Source: Liolophura sinensis
Taxonomy: Eukaryota; Mollusca; Polyplacophora; Chitonida; Chitonidae
Assembly: GCF_032854445.1 (NCBI RefSeq)
Contig: NC_088295.1
Location: 42,953,385 to 43,017,384, forward strand
DNA length: 64,000 nucleotides
Reading direction: 5' to 3'
Shown one piece after another: positions 1-64,000 of this stretch (positions are counted from its first letter, which is position 1; each line of letters opens with the position of its first letter). A model generated the notes under the pieces. That model was given only the letters and a program-made list of their open reading frames with translations. It did no database searches and had not been told where the DNA came from. Both the position numbers and the translations under genes were made by a program.

Positions 1-243
1 TGTCGTCGCTGCTCTGGTTTTTCTCTCTATGCTGTACGCCTTAATTATATTATATACGGCCTGCATGCTGCCCCACTGAAAATAAATAAATACATCAGGT
101 ATATTGTTGCATCACTGATCGAAGCACCGACACTTTTCTACCCATGAGGAAAATGACAGCGATACTGCCTAACAATAAATTGATCACTACATCTCAGTGT
201 TCTCAAACAAATATATTAACTTTCGTTTTTAACTTCGTTTCAG

Positions 244-2908
244 TAAATTCCGGTTACCTACAGAGCGTGTGCTCCGATATTCTCTGGGAGAGCGAAGTAA
301 CTGGTTACCTCACGAGTCCATACTTCCTTAGCAACTATCCCAATAATGGGCGGGAATTGGACTGCCAGTGTGAGTTGCGGCCCGACGAGGGTTCACGTGT
401 GGAGCTGACAGGGCTGCTAATGAACCCTAGCTCTTCAGGGTTACGATGGAGCCTGGAGGCACAAACGGAATCTGGTTCCAACCAGGACCTGTCCACTCAG
501 TTCTATGTCAGCCGAGAGTTTCCACTTTTGGGAAGCGGTAGTATTACCCTGAGATTCCGGACCGAAGGATCGGGTCACCAGCAACCTGCACGCCAGGAGT
601 CCCCTGTGGGCTTCTGGCTAGAGTACAAAGGTAATTTGGAAATAGTTTCACCCAGCCAGATACATTAATGTTTTCTGTATACTCAGACTACAGAGCGTTC
701 AAATCTCCAGTAAATAAAACAAAATTATTTAGGTCTTATAGGTGATAATGCCTGAAACTATCCTTGGCAAATCTTTAAGGATTAAGTTGTCCATCTTCGT
801 GAAGTAATCTTACTTTAATCCTCCAAATGCATTAGCACATACTAACGGTGATGGGGAAAATCGTTAACTTGTTTACATGCTTTAGAAATATCATCTAACG
901 CAACGAAAAATGTGAGACGTGTTTACGTTTTACCAATACAACTTATAGTCTCTATGCAGAACACACCTGGATGTGAGATGACGTTGTCGTTTTCATTATA
1001 TACTTTTTTTTTGTATATATACCGTTTTCTTTTTCAGCCGTGTTGATCAACAGCCCCGGCATCTCCGGGAGTAATCAACGCCAGGCGGGTAGAGTGACCC
1101 TCATCTGTAATGACCCTTACACTGACGCCGCTTTCATTGGTAAGTCCAATTAAAATTTTATAACTAGCTCACGCTGTTTCTTTATTTTCGAGTATTCCGA
1201 TAAAGAGCTGATTTTTTTTACTGAGTGCAAGATTGTGCCCTGCGAGGACAAAGGAAAGTTCCTGTTGTTGTGTCAGAATTATTATATTCCAGAGTTTATG
1301 GATGTTCGAAGGTGTTAAAACCACTGAAATCCACACCGATGCAAAAGTCTGACGACAATTATGATAGAAAGTATTGATAGTAGATCTTGTTTTTATCTTA
1401 CAGCTTCGCTGGTAGTAGGGATAGCCGTGCCTGTAATCATCATAATAATACTGATCATACTGGCAATCTACTGTATCAGAAAGAGGTAAGAACTTGTGGT
1501 ACATTCTAGACTTCAGGTTTTGTTTGCTAAGGGTTGTGTAAGTTGCTACCATGCATTTACATGGACATTTGGAATAAACACTAACTGAGGTAAATTGATA
1601 CGAGGCCAGTCATACATTTTTGGGGAAAGATAACCGATGGTCATTTACTTTCTGTAACCCCTTGGCTATTGAAGGGTGTATTAAACAATGTTGTTGGGAT
1701 TATTCAGTTGCTTTTCTCTTAGACAGTGTGGTGAGGTCAGAAATTTTGTCATGATGCCACTTTTTATACATCTGATCCATGACTCTTCGTATCATAGAGA
1801 AACTTATAAACTTGTTTCCTCCTTTAATAAAGCAGTCTAGAACTATGTACTTGAGCCGTACGTCATACTTTCTGTGGACGTGTACTCGTATATAGGACAT
1901 AAATACTGCAACCTTAATTTAGCAGAAAACCAATGAGGTTTTCCCGCCATTTGGACCTCTGAGTGTACCCCCGTCAGTGATTCCTCTGCAGTCACCATGA
2001 GATAATGTGAAACGTATAACCACACTAAAACAAGTCAATATCAGCACTTTATTCTCCTTGGCCCTTCCTAAGCAAAGTTCACAAGCATTTCAGTGCAACA
2101 ACAAATCTTGGAACCGACTTTTTTCAATAGTAATTAAAGATGTACAGTATACAAAGTAACACCAGGGCAGCGACAACAATATAACGGTAACCTGTAAAAT
2201 GCAGCCTCTTGTCAAATCATCTCAGTCAGCGTTTTATTCTAACTGTTCATGGAATTGCTTAAACTGAATTCATTAGATGTCGCTGGTCTGGAATTACTTA
2301 AAAAGTTGTGTTGTCTGTGACATTTAATATACAGTAACATTAAAACAATGCAAAGACAGGAAATTAGGTTGGTGCATTAAGGACACCGAGGAGGTAAACA
2401 TGTGAAGGATTTTAACTGAGGTATTATTCTACTTTCCCATTTCAGAAGACGTGAGAAAGGAGAGTCCTACTCTACCGAAACTCCTCCTAGAGTCACAACA
2501 ACCCCTCGTAAGAATAACCGGGACTGGAACGAGGACACCCAAGATGATGACTTCCATCGTAACAAGGCGTACCAGGACACCGAGCACCAGCCTTACCACC
2601 GCAACAACTTCCGGCAGCGAGTCAGCGCCGAAGACTACCCGGAAAAAGAACCCAACTACGGGCGCAGCAACAGGGGACGTAACTACTCCAACGACAGCTA
2701 CAACGACAAGGTGTTCCTGGATGAGGTGGACAAAAAGTCTATCCCTAGTTCGAGTCGCACCGGCGACAATGACTCCATCGCCAAAAAGTCCCTGTCGGGG
2801 AGTCAGGACAGCCAGGCAGACAACTACTCCGAGGTGAATTACTCCCCTAAAGGCCCCCGGCACTACACTTTACGGCACTCTTCTCTAGGAAGGGATACTG
2901 CCGTGTAG
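244..2908 (+). CDS. CUB-like single-pass transmembrane protein, 5' end outside window
   Basis: Four exons are visible: 244-630, 1038-1139, 1404-1485 and 2446-2908, with AG/GT borders and phases 1-1-1-2 that join into one frame of 344 residues. The missing first exon should hold the signal peptide. The first visible exon is CUB-like: it has a Cys near its start, a SPYFLSNYP segment, a CQC motif, beta-strand-like hydrophobic alternation and an end at GFWLEYKG. The next exon ends its extracellular part with VTLICNDPYTD. Exon 1404-1485 encodes one hydrophobic helix (LVVGIAVPVIIIIILIIL) followed by CIRKRR, a stop-transfer signal, so the C-terminus is cytoplasmic. The roughly 150-residue tail is polar and rich in Asn, Asp, Arg and Tyr, and ends in DTAV, a class I PDZ-binding pattern. 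CUB domains bind extracellular ligands, but the specific role is unknown. The same exon phases occur in the next gene. Confidence 0.72.
1528..1625 (-). repeat. Dispersed repeat family A, fragment in intron
   Basis: Reverse-orientation fragment of a family with several copies in the window (near 2128, 9590, 10230, 12165, 12530, 15090, 15465 and 56215). Shared blocks include one reading, in the other orientation, TGTCAATTTACCTCAG followed by a GTTTTATTCTAAC block and TTCATGTAAATGC. Positions 1-40 look like the far end of another reverse copy. The family type is unknown and no coding capacity is seen. Confidence 0.6.
2128..2385 (+). repeat. Dispersed repeat family A, copy in intron
   Basis: Forward copy in the last intron of the CUB-like membrane gene. 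It runs from the GATGTACAG-like start through CCTCTTGTCAAA, TTTTATTCTAACTGTTCATG and TTAGATGTCGCTGGTCT to ACATTAAAACAATGCAAAG. Part of the middle is missing compared with the copy near 15090. Confidence 0.65.
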
Positions 2909-5671
2909 GACCTTCGTAAACAGCGCTGTCCGCCATAATAGGCCTGAGGTTCATACTGAATTAAAAGGCATGGTGGTTCATGATAGGGTTGAAAATGCGG
3001 AAGCTGAAAGGGACTCTACTTAGCTTAACAACAATGAGATAATGATATAATACACGAGGGAGTGTCTAAATGCCGTCACAAAATGTTGAAAACTCGCGCC
3101 ATACGACTGTTGGTGTGATGCTACATGATGAGTAGCTCAGCTACCTGGTAAGCTTTTCAAAACTGGAATGTGGATGGAAGGCCAGTTGGTATGACCCGTT
3201 TTGGTGCCAGTATACTACACCATTGTGATTATGGCTGGTAGGACGAAGATCGGATCAAGCTGAGCATGCCTCAAAATATGAACCGATCAAAATTCTTTCT
3301 AACATCTCATGATAGTGCTGTATGACATTTGGTAAACGTTCGTCTTTTCATGCCGTGCAGAAGGATAATGACAGCATGATAGGCGAAACAATGACCTGTA
3401 TCCTAAAATCAGCTGTCACTCTTACCTCAAACGGATAAGCGCAAACATCAGTGTTCATTGGTTCACGTAAGACAGACGAAAGACAAACGAAAAAGCAGTG
3501 TCCAATCAGAACGGTCCGAAATTCTTGACTTGCCATTCTTCGTTGATCAGATGTACAAAAGTAGCCTCCCTTTCCCTTGATAAACCTGAAAGGAATAAAT
3601 CCTTGAAGCATTTGTCGGTAAAATATGAATAAGTTTGTCAACAAGTAAGAACGCGATGATATCAATGGAAAATAGAAATCACATGGGTTATTTTTCCACA
3701 AGGCAGAGTGATTGTGTTCTGATAAATATTTAAACGAGTCAAATGGAAACATCTGTAAGTTTTTGACCCGAAGGCGTCTTGTCAGTTTTCTAGTACTGAC
3801 GTTTTGTTTCCCTCTCTTTGTTTGCCTAGTTCTTAACCTCTGTAACAGATGAAAAAACGTGCCTGCATATGTAGGTGTTTGATAAAGAAAAAAAACCCAG
3901 CTAAATTTAGCAACTCCGTAGCAAAGTGTCCAAATCGCAGTTTAGCCTGTCAACTGTTAAAACAACATCCAGAGTCAACTTCCAAAGACCTTTTTTTTTT
4001 TTAAAAAAAATGAAATCAGCATAACAATAAGTTTTTACCGAAGAGAGTTCTCTAAAATTAAGTGGCAGTAAACTTTCAACGATGTCTGAACTACTAGAAA
4101 TTTCTGATCAAATATTACACATTACTTAAATTTATGTACATATCAAATTAATTCACTACAAATTTACGGGATATTTATTTATGTTACAGTGACAAAGTAT
4201 TCACAAAATTGGTATTACCAATACCGTATCATCATTCTTTAGTTCTGCACAGACAGCCACTACAACGTTGGATTTCGTTTTACATGTAAGAATTCAAAAC
4301 ACATTTACTAATTTCACAACACTGATTTTATATATGACCAAATAAACATTGCAGCTGACCAGTTTTGTTTGGTTGCAGTGTATACATGACGTATGCTCTA
4401 TAGATCTCCGACTATGGTGTTTGTCATTCTTTTATTCATTGAGATGATATTGATACGTTTTAAGAATATCAAAGTCTTCTTTTTGTCTTTCACGTTTAAT
4501 TATTCCGTGTATCCTTCATTTCTATCAGCTAACTTGGATACTAATTTCAACACATCAAGAAATACCGTTGCTTTAAAACCATGTGGGTTGCCTCCTATTT
4601 TGTTTACCCCGACCAACTATTTATGTATGTTGCCATTCATGGCGTGGATTTGTGTATGATTACTGATGGTTTTAATGACAATCAACAGTGAAGGCTTGAT
4701 GATTACAGTTGGAGGATATCAGAAGTGATGACTTCGTCTAAACATCATATAGCTTATACCTAGTACCTGGTATAATGACAGAAAGAAAAAAAGGTGTTTA
4801 AGCATTGATGACATTTACTTATTGTCAACATTAAGGATGGCAATGTGTTTGTTAATGATGACTAAGAGTCGCGATAATAATTTGACGTCACATTTAATTG
4901 ATGAAGGTGATGATTGTGATGAGGATGATGATGAGGGAAGATTTATGTCAGTGACGATGATATACACAATGGTGATGATTACTAATGACTAAAATAATGA
5001 CAACGATTTGTACTTGACAATGGCATATAATGGCGAAGACTAATTGTGAAATTCATCATGAATAATCAATTGTGAAGTTGATTCCAATAATTTACTATGC
5101 ACGTGTATATATGTAAATAAAGGCATATACGATTAGCAGTGTATATTACCATATCAGTTTCTATCGGTGCAACTTCTCATCTTCATTTTGCTACCTGTTC
5201 ATAGATATTTTTATATACATTTAGCTGTATTGTGTAGAGTATTTACACCACGAAAAGATTTGAAGCTATAGATAATTAAAGTTACCGTATCTTTTATTAC
5301 GTATAAGCTATTCCTGTTTTGTATTGTTTTGTACTTCCCATTACGCCATGCACACTGTGCGTTAACAGATACACCTATCATTTTAGTGTACAGTTTAATA
5401 AATCTCTATAGACAATTTTTGACATTACTTTAAAAATATATGCACGTGGCTGGCTGATTTGAAGTAATATGTGATTTTGTAATATGACCTCCATGTTAAT
5501 AATAAAGAAAATTGATGAATAAAAAGTTATGAGAACAACCTGAATTTTTATACTCCATTTTTTTTTCATATGCTATTGTTTGTTCCTGTTCTAATTATTT
5601 TATGATAGTCCACTGAGGTGCGATAGTCCACTGATGTGTTGTGATCAGTGTGCTATTATAATGCAGTATAT
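2909..5671. other. Intergenic, no gene seen
   Basis: Follows the stop codon of the CUB-like membrane gene. An ATTAAA at 2960-2965 could be a variant polyadenylation signal. No ORF has a recognisable product. About 4835-5010 is a degenerate GAT/GATGAT-rich low-complexity tract. The rest is AT-rich sequence with no recognised repeat. Confidence 0.6.
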
Positions 5672-6248
5672 CTATATACAGTTATGGCCTATTCGTTAGT
5701 TAGCTACTATATAGTTATAGCCTTTTGGTTAAGCTGATACTGTACATTTATGGCATTTTCGTGAGGCTGCTACCATACAGTTACAGCCTTTTTGTCAATT
5801 ACGTTGACACTATAACGTTGCAGTCTTTTCGTGAGATCGATACTATACAGTTATAGCCTTTTCGTCAAGTTGATACTATACAGTTAGCGCTTTCGTGAGG
5901 CGCTACCATACAATTACTTTGATACAATACAGTTACAGTCTTTTCGTGAGGTTGATACTGTACATTTACGGCCTTTTCGTGAGGTCGATACTGTACATTT
6001 AGAGCCTTTTCGTGAGGCTACTACCATACAGTTGCATCTTTAACGCGAGGTTGACATTATACAGTTATAACCTTTTCGTAAATTTGATACCATACATTTA
6101 TGGCCTTTTCATAAGGTTGCTACCATACAGTTACAGCCTTCTCGTGAGGTTGATACTACACAGTTATGACCTTTTCTTGCGGTCGCTACCATACAGTTAT
6201 AGCCTTTTGGTGAACTTGATACTGTACCGTTATGACCTTTTCGTGACA
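5672..6248 (+). repeat. 33-bp minisatellite, 66-bp dimer
   Basis: About 17 degenerate tandem copies of a 32-33 bp unit containing ATACAGTTATAGCC, TTTTCGTGAGG and GATACT. In the right half two unit types alternate, giving a 66-bp dimer. Because 33 is divisible by three, a 95-codon frame (6012-6299) stays open, but it lacks splice or start context and is not called as a gene. Confidence 0.85.
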
Positions 6249-6299
6249 GGACTACCTGTCAGTGAGTCAGACAAATTCAAGCTGCTGAAAGAAGAATAA

Positions 6300-7415
6300 A
6301 ACATGCTTAAATAATAGTATATGTAATACTCTTTATTATTCCTTATTTATACGCAGACTGGCGACACCAGACGTTATACATGGTTAAGCAGCAGTCTAAG
6401 TGAGCGACCGCCACAAACCTCAGGAAACCCCAGAATAAATCTAACAGTTAAAACCCGTAGACTAGGTATATATTGGCCAGACACTTGTCACTGTGGCGGT
6501 CATTAAAGTGTCGGTGTCTTCTAAATGACTTCCGTGTAAGACCGCACATGTAAACATGTCAACAAGTGATATGAATAAATGAAAGGGAACAAAAGTCGTG
6601 AGTAGAAAACCACATTTCAATCTCGATATGCATCAAGCCTGGATAATCTAGGTATTTTGTTTATTTTTCATTGTATTACTATTATTTATTTATTTATCTT
6701 TATTTATTTATTTATTTTTGAGAATATAAGGATATCGTGGTGCTACATAGGGACACCTTCGCCATAAGTTCATTGTACATAACATTAAAAGAAATATACA
6801 ACTTGCACGCAAGGAAAAAACAAGGTCATGTTGGCGAACAATTTACTGTCTCTGCCAAAATTATAATTAAACAAAAACCAAAGTAATTAACTTGACTTGC
6901 GAAGGTTGAGAAATGGTGGTTAGACTTAAAAACGTTTAAAAGACACGTACTCAAATTAATGGAAAGACGCATAAAAGTTTGAGTTTTTCGATCCAGCAAT
7001 ACTAATCATGTCGAATGCAAAATTTTCCTTTCTCTTGAAACACTGATCTTCATGCAGTTGCAAAGGACTAATGGCTGTTTGAAAAATAACAGATTGTTGG
7101 AGACATTTTCACAGGTATAAAAACCTCCTACCCAAGTCTGCCTAACGCAAATTTGGTGCGAGCAAATAACTTCCATTGAATACGTTTTTATATTTGGTGT
7201 GAACAAGAAAGAAAAATATGGCCTTGGATGTACTGTATAGAAGAACTCATGACTGGCTGCAGTTCACGAAAAACATGGTCAGTACATACATGCAAACAGT
7301 GAGTGCGTGACAAGAGTGCAGTGTCGTAGTGGGGTTCTGAAGAATAACAGACATTGGACCATCCTCGAGATCGAGTTCACCAAATAGAACCTCCTCTTTA
7401 TATCGACAAAAAGCT
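6300..7415. other. Intergenic, no gene seen
   Basis: AT-rich sequence with a short run of TTTA/TTTAT repeats near 6690-6720. No coding exon or recognised mobile element was found before the TATA-like motif of the next gene. Confidence 0.5.
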
Positions 7416-7423
7416 TATAAATA
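7416..7423 (+). promoter_or_regulatory. Possible TATA box of the secreted CUB-like gene
   Basis: TATAAATA lies about 240 bases upstream of the proposed start codon at 7665. Transcription would then begin near 7445 and give a 5' UTR of roughly 220 bases. AT-rich DNA makes chance matches common, so this is weak. Confidence 0.35.
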
Positions 7424-7664
7424 TATAAGCGTCGCCTTCTTAGCGCAAACTAAAATTTGTATTCGTTTTATAGTGTGTATGCCAGTCATAAGTTGGGCGT
7501 TGTCAATGGTACGTTGGATGTAGGTCAAGGAGAAAATTTGCCGTGAAAGAGTAAGGTAAAAAGTGAAGCGTCATGCACCTCTGACTATAAGGGGGATTCC
7601 GTGTCCAGGTTAAATGCCATTGCAGCGATTAAAGACATATAATGATGGAATTACGTATGCAAGA

Positions 7665-10600
7665 ATGGTGACAAGGAAACGTAAATTGTGGGGTCTCGTC
7701 GTCTGGGCGATCACCGTTGTTTCAGGTGAGTATACTCGTCGTGCGGCTCCATTTAAAATGTCACTGAAACTGTTTTCAACTGTTCAATTCTGAAAACCCG
7801 TCACCAAGTTTACTTACATTCATTCATACATTTTCAGAGTTTAAATACTAATTGTTGTCTGCAATTAGTTCGATTTCATTGACATGATTTATATTGACAT
7901 GACTTCATACAGAAAATAAAAATGAAATTCCAGATGCAAAAATGAAATTAAAAAAGTCTATAGTGTTTGGGTCAACTACCATGGTTCAGTTACATGTAAA
8001 TCATACATAAGGGATCCATTCGTAACGGATATTATAGCTGGAGAAGTTATGAGTTAAGCTGCAATTGCTACAAAAAAAATGAATACAGTTTTGACAATTA
8101 AATTCATAGGTGCGATAAAAAGAATAGAAGAATTGTGGTTTGAAGATTGAACAAAATAAAGCTTCTCTGCCCTAACAAACCTGCTGAAGTATAAAAGTAC
8201 ACTCGATCCAGAGAGATCGAGAATTGATGAAGCGACCTAAAGGCTCTGGGTAATGTCAGTGGAGGAAATAATGCCACACCTTTGGTAACATTAGAAACGT
8301 GGAAACAAGCAGTGTTCTACACCAAAAAGCAATTTGACATGGGCCAATCGTTTAGGACAAAACTGCCATGTAAATAACATTGTATGAATGAATGCTTAAC
8401 GACGCAGTGCATTACAATGTTTCATATGGCGACGAAGTGTCATTAGGTGCTTGTACTTATACTGTGTCTTCTTGTGGCAGGGCGAGACTATGTCGCCAAA
8501 GCATTGCCATCACTGAAGTATTATGCCGTAGACACCAGCCATGACACCCCATCCATCACATTATACTGACACCATGTTTCAACTGTCAGGTTTCCTTCCT
8601 CTAACCTCTCAGTGCTGAGTGTCAAGCAAGGCAGCAGCAAATACCATTATTAAAGTCTTTGGTACATGACCCGCCCCGGGGTTTATTCCCGGGATCTTCC
8701 GACTTTGAACCGAACGCTCTAACCATTATATCACCGAAGCTGTACTAAATAACATTGTATATAACTTTTTTCATACTGTAAATAGCTGGATTTGCTATTG
8801 TATCCTGTCCCAACTTAAAAAATATTTCCTTTTACCGTATACTCATCCTTGTATATATCTCTGTATACCTGATCTCTGTTCGAAGGTGTTTTATCTCAGG
8901 AGGGACCTCAGGCTCCAGATAACAGTAAGTATAACGAACCTTCTGTGGGCATTTTAGAAGTGAAATATCATTGCTGTAATCTTTAAAGAAAAATTGCAGC
9001 ATAACTTTAAATTATCGTTACTAGACACACCTGTTAGCACTGTATCTCAAATGCTTCGACATTTTGAAAAATCTTTTCTTGAATACAATTAACCGCATTG
9101 TTTCAAATATGTAAATTGTGAGTTGGGTTTTATGGATCATGCTGATAATGGGCTGCTGCGCTGTTATGAGCTTTTCTGTTTGCTCTATGCGATGCATTTA
9201 CCATCTGAATATACAGGTTTTGTATACGTCCTGGGGCAGATAGCACAGTACACTTCACATGAATGTTTGCCTGTGACGTCATCGCCCACTTTGGGAATAT
9301 ATTTAAATACATAATTCTATTCACAAATGTAAATTTTTAAGATATTTTCAGTTCCAATTTCCATTAGTGTGTCTCACGGTGGCATTGATTACAGATTCTT
9401 TACTATAAAACAAAAACGACAAAAATGTGACTGTTGTCCGAAAATAACTTAATTGGATACAATATTTCCCTAATGATATATGTTTAACACACAGAATAAA
9501 TAAATTTCAATTCAGCTAGGTCAACAAAATTTGCACGCGTCCAGAGCCGAATTTCCCGACTATCAAAATTCCTGCGGTAGAGGAAATGATACAATTAAAG
9601 GCGTGCAGAGTATAGAGTAAAACCAGAGTAGTGAAGCCAGTGTGATATCTGGCAAATGGTCACATGTAGCCGGTGAAATACGGCCTCTTGTCAATTTACC
9701 TCAGGACAGGGTTTTATTCTAACTGTTCATGTACATGATTAAATAGTAGCAATTACATACTACGTAGCAACAAGGTTTCAATGATATTTCAAGATCCAGA
9801 TAATGAATACCGTACACCGTATACCTGGCAAACCCCCAAAAACTGTCGCCCACAATCGTTATACCCGTTTCTACATGCAAAAGAATTTAACCAAAAACGA
9901 AAAGTGTTTGTAGCCTGGTTACATGTTCAAATTTAAAAGAATATATACGCAAGCGAAAAAATACAAGACGTACAAGTCCAACTCCAAAAGAATATGGTGT
10001 AGAAGAATGTAAGAAAAGAAAAGAAAAAAATATAAGCAAAGTTTTGTGTTTGTCCAACTATAACAGAATGTGTTGTGGAAGCCATTGGACATCCACCTGA
10101 AGCTGTAAAATGAACCTTCTGCAGAAAACGGTTAAAATTAAAAGAATTTACGTGCAGTAGCCATCCATGAATTTCAGATAAATATTTTTTTTGTACTATA
10201 TAGTCTTGTTTTAACACGTAATTCTGCGTAAGCCATTCTGCTAGGGGGTGTGTAAGTTGGTACTATTTAAGCATGCGAATGAATAGTTAGAATAAAATCC
10301 TAACTGAGATAAACTGACACGAGACCGGATTTCAACCCTTACGTGTGACCATTTGCCAACTATTACGTTGTCGTGGTTGCTCTGCTTTTCGTCTCTGTAT
10401 GCTGTTGTNNNNNNNNNNNNNNNNNNNNNNNNNNNNNNNNNNNNNNNNNNNNNNNNNNNNNNNNNNNNNNNNNNNNNNNNNNNNNNNNNNNNNNNNNNNN
10501 NNNNNNNNNNNNNNNNNNNNNNNNNNNNNNNNNNNNNNNNNNNNNNNNNNNNNNNNNNNNNNNNNNNNNNNNNNNNNNNNNNNNNNNNNNNNNNNNNNNN

Positions 10601-13600
10601 NNNNNNNNTTAGTCTCTGTATGCTGTTGTCTTTTATACCTCATCCCTCCATATATCAAGAATCTGCTGGTGGACTAAGCATCCCCGAGTCAGTTCCTTTG
10701 CATTGCTTTATGTGTTTCTTTATTAAATGTGGTGACAAATGTAGCACAATATATTTTGAGTAATTCTAGACCAGTGACGTCAGATAAATTTCAATAGGGC
10801 CGCACCGAATTACCTCCCTTGAGGTAACCCTCCCGCTTAAAAGGTGCTTTTATAGGAGTATGCCCTGGCAAGCTTTCGAGTTAAAGTGGCATAAGCCAGT
10901 TTTAACCTAGGTTTAAGACGGATTTTAATTTTGTAAACATATTCGAAACCCCAGCATAAACGTAACTATACTTTCAAAACGATTTGGAGGTAATTTTAAA
11001 ATCCTGACCAAATACAATAGATCTTGGCCGAACTCCGTCAAATATATGTATTCTATTTAAGCTAGAACACATAGGCTGCATTTCAGAGATCTCGACATTT
11101 CTACGACTCTCTGAGTCTAATATCATGTGTTTTTACATTCTGTTGTCTAGATAATATTTGTCACTGTCGTGACCTATTCCAAATTATCTCAAAATTCGAC
11201 CACAAAACGGCATTTTTGGAGGCAAATAAATGTCATGAGAGATTATTTCTGGTACTAAAATTTTCCTAGAGGGATACCACCCTACCTTCCAAGCACCTCT
11301 CAAAGTACCTTTCGAAAATCAATAAAACTTCCAGAATCTGGTAAAATGGGCAACTTAGTCATGGACGAAATTTTAGGTCATTTAGGGTAACCTGCATACT
11401 GCATGCTTTGATAGGCGAGGTTTCACTTCTCATAGTTTTGCGCCCCAAAAGCTAATCTCCCGTTATTTCATGGTCACTGTTGTGTAACAAGGGCGGTAAT
11501 TCAGACATTTATTTCAGTTAACTCTACTTAAGCCATGGCGCTGGGGATCAAATAAGTTGATACTTTTCAGCATTTAGATCAACAATTAGAATAAAACCCC
11601 ACTCAACGATTACGTGTGACTATATTTCCCCAACAGTCATACTGTCGTCGGTGCCCATAAGGGCCCTGCAGATGGCGTGCTAACTAATACTCCAACATGG
11701 TACGAGATTTGAATACTGATTTCACTCATTCGCCTTGAAAATAACTCGCGTCTTTCCAACATCACTGAAAACTGTTGACTGCTTCTCTTTGCATGGTTCC
11801 GTTCTGTTTTCGTACTTTACACACTTTCTTAGTTTTTTGGTGGTTAGCCCTTAATGGCTGACGGCTGGTGTATGCATTCTGTTTCGACGAATGGACTCTA
11901 GTTTTGCTCTCCACGCTGATGTATTTTATATTATGAGCATTTATGTATACATTAGTACAGTATATGTGAACAGGTTCAGGTCTGTGAAAACGGATGGGGT
12001 ATTTTAAACTCATTCTGTTACGTGCAAGAATGTGGAAAAGTCTACTTAACAAAAAGTTTCTTAAAACACGACATTTATGCCAAACTTATTTCCGTTCACA
12101 CTTTGTTATATAAAATAAAGATAAATCGCAAGTTCTTAGATTGGAGCACGAATCAGGTATACAGCTGATTGTTGGCAAATACACAGAGAAAGGTTTGTGA
12201 TAGTTTGCAAATGGTCACACATAACTAATGAAATAAGGCCTCTTGTCAATTTACCTCATGGTTTTATTCTGACCATCCACGTAAATGCCTAACAAATTCC
12301 ACCCCAACCCCTGCTCTCAAACTACCCACCCACCTGCACTATGGCTGTACTAATTAAATATAAACATCCAGCGATGTTAATTGGTCTGTTGTGACCCAGA
12401 AGGTATCTATACTTTTAGCCTGAAGTAATTCGTTTCAAGGTCAAATCGGCGAATACATTCATAGATCTATATGTATATACATTTTGAATGATGAAATGTA
12501 GCAGTGTAATGTGTGAAAAGTTACAAAAACAATTAAAGACATGCAACACAGGCAGCAAAACCAAAGAAGCCACGACAGTGTGATAGCTGCCAAATTGTCA
12601 CAGTTAACCGGTGAAAATACGGCCTGCGGTCAATTTACGTCAGGGTTTCATTCTGAATGTTCATGTAAATGTATAAATCGTAGCAACTTACACGCCTTCT
12701 AGTACCATGGTTTAAGCAGAATTAGGTAAAAAAAAATGCTGTGATGTGAATTACTCAAAATGTTGTGTTGTCATCGCATTTAACATACAATGGCATTAAA
12801 CAATGAAAAGGGAACAGGTGTGAGACAAGTAAAGATCATTAGCTTATACCAGAGGTTATATATCATTGCCTGTTGTAAACTTGACAACAAAACGTTCCTT
12901 ATTGTTAAGTCGAGAGACAGATTAGTGCTGACGTCGTTTTCATAGCCTCTTAAGCGCAAATGTTTAAAATGTACACATTTTCTAGGTATTAAAATAATAC
13001 ATGTAAAATTCTGTAAACAACGCCGCAAACTATGCCCAAATCTTAAACTGCTATGCCAAGTAATGATAGTTTGCCGGTTGTTGCAACAAAATGTAAAGTT
13101 TCAAAAATTTTAACCTTTTTGTCGCAGAACACAGTGAATTTGACGTAAGGCGTTGTTAAATTTCAACACTTTCTTATCCTTTTAAAAATGTTCAGTGCCT
13201 AACACTTTAGAAGGTATTTATTTAACATTTTGAATGCTTTCTCAATACATTAAAACAATACGTAAGCTATTCAAGTTAACTTAATCTAAAACCCCGGCTC
13301 TGTTTTGCTCGACAGGTTTACTAAGGTCCTGGTCCTTTATTCTGACCACCTTGCGGGCCTATTTAAAATATTTTTGTTTGCGAGATAGACAATAATCAAT
13401 CATAATATCGATATGAAAATAGGAAAACAATGTTCACTGCTATTTTAGTCTACAAAACATTATATTTGTCTTTCAGCTGTCCAAGTGTGTTATAATAACC
13501 AGTTGTCCTTTGTGGACACGGGATTCGGGCAGCTGAACTACCCCTTAACTGTGACTCAGCAAAAGACGTGTTCGTGTAACGTGGCTCTCTCCGGAGTGTC

Positions 13601-16600
13601 AGAGAATACAACAGCCACCTTACGGGTAAAGTTAACCGGAACAACAACTGCGGCATCGGTCTGTCGTAGTAGGCTTCAGGTATTTACCCCGCAGAAGCTT
13701 TTCCGACTCCTGTGCTCTTATCCTGTCAATAGCTCGTTCGACCTCCCCATCTCTGACTCTGGCCGAAGGATGTTGTTTTCCCAAGACGCTGGTACCATGC
13801 AAATGAAGTTTTCCCTTGTCGAAGGTAGGGATATATATTTTATACATATATGTATTTTTAAATATAGACGCGATTTCAGACATTGTGAAAAGTAGCTTGT
13901 ATACGTTTGACCATGCGTTTAATACAGAGTCTACAATCCACCCCCAAGTAAACCAGCCATCATCTACAGATTACATTTTCACTCAGTAACAGCATATTCT
14001 CATTCGCAGACTACATCAGCTACCGTCTCCCCTAACACACAGGCTACACTCGCCCGCTTCCCTCAGCAGCAGTATCTTCCCGTTAACCACAGGCTACCAT
14101 TTTCCTCAGCAACACAAACTACCTATTCACTACAAACTACCCTTTTCCTCAGCAACATTATCTTCCTTTTCGCCACACTGTATATCTTTTTCCTCAGCAA
14201 CACCATCTCCCTTTTTGGCCACAGACTGTTCTTTGCTCCAACAACACCATCTTCGTTTACGCCACAGACTCCCTTTTCCTCCGCAACACCATCTTTCTTT
14301 TCGCCATAGACCACCGTTTTCCTCAGCAACTCCATCTTATTTTTCAACTATTTCAACTAAGAAGAATACAACTATTCTCAGCAACACTATCTTGCATGCA
14401 GTCACAGATCTGAGAATACCTCAACCGTTGCATCTTCCACTCAGTCACAGATTCCATCATGTTATCATCAACAGCATGTTCAACACTGTAGAGTAGCTAG
14501 AGTATATCTAACCGCAAGTGTGGAACTTTACCCATATCACAGCAATTCTCAGCAGTGCACTTTTCCACCAACCACAGCATATTTAACTTAGACATAGACT
14601 CCATCACTCACTCAGCAACATCAGATTCACCTAATCCATTCGTCGGAACCATTCGTATACCAGCTGTCAATCAAAATGGACTTTCCAGGTCAATAATCGC
14701 GAAGCCAGTTCCCAAACGACGTGAACATAAAAAAGCAAAGAACTAAGAAAGTATACAAAGTACGAAAATAGGACGGAATCATGCAAAGAGAAGCAGTATA
14801 CATTTTCAGTGATGCGTGAACGACGCAAAGAATGTTCTAGGCGAATGAATGAAATCGGTATCCAAAATAGTGTTCCATGCTAGTTTATATATTGTCAATA
14901 ATCAAAACATATATCTCAGTTGCGCGCTTTGATTGAAAATGTTCATATATTCAAAGTGGAGCTTAATTAAACAAGATGAATACACCCCTATCACGGGTTA
15001 AGCGGAATTAGACACAATTAAAACTTAAGAAACTTTGAGTGAAGACAATGGAACATCCTTGACTCACCAGATTTTGCAGTAATATAATAAAGACGTACGG
15101 CATCGAATGATAAAACTGAGCAGCGACGATAGTGTGATATTAGAAGCTGGCAAATGGTCACATGTCACCGGTGAAATACGCCTCTTGTCAATTTGTGTCA
15201 GTTGGGGTTTTATTCTAACTGTTCATGTAAATGCATAAATAGCAGCAAATTACACGCCCGTAGCACCAATATCTAAGCAGAATTAGATAAAAAAAATGCA
15301 GTTATGTTAATTTGCAATTTATTAGATGTCATTGGTCTAGATTTACCAAAAATGATGTATTGTCATCACATTTAACTTACAATAACATTAAAACAATGCA
15401 AAGAAATCAGGTTTCGGGGATGCTTCGTCCACCAGCACAATCCCGGTTTAATAATTAAGATGTACAGCAAAGACAGAAACACAGAGCAGCGACGAATGGG
15501 ATGGCTGGCAAATGGTAACCCGTAAGTGGCGAAATATGGTCTCTTGTCAATTTACCTCAGTGAGGGTTTTATTGTAACTGTTCATGTAAATGCTTAAATA
15601 GCAGCAAATTGCACGCCCCTAGCACCATGGCTTAAGCAACATTAGGTTTAAAAAATGCAGTGGCTTTGACATCGTCACACAACGCAGACGATCGAACAAT
15701 GCCGTAAGGTACGCGATTTGTATTTTTTAATTTTTTTTATTTGATCGGTGTTTACACCGTACTCAAGAATATTTCACTTACACGACGGTGGTCACTATTA
15801 TGATGCAAGGAAACCAGGCAGAGCCCGGGGAAACCCACGCCCATCCGCAGGTTGTTGATAGACCTTCCAATTTACGGCCGGAGAGAAAGCCAGCATGAGC
15901 TGGACTTGAACTGACAGCGACCACATTGGTGAGAGGCATCTGGGTCATTGCGCTGCGCTAGCGCCCTTACCCCCTCGGCCACTGAACCCCCTACACGATT
16001 TGTACCCTCCATGTGCAGGACCCATCGGTATATTGCTATCCAAGTTTGGATAATTTACAATGTGAAAAATTTAAACTATTCCTCTTGTAAAGTCCGCGAA
16101 ATGGGAAACATTTTGATCTTTATATAAATACAGGTCACAGACATCATTATCCCTGTAGCAGCAGCAAATTCCACACAGTCACACACTACAGCATACCTTA
16201 GCAACAGCATTCACTCGGTAACTGGAATGTCTACAGGGCTGGGGAACCACAATATAGTTTTTCCCTTACGTTCGTGCCAGGGAAAGTGCCACTTTTTGAC
16301 TTTTTGTCATGGAAAGGTTTTTACTAAAAACGTTGGTGGTCTTCAGATGCTCAGATATAATAAAATTTAACCGGCCCATTCATGGATAAAAAAAAAAAAG
16401 CCTCGGTATATTTTGGCCTACCAGCGAGTTTAAGAAAAGTTAAGAACTGGAGAATTTAGATTCTTCATCATGGCGATGGTTCTACTGTTAGATTTAATGT
16501 TGTCTCACTATTTTTTTTATCTTGCTGCACTCCAGTTGAAGAACTTCAGTAAAAAACTGAAGATGTATGTTTTTTCTGTTCAGGATCTGGAACCGTACTG

Positions 16601-17335
16601 ATAAGCTGCACTGGAGATCCTTTACCATCAGTTACCCCACGCATTCCAACGTCGCCTGTCGCTAGCCCAACAGTACCTACTTTTCGCCCAACACCAACTA
16701 ATACAGGTTCAACTCGTCAGAGACCGCTTACAACAACAACTTCGCCGCCTACACGACGAAACCCTACATCCCAACCAACTGCCCAACCAACCCCTTTAAG
16801 TGCTCGACCAACCCCTTCCACTGCACAGCCAACCCTTTCAACTGCCCGACCAACCCCTTCAAGTGCTCGACCAACCCCTTCCACTGCACGACCAGCCCCT
16901 TCAACTGCCCGGCTAACTTCCCGTTCAGTTGCTTCACTAACCCCCTCAACTGCACGAACAACTCCTTCAACTGCACGACCAGCCCGTTCAACTGCACGTC
17001 CAACTCCTCAAAGTGCGCGTCAAACAACAGCCAACTCTCGACGAACGCCATCTCCTACTCCAAATCACATGAAGACCACGTCAGGCGTGCAAACAACTAA
17101 AAAACCGTCATGTCCGGTTCACCGCGACTCATCTGCTGAACTTCTCTTCAAATCTTACATGGAAGAAATTTTCTTTCATGCTTTCGTGAAATGCACTTGT
17201 AAAAAGCTGCAAAAAGAATATGAGCTGTTGAAGAAACCTGTGTTCAGTATGGACCAGGAAGAATCTCCTCCAAGACGACGACAACCCTTCAAGTCCAGCA
17301 TGCTGACAATGCTTTGGTTCGCTAGAAAAGATTAA
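7665..17335 (+). CDS. Secreted CUB-like protein with mucin-like Ser/Thr/Pro stalk
   Basis: Three exons, 7665-7725, 13477-13824 and 16584-17335, with phase 1 at both introns, join into 386 residues. Exon 1 encodes a signal peptide (basic MVTRKRK, then hydrophobic LWGLVVWAITVVS), with likely cleavage after the Ala at the junction. Exon 2 is CUB-like, with NYPLTVTQQ followed by a CSC motif, Cys residues later, and N-glycosylation sequons NTT and NSS. Exon 3 opens with VLISCTGDP, matching the post-CUB exon of the upstream membrane gene. It then has about 150 residues of Pro/Thr/Ser/Arg repeats based on a 7-8 residue TPSTARP-like unit, probably O-glycosylated. The last 75 residues form a charged, partly helical tail with a CTC motif and no membrane helix. 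It looks like a secreted matrix, mucus or recognition protein; its function is unknown. AATAAA at 17430 follows the stop. Confidence 0.75.
8385..8745 (-). repeat. tRNA-related SINE-like repeat, reverse orientation, intronic
   Basis: Read on the minus strand, the right end has a tRNA-like head (GGTTAGAGCG A-box type and GGTTCAAAG) followed by an unrelated body. It resembles the tRNA-headed short elements common in molluscan genomes, judged from memory and not by search. It lies in intron 1 of the secreted CUB-like gene. Confidence 0.5.
9590..9800 (+). repeat. Dispersed repeat family A, copy
   Basis: Forward copy with GCAAATGGTCACATGTAGCC, GGTGAAATACGGCC, TCTTGTCAATTTACCTCAG, TTTTATTCTAACTG and TTCATGTACATG blocks. 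It is truncated at the 3' side and lies in intron 1 of the secreted CUB-like gene. Confidence 0.65.
10230..10660 (-). repeat. Dispersed repeat family A, reverse copy interrupted by an assembly gap
   Basis: On the minus strand this carries the GCAAATGGTCACACGTAAGG, TCAGTTTATCTCAG and GATTTTATTCTAAC blocks of family A. It is broken by a gap of unknown bases at 10409-10608. Confidence 0.55.
10409..10608. other. Assembly gap (200 N)
   Basis: Run of 200 N. The sequence before it ends in GTCTCTGTATGCTGTTGT, and the same 18 bases recur just after it, so the contigs may overlap or lie inside a tandem repeat. Confidence 0.97.
11090..11400 (+). repeat. Dispersed repeat family B, copy in intron
   Basis: Most of it matches, in reverse orientation, the stretch near 43128-43340 in a DONSON intron. 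Shared blocks include GAGGCAAATAAATGTC, CACCCTACCTTCCAA, CAGAATCTGG and CAACTTAGTCATGGAC. A short remnant is near 53710. The type is unknown. Confidence 0.6.
12165..12300 (+). repeat. Dispersed repeat family A, partial copy
   Basis: Contains GCAAATGGTCACACATAAC, GAAATAAGGCCTCTTGTC and ATTTACCTCATGGTTTTATT blocks, ending soon after. Confidence 0.6.
12530..12815 (+). repeat. Dispersed repeat family A, near-complete copy
   Basis: Carries most family blocks in order: GACAGTGTGATAGCTG, CCGGTGAAAATACGGCC, TTCATGTAAATG, CTAGTACCATGGTTTAAGC, AGAATTAGGTAAAAAAA, TTGTGTTGTCATCGCATT and ACAATGGCATT. Confidence 0.7.
13935..14470 (+). repeat. Degenerate minisatellite, pyrimidine-rich, intronic
   Basis: Repeated units of about 35-60 bases built from CTCAGCAACACCATCTTCC, CTTTTCGCCACAGACT and variants, poor in G on the plus strand. 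It lies in intron 2 of the secreted CUB-like gene. Frames open across it on both strands reflect composition and are not called as genes. Confidence 0.7.
15090..15670 (+). repeat. Dispersed repeat family A, two copies in tandem
   Basis: A near-complete copy at about 15090-15415 is followed directly by a second, shorter copy at about 15465-15670. Both carry GATAGCTGGCAAATGG-like, CTCTTGTCAATTT, TTCATGTAAATGC and TAGCAGCAAATTACACGCCC-like blocks. They lie in intron 2 of the secreted CUB-like gene. Confidence 0.7.
15738..15992 (-). repeat. tRNA-derived SINE, reverse orientation, near full length
   Basis: Minus-strand copy of the SINE at 33812-34077. Its tail-proximal block (GTATAAGTGAAATATTC family) lies at the left, CCGGGCTCTGCC in the middle, and the tRNA-like head with a B-box-like GAGTTCAAGTCC-type block and GGCCGAGGGGGTAAG at the right. 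Intronic. Confidence 0.75.
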
Positions 17336-17429
17336 ACACCAACCTTCATTAACACCAGTCTTAATATATGTTATGGGATCATTGGAAAGCATTTGTAAGG
17401 AACTCTAAAACTATAACGAAGACGATGTA

Positions 17430-17435
17430 AATAAA
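17430..17435 (+). other. Polyadenylation signal, secreted CUB-like gene
   Basis: AATAAA 95 bases after the stop codon at 17335, the first such hexamer downstream. Confidence 0.5.
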
Positions 17436-18927
17436 AAGCCCCACAAAAATTTGGATAACTCGAATCAGGACAGGAACGTTGTCAAGTTCAGAATCTGGAT
17501 AGGTTTCTAACGGACTGGCACAGGAAGTGCAAATATTTTCAGTGGAGATGGTAGATTCTATGGACAACTCTTTCAGATGCGTTTACATAAGTAAAATAGC
17601 ACTAATGTTTTATACATTTACAGACATTTCATGAGTAATACATTTATGGATTCCCTAAAACTATGAATGCGAAATAACGTAAACTCAATCAGATACGTTG
17701 AAATTAGATTGTGGCAATTTCTTCTTTAAGGAAATAAAAGAGGTAAAAAAACAAAAATCAAAATTCTATCTTGAATGAATGATATAACTATCAATATGTC
17801 TTTGCTCATTTTTCAGTCTAGTTATATTATTTCATTTATGTGTTTATTTATTTGGTGTATAGAGTCGTATTCCGTTAGAATACTTCACTTATATGAGAGG
17901 AATCCAACCGAGCGCGAGGAAACAGGATTGCGAATATATTCTACAGCCTTGGCAAGCATCCCTATATAGCTACAGGTAGGTTAAATAAGGACTTCCCAGT
18001 TTAGGGTCGTTGGCGAAACGTACGAGTGCATCCAGATGCACTTTCTTCTGTATGATTACTAAGATTCTATGACTGCAAAATAGGATAGTATAAATATCCG
18101 GATAGTATTTTGATTGGGTAGGGCCGGCGTATGACTGATTGATTGATTCGTTGTTCTTTAACGTCATACGGAAGAATTTTCCACTTATACGACGGCGGTC
18201 AAGTCTTAAGGTGTGGGAAATCTGCAACTTGTTAACGAACCTTCCTACATGTGATGTATATAAACGTGCACGCCATATGGAAGACAAGTACCTGCAGCAA
18301 ACAACTGTTCCTTAATGAATATATGTACGTAATATACAAATATGTAGCACGTAGTATCACTCGGGCGACTTTCACCATATACGGGTAAATACTGCAGCTG
18401 TAAATATGTGGTATGTTGCCTTATAAGTACAGTTTCGGAGTGTTTAAGGAAATAACATAAACATAATTATCGGAAACAGACATGGATCAGGTCCATTTAA
18501 GGTATAGAACCTATGATACTATACAAAGAAAAAAAATGGTTCCTGTATACGCAGCGTTTAACATGCTTACATGTGCTTTTATCATGTACTATGAAACAGA
18601 AATTTTCCGTTCCCAAGATGTTTTATTTGTTTGTTTATTTTGAGTTTACCGTTGTAATCATGATTGATTAACTAAATAAGTAGGACGAGTGGTTTGGGTG
18701 AAAGAAACTGAAGAGAGTCTGGTAGGTCATGTGCCTAAATCAAATTAACCATTCAACATTTATATAGGCCTAATGTTATTTTATTAGTTTGTTTATACAT
18801 TAATGCTGAACGCCATGCTGAAGGATTTTTCAACGGCCAAGTTTTAAAATGGGCGGAGTAAACCGAAGTGACCTGGGTACCGTTGGCCTACTGAACCAAC
18901 AATCAACAAATTATATGTCATTACCTG
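17436..18927. other. Intergenic, decayed repeats only
   Basis: No coding exon recognised. Short reverse-oriented SINE remnants occur near 17840-17940 and 18130-18230 (CACTTATACGACGGCGGTCA-like block). Confidence 0.5.
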
Positions 18928-19140
18928 TTAATTTTAACAGAAAACTATTGCCTGAGAGATGCTAGAATGTATTCTGGTATTGCAGCAGATTGTTCTGTTA
19001 AATATAACACACATATTCTATTATTTCAACATAAAAAATATATTAGACTAACAGGATATTATATTGAATATGACAGAATATTATGTTATAATAACAGAAT
19101 TATACATTCTAGCACCACTCAGACACGGAATTTCTGTTAA
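18928..19140 (+). mobile_element. MITE family C, TTAA-flanked
   Basis: Non-coding element of about 213 bases, bounded by TTAA and with imperfect terminal inverted repeats: GCTAGAATG lies near the left end and CATTCTAGC near the right. A copy in the opposite orientation is at 60404-60598, sharing AGATTGTTCT, AACAGGATRTTAT and GACAGAATATTATG blocks. TTAA ends suggest mobilisation by a piggyBac-type transposase (inference). Confidence 0.7.
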
Positions 19141-19572
19141 AGGAGAAGAAAACATAAAACAATGACCCTATAGGCTGAAAAGAGCACAATTTTTTCTATA
19201 TGGTGGTGCCTGTTGCACAATTATGCCATTTTTCCATTTAAGTCCAAAAACGGCAAAGCTGGCATAAATCGCTGAGTTGATCGCGTCCTCCATCTTTTAC
19301 ACCCTGTAATTTATGATGGGATGTGTTGCCTCTCAGCGAATGAGAGTCGTTAAAACTGCCGGCTTGTTCGTGTAAACTCGGAACCTACATCCAACATTCT
19401 AGTTTCCCGATCGTCAAGCAGAAAACGATCTGTACTGTTCGCTACCTTCTGGGAAGAGTTCTACCGAAAAGGTACGAACTGCACTTCCGACGGCAATTCT
19501 CCTCTTAACATAAGGAAATGCATACTCTTTTCAAAGGTATTTGTTTGATATTTCAATTTTCTTCTCCTTTAA
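19137..19572 (+). mobile_element. MITE family D, 16-bp terminal inverted repeats
   Basis: Starts with TTAAAGGAGAAGAAAA and ends with its reverse complement TTTTCTTCTCCTTTAA, giving perfect 16-bp inverted ends within TTAA borders. The interior matches 21040-21488, for example GGCAAAGCTGGCATAAATCG, and has no coding capacity. Its left TTAA is also the last four bases of the adjacent family C element. Confidence 0.75.
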
Positions 19573-20518
19573 GATTAATTTTTTGAGTGAAAAAGCAGAA
19601 ATATGAGTTATATTTGGTAGGCCTAGGGCCTATATCAGTAATATGGCACCGCACTGGAACCACCCAGAAGCACTCAGAAAAATGACATAAAATGATAAAA
19701 AGTGCCGTGACAAATAAAACGAGAAATAAAAAAGAGAAAACATAGTGGAAACATCGGATATAACCCCCAACATTGGCCATTTCAGTTGGTGAGCAAATGA
19801 TATGACAGCAAAAAAAAAATTAAACCTAGACGTACCAGACTGTATGATACCCTCTTTGAAAAGTGTTACTATGTTGAGCACAAATTCTGCCGCTGCCACG
19901 TCGTGAAAATAAAACAAGTCATATAGTTAGAACTTTTCAAAAGAGTATCTCTGCCCGAATCATTCAGTGCACACTGGTAAGTTTGAAGTTCTGTCATCGT
20001 GCTTGGCATCACAAGGGAGGATAACTCTAGTTGGAGAAAAATGGCCGGCACAATGCAAGTAGATGTCGATGTCGTTTTATAAATGAAAATCATTAAGAGC
20101 GTGTTACAAAGGTATGGAGGTAACAGTGAAAACCGTCATTATGTGTGTGGTGTTGCTCGGTAATGGATAGTATATCTGTTTGCGCTGGCAATATTGAGGT
20201 GTCAACCCTGGGTAGCTCACGAAACCGCTGTTTCTAGACACCACACTGAGTGCAGCTGTGCAACAACAACAACATAATAGGTCCACCACAACATTATGCC
20301 AGCAAACAAAAAACAAGAAAAGAAAAAAAACGGTCCAGATACCTGAACAGGGTTTCTGGCTTCTGTGAAAGGGAGATAAACATATATTCTGCTGTTTGTG
20401 TAAAATATGTACAACGTGTCGTATAACTTTATTTTTTAAAAGATAAGAAATAACTTCAATTATTTTGGAAAGGGTGGAAACAGGCCTATTAAAATGACTA
20501 GCCTACAGCTATTTTGTC

Positions 20519-20832
20519 ATGGTGCACTTGGTTACTATAATTCAAACTTTAAGAGAACTCTTCATTCCTCTGTCTCACTGCCACTGGTGGCAGATTCAGT
20601 TCTCACAAAAATCATTTCAAGCCATGTGTTTAGGTTCCACTGATGTGAGACAGGTGGAGGCAGCGGTGTTACAGGTCTCCTCTAGTGGCCAGTGGAGTGA
20701 CATGTCTCTACCTACTTCAGTGGTCACTGGGAGCGAATGGAATGCACCCGTGCAAGACCATGAGATACACATTGTTAGAAAAACTGGAAACACAAAGTCA
20801 TTTCACTTATACTACACGCTCATAAGGTTTGA
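20519..20832 (+). other. Possible 5' exon of SON or unrelated exon
   Basis: A 105-codon open frame with unusually even base composition for this region. A consensus donor (GA|GTAAGT) follows at 20833. The peptide (for example VEAAVLQVSSSGQWSDM) is not recognised. It lies 840 bases upstream of the SON first coding exon and could be a SON 5' UTR exon, since that coding frame has a stop just upstream of its ATG. It could also belong to nothing. Confidence 0.25.
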
Positions 20833-21039
20833 GTAAGTAACATGTTCAGATGAATGGTGGCATTCTTGGGTTATTCTTGGGCAGATGATTTTGCTTACTT
20901 TGATCTGTGATATCTTGATCATGCAACATCACAAAAATACAAATATATGCTACTGGTATTTATGTTTTATGTTGGATACTTTATTTATAAATGTAAACAG
21001 TTGATCTTGCAGCATAGTTTTGTGATTTTTGCCCGTAAA

Positions 21040-21488
21040 GCTTGAGAACGGCAAAGCTGGCATAAATCGCTGAGTCCATGGCTTCTTTCATCTTTAACAC
21101 CCTGTAATTTATGCTGGGGGTATGTTGCTTCTCAGCATGAGAGTCGTTAAAACTGCCAGCTTGTTCGTGTGAACTCCAAACCTAGTCCAACATTCCGGTT
21201 TCCCGATCGTCAAGCGGAAAATGAACTGAACTGTTTGCTGCCCTCTGGGAAGAAGTGTACGAACTGCACTTCGGTAATATCCAACAGCAATTCTTCTCCT
21301 AACACAGAAGACTTAAGGACTCATTCTTTGGCAAAATGGAGTCACCTACAACAGATGTTGGCACTGACTTTATTTATAATTTATCATTTGAGGTACATAT
21401 TAGAATTTTTTTATGGCATTCACCTGCGAGGAAATGCATACTCTTTTAAATGGTATTTGATTGATATTTAAATTTTCTTCTCCTTTAA
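21040..21488 (+). mobile_element. MITE family D, second copy, 5' end lost
   Basis: Matches 19250-19572 (GGCAAAGCTGGCATAAATCG, GTCGTTAAAACTGCC, TTTCCCGATCGTCAAGC, GGAAATGCATACTCTTTT) and keeps the right end TTCTTCTCCTTTAA. It retains an internal segment of about 130 bases missing from the first copy and lacks the left inverted repeat. Confidence 0.65.
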
Positions 21489-21729
21489 ATGGAGCACGCT
21501 CTGTTGTTAGTTTGGGGTCATCCTTGGCTGAACAATATTTTCCCAAACCTTACGTCATATCAATCTCGGGCTAAACTGTGTATACCATCATTTTTGTTGT
21601 CTTACACAATTAAAGCCTGAAGTGTTGTGTAAAGCATGAATAGAATTGAATGTCACCTTTCTTTATTTTGCAGGTCTGGAAATCTCTTGATCTATATTTT
21701 CTGATGGGGTATGGTTGTATACTTTAGCG

Positions 21730-24700
21730 ATGGAGGGTAATGAATTAAAAAAGATTCCATTGACTGAGATGAAAACTGACTATGACAGATCTACCAAAAC
21801 ACTCCATGAGTTAAAAAAAGAACCAAATGAGAGCTCTGGTAGCAGTGCAACTGTAAGCTCAGACAATGGCAAGGAAGGCCGTGTACATGTACCTTCAGCT
21901 GAAACAAGTAAGGGAGACTACTCAGACAGGGCGAAGCACAGTGAACTGCTGCATATAGGGGAGTCCATTAAAGAGCGAATTAAAGCAGAAATGAAGGCAT
22001 CAGTAATTAAAGGCCCAAGGTCTCAGGAAGATGAGCGGACAAGGTCAGATATAGTGGATGAAATGTTTCGAGACTTCCTGGCTGAGAAGATGGAACTTGT
22101 TGAGAAAGAATATGTGCGAAAGCGCAAGTTGGATGACTCAACCAAAACCACCTCCGTATCTGAGGAAACTGCCTGTCAGAAGAAGTCCAAAAGAGACAGT
22201 GATTCTTTAGTTAGAGATACCAAGCACAAACTGAAAGAATCAAAATCAAAGTCTTCCCAGTCTAAAAGAACGTCAAAATCCGTTTCCTCTGTAGATGATC
22301 AAAATGCAGGTGTAGATCTCCCATCTGAGGCCAAAGTTCATGTGAGAGCTATGACAATGGCTTTGAGAAATTTAGCTGAAACTGACCCATTTGAAACTGC
22401 ATCTTCAGGCACAGAGAAATATGCACCTGTTGCAACTACAGCAGCAGTGCCTTCTACTGTACAACCAGCTCACCAAACTGTAGGCTCAGGTCTCACAGAG
22501 GGAAAGAAACCGGTATTACCTTTGAAAATATCGTCAGCTAGTGCCAGTCGTATATTATCAGGGGAGACAACTGTACCAGAGGCGAATAGAAAGAAGCAGC
22601 TTGAAGAAGGTAGGCTGATGGATGCACATGTACCTCCTGGCTGAAATGGATTAGACATATAAGTTTGCAGATGTTAACTTGAAGTAGAGCAGAGAACATG
22701 TATAGTTGTCATTATAACACAATTCCCATAATTGCTTCATTTATTTAAGGCCTCTTTGACTCAGTAATGCTTCAGAACTTTGAATTTGCAATCAAAGGTT
22801 TCACTTTTCTGTGTACCATGGCCTGACCTTTATGTGTATGGTCTTATGTCCAGTACAACCTTGTGATTAATGTAGGCATTTGTCTCAAAGTTTTTGTATG
22901 CATTAATACAATACTTCTGCAACGCTCAGTTGGGACATCATCCAAGTTACGGCCTCATTTGCAGAGTTAAAATGCACCTCCTTGTGGTTTTTGTAATACA
23001 GCCGGCTAGTGTTAAATGAATTAGATGACTGGTTGTGAAGAAAATCCGAGGACAGACATACATACAGGGAATCCTTCCTTTACATTTTATAGATATTGAT
23101 AAATACCTGTAATTTTGCTCTAGTTTTATTCTGTGTTTGTCTCATGTTTCAGTTGTTTTCATGGTTTGCACAAAATCAAAATTGGCTGCTGACATTATGG
23201 TACATGTATATTGTATTTGTGGTTTGTTTTAAAGGAGAGGTTATGTCCTCGGGGACTGATGACACAACTGATGATGACAGTGACGAAGGAGAGGATGCTA
23301 ATGGTAAAAATGATAAGGATGGTGAACCATCTGAAACAGGCAGTATTAGTGACTCTGACGCAGAGAAAACTAGCACATCCAAGCCTAAAAAAAAGAAGAA
23401 GAAACACAAACATAAACACAAGCATAAGAAGAAGAAGAAAAAGAGCAGCAAGAGTTCAAAGACCAAGAAAAAGAAGTCAGCCAGATCCAGGTTTGTTCTT
23501 TGTGTGAGAAAGATTTTGTCTCCTTAATTCAAAAAATTGGAAGATTTATTTTGAGTTAAGACAAGTGTGATACTGTGTCAAAGTCGACATGTTGTGTGTG
23601 CAGTGCTTGTGATACCATACAAAAGGAATTGGAGCATTCTTAATATTTTGATTTAAAACATGCCCTCCAATCCTGCAAATTAACAGTCTTAAATTCTTAT
23701 TTATTGTTCTTAAATCATTTCAAAATGTGACAAAGGATAAAATTTTGGACATCTATGGAGACATCAAGATATGATGTAAGTAAATTATGAGTATAATACA
23801 GAGTGGAAGTCATCATTTTTAAACACTTTTACTGAAGAGTACATCTGAATCCAGGCACTTTTGTTTCTAATTACCGATTGAAATGGCCTCCACTGTGAAT
23901 AATTCTTCAGTTTTGGCATTAAACAACAATCAAATAAATAAATCTAAATATACATGTTAAACCTCCATCAAATAACGTGATTAATAAGTATGAAGAAAAT
24001 GTAAATTACATTAAACATTTAAAGGTGTTCTCGTTTCACAGATCTCGATCCTTGTCACCCAGAATTCGTAAACATTCCCGCACCCGTTCCCCCTCCCCTG
24101 GGCGTTACCGGGATCGCTCTCCCCTCATGTCAGATAGTAAGTGGGTGGCAGAGACGGGGAAGCCTATTGGTCTTCTGTCAAGGTCCTACAGGTATGTGTA
24201 CAGCTGATATATGGGTGTACATGTGAACACTAAGGGTACAGTAGTTTTTGTGAAGTATGGGTTCAAAGCCGACCTAGCCTAGGGAATTTGTACATTCGAC
24301 TGCTCTCACTCTTTGTGGTTTTTTTGTGGGTAACATGTAGTGGTCGCAAAGATTGCATGAGTTCCATATTAGCTCACACAGTTAATACTCTAGAACTGTA
24401 TGGCTCCGTTCACATGTGTTCACTGGTCCAACAAACGTTTAGAACACCTCTCAATACGTTTGCCTATAGTTGAGTGGAACAGTCATTTTAGCTCATCCTT
24501 GTACGAACCCCTCCCTGCTTCCTGTTCCACACTCTGAATGCTGTCTGTTGGCCTGAAATAATATTACAAAGGAAATGTTACTGTTATCATTCTTCATGTT
24601 TTCAAATTGAGTTTAAAGTAGCATTTGTATCCGATTAGTCAGTTTGACTGCTGATAATGCTGGGTTTATAGTGTTGGAAAGTGTTTAAAATGCTGGTATA

Positions 24701-27700
24701 TATGATAAACGTGCTCAAACAATCTGTCTCAACCTTTGTCTCTAATAATACTTTATACACATGTACTCTCTTTATCTAGAGTATATAAAACGTGATTCCA
24801 GCCAAAAGCTCAGACAGTTTTATTGATAAATGCTGATTAAATAGTTCCGCAAGAGGAGACAAGTGATGAGGCCAAGCCTAGATAAGCCTACATGTATGTG
24901 CGTCTCACAGGCTCCAAAGAAAAAGCTTGTCTATTGGTGGCAGTGATGTAAAATGAAAGGTAAAAAGTGACGCATACACTGTAAGGAGTGTGTGTCAGTC
25001 CCTTGACCATTGTGGCCGCTGGCTCAAATCCAGGTGTCTGTCAGCAGCTTTAAGTCATGGTTTTGACAAGTGCTTTTGGTGGTGTACAGTTGGCACTCTG
25101 GTTTCCTCCACAAAGCGATCACATATGTAAATATATACATTTATGAAGTGAACAAGAGGATCATTCAAATGAATTAAAGAAATATTATGATCGATGTTAA
25201 CAGGGAGCGTCACGGTTTGTCAGACAGTAAGTGTTCAAGACGAGAGACGAGGGAGAGAAGTCGAGGACGGGACAGACATGATGATGATGTCAGGGAGAAG
25301 AGACGAGATTCTGAACTGCAGATTGACAAGGCTAAATTACGAAAGATTGCCATGTGAGAAAGACAGATTTGTCCTTTATTTGTCACCAATTTTATTTTGT
25401 GTTTTATGGGCAAGCCGACACTAATAATCGAAAATGGAATAAAAATAAAATTGAAAATCAGTCTATTTTGTCCAGTCGTAATTATAATTACCTGTAATTA
25501 TCTTGGGGCCTCCGTGGCTCAGTTTTTCATGGATTTCCGATGACATAAATATGTCTTTAACACAAACAGTTACTTACTACAAGAGTAAATACTTCTCATA
25601 AAATACATGATTTTTAAGTTTTATATTTGTATCCTTCTCTGACATGAAAAGATATTCATTCTGCTTATGGTTGTGGAGACCTTAATGTCTAAACCTTTCA
25701 GCAGTGTAAATATTGTTTTTGTGAAACTTGTCAACATTAGCTCCAACTCAGATCCTGTCTCCTCTGATGGTTTGACAAAGTCTGAATACTGTGTACTGTT
25801 CATTCCTTTGACTGTGTCACAACAGGTTGCCAGATACTTGGAAATTTTTGTCAAATAATTCAATGTTTCAGAGCTAATGCAGTCAGTATGATGAAGACTG
25901 GTGGCTCAGGCCAAGCCAGTCTGGGGTCTGATACTCTAGTCAAGCTGAAGGCAGGAGGCAAGTCTGTAGAGGAACTTACAGGTTAGTCCAAGTTTTTGTA
26001 ACAAGGGAATACAGTGTACATGTGGAGCTGTATATCACAGGAGGCAAGTCTGCAGAGGAACTTACAGGTTAGTCCAGGTTTTTGTAACACAGGAATACAG
26101 TGTACATGTGGAGCTGTATATCGCAGGAGGCAAGTCTGCAGAGGAACTTACAGGTTAGTCCAAGCTTTTGTAACAAGGGAATACAGTGTACGTGTACAGC
26201 TTTATATCCCTGAATATCGCAGGAGGCAAGTCTGTAGAGGAACTTACAGGTTAGTCCAGGTTTTTGTAACAAGGGAATACAGTGAACATGTACAACTGTA
26301 TATCCCTGAATATCAGAGATGTTATCTTCATTAAAGGAGAACCCCAACATCTTTATTTTCACACTAATTGTTCATTAAACACAATATTTGTGCTATCTTA
26401 GTCTGTAAACTGCATTTAAAAAACTATTATGTTGACTAGTTCCATTTAAAAAAACCCTATTAAGTTGGACATTCTGCTTACCTTGTCAACCGCGGAGGCC
26501 TGGCCAGGTGACGTCATGCCGTGATTACCTGCCAGGATTATGTTTTGAAAAGCCCTGCAAAGCATAGCCGAATCCATGTATTAGGCCTACTCGCTGTGTA
26601 GTTTTCCAGAAGCTATCGTGTGACTTAACCTATAATTACCCCTACATGTCCACCTCTTATAATTAGCACCCTGAAATTAATATAAGTAAAACAGTTTTAC
26701 AACAAATATTTTGAAAGATAGACTAGCAGAGTTCGAAAATTAACTATTATAAATATCAGCTCTGGGAATAGTGTATACAGCATAGCAACTGGGCGATACG
26801 ATGACCGATTTTCGCTCGCACATCAGCCACGTAGGTGACACAAATGCGCTCCCATCTGGCTTATCTGACACAAATTGGACATCCACCGAATATAGTTAGA
26901 CCTGTGGGGAATTTGGCACGTTTTCACAGTTAACAGACTAAAAATTTTTATAGCCAAGTTGAGCAATATCGGCCGTGACACAAAAATCCATGCAGCCGAT
27001 TGTGAGTTGCATTGACGACAACAATCTGTTATCAAAACCGGCGAAACTAACAAATGAGGTAATCTTTTATGTTTTAAAAAAGTATCACAAGCAAAAATTA
27101 ATAAGTTTTGAATTATATTGACTGGAAACAGCGCTTAGAAGCACCTAGAAATGGCAGTTTAATATTTGTTTGCGTTTCAGTTACAGGCTTCATTACAGGA
27201 ATTAGCAAATCTCAGTAGAGACACTAAATCTTGGTAGATGTCAAGACTATGATCGAGTCCTCCACGTTTTTGACAAGATCTGGTCCATATTTTGTAAATC
27301 TGTGCCATTTTTTAGGCCATGTATGTAGCATTACAGTATCGTGTGTTGTATAACTGCAGTCGCAAGCCACGCTTGGGCATAGAATAATCTCGAAATTATC
27401 TGTAATAGTATAACGATGTTTCCTGCTGTCTGTGTTGCACGCATGGAGAAGCCTGTATCAGATGTCTGCAGTGAATGTACTGCTGTGATGTCACAAGGTC
27501 AGTGGTGGCTCAATTGTTGTGGGGTAGAATCTTCTGATGTTTTATCACCAAATGCTGTTGTTTTTCTTCCGTTCTTGACGTTTTAAACGATTGGAATGGA
27601 TTCAGGGGACATCCAGCTGTCTGCCTGCAGTTTGGAAAGCTCAGCATTAGGGATCCACTTTAACACCATCAGAAATTCTTTTTCATTTTGTCAAAACACC

Positions 27701-30700
27701 AGTATGTCAGCTTTGACTTACCTTATTACCCCTACCAACATGTAACAAACCAACTTATATCACAGTCTGCTTTCGTTCAGAACAGTGGTTAAGTGTGTTG
27801 CCTCACCTGGCATAAGTGTGATTATTTCTTCAGCCAATGGGTCACAATGAGCAGTCATTCTCAAATCCAGTTTTTGTTGGCTTGGTTGTCCTGGAGGCAT
27901 GGCTTATTGTTGGAAGTGCTTATCCTAGTATTCTGTAAATTCCCTCGGAGAAATCATTAGATCTAACTTGACTACCATCTCTACCACTGTTGCCCTCTAG
28001 ACTACTGCAAGAAAATCAGTGATCGTGACCGAGAGCGCCAGCTACATCGACTTCAGAATGCAGACGACTCTTTGTCAGACTCCTCCGAGGATTATGAGGG
28101 CGGGGCCAAGTCTGAGGAGGAGGACTTCACTGTCCATCATCCCTTCACTGTCAAGGAGGCCCCAAATATTGTTATGAACATCAGGGTAAGGGCACCACTG
28201 GCTGGTTTTTAAGGCTGTGAAATGAGGTTCAGGAGGGGAGAGTGTGTTAAAAGTGTTAATTATTGTAAATTTATTAAACACAAATGTGAAAGAGTTAACA
28301 ACAGGACTGACTGATGCCGTGATGTAGTGTAGTTTCAGAAGATTCCGCATCGTTAATGAAGGCTGTTTCTAGGTCTGTGGTGTCTGTGTATCTTCAGGTT
28401 CCAGTGTACACAAACCTTACATTTACTGGATATTCTGTTCAACAAAATATTATAATATTAGAGCAGAGGACAAATTAAGTCTTTCCATCATAATCTGTTT
28501 TTTGTATTTCATTGCTCGTAATGAATAAAAACAAATTGACGTTGGTATTTGGTATATAAAAAATTGAAAAATAGACAGAGCATACATAAAACAGGATTTT
28601 TTTTTTTTTGTTTTTTTTTTTCGTTTTTTATATTGGATTCTAACAGAAACTTTGAAATGTAGACAAATACTGCTTAAGGTACACTCATATGGTGTTGTCA
28701 ATTGACCCAGTGGTCAACATGGACTTATTATTATTACAGAATTCCAAGCAGTTGCCAACTTTGACTCCTCAAGAGAAAGTGACAGAGTCTGCCAAGCTGC
28801 GGCTGACCTTTCCCGTATCCAGTGGGAGTCAGCACCGTGCCAAGGAGTCTGAGTGGGTGCCCGTTGAGAAAACAACAGCTGCTGCAGCTACAACCACCAC
28901 CGCCGTCATCACCACCATCACCAAACCCTCAACAGCCAGTGTTCCACAAACCATCACACAGACCACTGACTCAGTGACACCTGCTGCAACAACAACAACC
29001 ATCACCACGGCAGCAGAGGCAGCTGTGGAGGTTGCCACGGTGACAGCCCAAGATAAAGTCTTCCCAGATCCTCCAAAGATGGTGTGTGGAATATCTGAAG
29101 ATTTTCACGATACATGACACATTTTTTTGTGTTTTTTGAATGTTCATTGATTAATAACTTTGAATATTTTTGTCTGGGCTTCTGCAACAGAGTATGCAGT
29201 AATAACCAAGACAAGGTTATTAGGCCAGTGAGGTAGTCTTTATCCAGAAACCTGTGATCAGTTTCCTATGACGTACCTATAGTATCATATAAACATAGGA
29301 GAGTCTACAGTTAATTAAGAAATTTGAGTGGATTCTTTTGCACAAAAAGTTTTGCTGTCATTTTAAAACAGTCCTAGTTGAAGTCGTAGGACTGAATTTC
29401 TTATACATGTGGCGGTGTTAATAATACTACCTGTTGGAGATAAATCCAATCCAAGTTTAAATTTTGTTGCAGGCAGGCTTCACTGAACCAGATTTTTAAT
29501 ATTTCATTTTCACTTTACAGTGTATATCCAAAGTAAATTCAGATGAAGTCTCCTACATGTATTTCTAATGAAATTGCATTTCAAGTGTACTGGATTTAGG
29601 GTTGTATTCAGGTGTGTGTTCTTCGTTTCAGCCAATGGACATTGGAAGGATTGTGTCAGAGCGCCTGGCTGCTGTGCGCCGCCTACAACAAAACCCAAAC
29701 GATGTTCAGGCAATTAGCCAGATGCACACTGCTCAGAAAAAGGTGCGCATCTTCCAGCCAGAGGCTTGAAGCCCTAATATTACGATAATGCTTTTATTTC
29801 AGACCATAATGCTTCCATATAAAGTGAAACATTCTTGAGTACAGCATGCCGCATTAAATCACAATCTAACAAATAAACAAAAAGTATGACTGTGTTTGTT
29901 CATAACGATGCATTGTTGTCAGACTGGCCGTATGTTATGTGTTTCTGTAGGCGAGCCTATGGGCAGAGTCTAAAGTGTTACCAGGCCAGTTCATGGGCAG
30001 TACAGGGGCTACGATCATGTCTCAGCAGGAGTTGATGGGGCCAGACAAAAAACGGCAGGCATGGGCCAGAAAGGTATGCTCCCCTTAACATGTGAATTAC
30101 ATGTTCTAGCTGCCAAAAGGACATGTCTGTATGCATATGTCCCTGAACACCCTCATGGCTGCTGTGGAACAGTCTTGACTACAGTTAGGCCTAGTACACA
30201 AATCTGTTATTCCATTTTAGCCAGATGGGAATGTTCACATTATTCCAATATCTGGTTTTGTCTTCTCTATCACACCCACTTCTATACTAGATTAACTTAT
30301 AGGTATTATATAGGTAACACTTCCTGAGGTGTTTTATCTTGTCACTTTTTATCCGTGTTAAATATTAATGCAACTATTAATTAATACAAATGATTGGATA
30401 AAAATTGAAGTGAAATCTTATCTGATTGTAAGTAACTTATATGCACATAAGCTTAACATTGTGTGAGAAATCAGCGAAGAAACGTTTAGTTAGAGACCAA
30501 TATATGCTTTCTGTAAATAAGTCTAAACGTGTACATGTAGCCTGCTAAGAAATCATTAATGGGCTGTAAATCACGCGTAATGTAATGTGCAAAGAAAATG
30601 TAAATCATCTTTTTTATTAAATAGCATAAATGTAAATGTAGACATGGAGATATCAGTTACATGTATGAAAGAAAGCAGGGTCTTAATATTATTGTTTTAA

Positions 30701-33700
30701 AATCAGCTGTTAATAATTTTACTCTTTGAATATTTAATCTTAGTTCAACTTTACATCTTTGCCAATCATTAAACAAAAGTTGAGAGGGCTCTCTCTAAAA
30801 TGTTGGCATATTCCATTTATAAGGTTCACAAGGTTTTGATCATAAACTGTAAGTTGCATAATAACTTGATATAGGGCTTCTTTGATAGGTGGGTCTGTGA
30901 TAGAAAAGACATGTGAACCATATCAGTTTCGTATTTCAGGTGAACTTGACGTCAGTGAAAGGAACATCGGCCACATTGCCACTGTCCCACAGTATCTTGA
31001 GACCTCACACTACCAGTGGGTAAAAAAAAAAACATGCTTTGCAACACAAGTGTCATCTTGAGAGGGAGAATTGTGAAATTCTCAAGGTGCATAAAAGCAA
31101 AATCAGTGAAAAAAACAATTCAGTTCATTGGGCATACTGGATATTTATTCTGCCTTTGTTTACCAGATGCATGTAGCATTTAGTGTTCTCATCAGAAGTC
31201 TCAAGAGCTGTGGGAAATGGTACTGGCTGAATATATTGTAATTTCATCCTTTCTGAGAACAGCAAGCCTCGAAGAACAAATCTTGAACTGTTGTACAAAA
31301 ATTGCTTGAACAAATGACTTGTGTACAGATAGAACTTTAAATCCATGCTACATGTAGAATTTTGGTTCTCTACATTACAGCACACAGAAAAGGTACTAAG
31401 CAGTGTTCCAGGCAAACATTCATGCTGTATAATATTCTGAATTCTTATTTTACTGAACCCACAACTGTCAAGGTTAAGATGTATAAAGGATTACATCCTA
31501 GAGCTGTTCTCAGAAAGGGTTGGCAAAACTACTGCCCTGATCTGTAACAAGTGTTCTCTGCTGTGAGCCAGTGTTTGTACACTTGCCATCTGTCCACGTG
31601 CTTGATCCAGTACTGTTAAATGTGTACATTTAATATCTGAGTGAACAATTGACTGCCTGAGTAAGGTAAGGAAGATGTTGTCTTCAGAATAGGCTAGAAA
31701 GGCTAGGATCAGGTGTGCATTATGACACACAAATGCTAGGATCAGGTGTGTATTATGACTCTGAAAAGCTAGGATCAGGTGTGCATTATGTTACTGAATG
31801 GCTCAGGTCAGGTGTGCATTGTGACACTGGAAGGCTGGGATCAGGTGTGCATTTTCAGACTGAAAGGCTAGGATCAGGTGCGCATTATGACACACGAATG
31901 CTAGGTGTGCATTATGACACTGAAAAGCTAGGATTAGGTGTGCATTATGATACTGATTGACTCAGGTCAGGTGTGCATTGTGACACTGGAAGGCTGGGGT
32001 CAGGTGTGCATTTTCAGACTGAACGGCTAGGATCAGGTGCGCATTATGACACACAAATGCTAGGATCAGTTGTGCATTATGACACAGAAAAGCTAGGATC
32101 AGGTGTGCATTATGATACTGAATGACTCAGGTCAGGTGTGCATTGTGACACTGGAAGGCTGGGATCAGGTGTGCATTTTCAGACTGAAAGGCTCGGATCA
32201 GGTGCCCATTATGACACACAAATGCTAGGATCAGTTGTGCATTATGACACTGAAAAGCTAGGATCAGGTGTGCATTATGATACTGAATGGCTCAGGTCAG
32301 GTGTGCATTGTGATACTGGAAGGCTGGGATCATTTGTGCATTATGTCACAGAAAGGCTACGTTCAGATGTGCATTATGACAGAGTAAGGCTACGATCAGA
32401 TGTGTATTATGACACTGGAAGGCTCACACCAGTTGTATGTCATGAGACAGAAAGGCTTGGATCAGGTGTGTGGCAGCAGTCAGGTAACTTTTGTTGCAGA
32501 TCAGGTTTGTAGTGGAGCTTGTTTGCCAGCTGTATGATCTGTACCAGCTTCACCCCTTCTCTGCGTGCCAGACAAGTGACAAGCATTTTCTTAGGTAAGT
32601 CATCATGTCAGCTCTCAGCCACCTCCATACTTTCTCTTTCAAATTACTCAAACCAGTTTAACATCCTTTAACATAAAATCGATGGGCTTAAATCAAGTCA
32701 AATATTTTCTGTTGTAGCCTAATAGCCCAAATAATTATCTTTCACAAAATATCAGCCTCGTCTATGCATGTGTTACTTTTCAGAATCAGTAAATAAAGTC
32801 CTTAAAATTCATAAAGCAAGTTGCATTATAACTTTTTCAAACTTTAGAATCTTTTTAACACAATAAATAGTACAGTTACGAATCCAATATATACTGAAAG
32901 GTAATAATTTGAGCTAACCTTTCTTCGTCAATACAGAAATTTTGGTTTGATTACCTAATGTGGATTTTTTGCCAAGTCTGGTATATACATTTAAGTAATA
33001 TTTTGAACCAGATCAAGGCCTATGAAGGAATAATACCTGTGAGGTAATTCATGTAGTAGCCTCATAAACTTCTTGGATTAAAGTCCTGGATAATGCCTAT
33101 CTTTTATACATTGTAAAAATAAGGGAACAATGAAGGAGTATAGAAATTCTGCTACTGGTAATGTTTTCTTATCAACTGGAGTTGGTGGCTAGTCCTGAAT
33201 TGATGGTCAGTATTATTTATACATGTATGTTTTTTTGTTGTTTTTTTGTTCAAAGGACAAATTTGAAAGCAGAATCAAATGTAATATAGGAAAGTCAAAG
33301 GATTTCAACTTAAGAAAATTTTTCATTGCGCTTGACAATATAATGTGTGTTTGTACATCAAAGTAACGTGCCAAAGGTCAGTAGTTTAGGCCAGGGTACT
33401 CCTCCTCGCATAAAAATGACAGCCATTATACAGGTGAAAAATTCTTTACTATGGTGTGAACAACAGTCAAATAAACAAACCAGATATAATCAGAGATATT
33501 TTTTTTAAATGCCTACATAAAATTATTCATTTTGAATTACTGCCGTTGATTATTATCTCCTTTTAAATTGTCTCTCTTCTTATTTTGCCTTTCATTAGGA
33601 GCAGTTAACCACAGCCGCGCCTCTCTCTGGTGGGCTTGGCATGATGATGTTACAGAAACTGGGCTGGAAACAGGGAGAAGGGTTGGGCAAGAACAAAGAT

Positions 33701-35808
33701 GGCCCGCAAACCCCGCTTATGTTAGATGTCAAGGTTGACCGTAAAGGTAAAGCTATCTCATTAGACTGGGCCATCATTATATGTAATGTCATAATCTTTA
33801 AAGGACAGGTGGGGGCCACCGTGGCTTAGTTGGTTAGCGCGCTCGCGCAACGTAATGACCCAGGAGTCTCTCGCCAATGCAGTCGCTGTGAATTCAAATC
33901 CAGCTCATGCTGGCTTCCTCTTCAGTCGTATGTTGGAAGGCTGCCAGCAACTTGTGGATGGTTGTGGGTTTCTACCGGGCTCTACCCAGTTTCCACCCAC
34001 CATAAAGGTTGGCTGTCGTCGTATAAGTGAAATATTCTTGAGTACGGCGTAAAACACCAATCAAATAAATAAATAAATTAAAGGACAGGTGCCGCTCCCT
34101 GTTCTCATATTATGTCACTCCAACCTCTAGACAGAATTGACCTTTGGAGCCTGAGCAACACATTTTTTCATTACGTTCGTTTAAAATTCTGTCACCTTAA
34201 ATGGATGATACAATAATCTATAATCATTTACATAAACATTACAGCAAAGATGACTGAATCTTGTGAAATAGGCCACCTGACCTTCACCACATGTGTCAGT
34301 CACTCAAATGTTTTCCTCAATTGTCCACTAGGTCTGACCTCCCAAGAAGAGACCCAAAAGAAAACTGCTGTTTACAAACCACAGAAAGCTGCAGTCCGTG
34401 ATCTATCAGGTACAAATTGATGAAATAAAAATTTCTGAATGAATGAACAATGAACAATGCCTTATTTAATAGATACTGAAAACATCATTACGCCACAGGT
34501 AATACATTTGTGAACAGTATACATGTAGGCTTGAACAAGTGACTGTCCACAAACATTTCCAGATAAAGCCAGTAAGCTGTTCAGTCTTTTGTTTATATTC
34601 ATGTAAAGTTGATTTTGCCACTAATTTGGAAACATAAAATGAAACCTGAAAGAGGCATGGGTATTCCAGTACAAATCTGAAACAGCAACCACATTAAAGA
34701 AGATATGGTTTTCCGTTATGTAAATTACAGTTGACATTCATTTGTTGGTAAACCGATCCATTCTTCCTAGTTTGGCAGTTTCTAATTATTGATCTGGAGT
34801 GCTTGGCTGTGCACCTTGAGAGAAGGTTGTGTGCTTGAACATGGCCACCATCAGCCCACCTGAAATAGTTTGTCTGGTAAAAATTTTACTTTACTTTTGT
34901 GGTTTCCTCCAATCTCCAATTGATCTCTCACCGAAAAACCTAAATGCTCTCAGATAAATATGTGGTAACATACGAAATGGAAAAAGACATTCACTAAGGC
35001 CCTTCTACATGTTTTATAATTTACCATGTTGGGGTGTATAGAGGTTGACCAGTGTTGATGTATGTTGACAGGAAAACACCCAGTCTCTGCCCTGGTGGAA
35101 CTCTGCAGTAAGAAGCGATGGGGAACGCCAGATTTTATCCTGGTGCAGGAAAGCGGACCAGCGCACAAAAAGAGCTTTGTGTTCAAGGTAAGCTGTTCAG
35201 AGTACTGCGTTTCTTTCAATTAATCCTTTCATTGATGCTTTTAATAGTGCACATTAAATTTCTGGGTATATATACTAATAATACAAGTAGAAAATTGACC
35301 AGTCTTTGTTGAACCTGGTGCTTTCTTGTGGAATTAAACCATTTATATGTGTAACTTCAAAAGAATGCAAATAAATGCATCAGAAAAAGTAAACAAATGA
35401 CTGCACTCTGTGAAGAGGTAGGACATGTTGTATAGAAGAATCTCAGGGTTATATGTACAAAAGTTCTAAACAGAGTACAGTGGCAATGTGGAAAGAAAAA
35501 AGGAAATAACAGACAAAGACCCACTATCAGAAATGCAAGATAAAATTTCGTATTAAAATGTGTGGCTTAAAAGAAAATGGTTGTGAGATACAACTCTAAA
35601 TAATGTGCAAAGCTAGAGTGGGACAGAAGCACTGTGCACATATTAAAAATACTCTCCTCCTCACTCACAGTAATTGATGTTTGTCTACTTTCAGGTTGGC
35701 GTGAATGGTGTGGAGTACCAGTCTGCTGTGGCCAGTAATAACAAGAAACAGGCCAAGGCTCAAGCTGCTACCGTCTGTCTACAAGAGCTGGGACTAGTGC
35801 CTAGATGA
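21730..35808 (+). CDS. SON: SON homologue: RS-rich splicing cofactor with G-patch and dsRBD
   Basis: Thirteen exons: 21730-22609, 23235-23490, 24042-24191, 25204-25353, 25872-25981, 28001-28185, 28740-29081, 29632-29742, 29951-30073, 33599-33746, 34332-34409, 35072-35187 and 35695-35808. All phases match, giving 920 residues. SON is a nuclear-speckle protein needed for splicing of weak introns. Visible domains: an N-terminal block with DEMFRDFLAEKMELV (about 108-124), a Lys/His-rich tract (about 346-366), an RS/RE region (about 379-478), the SON-type FPVSSGSQHR and EWVPVEK motifs (exon 28740), a G-patch (GWKQGEGLGKNKDG, about 776-810) and a C-terminal dsRBD (GKHPVSALVELC to ATVCLQELGL). It is much shorter than human SON because the long repeat region is absent. 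TGA at 21688 closes the frame upstream, fixing the ATG. DONSON follows tail-to-tail. Confidence 0.93.
25503..25550 (+). repeat. SINE head fragment in SON intron
   Basis: GGGGCCTCCGTGGCTCAG matches the start of the SINE at 33812. Only the head remains. Confidence 0.45.
25951..26316 (+). repeat. 86-bp tandem repeat containing a SON exon tail and its splice donor
   Basis: The last 27 coding bases of exon 25872-25981 (encoding GGKSVEELT) with the donor GTTAGT and about 55 bases of intron recur at 26041-26067, 26127-26153 and 26223-26249. Spacings are 86, 86 and 96 bases. Each intronic copy is preceded by CACAG or CGCAG and followed by GTTAGT, so each is a 27-base, phase-1, frame-preserving potential micro-exon. 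Confidence 0.92.
31688..32493 (+). repeat. 33-bp minisatellite with 165-bp higher-order repeat in SON intron
   Basis: About 23 copies of a 33-base unit (GCATTATGACACTGAAAAGC, then TAGGATCAGGTGT). Unit variants recur in a fixed order of five, giving a 165-bp higher-order repeat. One frame reads as 11-residue repeats of the type LGSGVHYDTEK. It is interrupted only by TGA at 31958 and near 32123, where other copies have TGG. A plausible acceptor (TTGTCTTCAG) precedes it and a donor-like CAG|GTAACT follows. It sits between SON exons 29951-30073 and 33599-33746, which already join in phase. Confidence 0.85.
33812..34077 (+). mobile_element. Full-length tRNA-derived SINE with 14-bp target duplication
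   Basis: The head reads GGGGCCACCGTGGCTTAGTT with A-box-like TGGTTAGCGCG and a B-box-like GAATTCAAATCC block. The body continues through GCTCATGCTGGCTTCCTCTT and GGCTCTACCCAGTTTCC to the tail core GTATAAGTGAAATATTCTTG and an (AAATA)n end. TTAAAGGACAGGTG flanks it on both sides (33798-33811 and 34078-34091). It lies in a SON intron. Confidence 0.93.
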
Positions 35809-36190
35809 GCATCATGCTGTCAAAGAGCTGGGACTAGTGTCTAGATGAGGATCAAGCTGTCTACATGACCTGGGATTAGTGCCTAGATGAGGTTCATTCA
35901 GCCAGTCTAGTCCACATGATCTGAGATTAGTGCCTAGATGAGGTTCATTCAGCCAGTCTTGTCCACATGATCTGAGATTGGTGCCTAGATGAGGTTCATT
36001 CAGCCAGTCTTGTCCACATGATCTGAGCTTAGTGCCTAGATGAGGTTCATTCAGCCTGTCTTGTCTACATGATCTGAGATTAGTGCCTAGATGAGGTTCT
36101 CTCAGCCAGTCTGTCTACAGGGACTGGGATTAGTGCCTACATGAGGTTCATTTATCCACAGTCCGTCTTCAACAGCTGGGATTAGTGGCA
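35775..36190 (+). repeat. Tandem repeat of the SON C-terminal codons and stop, in the 3' UTR
   Basis: The end of the coding exon (GAGCTGGGACTAGTGCCTAG, then ATGA) recurs about eight times. Spacings are 40, 42, then 51 four times and 50 bases, ending in decayed copies near 36185. Several copies keep GATTAGTGCCTAGATGAGG. All but the first copy lie beyond the stop codon. Confidence 0.9.
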
Positions 36191-36293
36191 GAGGTTCAAA
36201 CAGTACAGCAGAGGCTAGGTTAAGGACAGTATGCAGAGAGAAGCACTCCTGAATAGTCATGCATTGGGTTAGCACTCAGAGCACAGTAGGCAT

Positions 36294-36422
36294 GATGTTG
36301 TTTTCTCCCAGGGGTTTTCTCCCAGGCTCTGCCCGGTTTCCTCCCACCATAATGCTGGCTGCTGTGATATAAGTCAAATATTCTGGAGTACAGCGTACAA
36401 CACTAATCAAATAAATAAATAC
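36294..36422 (+). repeat. SINE 3' fragment downstream of SON
   Basis: GGCTCTGCCCGGTTTCCTCC, CACCATAATGCTGGC and GTACAGCGTACAACACTAAT followed by AAATAAATA, matching the 3' half of the SINE at 33812. It probably lies within the SON 3' UTR. Confidence 0.8.
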
Positions 36423-37930
36423 GTGCTCACAGCTCAAGAGACCTCATGGTGTACAAAAGAGATCCAGATTATGCATGTTACACGTCACTGTGAACTTACA
36501 TATGGCATTGTGAATCGAGGTGAAGCTCTCCAAAGCTGTTGTGTTTTCCATAACGCTAAGCAATAGTGTTAACTATTAAAGTTACAAATGCCAGTGACAA
36601 AAGGAAATATAATTTCAGTATTCTTCACACTGTTTTTCTGATCTCTTGTGTGTTTTATACATGTGTATGTTGGTCAGTGTCACAAACTGAGGTTAATGCT
36701 GAATGGAAAGCCTTGTATTCGAAGTTCAAAATTCCTAATCTCAGTTGTCTCTGTGCTTTGTAACAGTGTTACAGACTTTTCAAAATTTATTGAACAACTT
36801 TAATTTATGTTTATCTAGGTCATGAATGAAGTAACTAAAACTGAAGATCAAAATGTGTGTTCCACCAAAATATAGTGTTTGTAAATAGCTTAGTCAGGTT
36901 GTTTCTATAAAATTATGAAATTTGTGGTAGAAACATTGTGATGCTCATAAAGGAGATACATGGATATCCCATTCCCTGCATATTGAAGTTATCTTGGGTT
37001 GGTATGTAGCCATGATGGAAGAACAGCTGCTTTCCGAATAAAACTTATTTTAGAAACAAAACAGATGTAATTGTGATGATTGAACGAAGCTGTACATTGT
37101 AAATGCAAATCACTGCTGCTTTTTTTTTCGTGTTTTTTTGTTTTTTTTAACAAGCCATTCACTATTGAGGCTACGTATATGTACTAATCAAGTTACTGCC
37201 CTCTCTGTCGGTCTTTCTTGTGCTTGTAATTGTGTTGGTTTGTGATGAGCTTGACTTGGTTTCCTGCAGCTATAGCCAGCGTCATCCCTAATGTAAGAGG
37301 ACGATGTGGTGTAACACCAACCAGATGTTGGATACATAATCTTAACATCTGCTTTTAATACTAACCAAATGATTTATAAACAGTTAGTATGACATTCTTT
37401 GAATGATCTGGCAGTTTAGGTGAACTAAAGTACATATAAGCAACATGGCAGTTTGTAAAATGCACGTACCTTTTTCATGAAACTTGCATGTAAAGATCAT
37501 CTTCCTGTCGGCAAGGTTGATACTTGCTAAAGGCTTCGTAATCGTGTCAGACATCACTAGCTTGATTAAATGAGGATGTGTAAAGATATGCTTCGCCCAC
37601 TTCCACAAAAATCAATCAGGCTTTTGTTTGTGAGCAGTCGTTAGATTACCACAACCTTTACGCAAGACTTGAAGTCTTACTTGCACACAGAAATTTATAC
37701 CGTGACTGTTATTTGCACACCTGTGACGGCCCCCCTCAATTTGGAAGGCTATGTTTATATCTGGGACATTTTTGTTCCTGTTTGTATGCACACATTTTTG
37801 TAATCAGTGTAATGCAATTTACAAATTTAGGCCATTGTGACCTTATTGAAACAGACCAAGCGGAACAAGGACAAAACATAAAACATGCACGTAGCATTTT
37901 AGACAAGTTAAAAATACTTCTTAAGTACTG
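36423..37930. other. SON-DONSON intergenic / 3' UTR region
   Basis: No coding exon. It holds the probable SON 3' UTR end (AATAAA at 37037), a T-rich tract at 37120-37150 and a SINE-like remnant near 37260-37320. About 2.3 kb separates the two stop codons. Confidence 0.6.
37037..37042 (+). other. Polyadenylation signal, SON
   Basis: AATAAA about 1.2 kb beyond the stop codon, followed within 50 bases by TG-rich sequence. It is the best candidate before the DONSON 3' end. An earlier AATAAA inside the SINE tail near 36410 is an alternative. Confidence 0.45.
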
Positions 37931-37933
37931 GTA

Positions 37934-37939
37934 TTTATT
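37934..37939 (-). other. Polyadenylation signal, DONSON
   Basis: AATAAA on the minus strand, about 150 bases past the DONSON stop at 38093. Confidence 0.4.
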
Positions 37940-38092
37940 TGAATATCATTTACAGAATTACTCGATTCAATGTAAATATTAGATTATAAATTATGGTATA
38001 AAAGTAAAATAATTTACACAGTAAAATTATCTGAGTTATTAAAAATAGTTCCTCCTATCATTTTAAAGCATACATCTATATCCTCATTAATA

Positions 38093-41000
38093 CTAGTAGC
38101 ACTTCCAGAAGAATTTACTCTGGGAAAATTCAAGTTCTTTCACAGTCCCAGTTTGGGGTGTTCCTTGAGTGTCAGTGTTCAATTCAGTGGTTATGGACTG
38201 GTGTGGTGGACTTGCATTATCATTGCCCTGCGTGGAGCTGTGGAAGGCAGCATTGAATGGTACAGTGGCCTCGTGGTTGTGGAAGGTAGCCGTGTACTCC
38301 CCATCCTGTGTGGACTTAAACAGCTGTGAGATAGCCTGGAGGTTTTGAGGTAAGATTGGACCAGACACCTCCAGCACTCCATAACTGGTGACCACACCAG
38401 CTTCATCTTGCTGCTTCACGGATGACTGCTTCACCTACAAGCACAATATTACATCATATTACATACTAGTTAACAGCTACGAATTGTCGTGGGTTTTCCC
38501 CCCGGGATCTGCCAGTTTCCTCCCACCATAATGCTGGGGACCGTCGTACAGGGTAAATATTCTTGATTACGGCGTAAAACACCAATCAAATACATAAATA
38601 ATAGTTAACAGCACATGCAACACAGATTAGACTTATGGCAAGGAAAATCTGTACTTCATTTACACAAGTAATTCATTCCTGATGAGCCTAAATAATGTGG
38701 AAGGAAAATACATCAAAAATTGCACTTGAATCACCACTTTAGCCTATTGGCAGCCTGTGTCTGAATCTTACTTCACACCTGTGAATTTTAATTCTAGTTC
38801 ACCAAGCTACAGGTACATGTTTTGCACATAATTTATTTTCCAGCTCAATACGCAAAACTTGCAGATAGAGCAAGTTGGTTTTCAAAATGTGATCTGACGT
38901 TCCACAAAATGATGAATCTAATATCTGAAGCATAACAGGTGGACAGACTAAAATTAATATTCCTTGCTTGCAGAGAATGTGTAGAATAAAAAGAACAATA
39001 CAAAATGTCACTCAAGTGAAGTGACCTTGAGAGACTTGAGTGTGGCCCCCCTAAATCCCACAGGCGACAGGATGGTTGGTGGGAGGCCTGTCTGAGGCCC
39101 ACTGCTGGCCACACAACTACGCCAGTTCAAAAGGAAGTTGAACAAAGCCTGGACATTGCTGCCCTCCACATGGACCAATGACTGAGGTCGATTGTCTATA
39201 GCTCTGAAACATTCACGCTGTCTGGAGGAATCTCTGTTAAGGAACAATTTCAGAGGCACGAGAAGAGCTAATATTTCTTGTTCCACTCATACACCAGGAC
39301 ATGGAAAAGATGCAAACTGGTTACCAGAAAGATTAAGACTTCCTGTTTTCAGCAAAACTGTTGGATAACCCAAAATGTAATTAACACCAAAAATTACAAG
39401 ATAATTATTTATATGTAGTTGTAGTTGCAACATTTCATGTCTCATAACTTATAATAATCCAGATATTAACACACCTTTACATATGCATATAAAATTTTGA
39501 ATGACTGCTTTTACTTGGCTGAAAGTTTTGGATACAAATTACACTAGAACCACGCATTCCATGAAGGATGCTGAAAATTCACAACCTCCAACAATTTTGT
39601 AACAAACAAATGAAATCTACAAGGATACATCTTGACTTTGTTGGGATCGAGGGAGGGAAAGTTAGCCTTGTTCAGTCCAATGCTCTCCAGCCACACTGAG
39701 GCTGCAGTATCATCCTCGTTATCCAGGTCCTCGTCGCCCGTCCCTGATCTGCCAATACCACAATACACATAGCCATTTACCAATACTGTATCAATACTTT
39801 GGCAAGGGCAGAGGTTGAGTATTTTGGATGAAAGAAAACATTTTCAAACATAACAAAAAATAAAACTTACAAAGAAGCCTTCGAATTGGACAACCTGGCG
39901 ATGCATCCATATTATGAAAACTCCATGGATTTATACATATAATGAGGTAAACCATACTGTGACTGATGCAAGAAATTGAAAGGTGATACAAAAATTTTTG
40001 TCCAAGAACCTACATATTCTCTTAATTCATGCTTGAACAACTCATATCCACCATGCTGACCAAACTAGAAACTGTATACATGTATATTAAATTCTCTTTA
40101 TTTTCCTGCAGAGTATACCTTATACATCTCACAATAAGTTTCTACCACAAAGTTTATGTCATGTCAATATGAGCTGGAGCTGAACACATAACCTTATTGG
40201 TGTCATAAGATTGCAAGATACCCTAGACGGCAACTTTGAAATCTTTGAAAGAAATAACCAAGTTCACAACTTACTCTTTCTTCTCAACCCCATTCTCCAC
40301 AGAGTTGCCCTCACTATCCACTCTCTGCTTCTCCAACAATGGCAATGTGAACTCAATTCCTGAAATAAATCATTTTCAATCAAAATTGCAAAACTAGTAT
40401 ACTTCAGACTATTCAACTTCTGTGTTAACAAAGTGGTGCAAGTTGATGTGGAAGTTCTTACTCATGTAAGCAAAAACTTCAATTAATGACCATGCAACCT
40501 CAATCAGTCATGGTGTTGCTTCCTCTATGTTACAGCATCATCCCATTACTGTCACTCGCCACATTCATTACCCAGAGCAGTGCATTAAGAATTCAGAGAT
40601 GACATAACATAGGATCCATGCAGCATGATATATGATAAATTCTATTACTTTCCAGGATCTTTCCAGATACAATTCCAGAACTTTTGCTACCAGTTCAATT
40701 ACCCTCGGCCTTGCTTAGTGCTTTCCACTTTTTGGCAGACATTTGACTATTCAGCCATTTGCAAATATTTTGCAGTGCTACCATGCATCAACAACAAAAT
40801 AAAATCTTAATTTGCCTAAATGTCAAAAATTTGAAACCTAAGACAAGCTGTCTATGAGCAGTTTGTCATTTTAATCAAAGAAATGTAATGACCTGCACAT
40901 AGTTTCCATGACTTTCAAAGAGATTTAATGACTTTTTTAATGACTGGAAATTTTCATTCTCATTTCCATGCTTTTCAAGGATTTTGCATGAACACAGTAA

Positions 41001-44000
41001 TTACCCACTCAGCCACAATGTTCTGAAACCAGCTTGATACATACTTAAGGCCATCACCAAAAACTTTTTAACAGAGCTTTTAATGATGCCGTTAATATTC
41101 CATTACTTGCAGCACAAGTATCTCTCGTGATTTTTACGATAAACAAATGTCATACTGTTTAGTGATGTTTCAATGTACTCCAGCACCTGCTTACCTTCAT
41201 TAGCTAATGCTTCTCTGAAGCCCCGGGTAGTGGGTGTGACCACACCCCGCAGTGTCTCCTGCTGGGTACCTGTCGTCAGGAACATGGCTGTGAATTGATG
41301 GGCACACAGGTAGATGTAAGGACAGTACCTCGCCCTCACCAGGTAAAACGCAGAAGTGAAGCTTTCTGCCCTGAAACATGTTCACTGGAGGTCAGGATCT
41401 ACAGTCTGTGTGAGCTATGATAGATATAATCTCAACTCAAGCTCTGCTCATGTTGGACAACATGCTGTAAACCTCTACAAGTGGAAAATATTACTACCTT
41501 TTTACACCTGAACACAGCAAATGACCAAAAGTAGCCATTTCATATCAACTGAAACCCAGCTAACATCTGGTGGCAGTATTATCATGCCAGTTTACTGATG
41601 TCTGATCCTGTTGTGGCTTGTCATGCTGCTTCCCCAATAATTTCAGAGCAATTATCGTATTTTAAACAGCAAACCAAAGTAAAAAAGGGAATAATTTCAC
41701 CATCATGATGTATCAAAGTTGAGGCAGAAATTCTGTTAATGCTAAAAGATAATATTTTCACATTATATCAATGAATGCTGAAATTTTGCATCACTTGAAC
41801 AATTTTGTAATAAAACAACCAACAAAATTTATTTTAGGAAGTGTGATTAAGTTTTCAATATTTTAAATATCCCCAAATTAAAGCTCCAGATAATAGAGGT
41901 TCATCTTAAATAGAGAAAATTTTGTCCCGTGCCTCACAGATCTTGAACCACAGGGTGAGGGCAGGGCATCAAGAGTTGATAAGAATTTACCAGTCTGTCC
42001 TGAGAGCTGCCAGCACATCATCATCTGTGGTCATCAGAGCGGCACGACTGTACAAACAATACAACATACAATAAAAGCATGTTACTACCCTAAATGACCA
42101 CAAATTTCGTCACTTCATTTTTTCATGATTCTACCCCAGTAACATGTATTTCAAATTGCATGTGAAATCCAGAGAAATGTCTTTGTTGTCTGTTGTCAAT
42201 ATATGTTGACATATACATTTGTAACATTCATTTTGAATTTCTATGAAATCATTCAGTGACACCGTGGCTTTTCTCTCTTTACAAATTCTTGCGTCATCCA
42301 TAAAAATATTTCTACAGAATTTTACTATCTTAAACTTTAGCATCAAATTTTCATCTTCGCAAGCTCATTCATGTTTCTGCACCTCACAAAAATAGAACTG
42401 CTCCACATCAGCTGGTATTCCTCGAAGAACCTTTAATTTTTGGATGTGATCGTTGCTTTGTTCCATAAGACTGTACTTCACTCACTTCAGAACAGCTGTC
42501 AATAATTAATATTGGTGGACTTGAAATCAACATATACTGACAACAGACAACAAAGAAAATTCTTTGGATGTAAATCAAGAACAGCGAAGGCAATTATTAT
42601 CTCACACACTGCGACTTTAACCAGAAGATTCCTCTCAAGCAGAAGAATTAGAGCACTGTACAAGTTGGATCTATGTTGTGAATGGAGAGAGTAGTATCTG
42701 TACCTGACTCTGTTGTTATCTCCAGTCATCCTAGGGAAGAGCTTCACCCAGGGCAGGCTAGGGTGGATCCAGTACATTATACTTCTCTGGAACTCCTTCC
42801 CTGATGACTGTCCGCACTCTGTAATATCTACCTTTGGTTCCTATACAAACAAAAAAAATTCTGGGTACTGTTGTTTGTAATAGGCTGTTACCTTTCATCA
42901 CCACAAGAATGCTTATGGCATATGACAACACACTGTAAGTTATGTATGCGTGTATGTATGTGTGTAGGCTTTGGATTTTACATCGTACTTTACAATTTTT
43001 GAGTCATATAACGAGGAGAAAGCTCCTTTTTTGTGGTAGTCGGCAAGGTACAAGTGTACATACAGTGTAGCATATAATACTGCATGAAGCCTTCCTCCTG
43101 TTCTACCTTCCGGATTTAACTACCCTCAATGATTAAACTTTTGTCCTTGACTAAGTTGCTCATTTTTCCAGATTCTGGGAAAAATCTATTGATTTTAGAA
43201 AGGTGTTTTTGGGGTTTGTTTGGAAGGTAGGGTGATATCCTACTGGGAAAATGTAATGTTCTGCGCCAGAGGTAATATCTCAAGACATTTATTTGCCTCC
43301 AAAAATGCTCTTTTCTGGTCAAATTTTTAGCTCATTTAGTTTAAATGAGCCTAAGCCTCTGAAAGCAATCAACTATATTTCAATCCTAAGCTCGACAAGA
43401 AAAGAATTTTTGGACACTGAAATCGACACTTCCATGAACACCATTCACTTTCTCTATTATACAAGTCTTATTCTGTAATAGCAAGCTAAAAAAATGCATT
43501 GGAATTTGCTGTGATATTTCTTTTTGATTCTGTACTGAGAAAAGCAAAAATGAAACAGAAATACAAAGAGACTTTACCTTGAGCTTGGTAATGAAATCAT
43601 TCAAGCCCTGTGCCTCCTCTAGAGATTTGAGCGTACAGCACCAGGAGAAGGACTTGGGTGACATGAAGCGTACTTTCTGCTTCAAACACCAGTCTATGGG
43701 TGGCTCATCCCCTCTACTCCAGCCTGTCCCTAGCTGACCTCTTCTCTCAGACCCTGAACCCTTAGGTTCAGTCTGTTGGTTACATATAAGACACATCACT
43801 CAAACAGCTTTGTTAAGGCTTGGCACAATTGAACAGGTCATGTGAAATGTCCCCTTATATACCTTCTGCCAAGTTAAGGTTTGCCCCTACCCCTAACCCC
43901 CACCCTGATCTCAAGGAGGTCCCCCCACACTGCAATCTTATCTGTGCATTTTAAAGGATCAACTTCTTATGTTTGTCGCTTCAGATGACATGGTAGTTCA

Positions 44001-47000
44001 GGTTTATGAATGTTGATTATACATTAAAAATACAGGTATGTCTAACAGACTCAAACAGAGAAAAGGCCATGAGGGGGGTCACATCCCTTACTCTGCATGT
44101 GCACATTTCCCCTTTTGTTTATATCTTAACCACTTAACCAGAGTCTGATGTCATGCCAGACACCTGCTGAGCTTCATTCTGAACATACCAGACAAGTTTT
44201 GGAGAAAAACTGCGTCTTGTCTGCTTGGAATGTTGGGTAAGCCATTTGATGTTACCAACATCTATCAGAGATTTTTTTGCCCTCTCCAAGCAAGAGGAAA
44301 ACTTAGGATAAGGAAAAGCTCAGCATTTTTCAAGTGAACATGCATATTAATTCAAAATGATCCATTCATTCACCTTATAGTGCCACTCAGATCTGAGATC
44401 TGTTTCATTCTTCCCAGCTTAGCTTTACAGGAATACAGGTCTGTACTCTTTCATTCATTAACCTGGAAATAGGTCTTTTTGAGTGTGCTGTCCTTATTTT
44501 GTCAAAGCTGTACACTACACTTGCTTTCTGTATTCCTGCATTACTTCTAACTTCAAGTTATCTAGTAATTCATGAATAATAAAGACCGTATAAACATCAC
44601 AATTATCGCAAATGTACCTGACGCTACGGCAGCGAGCCAAACATTGCTAACAGCCATATCAGATTTGAGACCATCTCACTCTACATCATATAGATGATAA
44701 ATTTCTGGAATGATTGGATTGAAACCAATGAAATGTCCACCCCTCAAAGGGCGATTTACAAATTGTTTGGGATGTCTTAACTTTCATTTGTGTGTTAATA
44801 ATGGAAAGGAACCATAATCAACTACATGTATTGTGAAAAAAGGAGATGATCTGAATATTACGAAGAGCAGCCAAGATGCTGTCCAAGCGGATGCATCGGT
44901 TACATTTGTGTTAATCAAGATGTTACGGTTTTTATTATTCACGCATGATGAGGTGATATGAATTCAGAATTATTTTAACATCATGGGACACCTCTTTTTG
45001 TAGCATACAAGGTTGGGACTTCGAGGACAGCACAGGTGACAGGGCCGAGTTCCAGGTTACTGAATTAGTAGCTAACATGAAGTCAGAATCTTTACCATTC
45101 AGGGCAGTTAATTTGGACGCTAAAGTGATAACATGGCCAACTAGTCTGAGAACTAAATGCCACTCAGAGTTTTTTGTGATGTTTGATTACTTAAATAGTA
45201 GAAAAACTAAAGTACTGACATGAGAAGTGTCATTTTAAGTCTAGGCAATGTGTATGTTTTAACATACCAAACATTGGGTAAAACATAAACACCACACTTT
45301 CCACTAGAATGACTTATGCATGAAAAAAATCTTATTATCTTTATGCTTAGGGAAAACAAAGGGAAGACAGGCTTTAAAATTTATGGCCAAACTATATGGA
45401 TAGGTAAGAATTTTTTTTAACACGTTTCCTACAACAGTTTCATCATTTCTGACTTACTGTCTGTCTAGGTTGTGGCACATCTTCATCTGTCCTTGTAACT
45501 TTGCATGGCCTCTGCATGAACTGAATCTCTTTCTCTTTAACCTGAGCAGACATACAAGAACACAATCATGTGATGACTTTTCTAAACAACAGTTACTTGG
45601 GATAGAGCTCTGAGTGAATATAACTACTGTAAATTTTCAATCCTTTCAACCACTGAAGCACTTTTTTCAGTGTATTTCAGGCATATAAGTATTATGAAAA
45701 TAACATCATAAATTATTAGTGTGTCAATAAAGATGCAAGCTTCTTAAATCTGCACAAATTATTTCTCTGCACGCCATAGTTCTCTCAGAGTGTTTCAAAA
45801 TATTGGTTGCAGGCACGATTGAAAAGGTTGAAGAATTAGGGTAATGGATAACTAAATCTGCTGGACCTAAAGTCTTAGTATGCATTAGTGTGACAAAAAA
45901 AGTTTTCCTCCCATCTACAAAAATATTTCAGCATTCATTTTAACATGGGAGACTTTCCTATTGTAGAACTATTAGAACTGGTGTGGTACAAGGCTACATT
46001 TTTTTATCAACAGTGATGTATGAATCCCTGACTAGCATATTGCAGTTTTAGTTATGTATTTATTTTATTTTAATTGAGTTTAACTTTGCACACTGTACTC
46101 CACACATAGTATTCACTTACACAATGGCAGTCAAATTTAAGGGTGGAGAAAACCAAAGTGCATGGATTGGAGTAACCCACTGACCTTCCCCAGGTACCTG
46201 ACAAAACTCCTGGCAAAAAGCTGCACCTGAACCAGTGTAAGTTGGATTCAACAGCAGCTCAAAAATGCCTGACTGATGTGAACTCCCAGCCCCCCCTCCC
46301 CCCACCCCCATATAAACACAACATATTTATTAATTTATTTAGTGAATAACTGTCAGAAACTTAAATGAACTGGGGAAATGAGAAAAATAACATGAATGCC
46401 AATATCACTGATGCTAAAATTGGCTGTTGTAAAGACTAGGGTTATATTTACGTGTAACTTTCTATGTCACTACTTCATGATTCACTGAATGAGGTTGGCC
46501 TTTTTTAGATGTAGTTCACGAGACAAAAGCATGTGACACACGCACATACGTATTCAACCCTAACCATCTTCATCTGTGTTAAAGGCATCTAAAAACCATG
46601 TTCTAGCACATCAATTTGAGTGGTGTAGTGGTACAAACCACCAGCTACAAACCCTGACATGCTGTCTGATGGAAGTTCGAATCCAGAGCATTTCACAACA
46701 AGTTAAGTAAATTCTTTTAAAAACAGTATAAATCGCAAAGCGTCGTTATACAAATGACAGAGACTAGAATAATAAATGCCTTATTTACGCTGTTTTTCTT
46801 TGTATGCAAACTGAACATCAATCCCCCCAATCAATCTTAACCAATGAAAAGTCAGTAAAAGCATGTGACCGTGGGAAAAAAAAATGACATCAGAATTCAC
46901 GTGGAAATCAACACGTAAATATACCCCTAATCCTTACAACTCCTCCTAAAATTACAGTTGCTGTATGATTACAACAATGATAGCACTTGGTTGTAGTTAA

Positions 47001-47427
47001 AAATAGAGGTAATTTTAATACTAAAATCATTTAGGATGATAGGTGGGGACCATGTTTATTGTACCATGTCTGAGTGCAGTGCCTTGTCAGATTTATCTAG
47101 GGCTTCAAACAGGTTGCTACTACACTGCCACTCGCTTGGCTGAACAGGAGGTGAATCAACAGCAATGCTATTATCTTCATCTCTCTGACAACTGTTGTGT
47201 TTCTTTGCTAAAGGGAGATCATCCTTTGCACAGCCAAATGGATTTCTTCTTTTCCCAGAATGCGACTTCAGGTTTGTGGAGTCGTGAAGTGCTTGCTCCT
47301 GCGATGAAGAATCCCTTCTACGCTGCACCATTCCTCCCAAACTGCTTTTTCTTTTCCGCCGATGAAGCTTCATAATATCACATGGCCTTCGCCATTCTGC
47401 CTTTGGTGACTTTGCCGGAGAACTCAT
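38093..47427 (-). CDS. DONSON: DONSON homologue, replication fork protein
   Basis: Ten coding exons in transcript order: 47427-47065, 45541-45458, 43772-43578, 42840-42704, 42047-41991, 41370-41195, 40359-40275, 39748-39629, 39233-39026 and 38434-38093. Phases match throughout, giving 588 residues (the human protein is about 566). DONSON helps deliver GINS for CMG helicase assembly and protects replication forks in the nucleus. Conserved blocks: the basic N-terminus ending KRRNPF, PIDW plus SLEEAQGL, MYWIHPSLPWVKLFPRM, YCPYIYLCAHQFTAMF, TPTTRGFREALANEG, SSGPQTGLPPTILSPVGFRG and the EVSGPILPQNL block. The ATG is preceded by an acceptor at 47444, so a 5' UTR exon lies upstream. An in-frame alternative acceptor at 39203 would drop ten residues. 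The last-but-one donor is a weak GTCACT. The C-terminal extension after the conserved core is shorter than and unlike human. Confidence 0.92.
38487..38612 (+). repeat. SINE 3' fragment in DONSON intron
   Basis: GTCGTGGGTTTTCC, GTTTCCTCCCACCATAATGC, ATATTCTTGATTACGGCG and TAAAACACCAATCAAATA match the SINE 3' half. Confidence 0.8.
43128..43340 (-). repeat. Dispersed repeat family B, reverse copy in DONSON intron
   Basis: Reverse-complement match to the central part of 11090-11400 (GACATTTATTTGCCTCC, GGAAGGTAGGGTG and AGATTCTGG in plus-strand reading). Confidence 0.6.
46617..46690 (+). repeat. tRNA-like sequence, probable SINE head or tRNA pseudogene
   Basis: GTGTAGTGGTACAAACCACC resembles a tRNA 5' half with D-loop, and AAGTTCGAATCC is a B-box. 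The 3' acceptor pairing and anticodon arm do not form a clean cloverleaf, so a functional tRNA is unlikely. It lies in the first coding intron of DONSON. Confidence 0.45.
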
Positions 47428-47444
47428 GACTGTTGGTTTTATTT

Positions 47445-49051
47445 CTGCAAAACAATGACAGAAGGAATGAGTTAAAATCACAAACAGCATAGAAATAATT
47501 TAGTTTATTTCTTTATTTGTTTTCCTGTTTAGGATTTCTCACAGCCTAAAAGCCATGAGGGGATCTCCAGAACTCCCCAAAAATAAACACCAATATGTCT
47601 GTTATTTAAAAAAAATTTGCCATGTAACATGTGTCTACATCCTTTTCTTGCACTTACACTGTTGTGAACGTATTGCCCAAAACTCTTTCACAGCCACAAA
47701 GCCGAAGTGCCAAAGAGCCATTTTCCATGTCCACAATTTACATGGTTTGAGGGGAAAAACTCTGCAGGTCTAGTGCGTTTTAAAGGTATGGGTTTTTTAA
47801 TCACTAGGACACACAACCTGGACCAGGAATTGTAGATTCCCTCACTCTCACTGCTTGTGAGGCCTTGTTCGGCAACGCTCGAGTGGCTTCAGTTTCAGTT
47901 TGCGCAGTGTAACATTCAAAGAAGACCACTTGTCTGTTTCCCACCAATATGCCATATATGTGGCAAAGTTTGTCATTACAACTTACCAAAGGTCTGGTTT
48001 CTTCTACCCATAAAACTGACTGCCAACCTCTTAGTGAAAAATTCTTGAGTATGGCGATCAGCAATAATCAAAGAAATAAATACATATGATGTCTCTAGGT
48101 CTAATGTCATACCGGTAACGCTTATTAGCAACAACAGCAAAATATAAAATCCATGAGCTTAGTACTTCTTTAATTTATCAAGATATATCTCTTCTCGTGT
48201 GTTGTAAAGACTAGGTTGCTGTGAGGGGGTAATTCAATGAAGAATCCCATCTACGCACTGAATATCTGAGAAGTGGGTGAGCGAACAACAAATGCAGTAA
48301 CTTTTACAACTTCGCCACTACCTGGGGTGTTCACATTATCGTGATCATGTCATCTGACTTCTACAGGCAGCTGATTCGATATTATTTGCTCTAGGAATGA
48401 AGGCCGACATAAAAATCGGGCAATGAAATAAAAAGAACATATCCCAGTCAATTACCGCCGATTAATTTCCCCGTCTGTTACGCCTTTCATTCAAGTACAC
48501 GCCATCCCAACCTACAAAGCTATAGAATGTGTTCACTGAAAATCCCCGCTAAATTGATACAGGTATGGCCATTTGAAAACTACCCTAGGAAAGTTATTTT
48601 ATTTCGCATAAATTTTCAGGTAAGAAATGTAGGTATGACAGATCAAAAGTGTGAGGGCGTAAAACTTACAGCTTTTCATTCATAGAAGTGAATAAAATAG
48701 AGGTTAAGACATTTTTTCAGACTTGTGTTTACATTGTATTTTATTGTGTATTTGTTTGATTTGAATTCAGTGATGCAGCAACACCATTCACATTTAAAAT
48801 ACCACTTAGCGTTTTTATTGTTCGCTTTATACATATAATGCTTAACTGGCAATTAATAAATAGAGCTAACTTTCTAGAATACTGGACGGCACAGGCCAAC
48901 TGATGCTGTGCACAGAGATAGGGTATGTACCTGTTGCCGGTACTGAGGCGTAAGACCGTAGGGTAGATTTTAAGAGGGCATTGGCTACTATGGTCGTCAG
49001 TGGTTGTTGTCTGTCCCACACCTATAGGTCGCACCTCTGTTGGGTGCCGTG
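47445..49051. promoter_or_regulatory. Divergent promoter region between DONSON and MGST3
   Basis: The 1.6 kb between the DONSON ATG exon and the first MGST3 start codon must hold both upstream regions and at least one DONSON 5' UTR exon. No TATA box or first exon could be fixed. A forward SINE 3' fragment (GTGAAAAATTCTTGAGTATG and tail) lies at about 47995-48090. Confidence 0.5.
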
Positions 49052-52000
49052 ATGGAGATAATCCTGAACTTTGAGCCAGATTATGGCTACGTGGTCATCG
49101 TGGTCGCCTTGTCTTGGGTTTTCCTAAACTGGCTTGGTATGAATGTTGTATGGGCGAGACATATTTTCAATGTACCGGTAAGTTTCCTTGGTTCAAGATT
49201 GGGCCTATCGGGATGTACCAAATCACAGCCCTCGACAGGGGGCACATTTTAGCTGTATTTCCATGTAAAGTCGTAATTTTGAATTTACTGTCTCAAACGT
49301 GATTTTTTTATTTCAATATGTACTGGAATTGGTGCTGAAAAGGAAACAACAAACATTCTAATGAATGAAATATCAAATCAGTTTGTATACATTAATAAAG
49401 ATTCCCAGAACACCCCTGAACTGTCTGTTCCCCTTTGCTATGGAATGTGCCATCCTGTTGCTGATACAAGCTGCACTCGAGGTTGAAAAGTGGGGCGGTT
49501 GTGGGTGTGATTCTGCAAATTGAGCGCTTCGAGGAATAACCATGACGAACATAGTTGTTAGTGGAGACTATGGTTACGTAATATTTGTGTGCATTGCGAG
49601 TATATTCCTTTTGCTATGGCTGTCAAATCAAGTGATGAAGGCACGGAAAATGTACGAGGTCTCGGTAAGTTCTCATAATGTCGAGTGTGAAGAGACCTTC
49701 ATGCTTGTACTCTAGTCATTAGCCTGATAAATTAGACGTTGTAGGCTATGGTAAGCATACAAGGCCTAATTCACGTGTACATGTACAACTACGTGTACGA
49801 TGTATTCAAAATAGGCGTCAGAAATGAAAATTGTTTTTTTCATTCTTCATCATATCTTTCTTCATTTTCCTTAAAACTATACTGGATATTCTTTCCTTTC
49901 CATGTACTTCCTTTACAGATTGACTGGTGTTAATAGACATAGGCAAGTCAATCCCCCCTTTTGAACAGCATTCCCAGAAGGTCAGAAAACTAAGAATGGG
50001 GAATGGTAGGTAATTGAGAATGAAGAAATAGAATTTCTGAAAATAAAGAAGCAATAAGATACATTCTGTGTTTAACTTTGATCCTTCCTCTGTTTCAGTA
50101 CCCAACCATGTACAGCTCGCACTCGGACATTTTCAACTGTTATCAGAGAGCCCACCAGAACACGTAAGCCATTCATTAGGGGAGTGGGGGAAGGGTAGGG
50201 GTTGCACGTGGGCCTATAATATTGTGACCAGATTTCCTCTGAATCTTATAAACTCACAATATTCCATTTTGTGCACCATAAACCTTTGGTCATGTTACCG
50301 AATGTTTTGCAAGTTGGAATTTTTGCGACCACACATGCCTGGACTGGCAATGTTCCTTGATATAAAGAATTCAAAATATTTGTTTTTGGCTGTATCAGGC
50401 AGCTCTGTAGGTCACTCTGCCTACCTCTCTGTAAGTTTGTCATGTCTTTTCATTGAATTTTGGCAGCATATTTTTTGTGAATGCCATGTGAATTTGCACT
50501 TGTTGTAATGTTACCTTTTAAGAGTCTTACTTATTTGGGGAGTACGGATAAATGTTAAGGTTACTGAATAGTATTGTGGTTAACCATTTTTGGATGTTCC
50601 GGACTGAATGAATGGATTGGACAGTATTTGTGTAAAACTATAGCAGTGCACCTAGTTCATGAAAATAAGCACAAATACATACATGCTAGACTGACAAAGA
50701 AGGTCCGGTATTGCCATTTCTTAAACATTATTAGATAGTTCATTACAATATTTGGGTGTAAATATGTTTACAAATGGCCTGAAATTGCATTTATTCATGA
50801 ATTATGCTATTAAGTCCGTGAAGTGTATATTATTTTTTTAGTACTTAATCATCACTCATGTGCCATATATTACATGTGTACATTTTGTTTGCAGTTTGGA
50901 GTATTATCCTCTGTTCATTGTACTGCTGCTATTAGGAGGATTGCAGTTTCCTGTGAGTTATCTCCCCTTTAATTCATATAGTTACTACATGCATATACAG
51001 TGGACTCTGTCAACGCCCACACCTTAATTAACGGACATCTTGTCGAAACCGACAACGTTTCATGGTCCGTTTTCTGCTCCATTTGACAGTAATGTCAGTT
51101 GCCTTCAGTAAACTGACTCCTATCTAATCCAATGCAGCACGACCTTCGACGGAGTCCGAGTTTGGCTTCAACTTGCCTGCTCGCCAGGTGACTGAAAATC
51201 AGAGGGTAGGGAGATAATTTGCTTACGTGAACTCTTGCCTACTTCAGCAGGTGGCGATCTCCTGTCTGGATATTGTATCATACCTCCTGCGGAGATCAGA
51301 GTTTAGTCACTGTGTGACTGAAAGATGAATCTGACACTGAGTCAGTAAAAATGAGTCAGTAAAAATGCCTCAACAACAGTTGCCGTCATAATTTTCCCCG
51401 CTATTGCCCTGGTAACATTCTACCGTGGCCAGCAGACCAGCAAAGCGTCGCCGTGTAGAAATGAAATTAAGTGATAAAGTTCGATTTTTTGTAAAGTAAT
51501 TATGCGTATGTACTTAAGTTAAGTACAGATCAGCTTCTTTCCATAGTTTGTTGCTATGCATCACTGTGCTCTTTAACAAGTTTAATTAAATGTATATGTA
51601 TGTACAATACACATCTTGTTGTTGTAGGCTACTTGCCCATATTGTCTAATGTTTAGACACCTTGTCTAAACCGACATTTTTGTTCGGTCCCAAGGACAGT
51701 CGGTTTGCACGGAGTCCAGTGTACATGTACTCTCTTACATGTCTGTGATACAGACAAATTATGGCTTTTCATTCTTAAATAACAGTTTAATTATGTTTTA
51801 TCTGATCAAGGATTTAAATCTTATTGTCCAAGGTAATACATGTAATACATGTATGCAGCACAGCAGTTAGCCCAAAGCTAAGCTGGAAGTTCCTACCGCA
51901 CCGCCTAGCTTCGGTCAGACAGACTTCCACACAATTTCACAAAAGAAAAGCGGCTCGAACCCTACCTTATTTTTGCTATCTACTGACTCCCTAAATTGCC

Positions 52001-54023
52001 TGAAATATAATATGTCAAAGCCAGTGAAAAGTGAAAATTCTATCCCACCCAACGTCCTGTTTTATACAGGGCATGCAATTCTTAGAGAATGTTGGGTAAG
52101 ATAAAATTTTCGTGTCCCATCACCCTGCCCGAAGACGAAAAAAAAAATATGACCGAAGCTGGACATTACAGTAGGCATGTCCAGCTTAGCTTTTAGACTA
52201 CATTGCAGTGTATTGAAAGAATATGCAGAAACTATAAATAATTGAAATTCTGGTAATCTGTGCTTTTATTCATGTTGTGAATGAACATTTTGCCACTATC
52301 CCCTCAGAGCCACATGTCGGACATTTCAGGAAAACTGCTTTCTTAACCTCACAATTTGGGAAAATATTTTTGTGTTTTTTTCTGCTGAGGCATGGAGATT
52401 AAGATGTCATGCTTACAGTAATGAGGATCAGGTTGAAAAAAGGGTGAAGCTTTTTGTGATTGATATTATATAACATATGAATAGTCAATTTGCTATTGGT
52501 CATCTTTGTTGAACATTTATCCTTTGTTATGTAAAAGTTATCTAATCCATATGACTATGTTGGTTTTTGCAGAAAGTCAGTGCTCTGTCAGGTTTGATCT
52601 GGATTGCAGGCAGAGTTGCTTATGCCAAAGGATATTACACCGGAAGTAAGTACCCTCTAAATTTGAACCACCCAAATGTTCAAAATTCAATTTATTTACT
52701 CTGCTACACAGAAAAGAACTGGCATACTTACTCTCTTTTGCATACTGTTATGTAATAGATAGTCGTTTTTTGTTTTCAACTGGTTTTCATTGGACTCATG
52801 GCATTCTATTTGATTAACAGTGAATCAAATGTAACATTACACCAACTTATCACATTTCTGCACTACAGTTTGTACCACAGAGCAAGTAGTTCGTAAAAAA
52901 ATTCCATGAAACATGTCATCTCAATGAGGAACTCGTAAAACAGTGGGTATATATACACTCATAAAACACTTATCAAGTAAACAAGCACTGCAATGCCACA
53001 GAAGAAAACGGGGTGTTCTGCTGCAATTAGGACCTTTGGTGTCGCTAGTCCTTGAGTCTCCCATTTGCTGTTACAATTGATAAATTATGTCACAAATTTA
53101 GCATCAGTATTTAAGGATATTATAGTGTCACTTTTTAATAATTCGTTTCTTGCAAACTTTGTTCCAACCCTGGAGTGAATATCAGTTTTGTCATACAAGT
53201 GGCTGTTTTGGCATCCCTTTTGGGGTAGCAGATCACCATGGAATGTTATGGTTTTCTCTGTGTTCTGCCTTGTTTCCTTCATCTGTAAGCCCTCCCCTGT
53301 CAATATGACAGTGAAATATTCTTTAATAAAACATCAAATGCCGATAGGGGCCTTTGTGGCCAAAGAGGTTAGCACGTCAGCTTGGAGCAATGACCCAGGA
53401 GCCTCTGTGAGTTCAAGTCCAGCTTATGCTGGCTTCCTCTTCGGTCGTAAGTGGGAAGGTCTGACAGCAATCTGTGGATGGTTGTGGGACTTCCGCGGGC
53501 TCTGCTTGGTTTCTTCCCCCCCATAATGCTGTCCGCCGTCAGTATAAGTGAAATATTCATGAGTACGTCTTAAAGCACCAATCATATAAATAAATAAATC
53601 AAAGGCAAATACAGTAAATCAAATACATTAAATCAAATACAGTAAATCAAATACAGCAAATCATCCTAACCATTTCATAACGTACCTTTTCTGAGATTAA
53701 CAGAGCTCTCACAATCATCAGCTTAGTCATGGGCAGAATTTTAGGCCATTTACAGCAGTAACAAAACACCATCAGGCGAAACAGTCTTGTACTTGTGAAT
53801 CTGACTGCCTTTGCATAAGCATACCAAGCACAGTATATAAAAAGTATGTATGAAGAAAAATCAGTCATGGAGTTCTCTCCCTTTATGACAATGTCTATTT
53901 TCTTTACACTGATTCCTTGCAGATCCAGACAAGAGGATGCGTGGCGTTTTTGGCTATGTCGGTCTCATCGTTCTATTCATCAACACCATCATCTTCGCTC
54001 TGAAACTGCTACAGTGGATTTAG
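49052..54023 (+). CDS. MGST3: Microsomal glutathione S-transferase 3, alternative exon 1a form
   Basis: Exons 49052-49177, 50099-50163, 50895-50952, 52573-52645 and 53923-54023 join in phase to 140 residues (human MGST3 is 152). MAPEG-family membrane enzymes of the ER use glutathione to conjugate electrophiles and reduce lipid peroxides. Helix 1 is in exon 1 (YGYVVIVVALSWVFLNWLG). The family loop YPTMYSSHSDIFNCYQRAHQ, extending NT, is in exon 2. Helix 2 (LEYYPLFIVLLLLGGL) is in exon 3, helix 3 (SGLIWIAGRVAYAKGYYTG) in exon 4, and helix 4 with KRMRGVFGYVGLIVLFIN in exon 5. The C-terminus ends in LLQWI and lacks the Cys-containing tail of the mammalian enzyme. It diverges from DONSON. Confidence 0.93.
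49542..49664 (+). CDS. MGST3: Alternative first exon 1b of MGST3
   Basis: An ATG-initiated exon of 41 codons ends at a consensus donor (CTCG|GTAAGT) in phase 0, as exon 1a does, so either can join 50099. It encodes a second version of helix 1 (GDYGYVIFVCIASIFLLLWL) and a basic turn (VMKARKMYEVS). It shares the DYGYV motif and helix placement with exon 1a (PDYGYVVIV). Exon 1b lacks an acceptor with a good pyrimidine tract, so the two are most likely alternative promoters. The product would have 139 residues. Confidence 0.85.
50998..51721 (+). mobile_element. Non-autonomous DNA transposon with TA target site
   Basis: Left end CAGTGGACTCTGT and right end GGAGTCCAGTG form an inverted repeat flanked by TA on both sides. 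Internal blocks mirror each other (GTCGAAACCGACAACG near the left, GTCTAAACCGACATTT near the right). TA plus CAGTGG ends are typical of Tc1/mariner/pogo-type elements. There is no transposase frame. It lies in an MGST3 intron. Confidence 0.7.
51874..52193 (+). mobile_element. MITE with 14-bp inverted ends
   Basis: AAAGCTAAGCTGGA at the left is matched by TCCAGCTTAGCTTT at the right. Secondary inverted blocks (TTCGGTCAGAC and GACCGAAGC) lie inside. Non-coding, in the MGST3 intron next to the TA-flanked element. Confidence 0.65.
53347..53600 (+). mobile_element. tRNA-derived SINE, near full length
   Basis: Head GGGGCCTTTGTGGCC, then AATGACCCAGGAGCCTCTG, GTGAGTTCAAGTCCAGC, the GGTCGTAAGTGGGAAGGTC block and tail AAATAAATAAATC. 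Same family as 33812-34077, more diverged. It lies in the last MGST3 intron. Confidence 0.85.
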
Positions 54024-56214
54024 CATGCCAGAGCCTTAACTGCGTCACTGGGTTATCTGCATACTGATATACATGTATGCTACATATTGAAATAAGGTGT
54101 TCACATTAGCCTTATTCCGAACAGTTTTAAGAAAATGAGCTACAATTTAAAGTGAAAGTGTATAATGCAGTCATTTCAGGACCTGCAATAAAGATGTGTT
54201 CACATTTGCATCATTCTCAAAATCCCCAATTCTAAAGATTTACAGTTTCTTACAACATGTTTGAAACAAGTTTCATCAGAACATTACAGAAAACATCACT
54301 AAGAATTATTCAGCTAACATCTGTGCCATTTTCAACACGGGGTTAAAATTCATGAACAAAGACTTAGACAGGGACTAAATCCTACTCTGCTTTGATATGA
54401 TATCAGCGATGGATTTGAATCCATGAAGGAGATTTGTTTGCTGTGTCAGAGTATACCACAACACATGTGAAATGCACTTCGACATTATCAAGTTACTAAT
54501 AGCTGAGGGTGATTTTTTTTCGTTGATATGTATGTAGAGAAACTCTTGTAGATGTAGAAGAAAGCTTTGTAGCTATGCAAATTGATTTTAATGTTATATT
54601 TGTAATTCTCATGAGTTTCTGTTGATCACACAGGTATCTACGTTGTCAGCTTTTAGAATGGTTTTAACACATTTTAATAGCTGTTGAAAGTGATTGAGGA
54701 AAGGCGTGGTGAAATGTGATTCACATTAATACCTTTTTATGCAATTTTTCAAAGAATATTCAAAATAGAAAATATTAAAACTGTAAAACGTAGTTTGTAA
54801 AGAACTTGTTGTTTCAAGCTGTTCTGAAATGTTGTCTGTTGATTGCTGAAACTTTTCACATTGTTGACCCCCATCCCCCCCCCCCCTAAAAAAACAGTTG
54901 CTGAAAAATTTTCACATGGTAGTACATCTGTAAGGGTTAACTGGAAGTGAATGCTATAGGTCTTGTTTTCCAAGGGACTTACCCTATATATATATATATT
55001 TATGCATCATGTGCACTTTTATCAAATTTATTCTTGAATGAAATGTAAAGATTTACCAATAGTCCATTTGTATTTTAAAACTTGATGTACATTTACGTCA
55101 GACATATTTGCTCACTTTGAATATAAAATAAATATTTGTGTTTTTTAGGTATAAGACGGAAAAGCATGATGCGTTGTTTGTTTGTACTTGTTTTTTATTT
55201 ACTTGATTTGTGTTATATGACAAACTCAAGAATATTTCACTTGAACGAGGGCAGCCAGTATTATGGCAGGAGCAAACCACATGAACTCAAAACCCACTGT
55301 GACGAATATTTTGAAACATTGGAGAACTGTGGAGTGTAAAGAAATAATTTGCACAGTTTTATGAAGCTTGAAGTCTTTATTGACACAAACGTATCATTTT
55401 AAGCATCATTTTGATAATAATATTATTTTTTTCTGAAAAAATTGCTTTAGAGTTCGAAAAGTTTGGATTTACTGTAATTACGTCAAACAATATGTCGGAT
55501 TTGAGGCCGGTTATCACTGGTAACACGTATGATCATTTCCCAATGATAACACTGTATTTACCAACTATCAGGGTGTCGTCACTTTCTTGGTTTTGCTATT
55601 TATGTTGAAGTCTGTTATATTCAGACTGTGGTTGTGTTATCGGTCAAAGGCTGTAAAACATACCTATCCACCTTCGCTGGATTCCAAGGCGATTCAGGCT
55701 CTCCAGATGGTACATCTTACCTGGACTTAGAGGAAAAGACCTCTAAGATCAAAGTAGGCATCACTAAGGAGACCACTTGAAACTATGCATAAACACACTT
55801 TCATTCATTTTTATTTTTATTTTTTTCAGATTTTTTGTTAAAGGAGTTAAAGACGCTTAAACATTTGACTTCTTCGGTGGGCTTTAATGGACCATACTTC
55901 CAGAGGTTAAGAATTCTGACGTCACAGTAAATTTGTTCATTTCTAATATCGACACTGAATACTAGAATAACTCTTTTTAACCATGAGGGAAAGATTACTA
56001 AAATAACATTCCCAGAAATTCCCTCCTGGTGAACATCAGGAAAAAAGGTGACGTTGAACACTCTCATTGGAAATATAAGTGAAAGTGTTTTACGCATAGT
56101 TTTTAGTTTCTATTATGAACCTTACTTCATATTTGAGCTGTCTTTTAATTTAACACAGCGATTTCTTATCACGCCAGGATTGTGACAAGAGAGATATTTT
56201 CAATTTTGCAGGAG
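54024..56214. other. MGST3 3' UTR and intergenic DNA
   Basis: AATAAA hexamers at 54187 (164 bases past the stop) and 55127 (followed by a T/TG-rich tract) are candidate ends of the MGST3 mRNA. A (TA)n tract is at 54985-55000 and a reverse SINE fragment at about 55200-55260 (CTCAAGAATATTTCACTTG). No further coding exon was recognised. Confidence 0.5.
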
Positions 56215-56420
56215 AAAGCGATTATGGATACTATAACGACCGTACTGAATAGAGAGCAAATCCAGAGCATCGACGACTGTGATAGTTGGCCGGTGGTCAA
56301 CTGTGCATGTAAATGCATAAATAGCAGCTAATTACACGTCTCTTTGCACCATGGCTTAAGCCGAATTAGGTAAAAAAAAAAAAAAAGCAGTGATTTTCAT
56401 TGCAATTTGTTAGACGTCAC
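56215..56420 (+). repeat. Dispersed repeat family A, copy
   Basis: Carries ACCGTACTGAATAGAGAG, GTGATAGTTGGCC, CATGTAAATGCATAAATAGC, GCACCATGGCTTAAGC and GAATTAGGTAAAAAAA blocks. Confidence 0.65.
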
Positions 56421-56564
56421 TGGTCCAGAATTTTACCCATATGCCATGCACATATCTCGCCATGTAGCATTTCTTAGATCGGTATGTTGCGCGAAGATTT
56501 CAGGCAGCCTCACTAGTGTCTGTGTCAAGATTAGTCCGTCAAACACATTCACCCTAAAGTTTGA

Positions 56565-56850
56565 AACCGGCCCCTATAGCACATTTGGTCGAGCGTCCCT
56601 TTCGGGAGCTGTAGATCCAAGCTCAATCCTGGGTCGAGTCACACCTAAGACTTTAAAAAAGAAGAGGAAGTTGTAACTTTCTCGCTTGGCGTTCAGCATG
56701 AAGGGGATAGTGCAATGACTGGTTGACCCGTATCAGTATAATGGCTCGGGCGGGGCGGCTTATCTGTCTTATACCGCCATCATAAAAAAAACTGATGATT
56801 GCGTCTGTTTGCATGAATGGGCCCTAATTTCTTTCTTTGTACTTTCTTGG
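56565..56850 (+). repeat. Second tRNA-like SINE-type repeat
   Basis: GCCCCTATAGCACATTTGGT, GAGCGTCCC and CTCAATCCTGGGTCGAGTC resemble a decayed tRNA head with A- and B-box regions. The body is unlike that of the main SINE. There is no clear tail or target duplication. Confidence 0.4.
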
Positions 56851-59265
56851 TTCTCTGCTGGGTTTTGTTGAATGCTGTTTTGGACATGGGCCTTTCGATT
56901 ATAAACCCAGAACGTCTGTTAAGGTTGACGGCTGGTACACGAGTGTCTATTTCGACGACAAGATCCCATCTTGTAACCTATCTGGACAGCGCTTTACGAC
57001 ATTTCCTTAGTCACATAGTATAGAACGAATTAAGTGCCGTGGGAGTAATTCTCTTGTAGAACGTTAACGGTGTGATGACTGATGTAAGTATATTTGAGAT
57101 GTAGAATACAAGCACATTTAAGATACAGAATCTATGGATAGGCTAGGGACGCGTTTATTTCACAGGTCTGAACAATCAGGGCAGACAGAACAGCAATCGA
57201 GTGTGGAGGGAACCTCGTGGAACATGTACTGTCTCTATCAGGTGGAGAGGGGTGATGCAGTGGGAACTGCGACATCACACCATTGGTAACGCACCACATA
57301 CAGCTTCCGCTTTGCTAAATTTAAAGCTAGGCTGTCTCTACGTTTTCGCCGGTTTGACTGATGCCTTTGGTAGCACAGTTCTTGCACTTGGTAAGAACTC
57401 TCAAACGAATGGCCTAAAAGGAAACAATAGCGTATTCGTTGTTCTATGAAGTTGTATTGGAGTCTGGAGTGACGCTGCTGAAGAGCACTGAATCAAGGTT
57501 TACACCAACACAGTAGCAGACTGCAAAACATTTCTTGCTAGTTTGGTTAAACCTGGAAACAATTAAGTGAAAAATTCTTGAATACTACGTTAAATACCAG
57601 ACTGAGTGAAAGAAATAACTACGTGTATATAAGGTTTGCAGCACTCGATATTACGCACACATAATAAAGCATCACTGAACAGAAAGGTAATTGAGCGTTT
57701 TATCTTTGCATTGCATGAAACAAACTTGACATCACTGCTGTACTGTAAGCGAAATGTAGGCCTTTGGTCCGTACATTGGCGTATATCTCTATAGTCATAA
57801 ATACAGAAAGTTTGGAATATAGGTCTATAGTTCTTAATTTTCTTGGGTGGTTACCAATTGTAGTGTGTGCAGAGCAGATCAGTATGCACTACATCACTTA
57901 ATAGTTTGTCCCACGATGTGTACTGTATAAAGAAAGACTTTCAAAACTTTTACATTTATCGCTTTAGACATAGGAGAGGTTTTTCTTTACCTTCTGTTTT
58001 ATCCAAGTATAAATGAGAACTGAATGTATTGTTAACAGAAAGAAGTCAATAAGATTTAAGTATAAATGGAAAAAGCTGATTTGGTTTATGACATGATTAA
58101 ATCATCTTTCCTTTTTATTAGGCCTGTGCATCTATATCGGCACAATTTATTGAGTATGTACATGTGGAAGTTACGAAAAAAGTCAAACGCCCATGCAAAT
58201 GAATCTTGTTCAAAAATATAGACCTGTATTTATGTCACAATTTAGCTTCTTAACTCACACCACTGAACACATTAGACACAAATATAAGAGGTACGTATAT
58301 AGCGCACTCCTGGGACACACATATAAGCGTCATACTGAATATGCATATTTGGCTTGCATATGCATGTAATGAAAATTTAACCCATATCTATTAGATCTAT
58401 CTATCTAATGATAGATCTGTTAGATTAATGTCATAATTTCTGTGTTCTTGAGACAGAGAGGTGGCGCAGAAGTTTTGCAGTATATGTAGTTTTTGTTAAC
58501 ACAGTTTCCTTATACGATACCATTGTTTTCTCATAACTTAAGGTATGAGTGATAGACGTTAGCAGTGTGTCCACAAAACGTCATCGCAAAGGCAGGAAAC
58601 ATTGGACTATATAGGCCTACACATGTAGCTCAGGCCCAAAAGACTTTAGGCGGGAAACACGCCTTATATACCGGTACCAGGAGAGCAGTTCTCCAAAAGA
58701 TATGTCAAACTAAAATCATAACACGAGGTGTTTCTAACATGTTATATAAACCTTATAAATGAAACTATAAAATGTGATGGTTAAGTCCCACCTTAATGCA
58801 CTTATTTGTGGGCAACTTACTTCAGATCCATATATGTTCTTTCATAGTAAACCAATTGACAGTTTATACGATGTTTTCTTCACATTTCTCGGTTAACCAA
58901 AACACGTGTTGACAAATTTGAGATGAATTGATGCAGTTTAAGTATGATATATGGATATGCATTTATGCTAGCAGAATGAATACTCGTCATTAATTTCTTT
59001 GTATGCCAATCCTCTAACAAATTTTCATAAAATTCATTGTAATATGCGTACAGTAATGCAGAGTCAGATCATCTAAGACTAAATCTTTCTCCGAAGAATG
59101 GAGAATGGGTATGAGTAGATTTGCATAATTTCCTTTGTACACGTGGATGAAAAAGACAAAATATAAGTGTTTACAAATATTACGCACGTTGGATTCTAGT
59201 CTCGGTGTATACTTCCATTTGTGAACAAGGTTTTTCCATAGTGTTCTCTATGACAGCATGCCTGT
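56851..59265. other. Intergenic, no gene seen
   Basis: AT-rich with scattered short frames, none with recognisable product or paired splice sites. A SINE 3' remnant is at about 57560-57625 (AGTGAAAAATTCTTGAATAC). Confidence 0.5.
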
Positions 59266-59271
59266 TTTATT
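59266..59271 (-). other. Polyadenylation signal, MOLO1-like gene
   Basis: AATAAA on the minus strand about 80 bases past the stop at 59352. Confidence 0.5.
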
Positions 59272-59351
59272 CCCAGAATTTGTTGCTAAGGAATGTCACG
59301 AGAGCAAGGAAGAGGCCTGTGGTGCCAAGGTTATCCCACAGGCACCGCTTT

Positions 59352-62300
59352 CTATGTCCTCCTGTATAATCGGGCAGCACGGACAAACGGTCGTCTTTGA
59401 TATCTGGTGAGAAACACGTTCCTGAAACAGTCAACAAAGATTGCCGACAACCCGCAAACAGTCTGCGTGACGAAGCGAAACATTTCATGATTCATGATCC
59501 TGTTTTTATTGTTAAATTTCAGTACGCGGTCTCGATTTTCCGTACGTTTTTTAGCCTATAAAGTGAGATATACCTACATATATTCTATGAAATTAATAAT
59601 ATTTAATTATAGACAGGAAATTCATCTCTACCATCGGGGCACTATCCTTTCGCGACAAGTGTACTAAAGAACTAGTTGTATGCAGAAATATAGACGTGCT
59701 TAATTCTGGTTTCATTTGGTTTAATACTTAAATCAGTTGTTATATTCTAATTCTTCTGAGTTGCTTTTGACTCATACCTGAAGTCCTCAACCATCTGCAG
59801 AAGACCCTGTGTGATGTTTCTCTGGGGTCCTGCGGCGAAGAAATGTCTGGCATCCAATGTGATCTGTTCCAGTAAAGCGTCGTTGAGCGTGGATCGAGCC
59901 AGTCGTCCAGTCAGAGTATAAACCTAAAAGAGTCAATTCGAGAGTTACAAAACTGAAAAGAACCAAGTTAAATCTAAGTATTCACGCTGGACAATGAGGA
60001 GATTCAGTGTCACTTTCCATTCGCGTGTGTGTAGTTCAGACAGTGGACATGTGCCTGAATAACAACTGTGTAGGTCGCACTAGCACTGTAGTTAGCTTGA
60101 TCACAAGTGGTCTATTCTTTGCAGCGTATACATTGTCATCTACCTCATTCCGAAATTGTACATACCATCTGTTTATACCTACAGTAACAATGAAAACTCA
60201 TTGTTGTGTGTATGTATAAACCCGTGAAATGAAAATTCTCGAAAAATTCACATTTAAAAGCGAAAGGAAAGCTGTCGAGTAGTATTTATAGTCTCCCGCT
60301 GTATGCTCACACACCGTTGAAGTACGATCACGTGACATTTTCCATCAGACACGGGTGAAGAAATGTACCCTATATATGCGCCTAGACTCCAAAAAGTAAT
60401 TTGTTAATTTTAACAGAAAGTCTGTTGTCTGGGCGATGCCAAAAATGTGGTCTGTTATTATCACATAATATTCTGTCAAATTCAACATAACATCCTGTTA
60501 GTCCAATTAATAGACTGTGGGTTATATTTAATAGAACAATCTTCTGCAATAACAGCATGCATTCTAGCATCACTCAGACAACAGACTTAACAGATTAATT
60601 TTTTGAGTGTAGTTGTCACACCGGTGCAAAGTTTCATGGAATAGCCTATTAAATTAAGCCACGTGAAAAAAAAAAACCTAGTGTGCAATCCACTAAATGC
60701 CTCTTTGCCACAGACCTGTTGAACAGCTGCACGACGTTGTAAAGTTATAGAGTGTGTGTAAAGTTATAGATAGATGGATCGATGGGCGGACGACCAGACG
60801 GACGGACGGACCAGTGTTATCCAAGGGGTTAAAAAAAATTCACATTTTCGGCCTTCAGTGTACTTTATGCCGCATACTTTGATACCATCAATTGAGAATC
60901 CCAATCACCCTAACAAGCCGTTCCTGACGAACATACATTCTTCTAGGCCTGCACATATCCATAAAAAACATCTCGTTAGTGTACTTCCTCAAAAAAACTT
61001 CCAAGTGCCACTGAATGTAGTTACACTAGTTCACCTTGTATTTAAGTGAGGCTTTACTTACGATGTTCTGTTGCTGTGTGTAGAAGAGAAGAACCCACTC
61101 TCCGCACACACCAAAACTCCACCTCCTGCTGTATATACCATATGCGAACCGGCGCGTCTCCAGCAGCAATCTATCAGGGTTTGACCCACTACAATGTATA
61201 TTCATTACAGTATGATATTTTACAGTGGATTATGATTTATTTATCTATTTGCTTGGAATATGCGTCATCTCATTTACCTGGATAGGGGCCTAAGTTACTT
61301 GTAACTTGTATAGAATTCTGGCACGATGGCCACGGCTATCTGGTCACATACACTTGTAACTTGTATAGAATTTTGGCACGATGGCCAAGGTTATAACTGG
61401 TCACAAACATTTGTAACTTGCATAGAATTCTGGCACGATGGCCACGGCTATATCACATACATTGGAACTTGTATAGAATTCTGGCAGGATGCCCACGGCT
61501 ACCTGGTCACATACACTTACTTGTAGCTTGTATAGAATTCTGGCACGATGGCCACGGCTATCTGGTCACATACACTTACTTGTAACTTGTATAGAATTCT
61601 GGCACGATGGCCACGGCTATCTGGTCACATACACTTACTTATAACTTGTATAGAATTCTGGCACGATGGCCACGGCTATCTGGTCACATACACTTACTTG
61701 TAACTTGTATAGAATTCTGGCAGGATGCCCACGGCTACCTGGTCACATACACTTACTTGTAGCTTGTATAGAATTCTGGCACGATGGCCACGGCTATCTG
61801 GTCACATACACTTACTTGAAACTTGTATAGAATTCTGGCACGATGGCCACGGCTATCTGGTCACATACACTTACTTGTAACTTGTATAGAATTCTGGCAC
61901 GATGGCCACGGCTATCTGGTCACATACACTTACTTATAACTTGTATAGAATTCTGGCACGATGGCCACGGCTATCTGGTCACATACACTTACTTGTAACT
62001 TGTATAGAATTCTGGCACGATGGCCACGGCTATCTGGTCACATACACTTACTTGTAACTTGTATAGAATTCTAGCACGATGGCCACGGCTATCTGGTCAC
62101 ATACACTTACTTGTAACTTGTATAGAATTCTGGCACGATGGCCACGGCTATCTGGTCACATACACTTACTTGTAACTTGTATAGAATTCTGGCACGATGG
62201 CCACGGCTATCTGGTAGCCACTTCGTTTGGAGCGGATACAGGACTGAGCACCACACGGACATGTCGAATCAGTTAGAGTCTGGTTTATCAGTCTGTCGAT

Positions 62301-63081
62301 GGCGTTAGCTGAAAGCAAAATGCAAACTATGATTTTCAAAAAACTGAAAAATTATAGATTTATATAAAAACACATAGCGGCACTACAAAGTGTTTTTATG
62401 AAAACAATCGTGCCTGTATCTGAGTGAGAATAATTAAATGTCAAAACCTTTCTATTTTGCGGTTCATGTCGTAGCCCCTATGACCTTGAAGTTAGGGCAA
62501 CAGCGTCTATATAATTTTTATCATCAAGTTTCGCATATAAATTCTCCGGGTTTGTTCAGATTTACATGCATGCCACGAACGAACAAATTCATTTTGGAAA
62601 TGAAATTTTTTTAGCTAAAACTGTAACACTTTTGTGTTTCATTCATATGTCGCTTCAAAAGGCTCCAATATAATTATCATCTTTTTTGCCAAAGACTTGA
62701 CGGTAAATTTCCGTAAAGGACGAATCCTTGGTCTGATACATACGTTTTAGCAAACTGAATTGTTCTCCATGAAATCACGGTTTGCTACTTGCTAATTATA
62801 CCAGAATGGACTTTAATGTGCTTAAATGGTACAGATTTGAGCAAAACATGAGGAAATGGACACGACAAAATTTGATTTAATGATTTACCTCCCTTGTAGG
62901 AGATGAGATGATTCGGATCGCAGATGTAAGATGGCTTATTCCTCCCACAGCGTCCAAACTCGTTTTGAGGATTAGGGAATTGGCTCCAGTGCCATTTCAG
63001 TGGTATCTGGGTGGGCGCAATCTGGGCGTGGACTGTTGCTATGACAACGACGACCATGCACAGTAATGGTTTGGTGTCCAT
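59352..63081 (-). CDS. Secreted MOLO1-family (TPM-domain-like) protein
   Basis: Exons in transcript order: 63081-62889, 62308-62170, 61170-61062, 59923-59778 and 59421-59352. All phases match, giving 218 residues. A signal peptide (MDTKPLLCMVVVVIATVHAQ) is followed by the family pattern WSQFPNPQNEFGRCGR, SYICDPNHLIS, AIDRLINQTL, CPCGAQSC, GYQIAVAIVPEF, WSFGVCGEWVLLFY, NIVYTLTGRLARSTL and a helical C-terminal part ending MVEDFRNVF. The family's founder, C. elegans MOLO-1, is an auxiliary subunit of levamisole-type acetylcholine receptors. The six domain cysteines suggest extracellular folding. Unlike MOLO-1, no C-terminal membrane helix is seen, so this form should be secreted unless the small last exon is wrong. 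Intron 2 is filled by copies of the exon 2 tail. Confidence 0.8.
60404..60598 (-). mobile_element. MITE family C, opposite-orientation copy
   Basis: Bounded by TTAA. Terminal inverted repeats are visible as GTCTGTTGTCTGGGCGATGC at the left and GCATCACTCAGACAACAGAC at the right. It aligns in reverse complement with 18928-19140. It lies in an intron of the MOLO1-like gene. Confidence 0.75.
61293..62214 (-). repeat. 59-bp tandem array of the MOLO1-like exon 2 tail and its splice donor
   Basis: About 16 units. Each has 44 bases identical or nearly so to the end of exon 2 (encoding QIAVAIVPEFYTSY and AA) plus 15 intron bases starting GTAAGTGTATGTG. The rightmost unit is the real exon end (62170-62214). 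Variants (CAGGATGCCC, TGTAGC, TATAAC in plus reading) recur every four to five units, so a higher-order pattern is present. The three leftmost units are most diverged. Confidence 0.95.
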
Positions 63082-64000
63082 GATGCCGTTCAGAATTGGT
63101 TCTCAAACCCTTTAAGTCCTTCAAGCAAAAACAGGAGTGGGTGTTTATTGTAATAAAAACGACAGGCAAAGAATAAAGAATTTATAAATCAAAATGCTAG
63201 CGTTTTTTGAACTCTGTTAAATTTAAGTGTAGCAAAATTACAGCTACCACATAGTTTAATATCAAGAAACTTCAAAAAGCTGAGAGCATATAAGTGTAGG
63301 TTATCGTCCAGATTTAACTATAGATATTGGCAGTGTTATAGTATAGTGATTTATATATTCATTCATTCATTCATTCAAGCACATTGATGCATGCATATAT
63401 GTAATTTAACAGATATGAGCTAATACTTGCTTATAACAAGCTATGTGTATCCAAAAAAAATCCATCTGTCGCATGGCCCAAGAAATTAACCGCTCACCTA
63501 TAAATATCAGTATCCTCGAATACCTGTATGGAAAATTATCATCTATCCACGGTATATACGCAGGGAATAGTATTCTGAATGTCCCTGTAAACGACAAACC
63601 TCTGCTTCTGAGCATGCGTGCACTCTTTGTCTTACACACGATACTCAGACTCCAAATATCCCCTTTTACATGCGCATTGTGTCAAGATTTTGTCTCTGAC
63701 TCAGACCACCAACAATAGAAACGGTCAATTTTATTACTGACGACATTAATCCCTGCGAGGTCCTATTCCTTTCTATCCCTGCTTGGCTGTTCCCTCAAGA
63801 CCTCTTTGTCTTTTGCTCTATGACCATGGAGCTGTAGGGTCAGGTTGCTGATGACCACAGTGTTACATCTGTCTCTTGTACTAACTCAGATGGATCCAAT
63901 ATCCTTTAGTATTTATAAACCAACCTAATGTCACAAAAGTATACGAGTGTTTCTTGGACACGAATACGTCATTATAACAATACGCCCCATGCAGACAAAG
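63082..64000. other. Upstream region of the MOLO1-like gene, no gene seen
   Basis: Contains an (ATTC)n run at 63357-63378. No coding exon was recognised. A 91-codon plus-strand frame (63443-63718) has no recognisable features. Confidence 0.5.

Follow-up and report, generated by a model that had tools for sequence, protein, structure and literature searches.

The window, a stretch of 64,000 nucleotides from the chiton Liolophura sinensis, harbours on its minus strand a MOLO1-like gene, three coding exons of which were delineated (Table 1). Exons 1 and 2 matched the Pfam profile MOLO1 (PF17175; E value 5.1e-14, profile positions 1-80), and exons 1-3, when joined, scored 55.4 bits (E value 9e-15, profile positions 15-121 of 122), exceeding the curated cut-off of 27 bits across the domain. 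After splicing across the tandem array that follows exon 2, exons 1-3 provide 153 open codons; as these exons give an open MOLO1 domain when joined, the array sits within intron 2. Exon 3 was located by a motif scan of the window, its expected look being taken from a MOLO1 paralogue at 65.26 Mb of contig C1; an earlier guess in another frame was rejected, scoring 42.9 bits against MOLO1 as compared with 55.4 for the right exon. No exon 4 emerged from a simple motif scan, exon 3 of the paralogue as a genome query matched only the paralogue itself, and a PF04536 profile search of the genome returned no match; nor did a search for the GFP family, a result that does not demonstrate its absence. 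A weak MOLO1 match below the cut-off, interrupted by four internal stop codons, was observed at G000:C10:26322081-26322320 and is possibly a broken copy or a set of exons read through an intron. The paralogue itself carries in intron 1, just 5' of exon 2, a 30-bp tandem duplication (L010 8052-8108, that is, C1:65262052-65262108; 1.9 copies with 100% matches).

Table 1. Positions in the window of the MOLO1-like gene, its 59-bp array and a second exon-edge array.
Feature	Positions	Strand	Remarks
SON-like G-patch gene, exon	25872..25981	+	tail and donor repeated
Second exon-edge array	25952..26304	+	four copies at intervals of 86-96 bp, all with CAG before GTTAGT
MOLO1-like coding exon 3	61062..61188	-	127 nt
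MOLO1-like intron 2	61189..62169	-	981 bp
Four degraded array copies	61293..61503	-	51, 57 and 55 bp plus the last; donors lost or weak
59-bp tandem array	61295..62215	-	16 copies, the true exon edge being one of them; Tandem Repeats Finder and unit-by-unit reading
11 decoy GTAAGT donors	61515..62110	-	predicted U1 duplex as for the true donor
MOLO1-like true donor GTAAGT	62164..62169	-	first intron bases; GT at 62169
MOLO1-like coding exon 2	62170..62308	-	139 nt, phase 2 at end
MOLO1-like coding exon 1	62889..63081	-	193 nt from ATG, phase 1 at end

The MOLO1 array is an exon-edge minisatellite. Tandem Repeats Finder reported a period of 59 bp (12.9 copies, 96% matches, 61454-62215) as well as a 177-bp row (61295-62215), and the 16 copies counted by unit-by-unit reading agree with the about 16-fold repetition of exon tail and donor that a sequence-only reading had proposed. 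Each unit consists of 41 bp of exon and an 18-bp linker that begins with GTAAGT, the exon part being the last 41-46 nt of exon 2. Because ACCAG occurs at both unit borders (close by in the preceding exon sequence and where the linker ends), the unit can be divided anywhere from 41+18 to 46+13; the 59-bp length proposed earlier holds, and its division into 44 exon and 15 intron bases is one of several splits. Of the 981 bp that make up intron 2, 875 are array sequence. The array was found at a single location, on contig C1, in a search of the 609-Mb genome, some stretches of which read N.

The copy at the 5' edge is the exon itself and matches the consensus, and units 0-11 differ pairwise by 0-4 bases. 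GTAAGT is present in 12 of the 16 copies, the true donor included, leaving 11 strong decoys with their GTs at 62110, 62051, 61992, 61933, 61874, 61815, 61756, 61697, 61638, 61579 and 61520. The four copies proximal to exon 3 are degraded at the donor (two without GT, one with GTGTAT and one with GTAACT), and the last of them merges into unique intron sequence. The about 15 decoy donors expected previously were thus too many: 11 keep GTAAGT, two are weak and two are lost.

Exon 2 of the paralogue ends at the same place and in the same phase as that of the window gene, and a tandem-repeat search of the paralogue's intron 2 found no array. Thus the exon edge is older and the array derives from it, which upholds the proposed origin from an exon edge. 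Moreover, the sequences of units 4, 5 and 7 recur unchanged in units 9, 10 and 11, and three variants are common to units 8 and 12; a block of units was therefore duplicated, and the higher-order pattern noticed beforehand is real. Such a duplication, together with a degraded far edge, is commonly seen where arrays undergo unequal exchange and decay at their edges. The occurrence of ACCAG at both borders would be compatible with a start by microhomology. Among the 12 full units, seven distinct substitutions were found, every one of them within the 41 bp derived from the exon; counted as sites, these are 9 of 492 in that part versus 0 of 204 in the linker (P value=0.065 if sites are treated as independent), which hints only weakly that the linker with its donor may be kept and does not suffice to claim constraint. 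Loss of the donor in the four copies proximal to exon 3 is explained by edge decay as well as by selection.

Reading past the true donor of the MOLO1-like gene gives TSYK and then a stop, so that frame reading confirmed the AAG TAA stop claimed for any transcript that passes this donor; the 41-nt decoy exon likewise reads into a stop as had been claimed, adding SYK to exon 2 before termination. Use of a decoy donor thus truncates the protein inside the MOLO1 domain. The predicted duplex with the 5' end of U1 (RNA modifications ignored) was from -8.2 to -8.6 kcal/mol for units 0-11, with the true donor within this range, and from -1.6 to -4.0 kcal/mol for units 12-15. Predicted accessibility was alike over the 12 GTAAGT sites and does not distinguish the true donor among them. 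Among the features measured, the only mark of the true donor is that it comes first in order, and splicing of the MOLO1 array most likely takes place at this first donor.

Arrays of the same kind were found in other genes. The window itself holds a second one, in a plus-strand gene with a G-patch (5.2e-12) that we take to resemble SON. Its array has four GTTAGT donors, all preceded by the repeated end of the exon, and the first of them is the true donor; a frame continued beyond this one meets a stop. The decoy exon here is 27 nt long and in frame, adding the nine residues GGKSAEELT, whereas that of the MOLO1 array leads to a stop. A third array (L033, C1:14889490-14890290) has a 44-bp unit and begins in an exon of RNA polymerase III RPC1 (match in PDB, 5.9e-8); its first donor, GTAAAT, has a predicted U1 duplex of -8.6, as compared with -13.2 and -13.5 for later decoys, and reading past it again gives a stop. 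The fourth (L034, C1:26352800-26353600) begins in an alpha-glucosidase exon (match in PDB, 9.5e-25) and has a 39-bp unit, that is, 13 codons; its first donor, GTATGT, is predicted at -8.6 and later decoys at -12.4. Throughout the piece read, no stop interrupts the frame of the 39-bp units; splicing at a later donor could thus yield protein as well, the true donor is uncertain, and this array may be spliced out or translated. The stronger decoys at RPC1 and alpha-glucosidase are partly built in, since the scan pattern that led to these loci required CAGGTAAGT. In total, four exon-edge arrays lie in unrelated genes of one genome.

The scan for CAGGTAAGT occurring three times at a spacing of 30-60 gave 382 overlapping matches genome-wide versus 176 for the reversed pattern, and that for another 9-mer gave 81 versus 144 backwards; because these are counts of overlapping matches and not of arrays, the only conclusion drawn is that such arrays exist. 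The CAGGTAAGT matches listed on C1 were grouped by eye into nine places, each read as an 801-bp piece. Two begin in the PDB-confirmed exons, one (L036) follows an open frame without a match, and the remaining six were judged by eye without protein search. In L035 (C1:34953000-34953800), one of these six, the units are 65 bp long, contain GTAAGT or GTAAAT and have a frame that looks coding (PLMVQNIIKEPNTLLPYQ); no parent exon was found for them.

To place these arrays among the repeats of the genome, 224 kb (the window plus 16 sampled 10-kb stretches) were surveyed: 44 repeat rows with a period of at least 18 covered about 5.8% of the bases, several neighbouring rows belonging to a single repeat (for example, five rows at L028 7267-7916). 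A donor matching eight of the nine consensus bases was carried by three of the 44 rows, as compared with about 1.96 expected from summed shuffle values. In the window alone it was two of ten rows, namely the MOLO1 array and 25952-26304, versus about 0.45 expected, which is above chance in a window that had been chosen for the finding. Repeat units are thus not clearly enriched for donors and, with the genome rich in minisatellites, the arrays are best explained by exon edges having been captured by chance.

Two further repeats were observed in passing. About 24 copies of a 33-bp tandem repeat occupy 31697-32470 of the window, with long, putatively coding open frames on the plus strand. On contig C99, mitochondrial cox1 is matched seven times at intervals of about 15.5 kb, and a long TA-rich simple repeat lies near cox3; the contig resembles mitochondrial genomes joined head to tail, a concatemer that the assembly would have retained. 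ARAGORN found no tRNA on the mitochondrial stretches, the gene order of which looks chiton- or abalone-like.

The array is very probably a neutral, chiton counterpart of the mirages, which are minisatellite-like tandem duplications of exon-intron boundaries described from amphioxus (Adh3, BflGb6, BflGb9, TnC and PGBD5; excerpts of PMC3087553 and PMC3902484). It would have started as a short tandem duplication of the exon 2 tail together with the donor and the adjoining bases of the intron, and would then have lengthened into the intron to 16 units through slippage or unequal exchange, while units at the far (3') edge decayed. Lying in the intron, the additional copies would be spliced out with it once the first donor, the one next to the exon, is joined to exon 3. 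The array itself is most likely neutral or mildly deleterious; it would be tolerated because exon definition and the order of transcription pick the first donor, and the density of minisatellites in the genome could account for the recurrence of exon-edge arrays.

The most serious alternative, which we nonetheless hold to be unlikely, is that the decoys act as poison donors: some transcripts would use a decoy, meet the stop and be degraded or truncated, with copy number setting their share and the output of the MOLO1-like gene being lowered. That eleven decoys equal the true donor in predicted U1 pairing and are alike in predicted accessibility, with a stop on decoy use, is what such a device would look like; however, the like arrays in unrelated genes (Pol III RPC1 and SON-like) point to a by-product, and published mirages are said, in the available text of PMC3087553 and PMC3902484, not to disturb splicing. 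The suggestion that the array tunes splicing or dosage is unsupported. The other possibility raised with it, that of a neutral satellite derived from an exon edge, is the better fit, since the array is of a described kind and has its like in unrelated genes.

It is very improbable that the decoy units are new introns or exons on their way to recruitment, although this route was modelled for amphioxus globins (PMC3087553, in part) and could draw on the in-frame SON-like decoy exon and the open alpha-glucosidase units. The 41-nt decoy exon of MOLO1 gives a stop and, as general knowledge has it, linkers of 18 nt are too short for introns, both of which speak against it. Least credible is a single unit multiplied by misassembled reads, for although tandem arrays are common sites of error, HiFi cover of the Liolophura japonica assembly was 14-fold (PMC11068029, in part) and one mirage was aberrantly assembled in the amphioxus draft (PMC3087553, in part), the copies show distinct, patterned variants and degraded edge units, and the HiFi reads, averaging 8,347 bp, far exceed the 0.9-kb array (PMC11068029). 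The exact copy number of the MOLO1 array may differ between haplotypes.

With the neutral exon-edge minisatellite as the preferred reading, the anatomy itself is already described, and the value of the array lies in its host, its high copy number, its recurrence and the clean test it offers of first-donor choice. Mirages would be extended from lancelets to a mollusc and, with four arrays in one genome, may commonly arise as a by-product where minisatellites abound, and so not be peculiar to lancelets. Furthermore, the true donors of MOLO1 and RPC1 precede equal or better ones, and reading past them hits a stop, which makes these loci a natural experiment on donor choice. More tentatively, and with some doubt on our part, chitons might carry mirages recurrently and their spliceosome might take the exon-proximal donor despite donors tens of bases downstream that are identical (MOLO1 and SON-like) or several kcal/mol stronger (RPC1). 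Were this so, donor strength would not be decisive and the loci would form natural, graded tests of exon definition; array length would possibly tune leakage into truncated transcripts, and the in-frame arrays (alpha-glucosidase and the SON-like decoy exons) would offer a route to new coding sequence.

Several known systems resemble the chiton arrays in part, as judged from the excerpts available of each paper. In the AGGT model, introns are gained through tandem genomic duplication (PMC3443670), which likewise copies splice signals; however, the chiton copies lie in an existing intron and no new intron was seen. Human segmentally duplicated genes bear variable internal tandem repeats where exons meet introns, and alternative transcripts as well as new introns are reported for them (PMC2812944); the repeats are likewise minisatellites at exon edges and can change splicing, but transcripts are reported there, whereas the chiton array was read from DNA alone. 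An earthworm has intronic minisatellites and exon duplicates that reportedly do not enter the final transcript (PMC12783039), and no exon-edge array was seen in the available part of that paper. Among the matches listed from the open-licence literature, no mirage outside lancelets and no exon-edge array outside chordates was seen.

The closest likeness is that to the amphioxus mirages themselves, again as far as the excerpts go. Their units are 10 to 160 bp long, with inner copies homogenised and copies at the cluster edge exempt (PMC3087553, PMC3902484); the chiton unit also spans an exon edge and a splice signal, its extra copies are intronic, its 59 bp is minisatellite-sized, and its inner copies are homogenised with the last four, at the 3' edge, degraded. 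In amphioxus, RT-PCR suggests regular splicing and haplotypes differ in length (PMC3087553), evidence of a kind that belongs to amphioxus, whereas the chiton array is known from the sequence of one assembly; there, an open MOLO1 frame would need the first donor. Length instability is reported for mirages (PMC3087553, PMC3902484; PGBD5 is described and Adh and TnC are mentioned in the latter), and in the chiton a duplicated block of units was observed within one assembly. The 16 chiton copies compare with 6 and 3 in the two haplotypes of BflGb6 (PMC3087553). Finally, the host is a mollusc in contrast to the reported cephalochordate range, which reflects the place of description and not a structural requirement.
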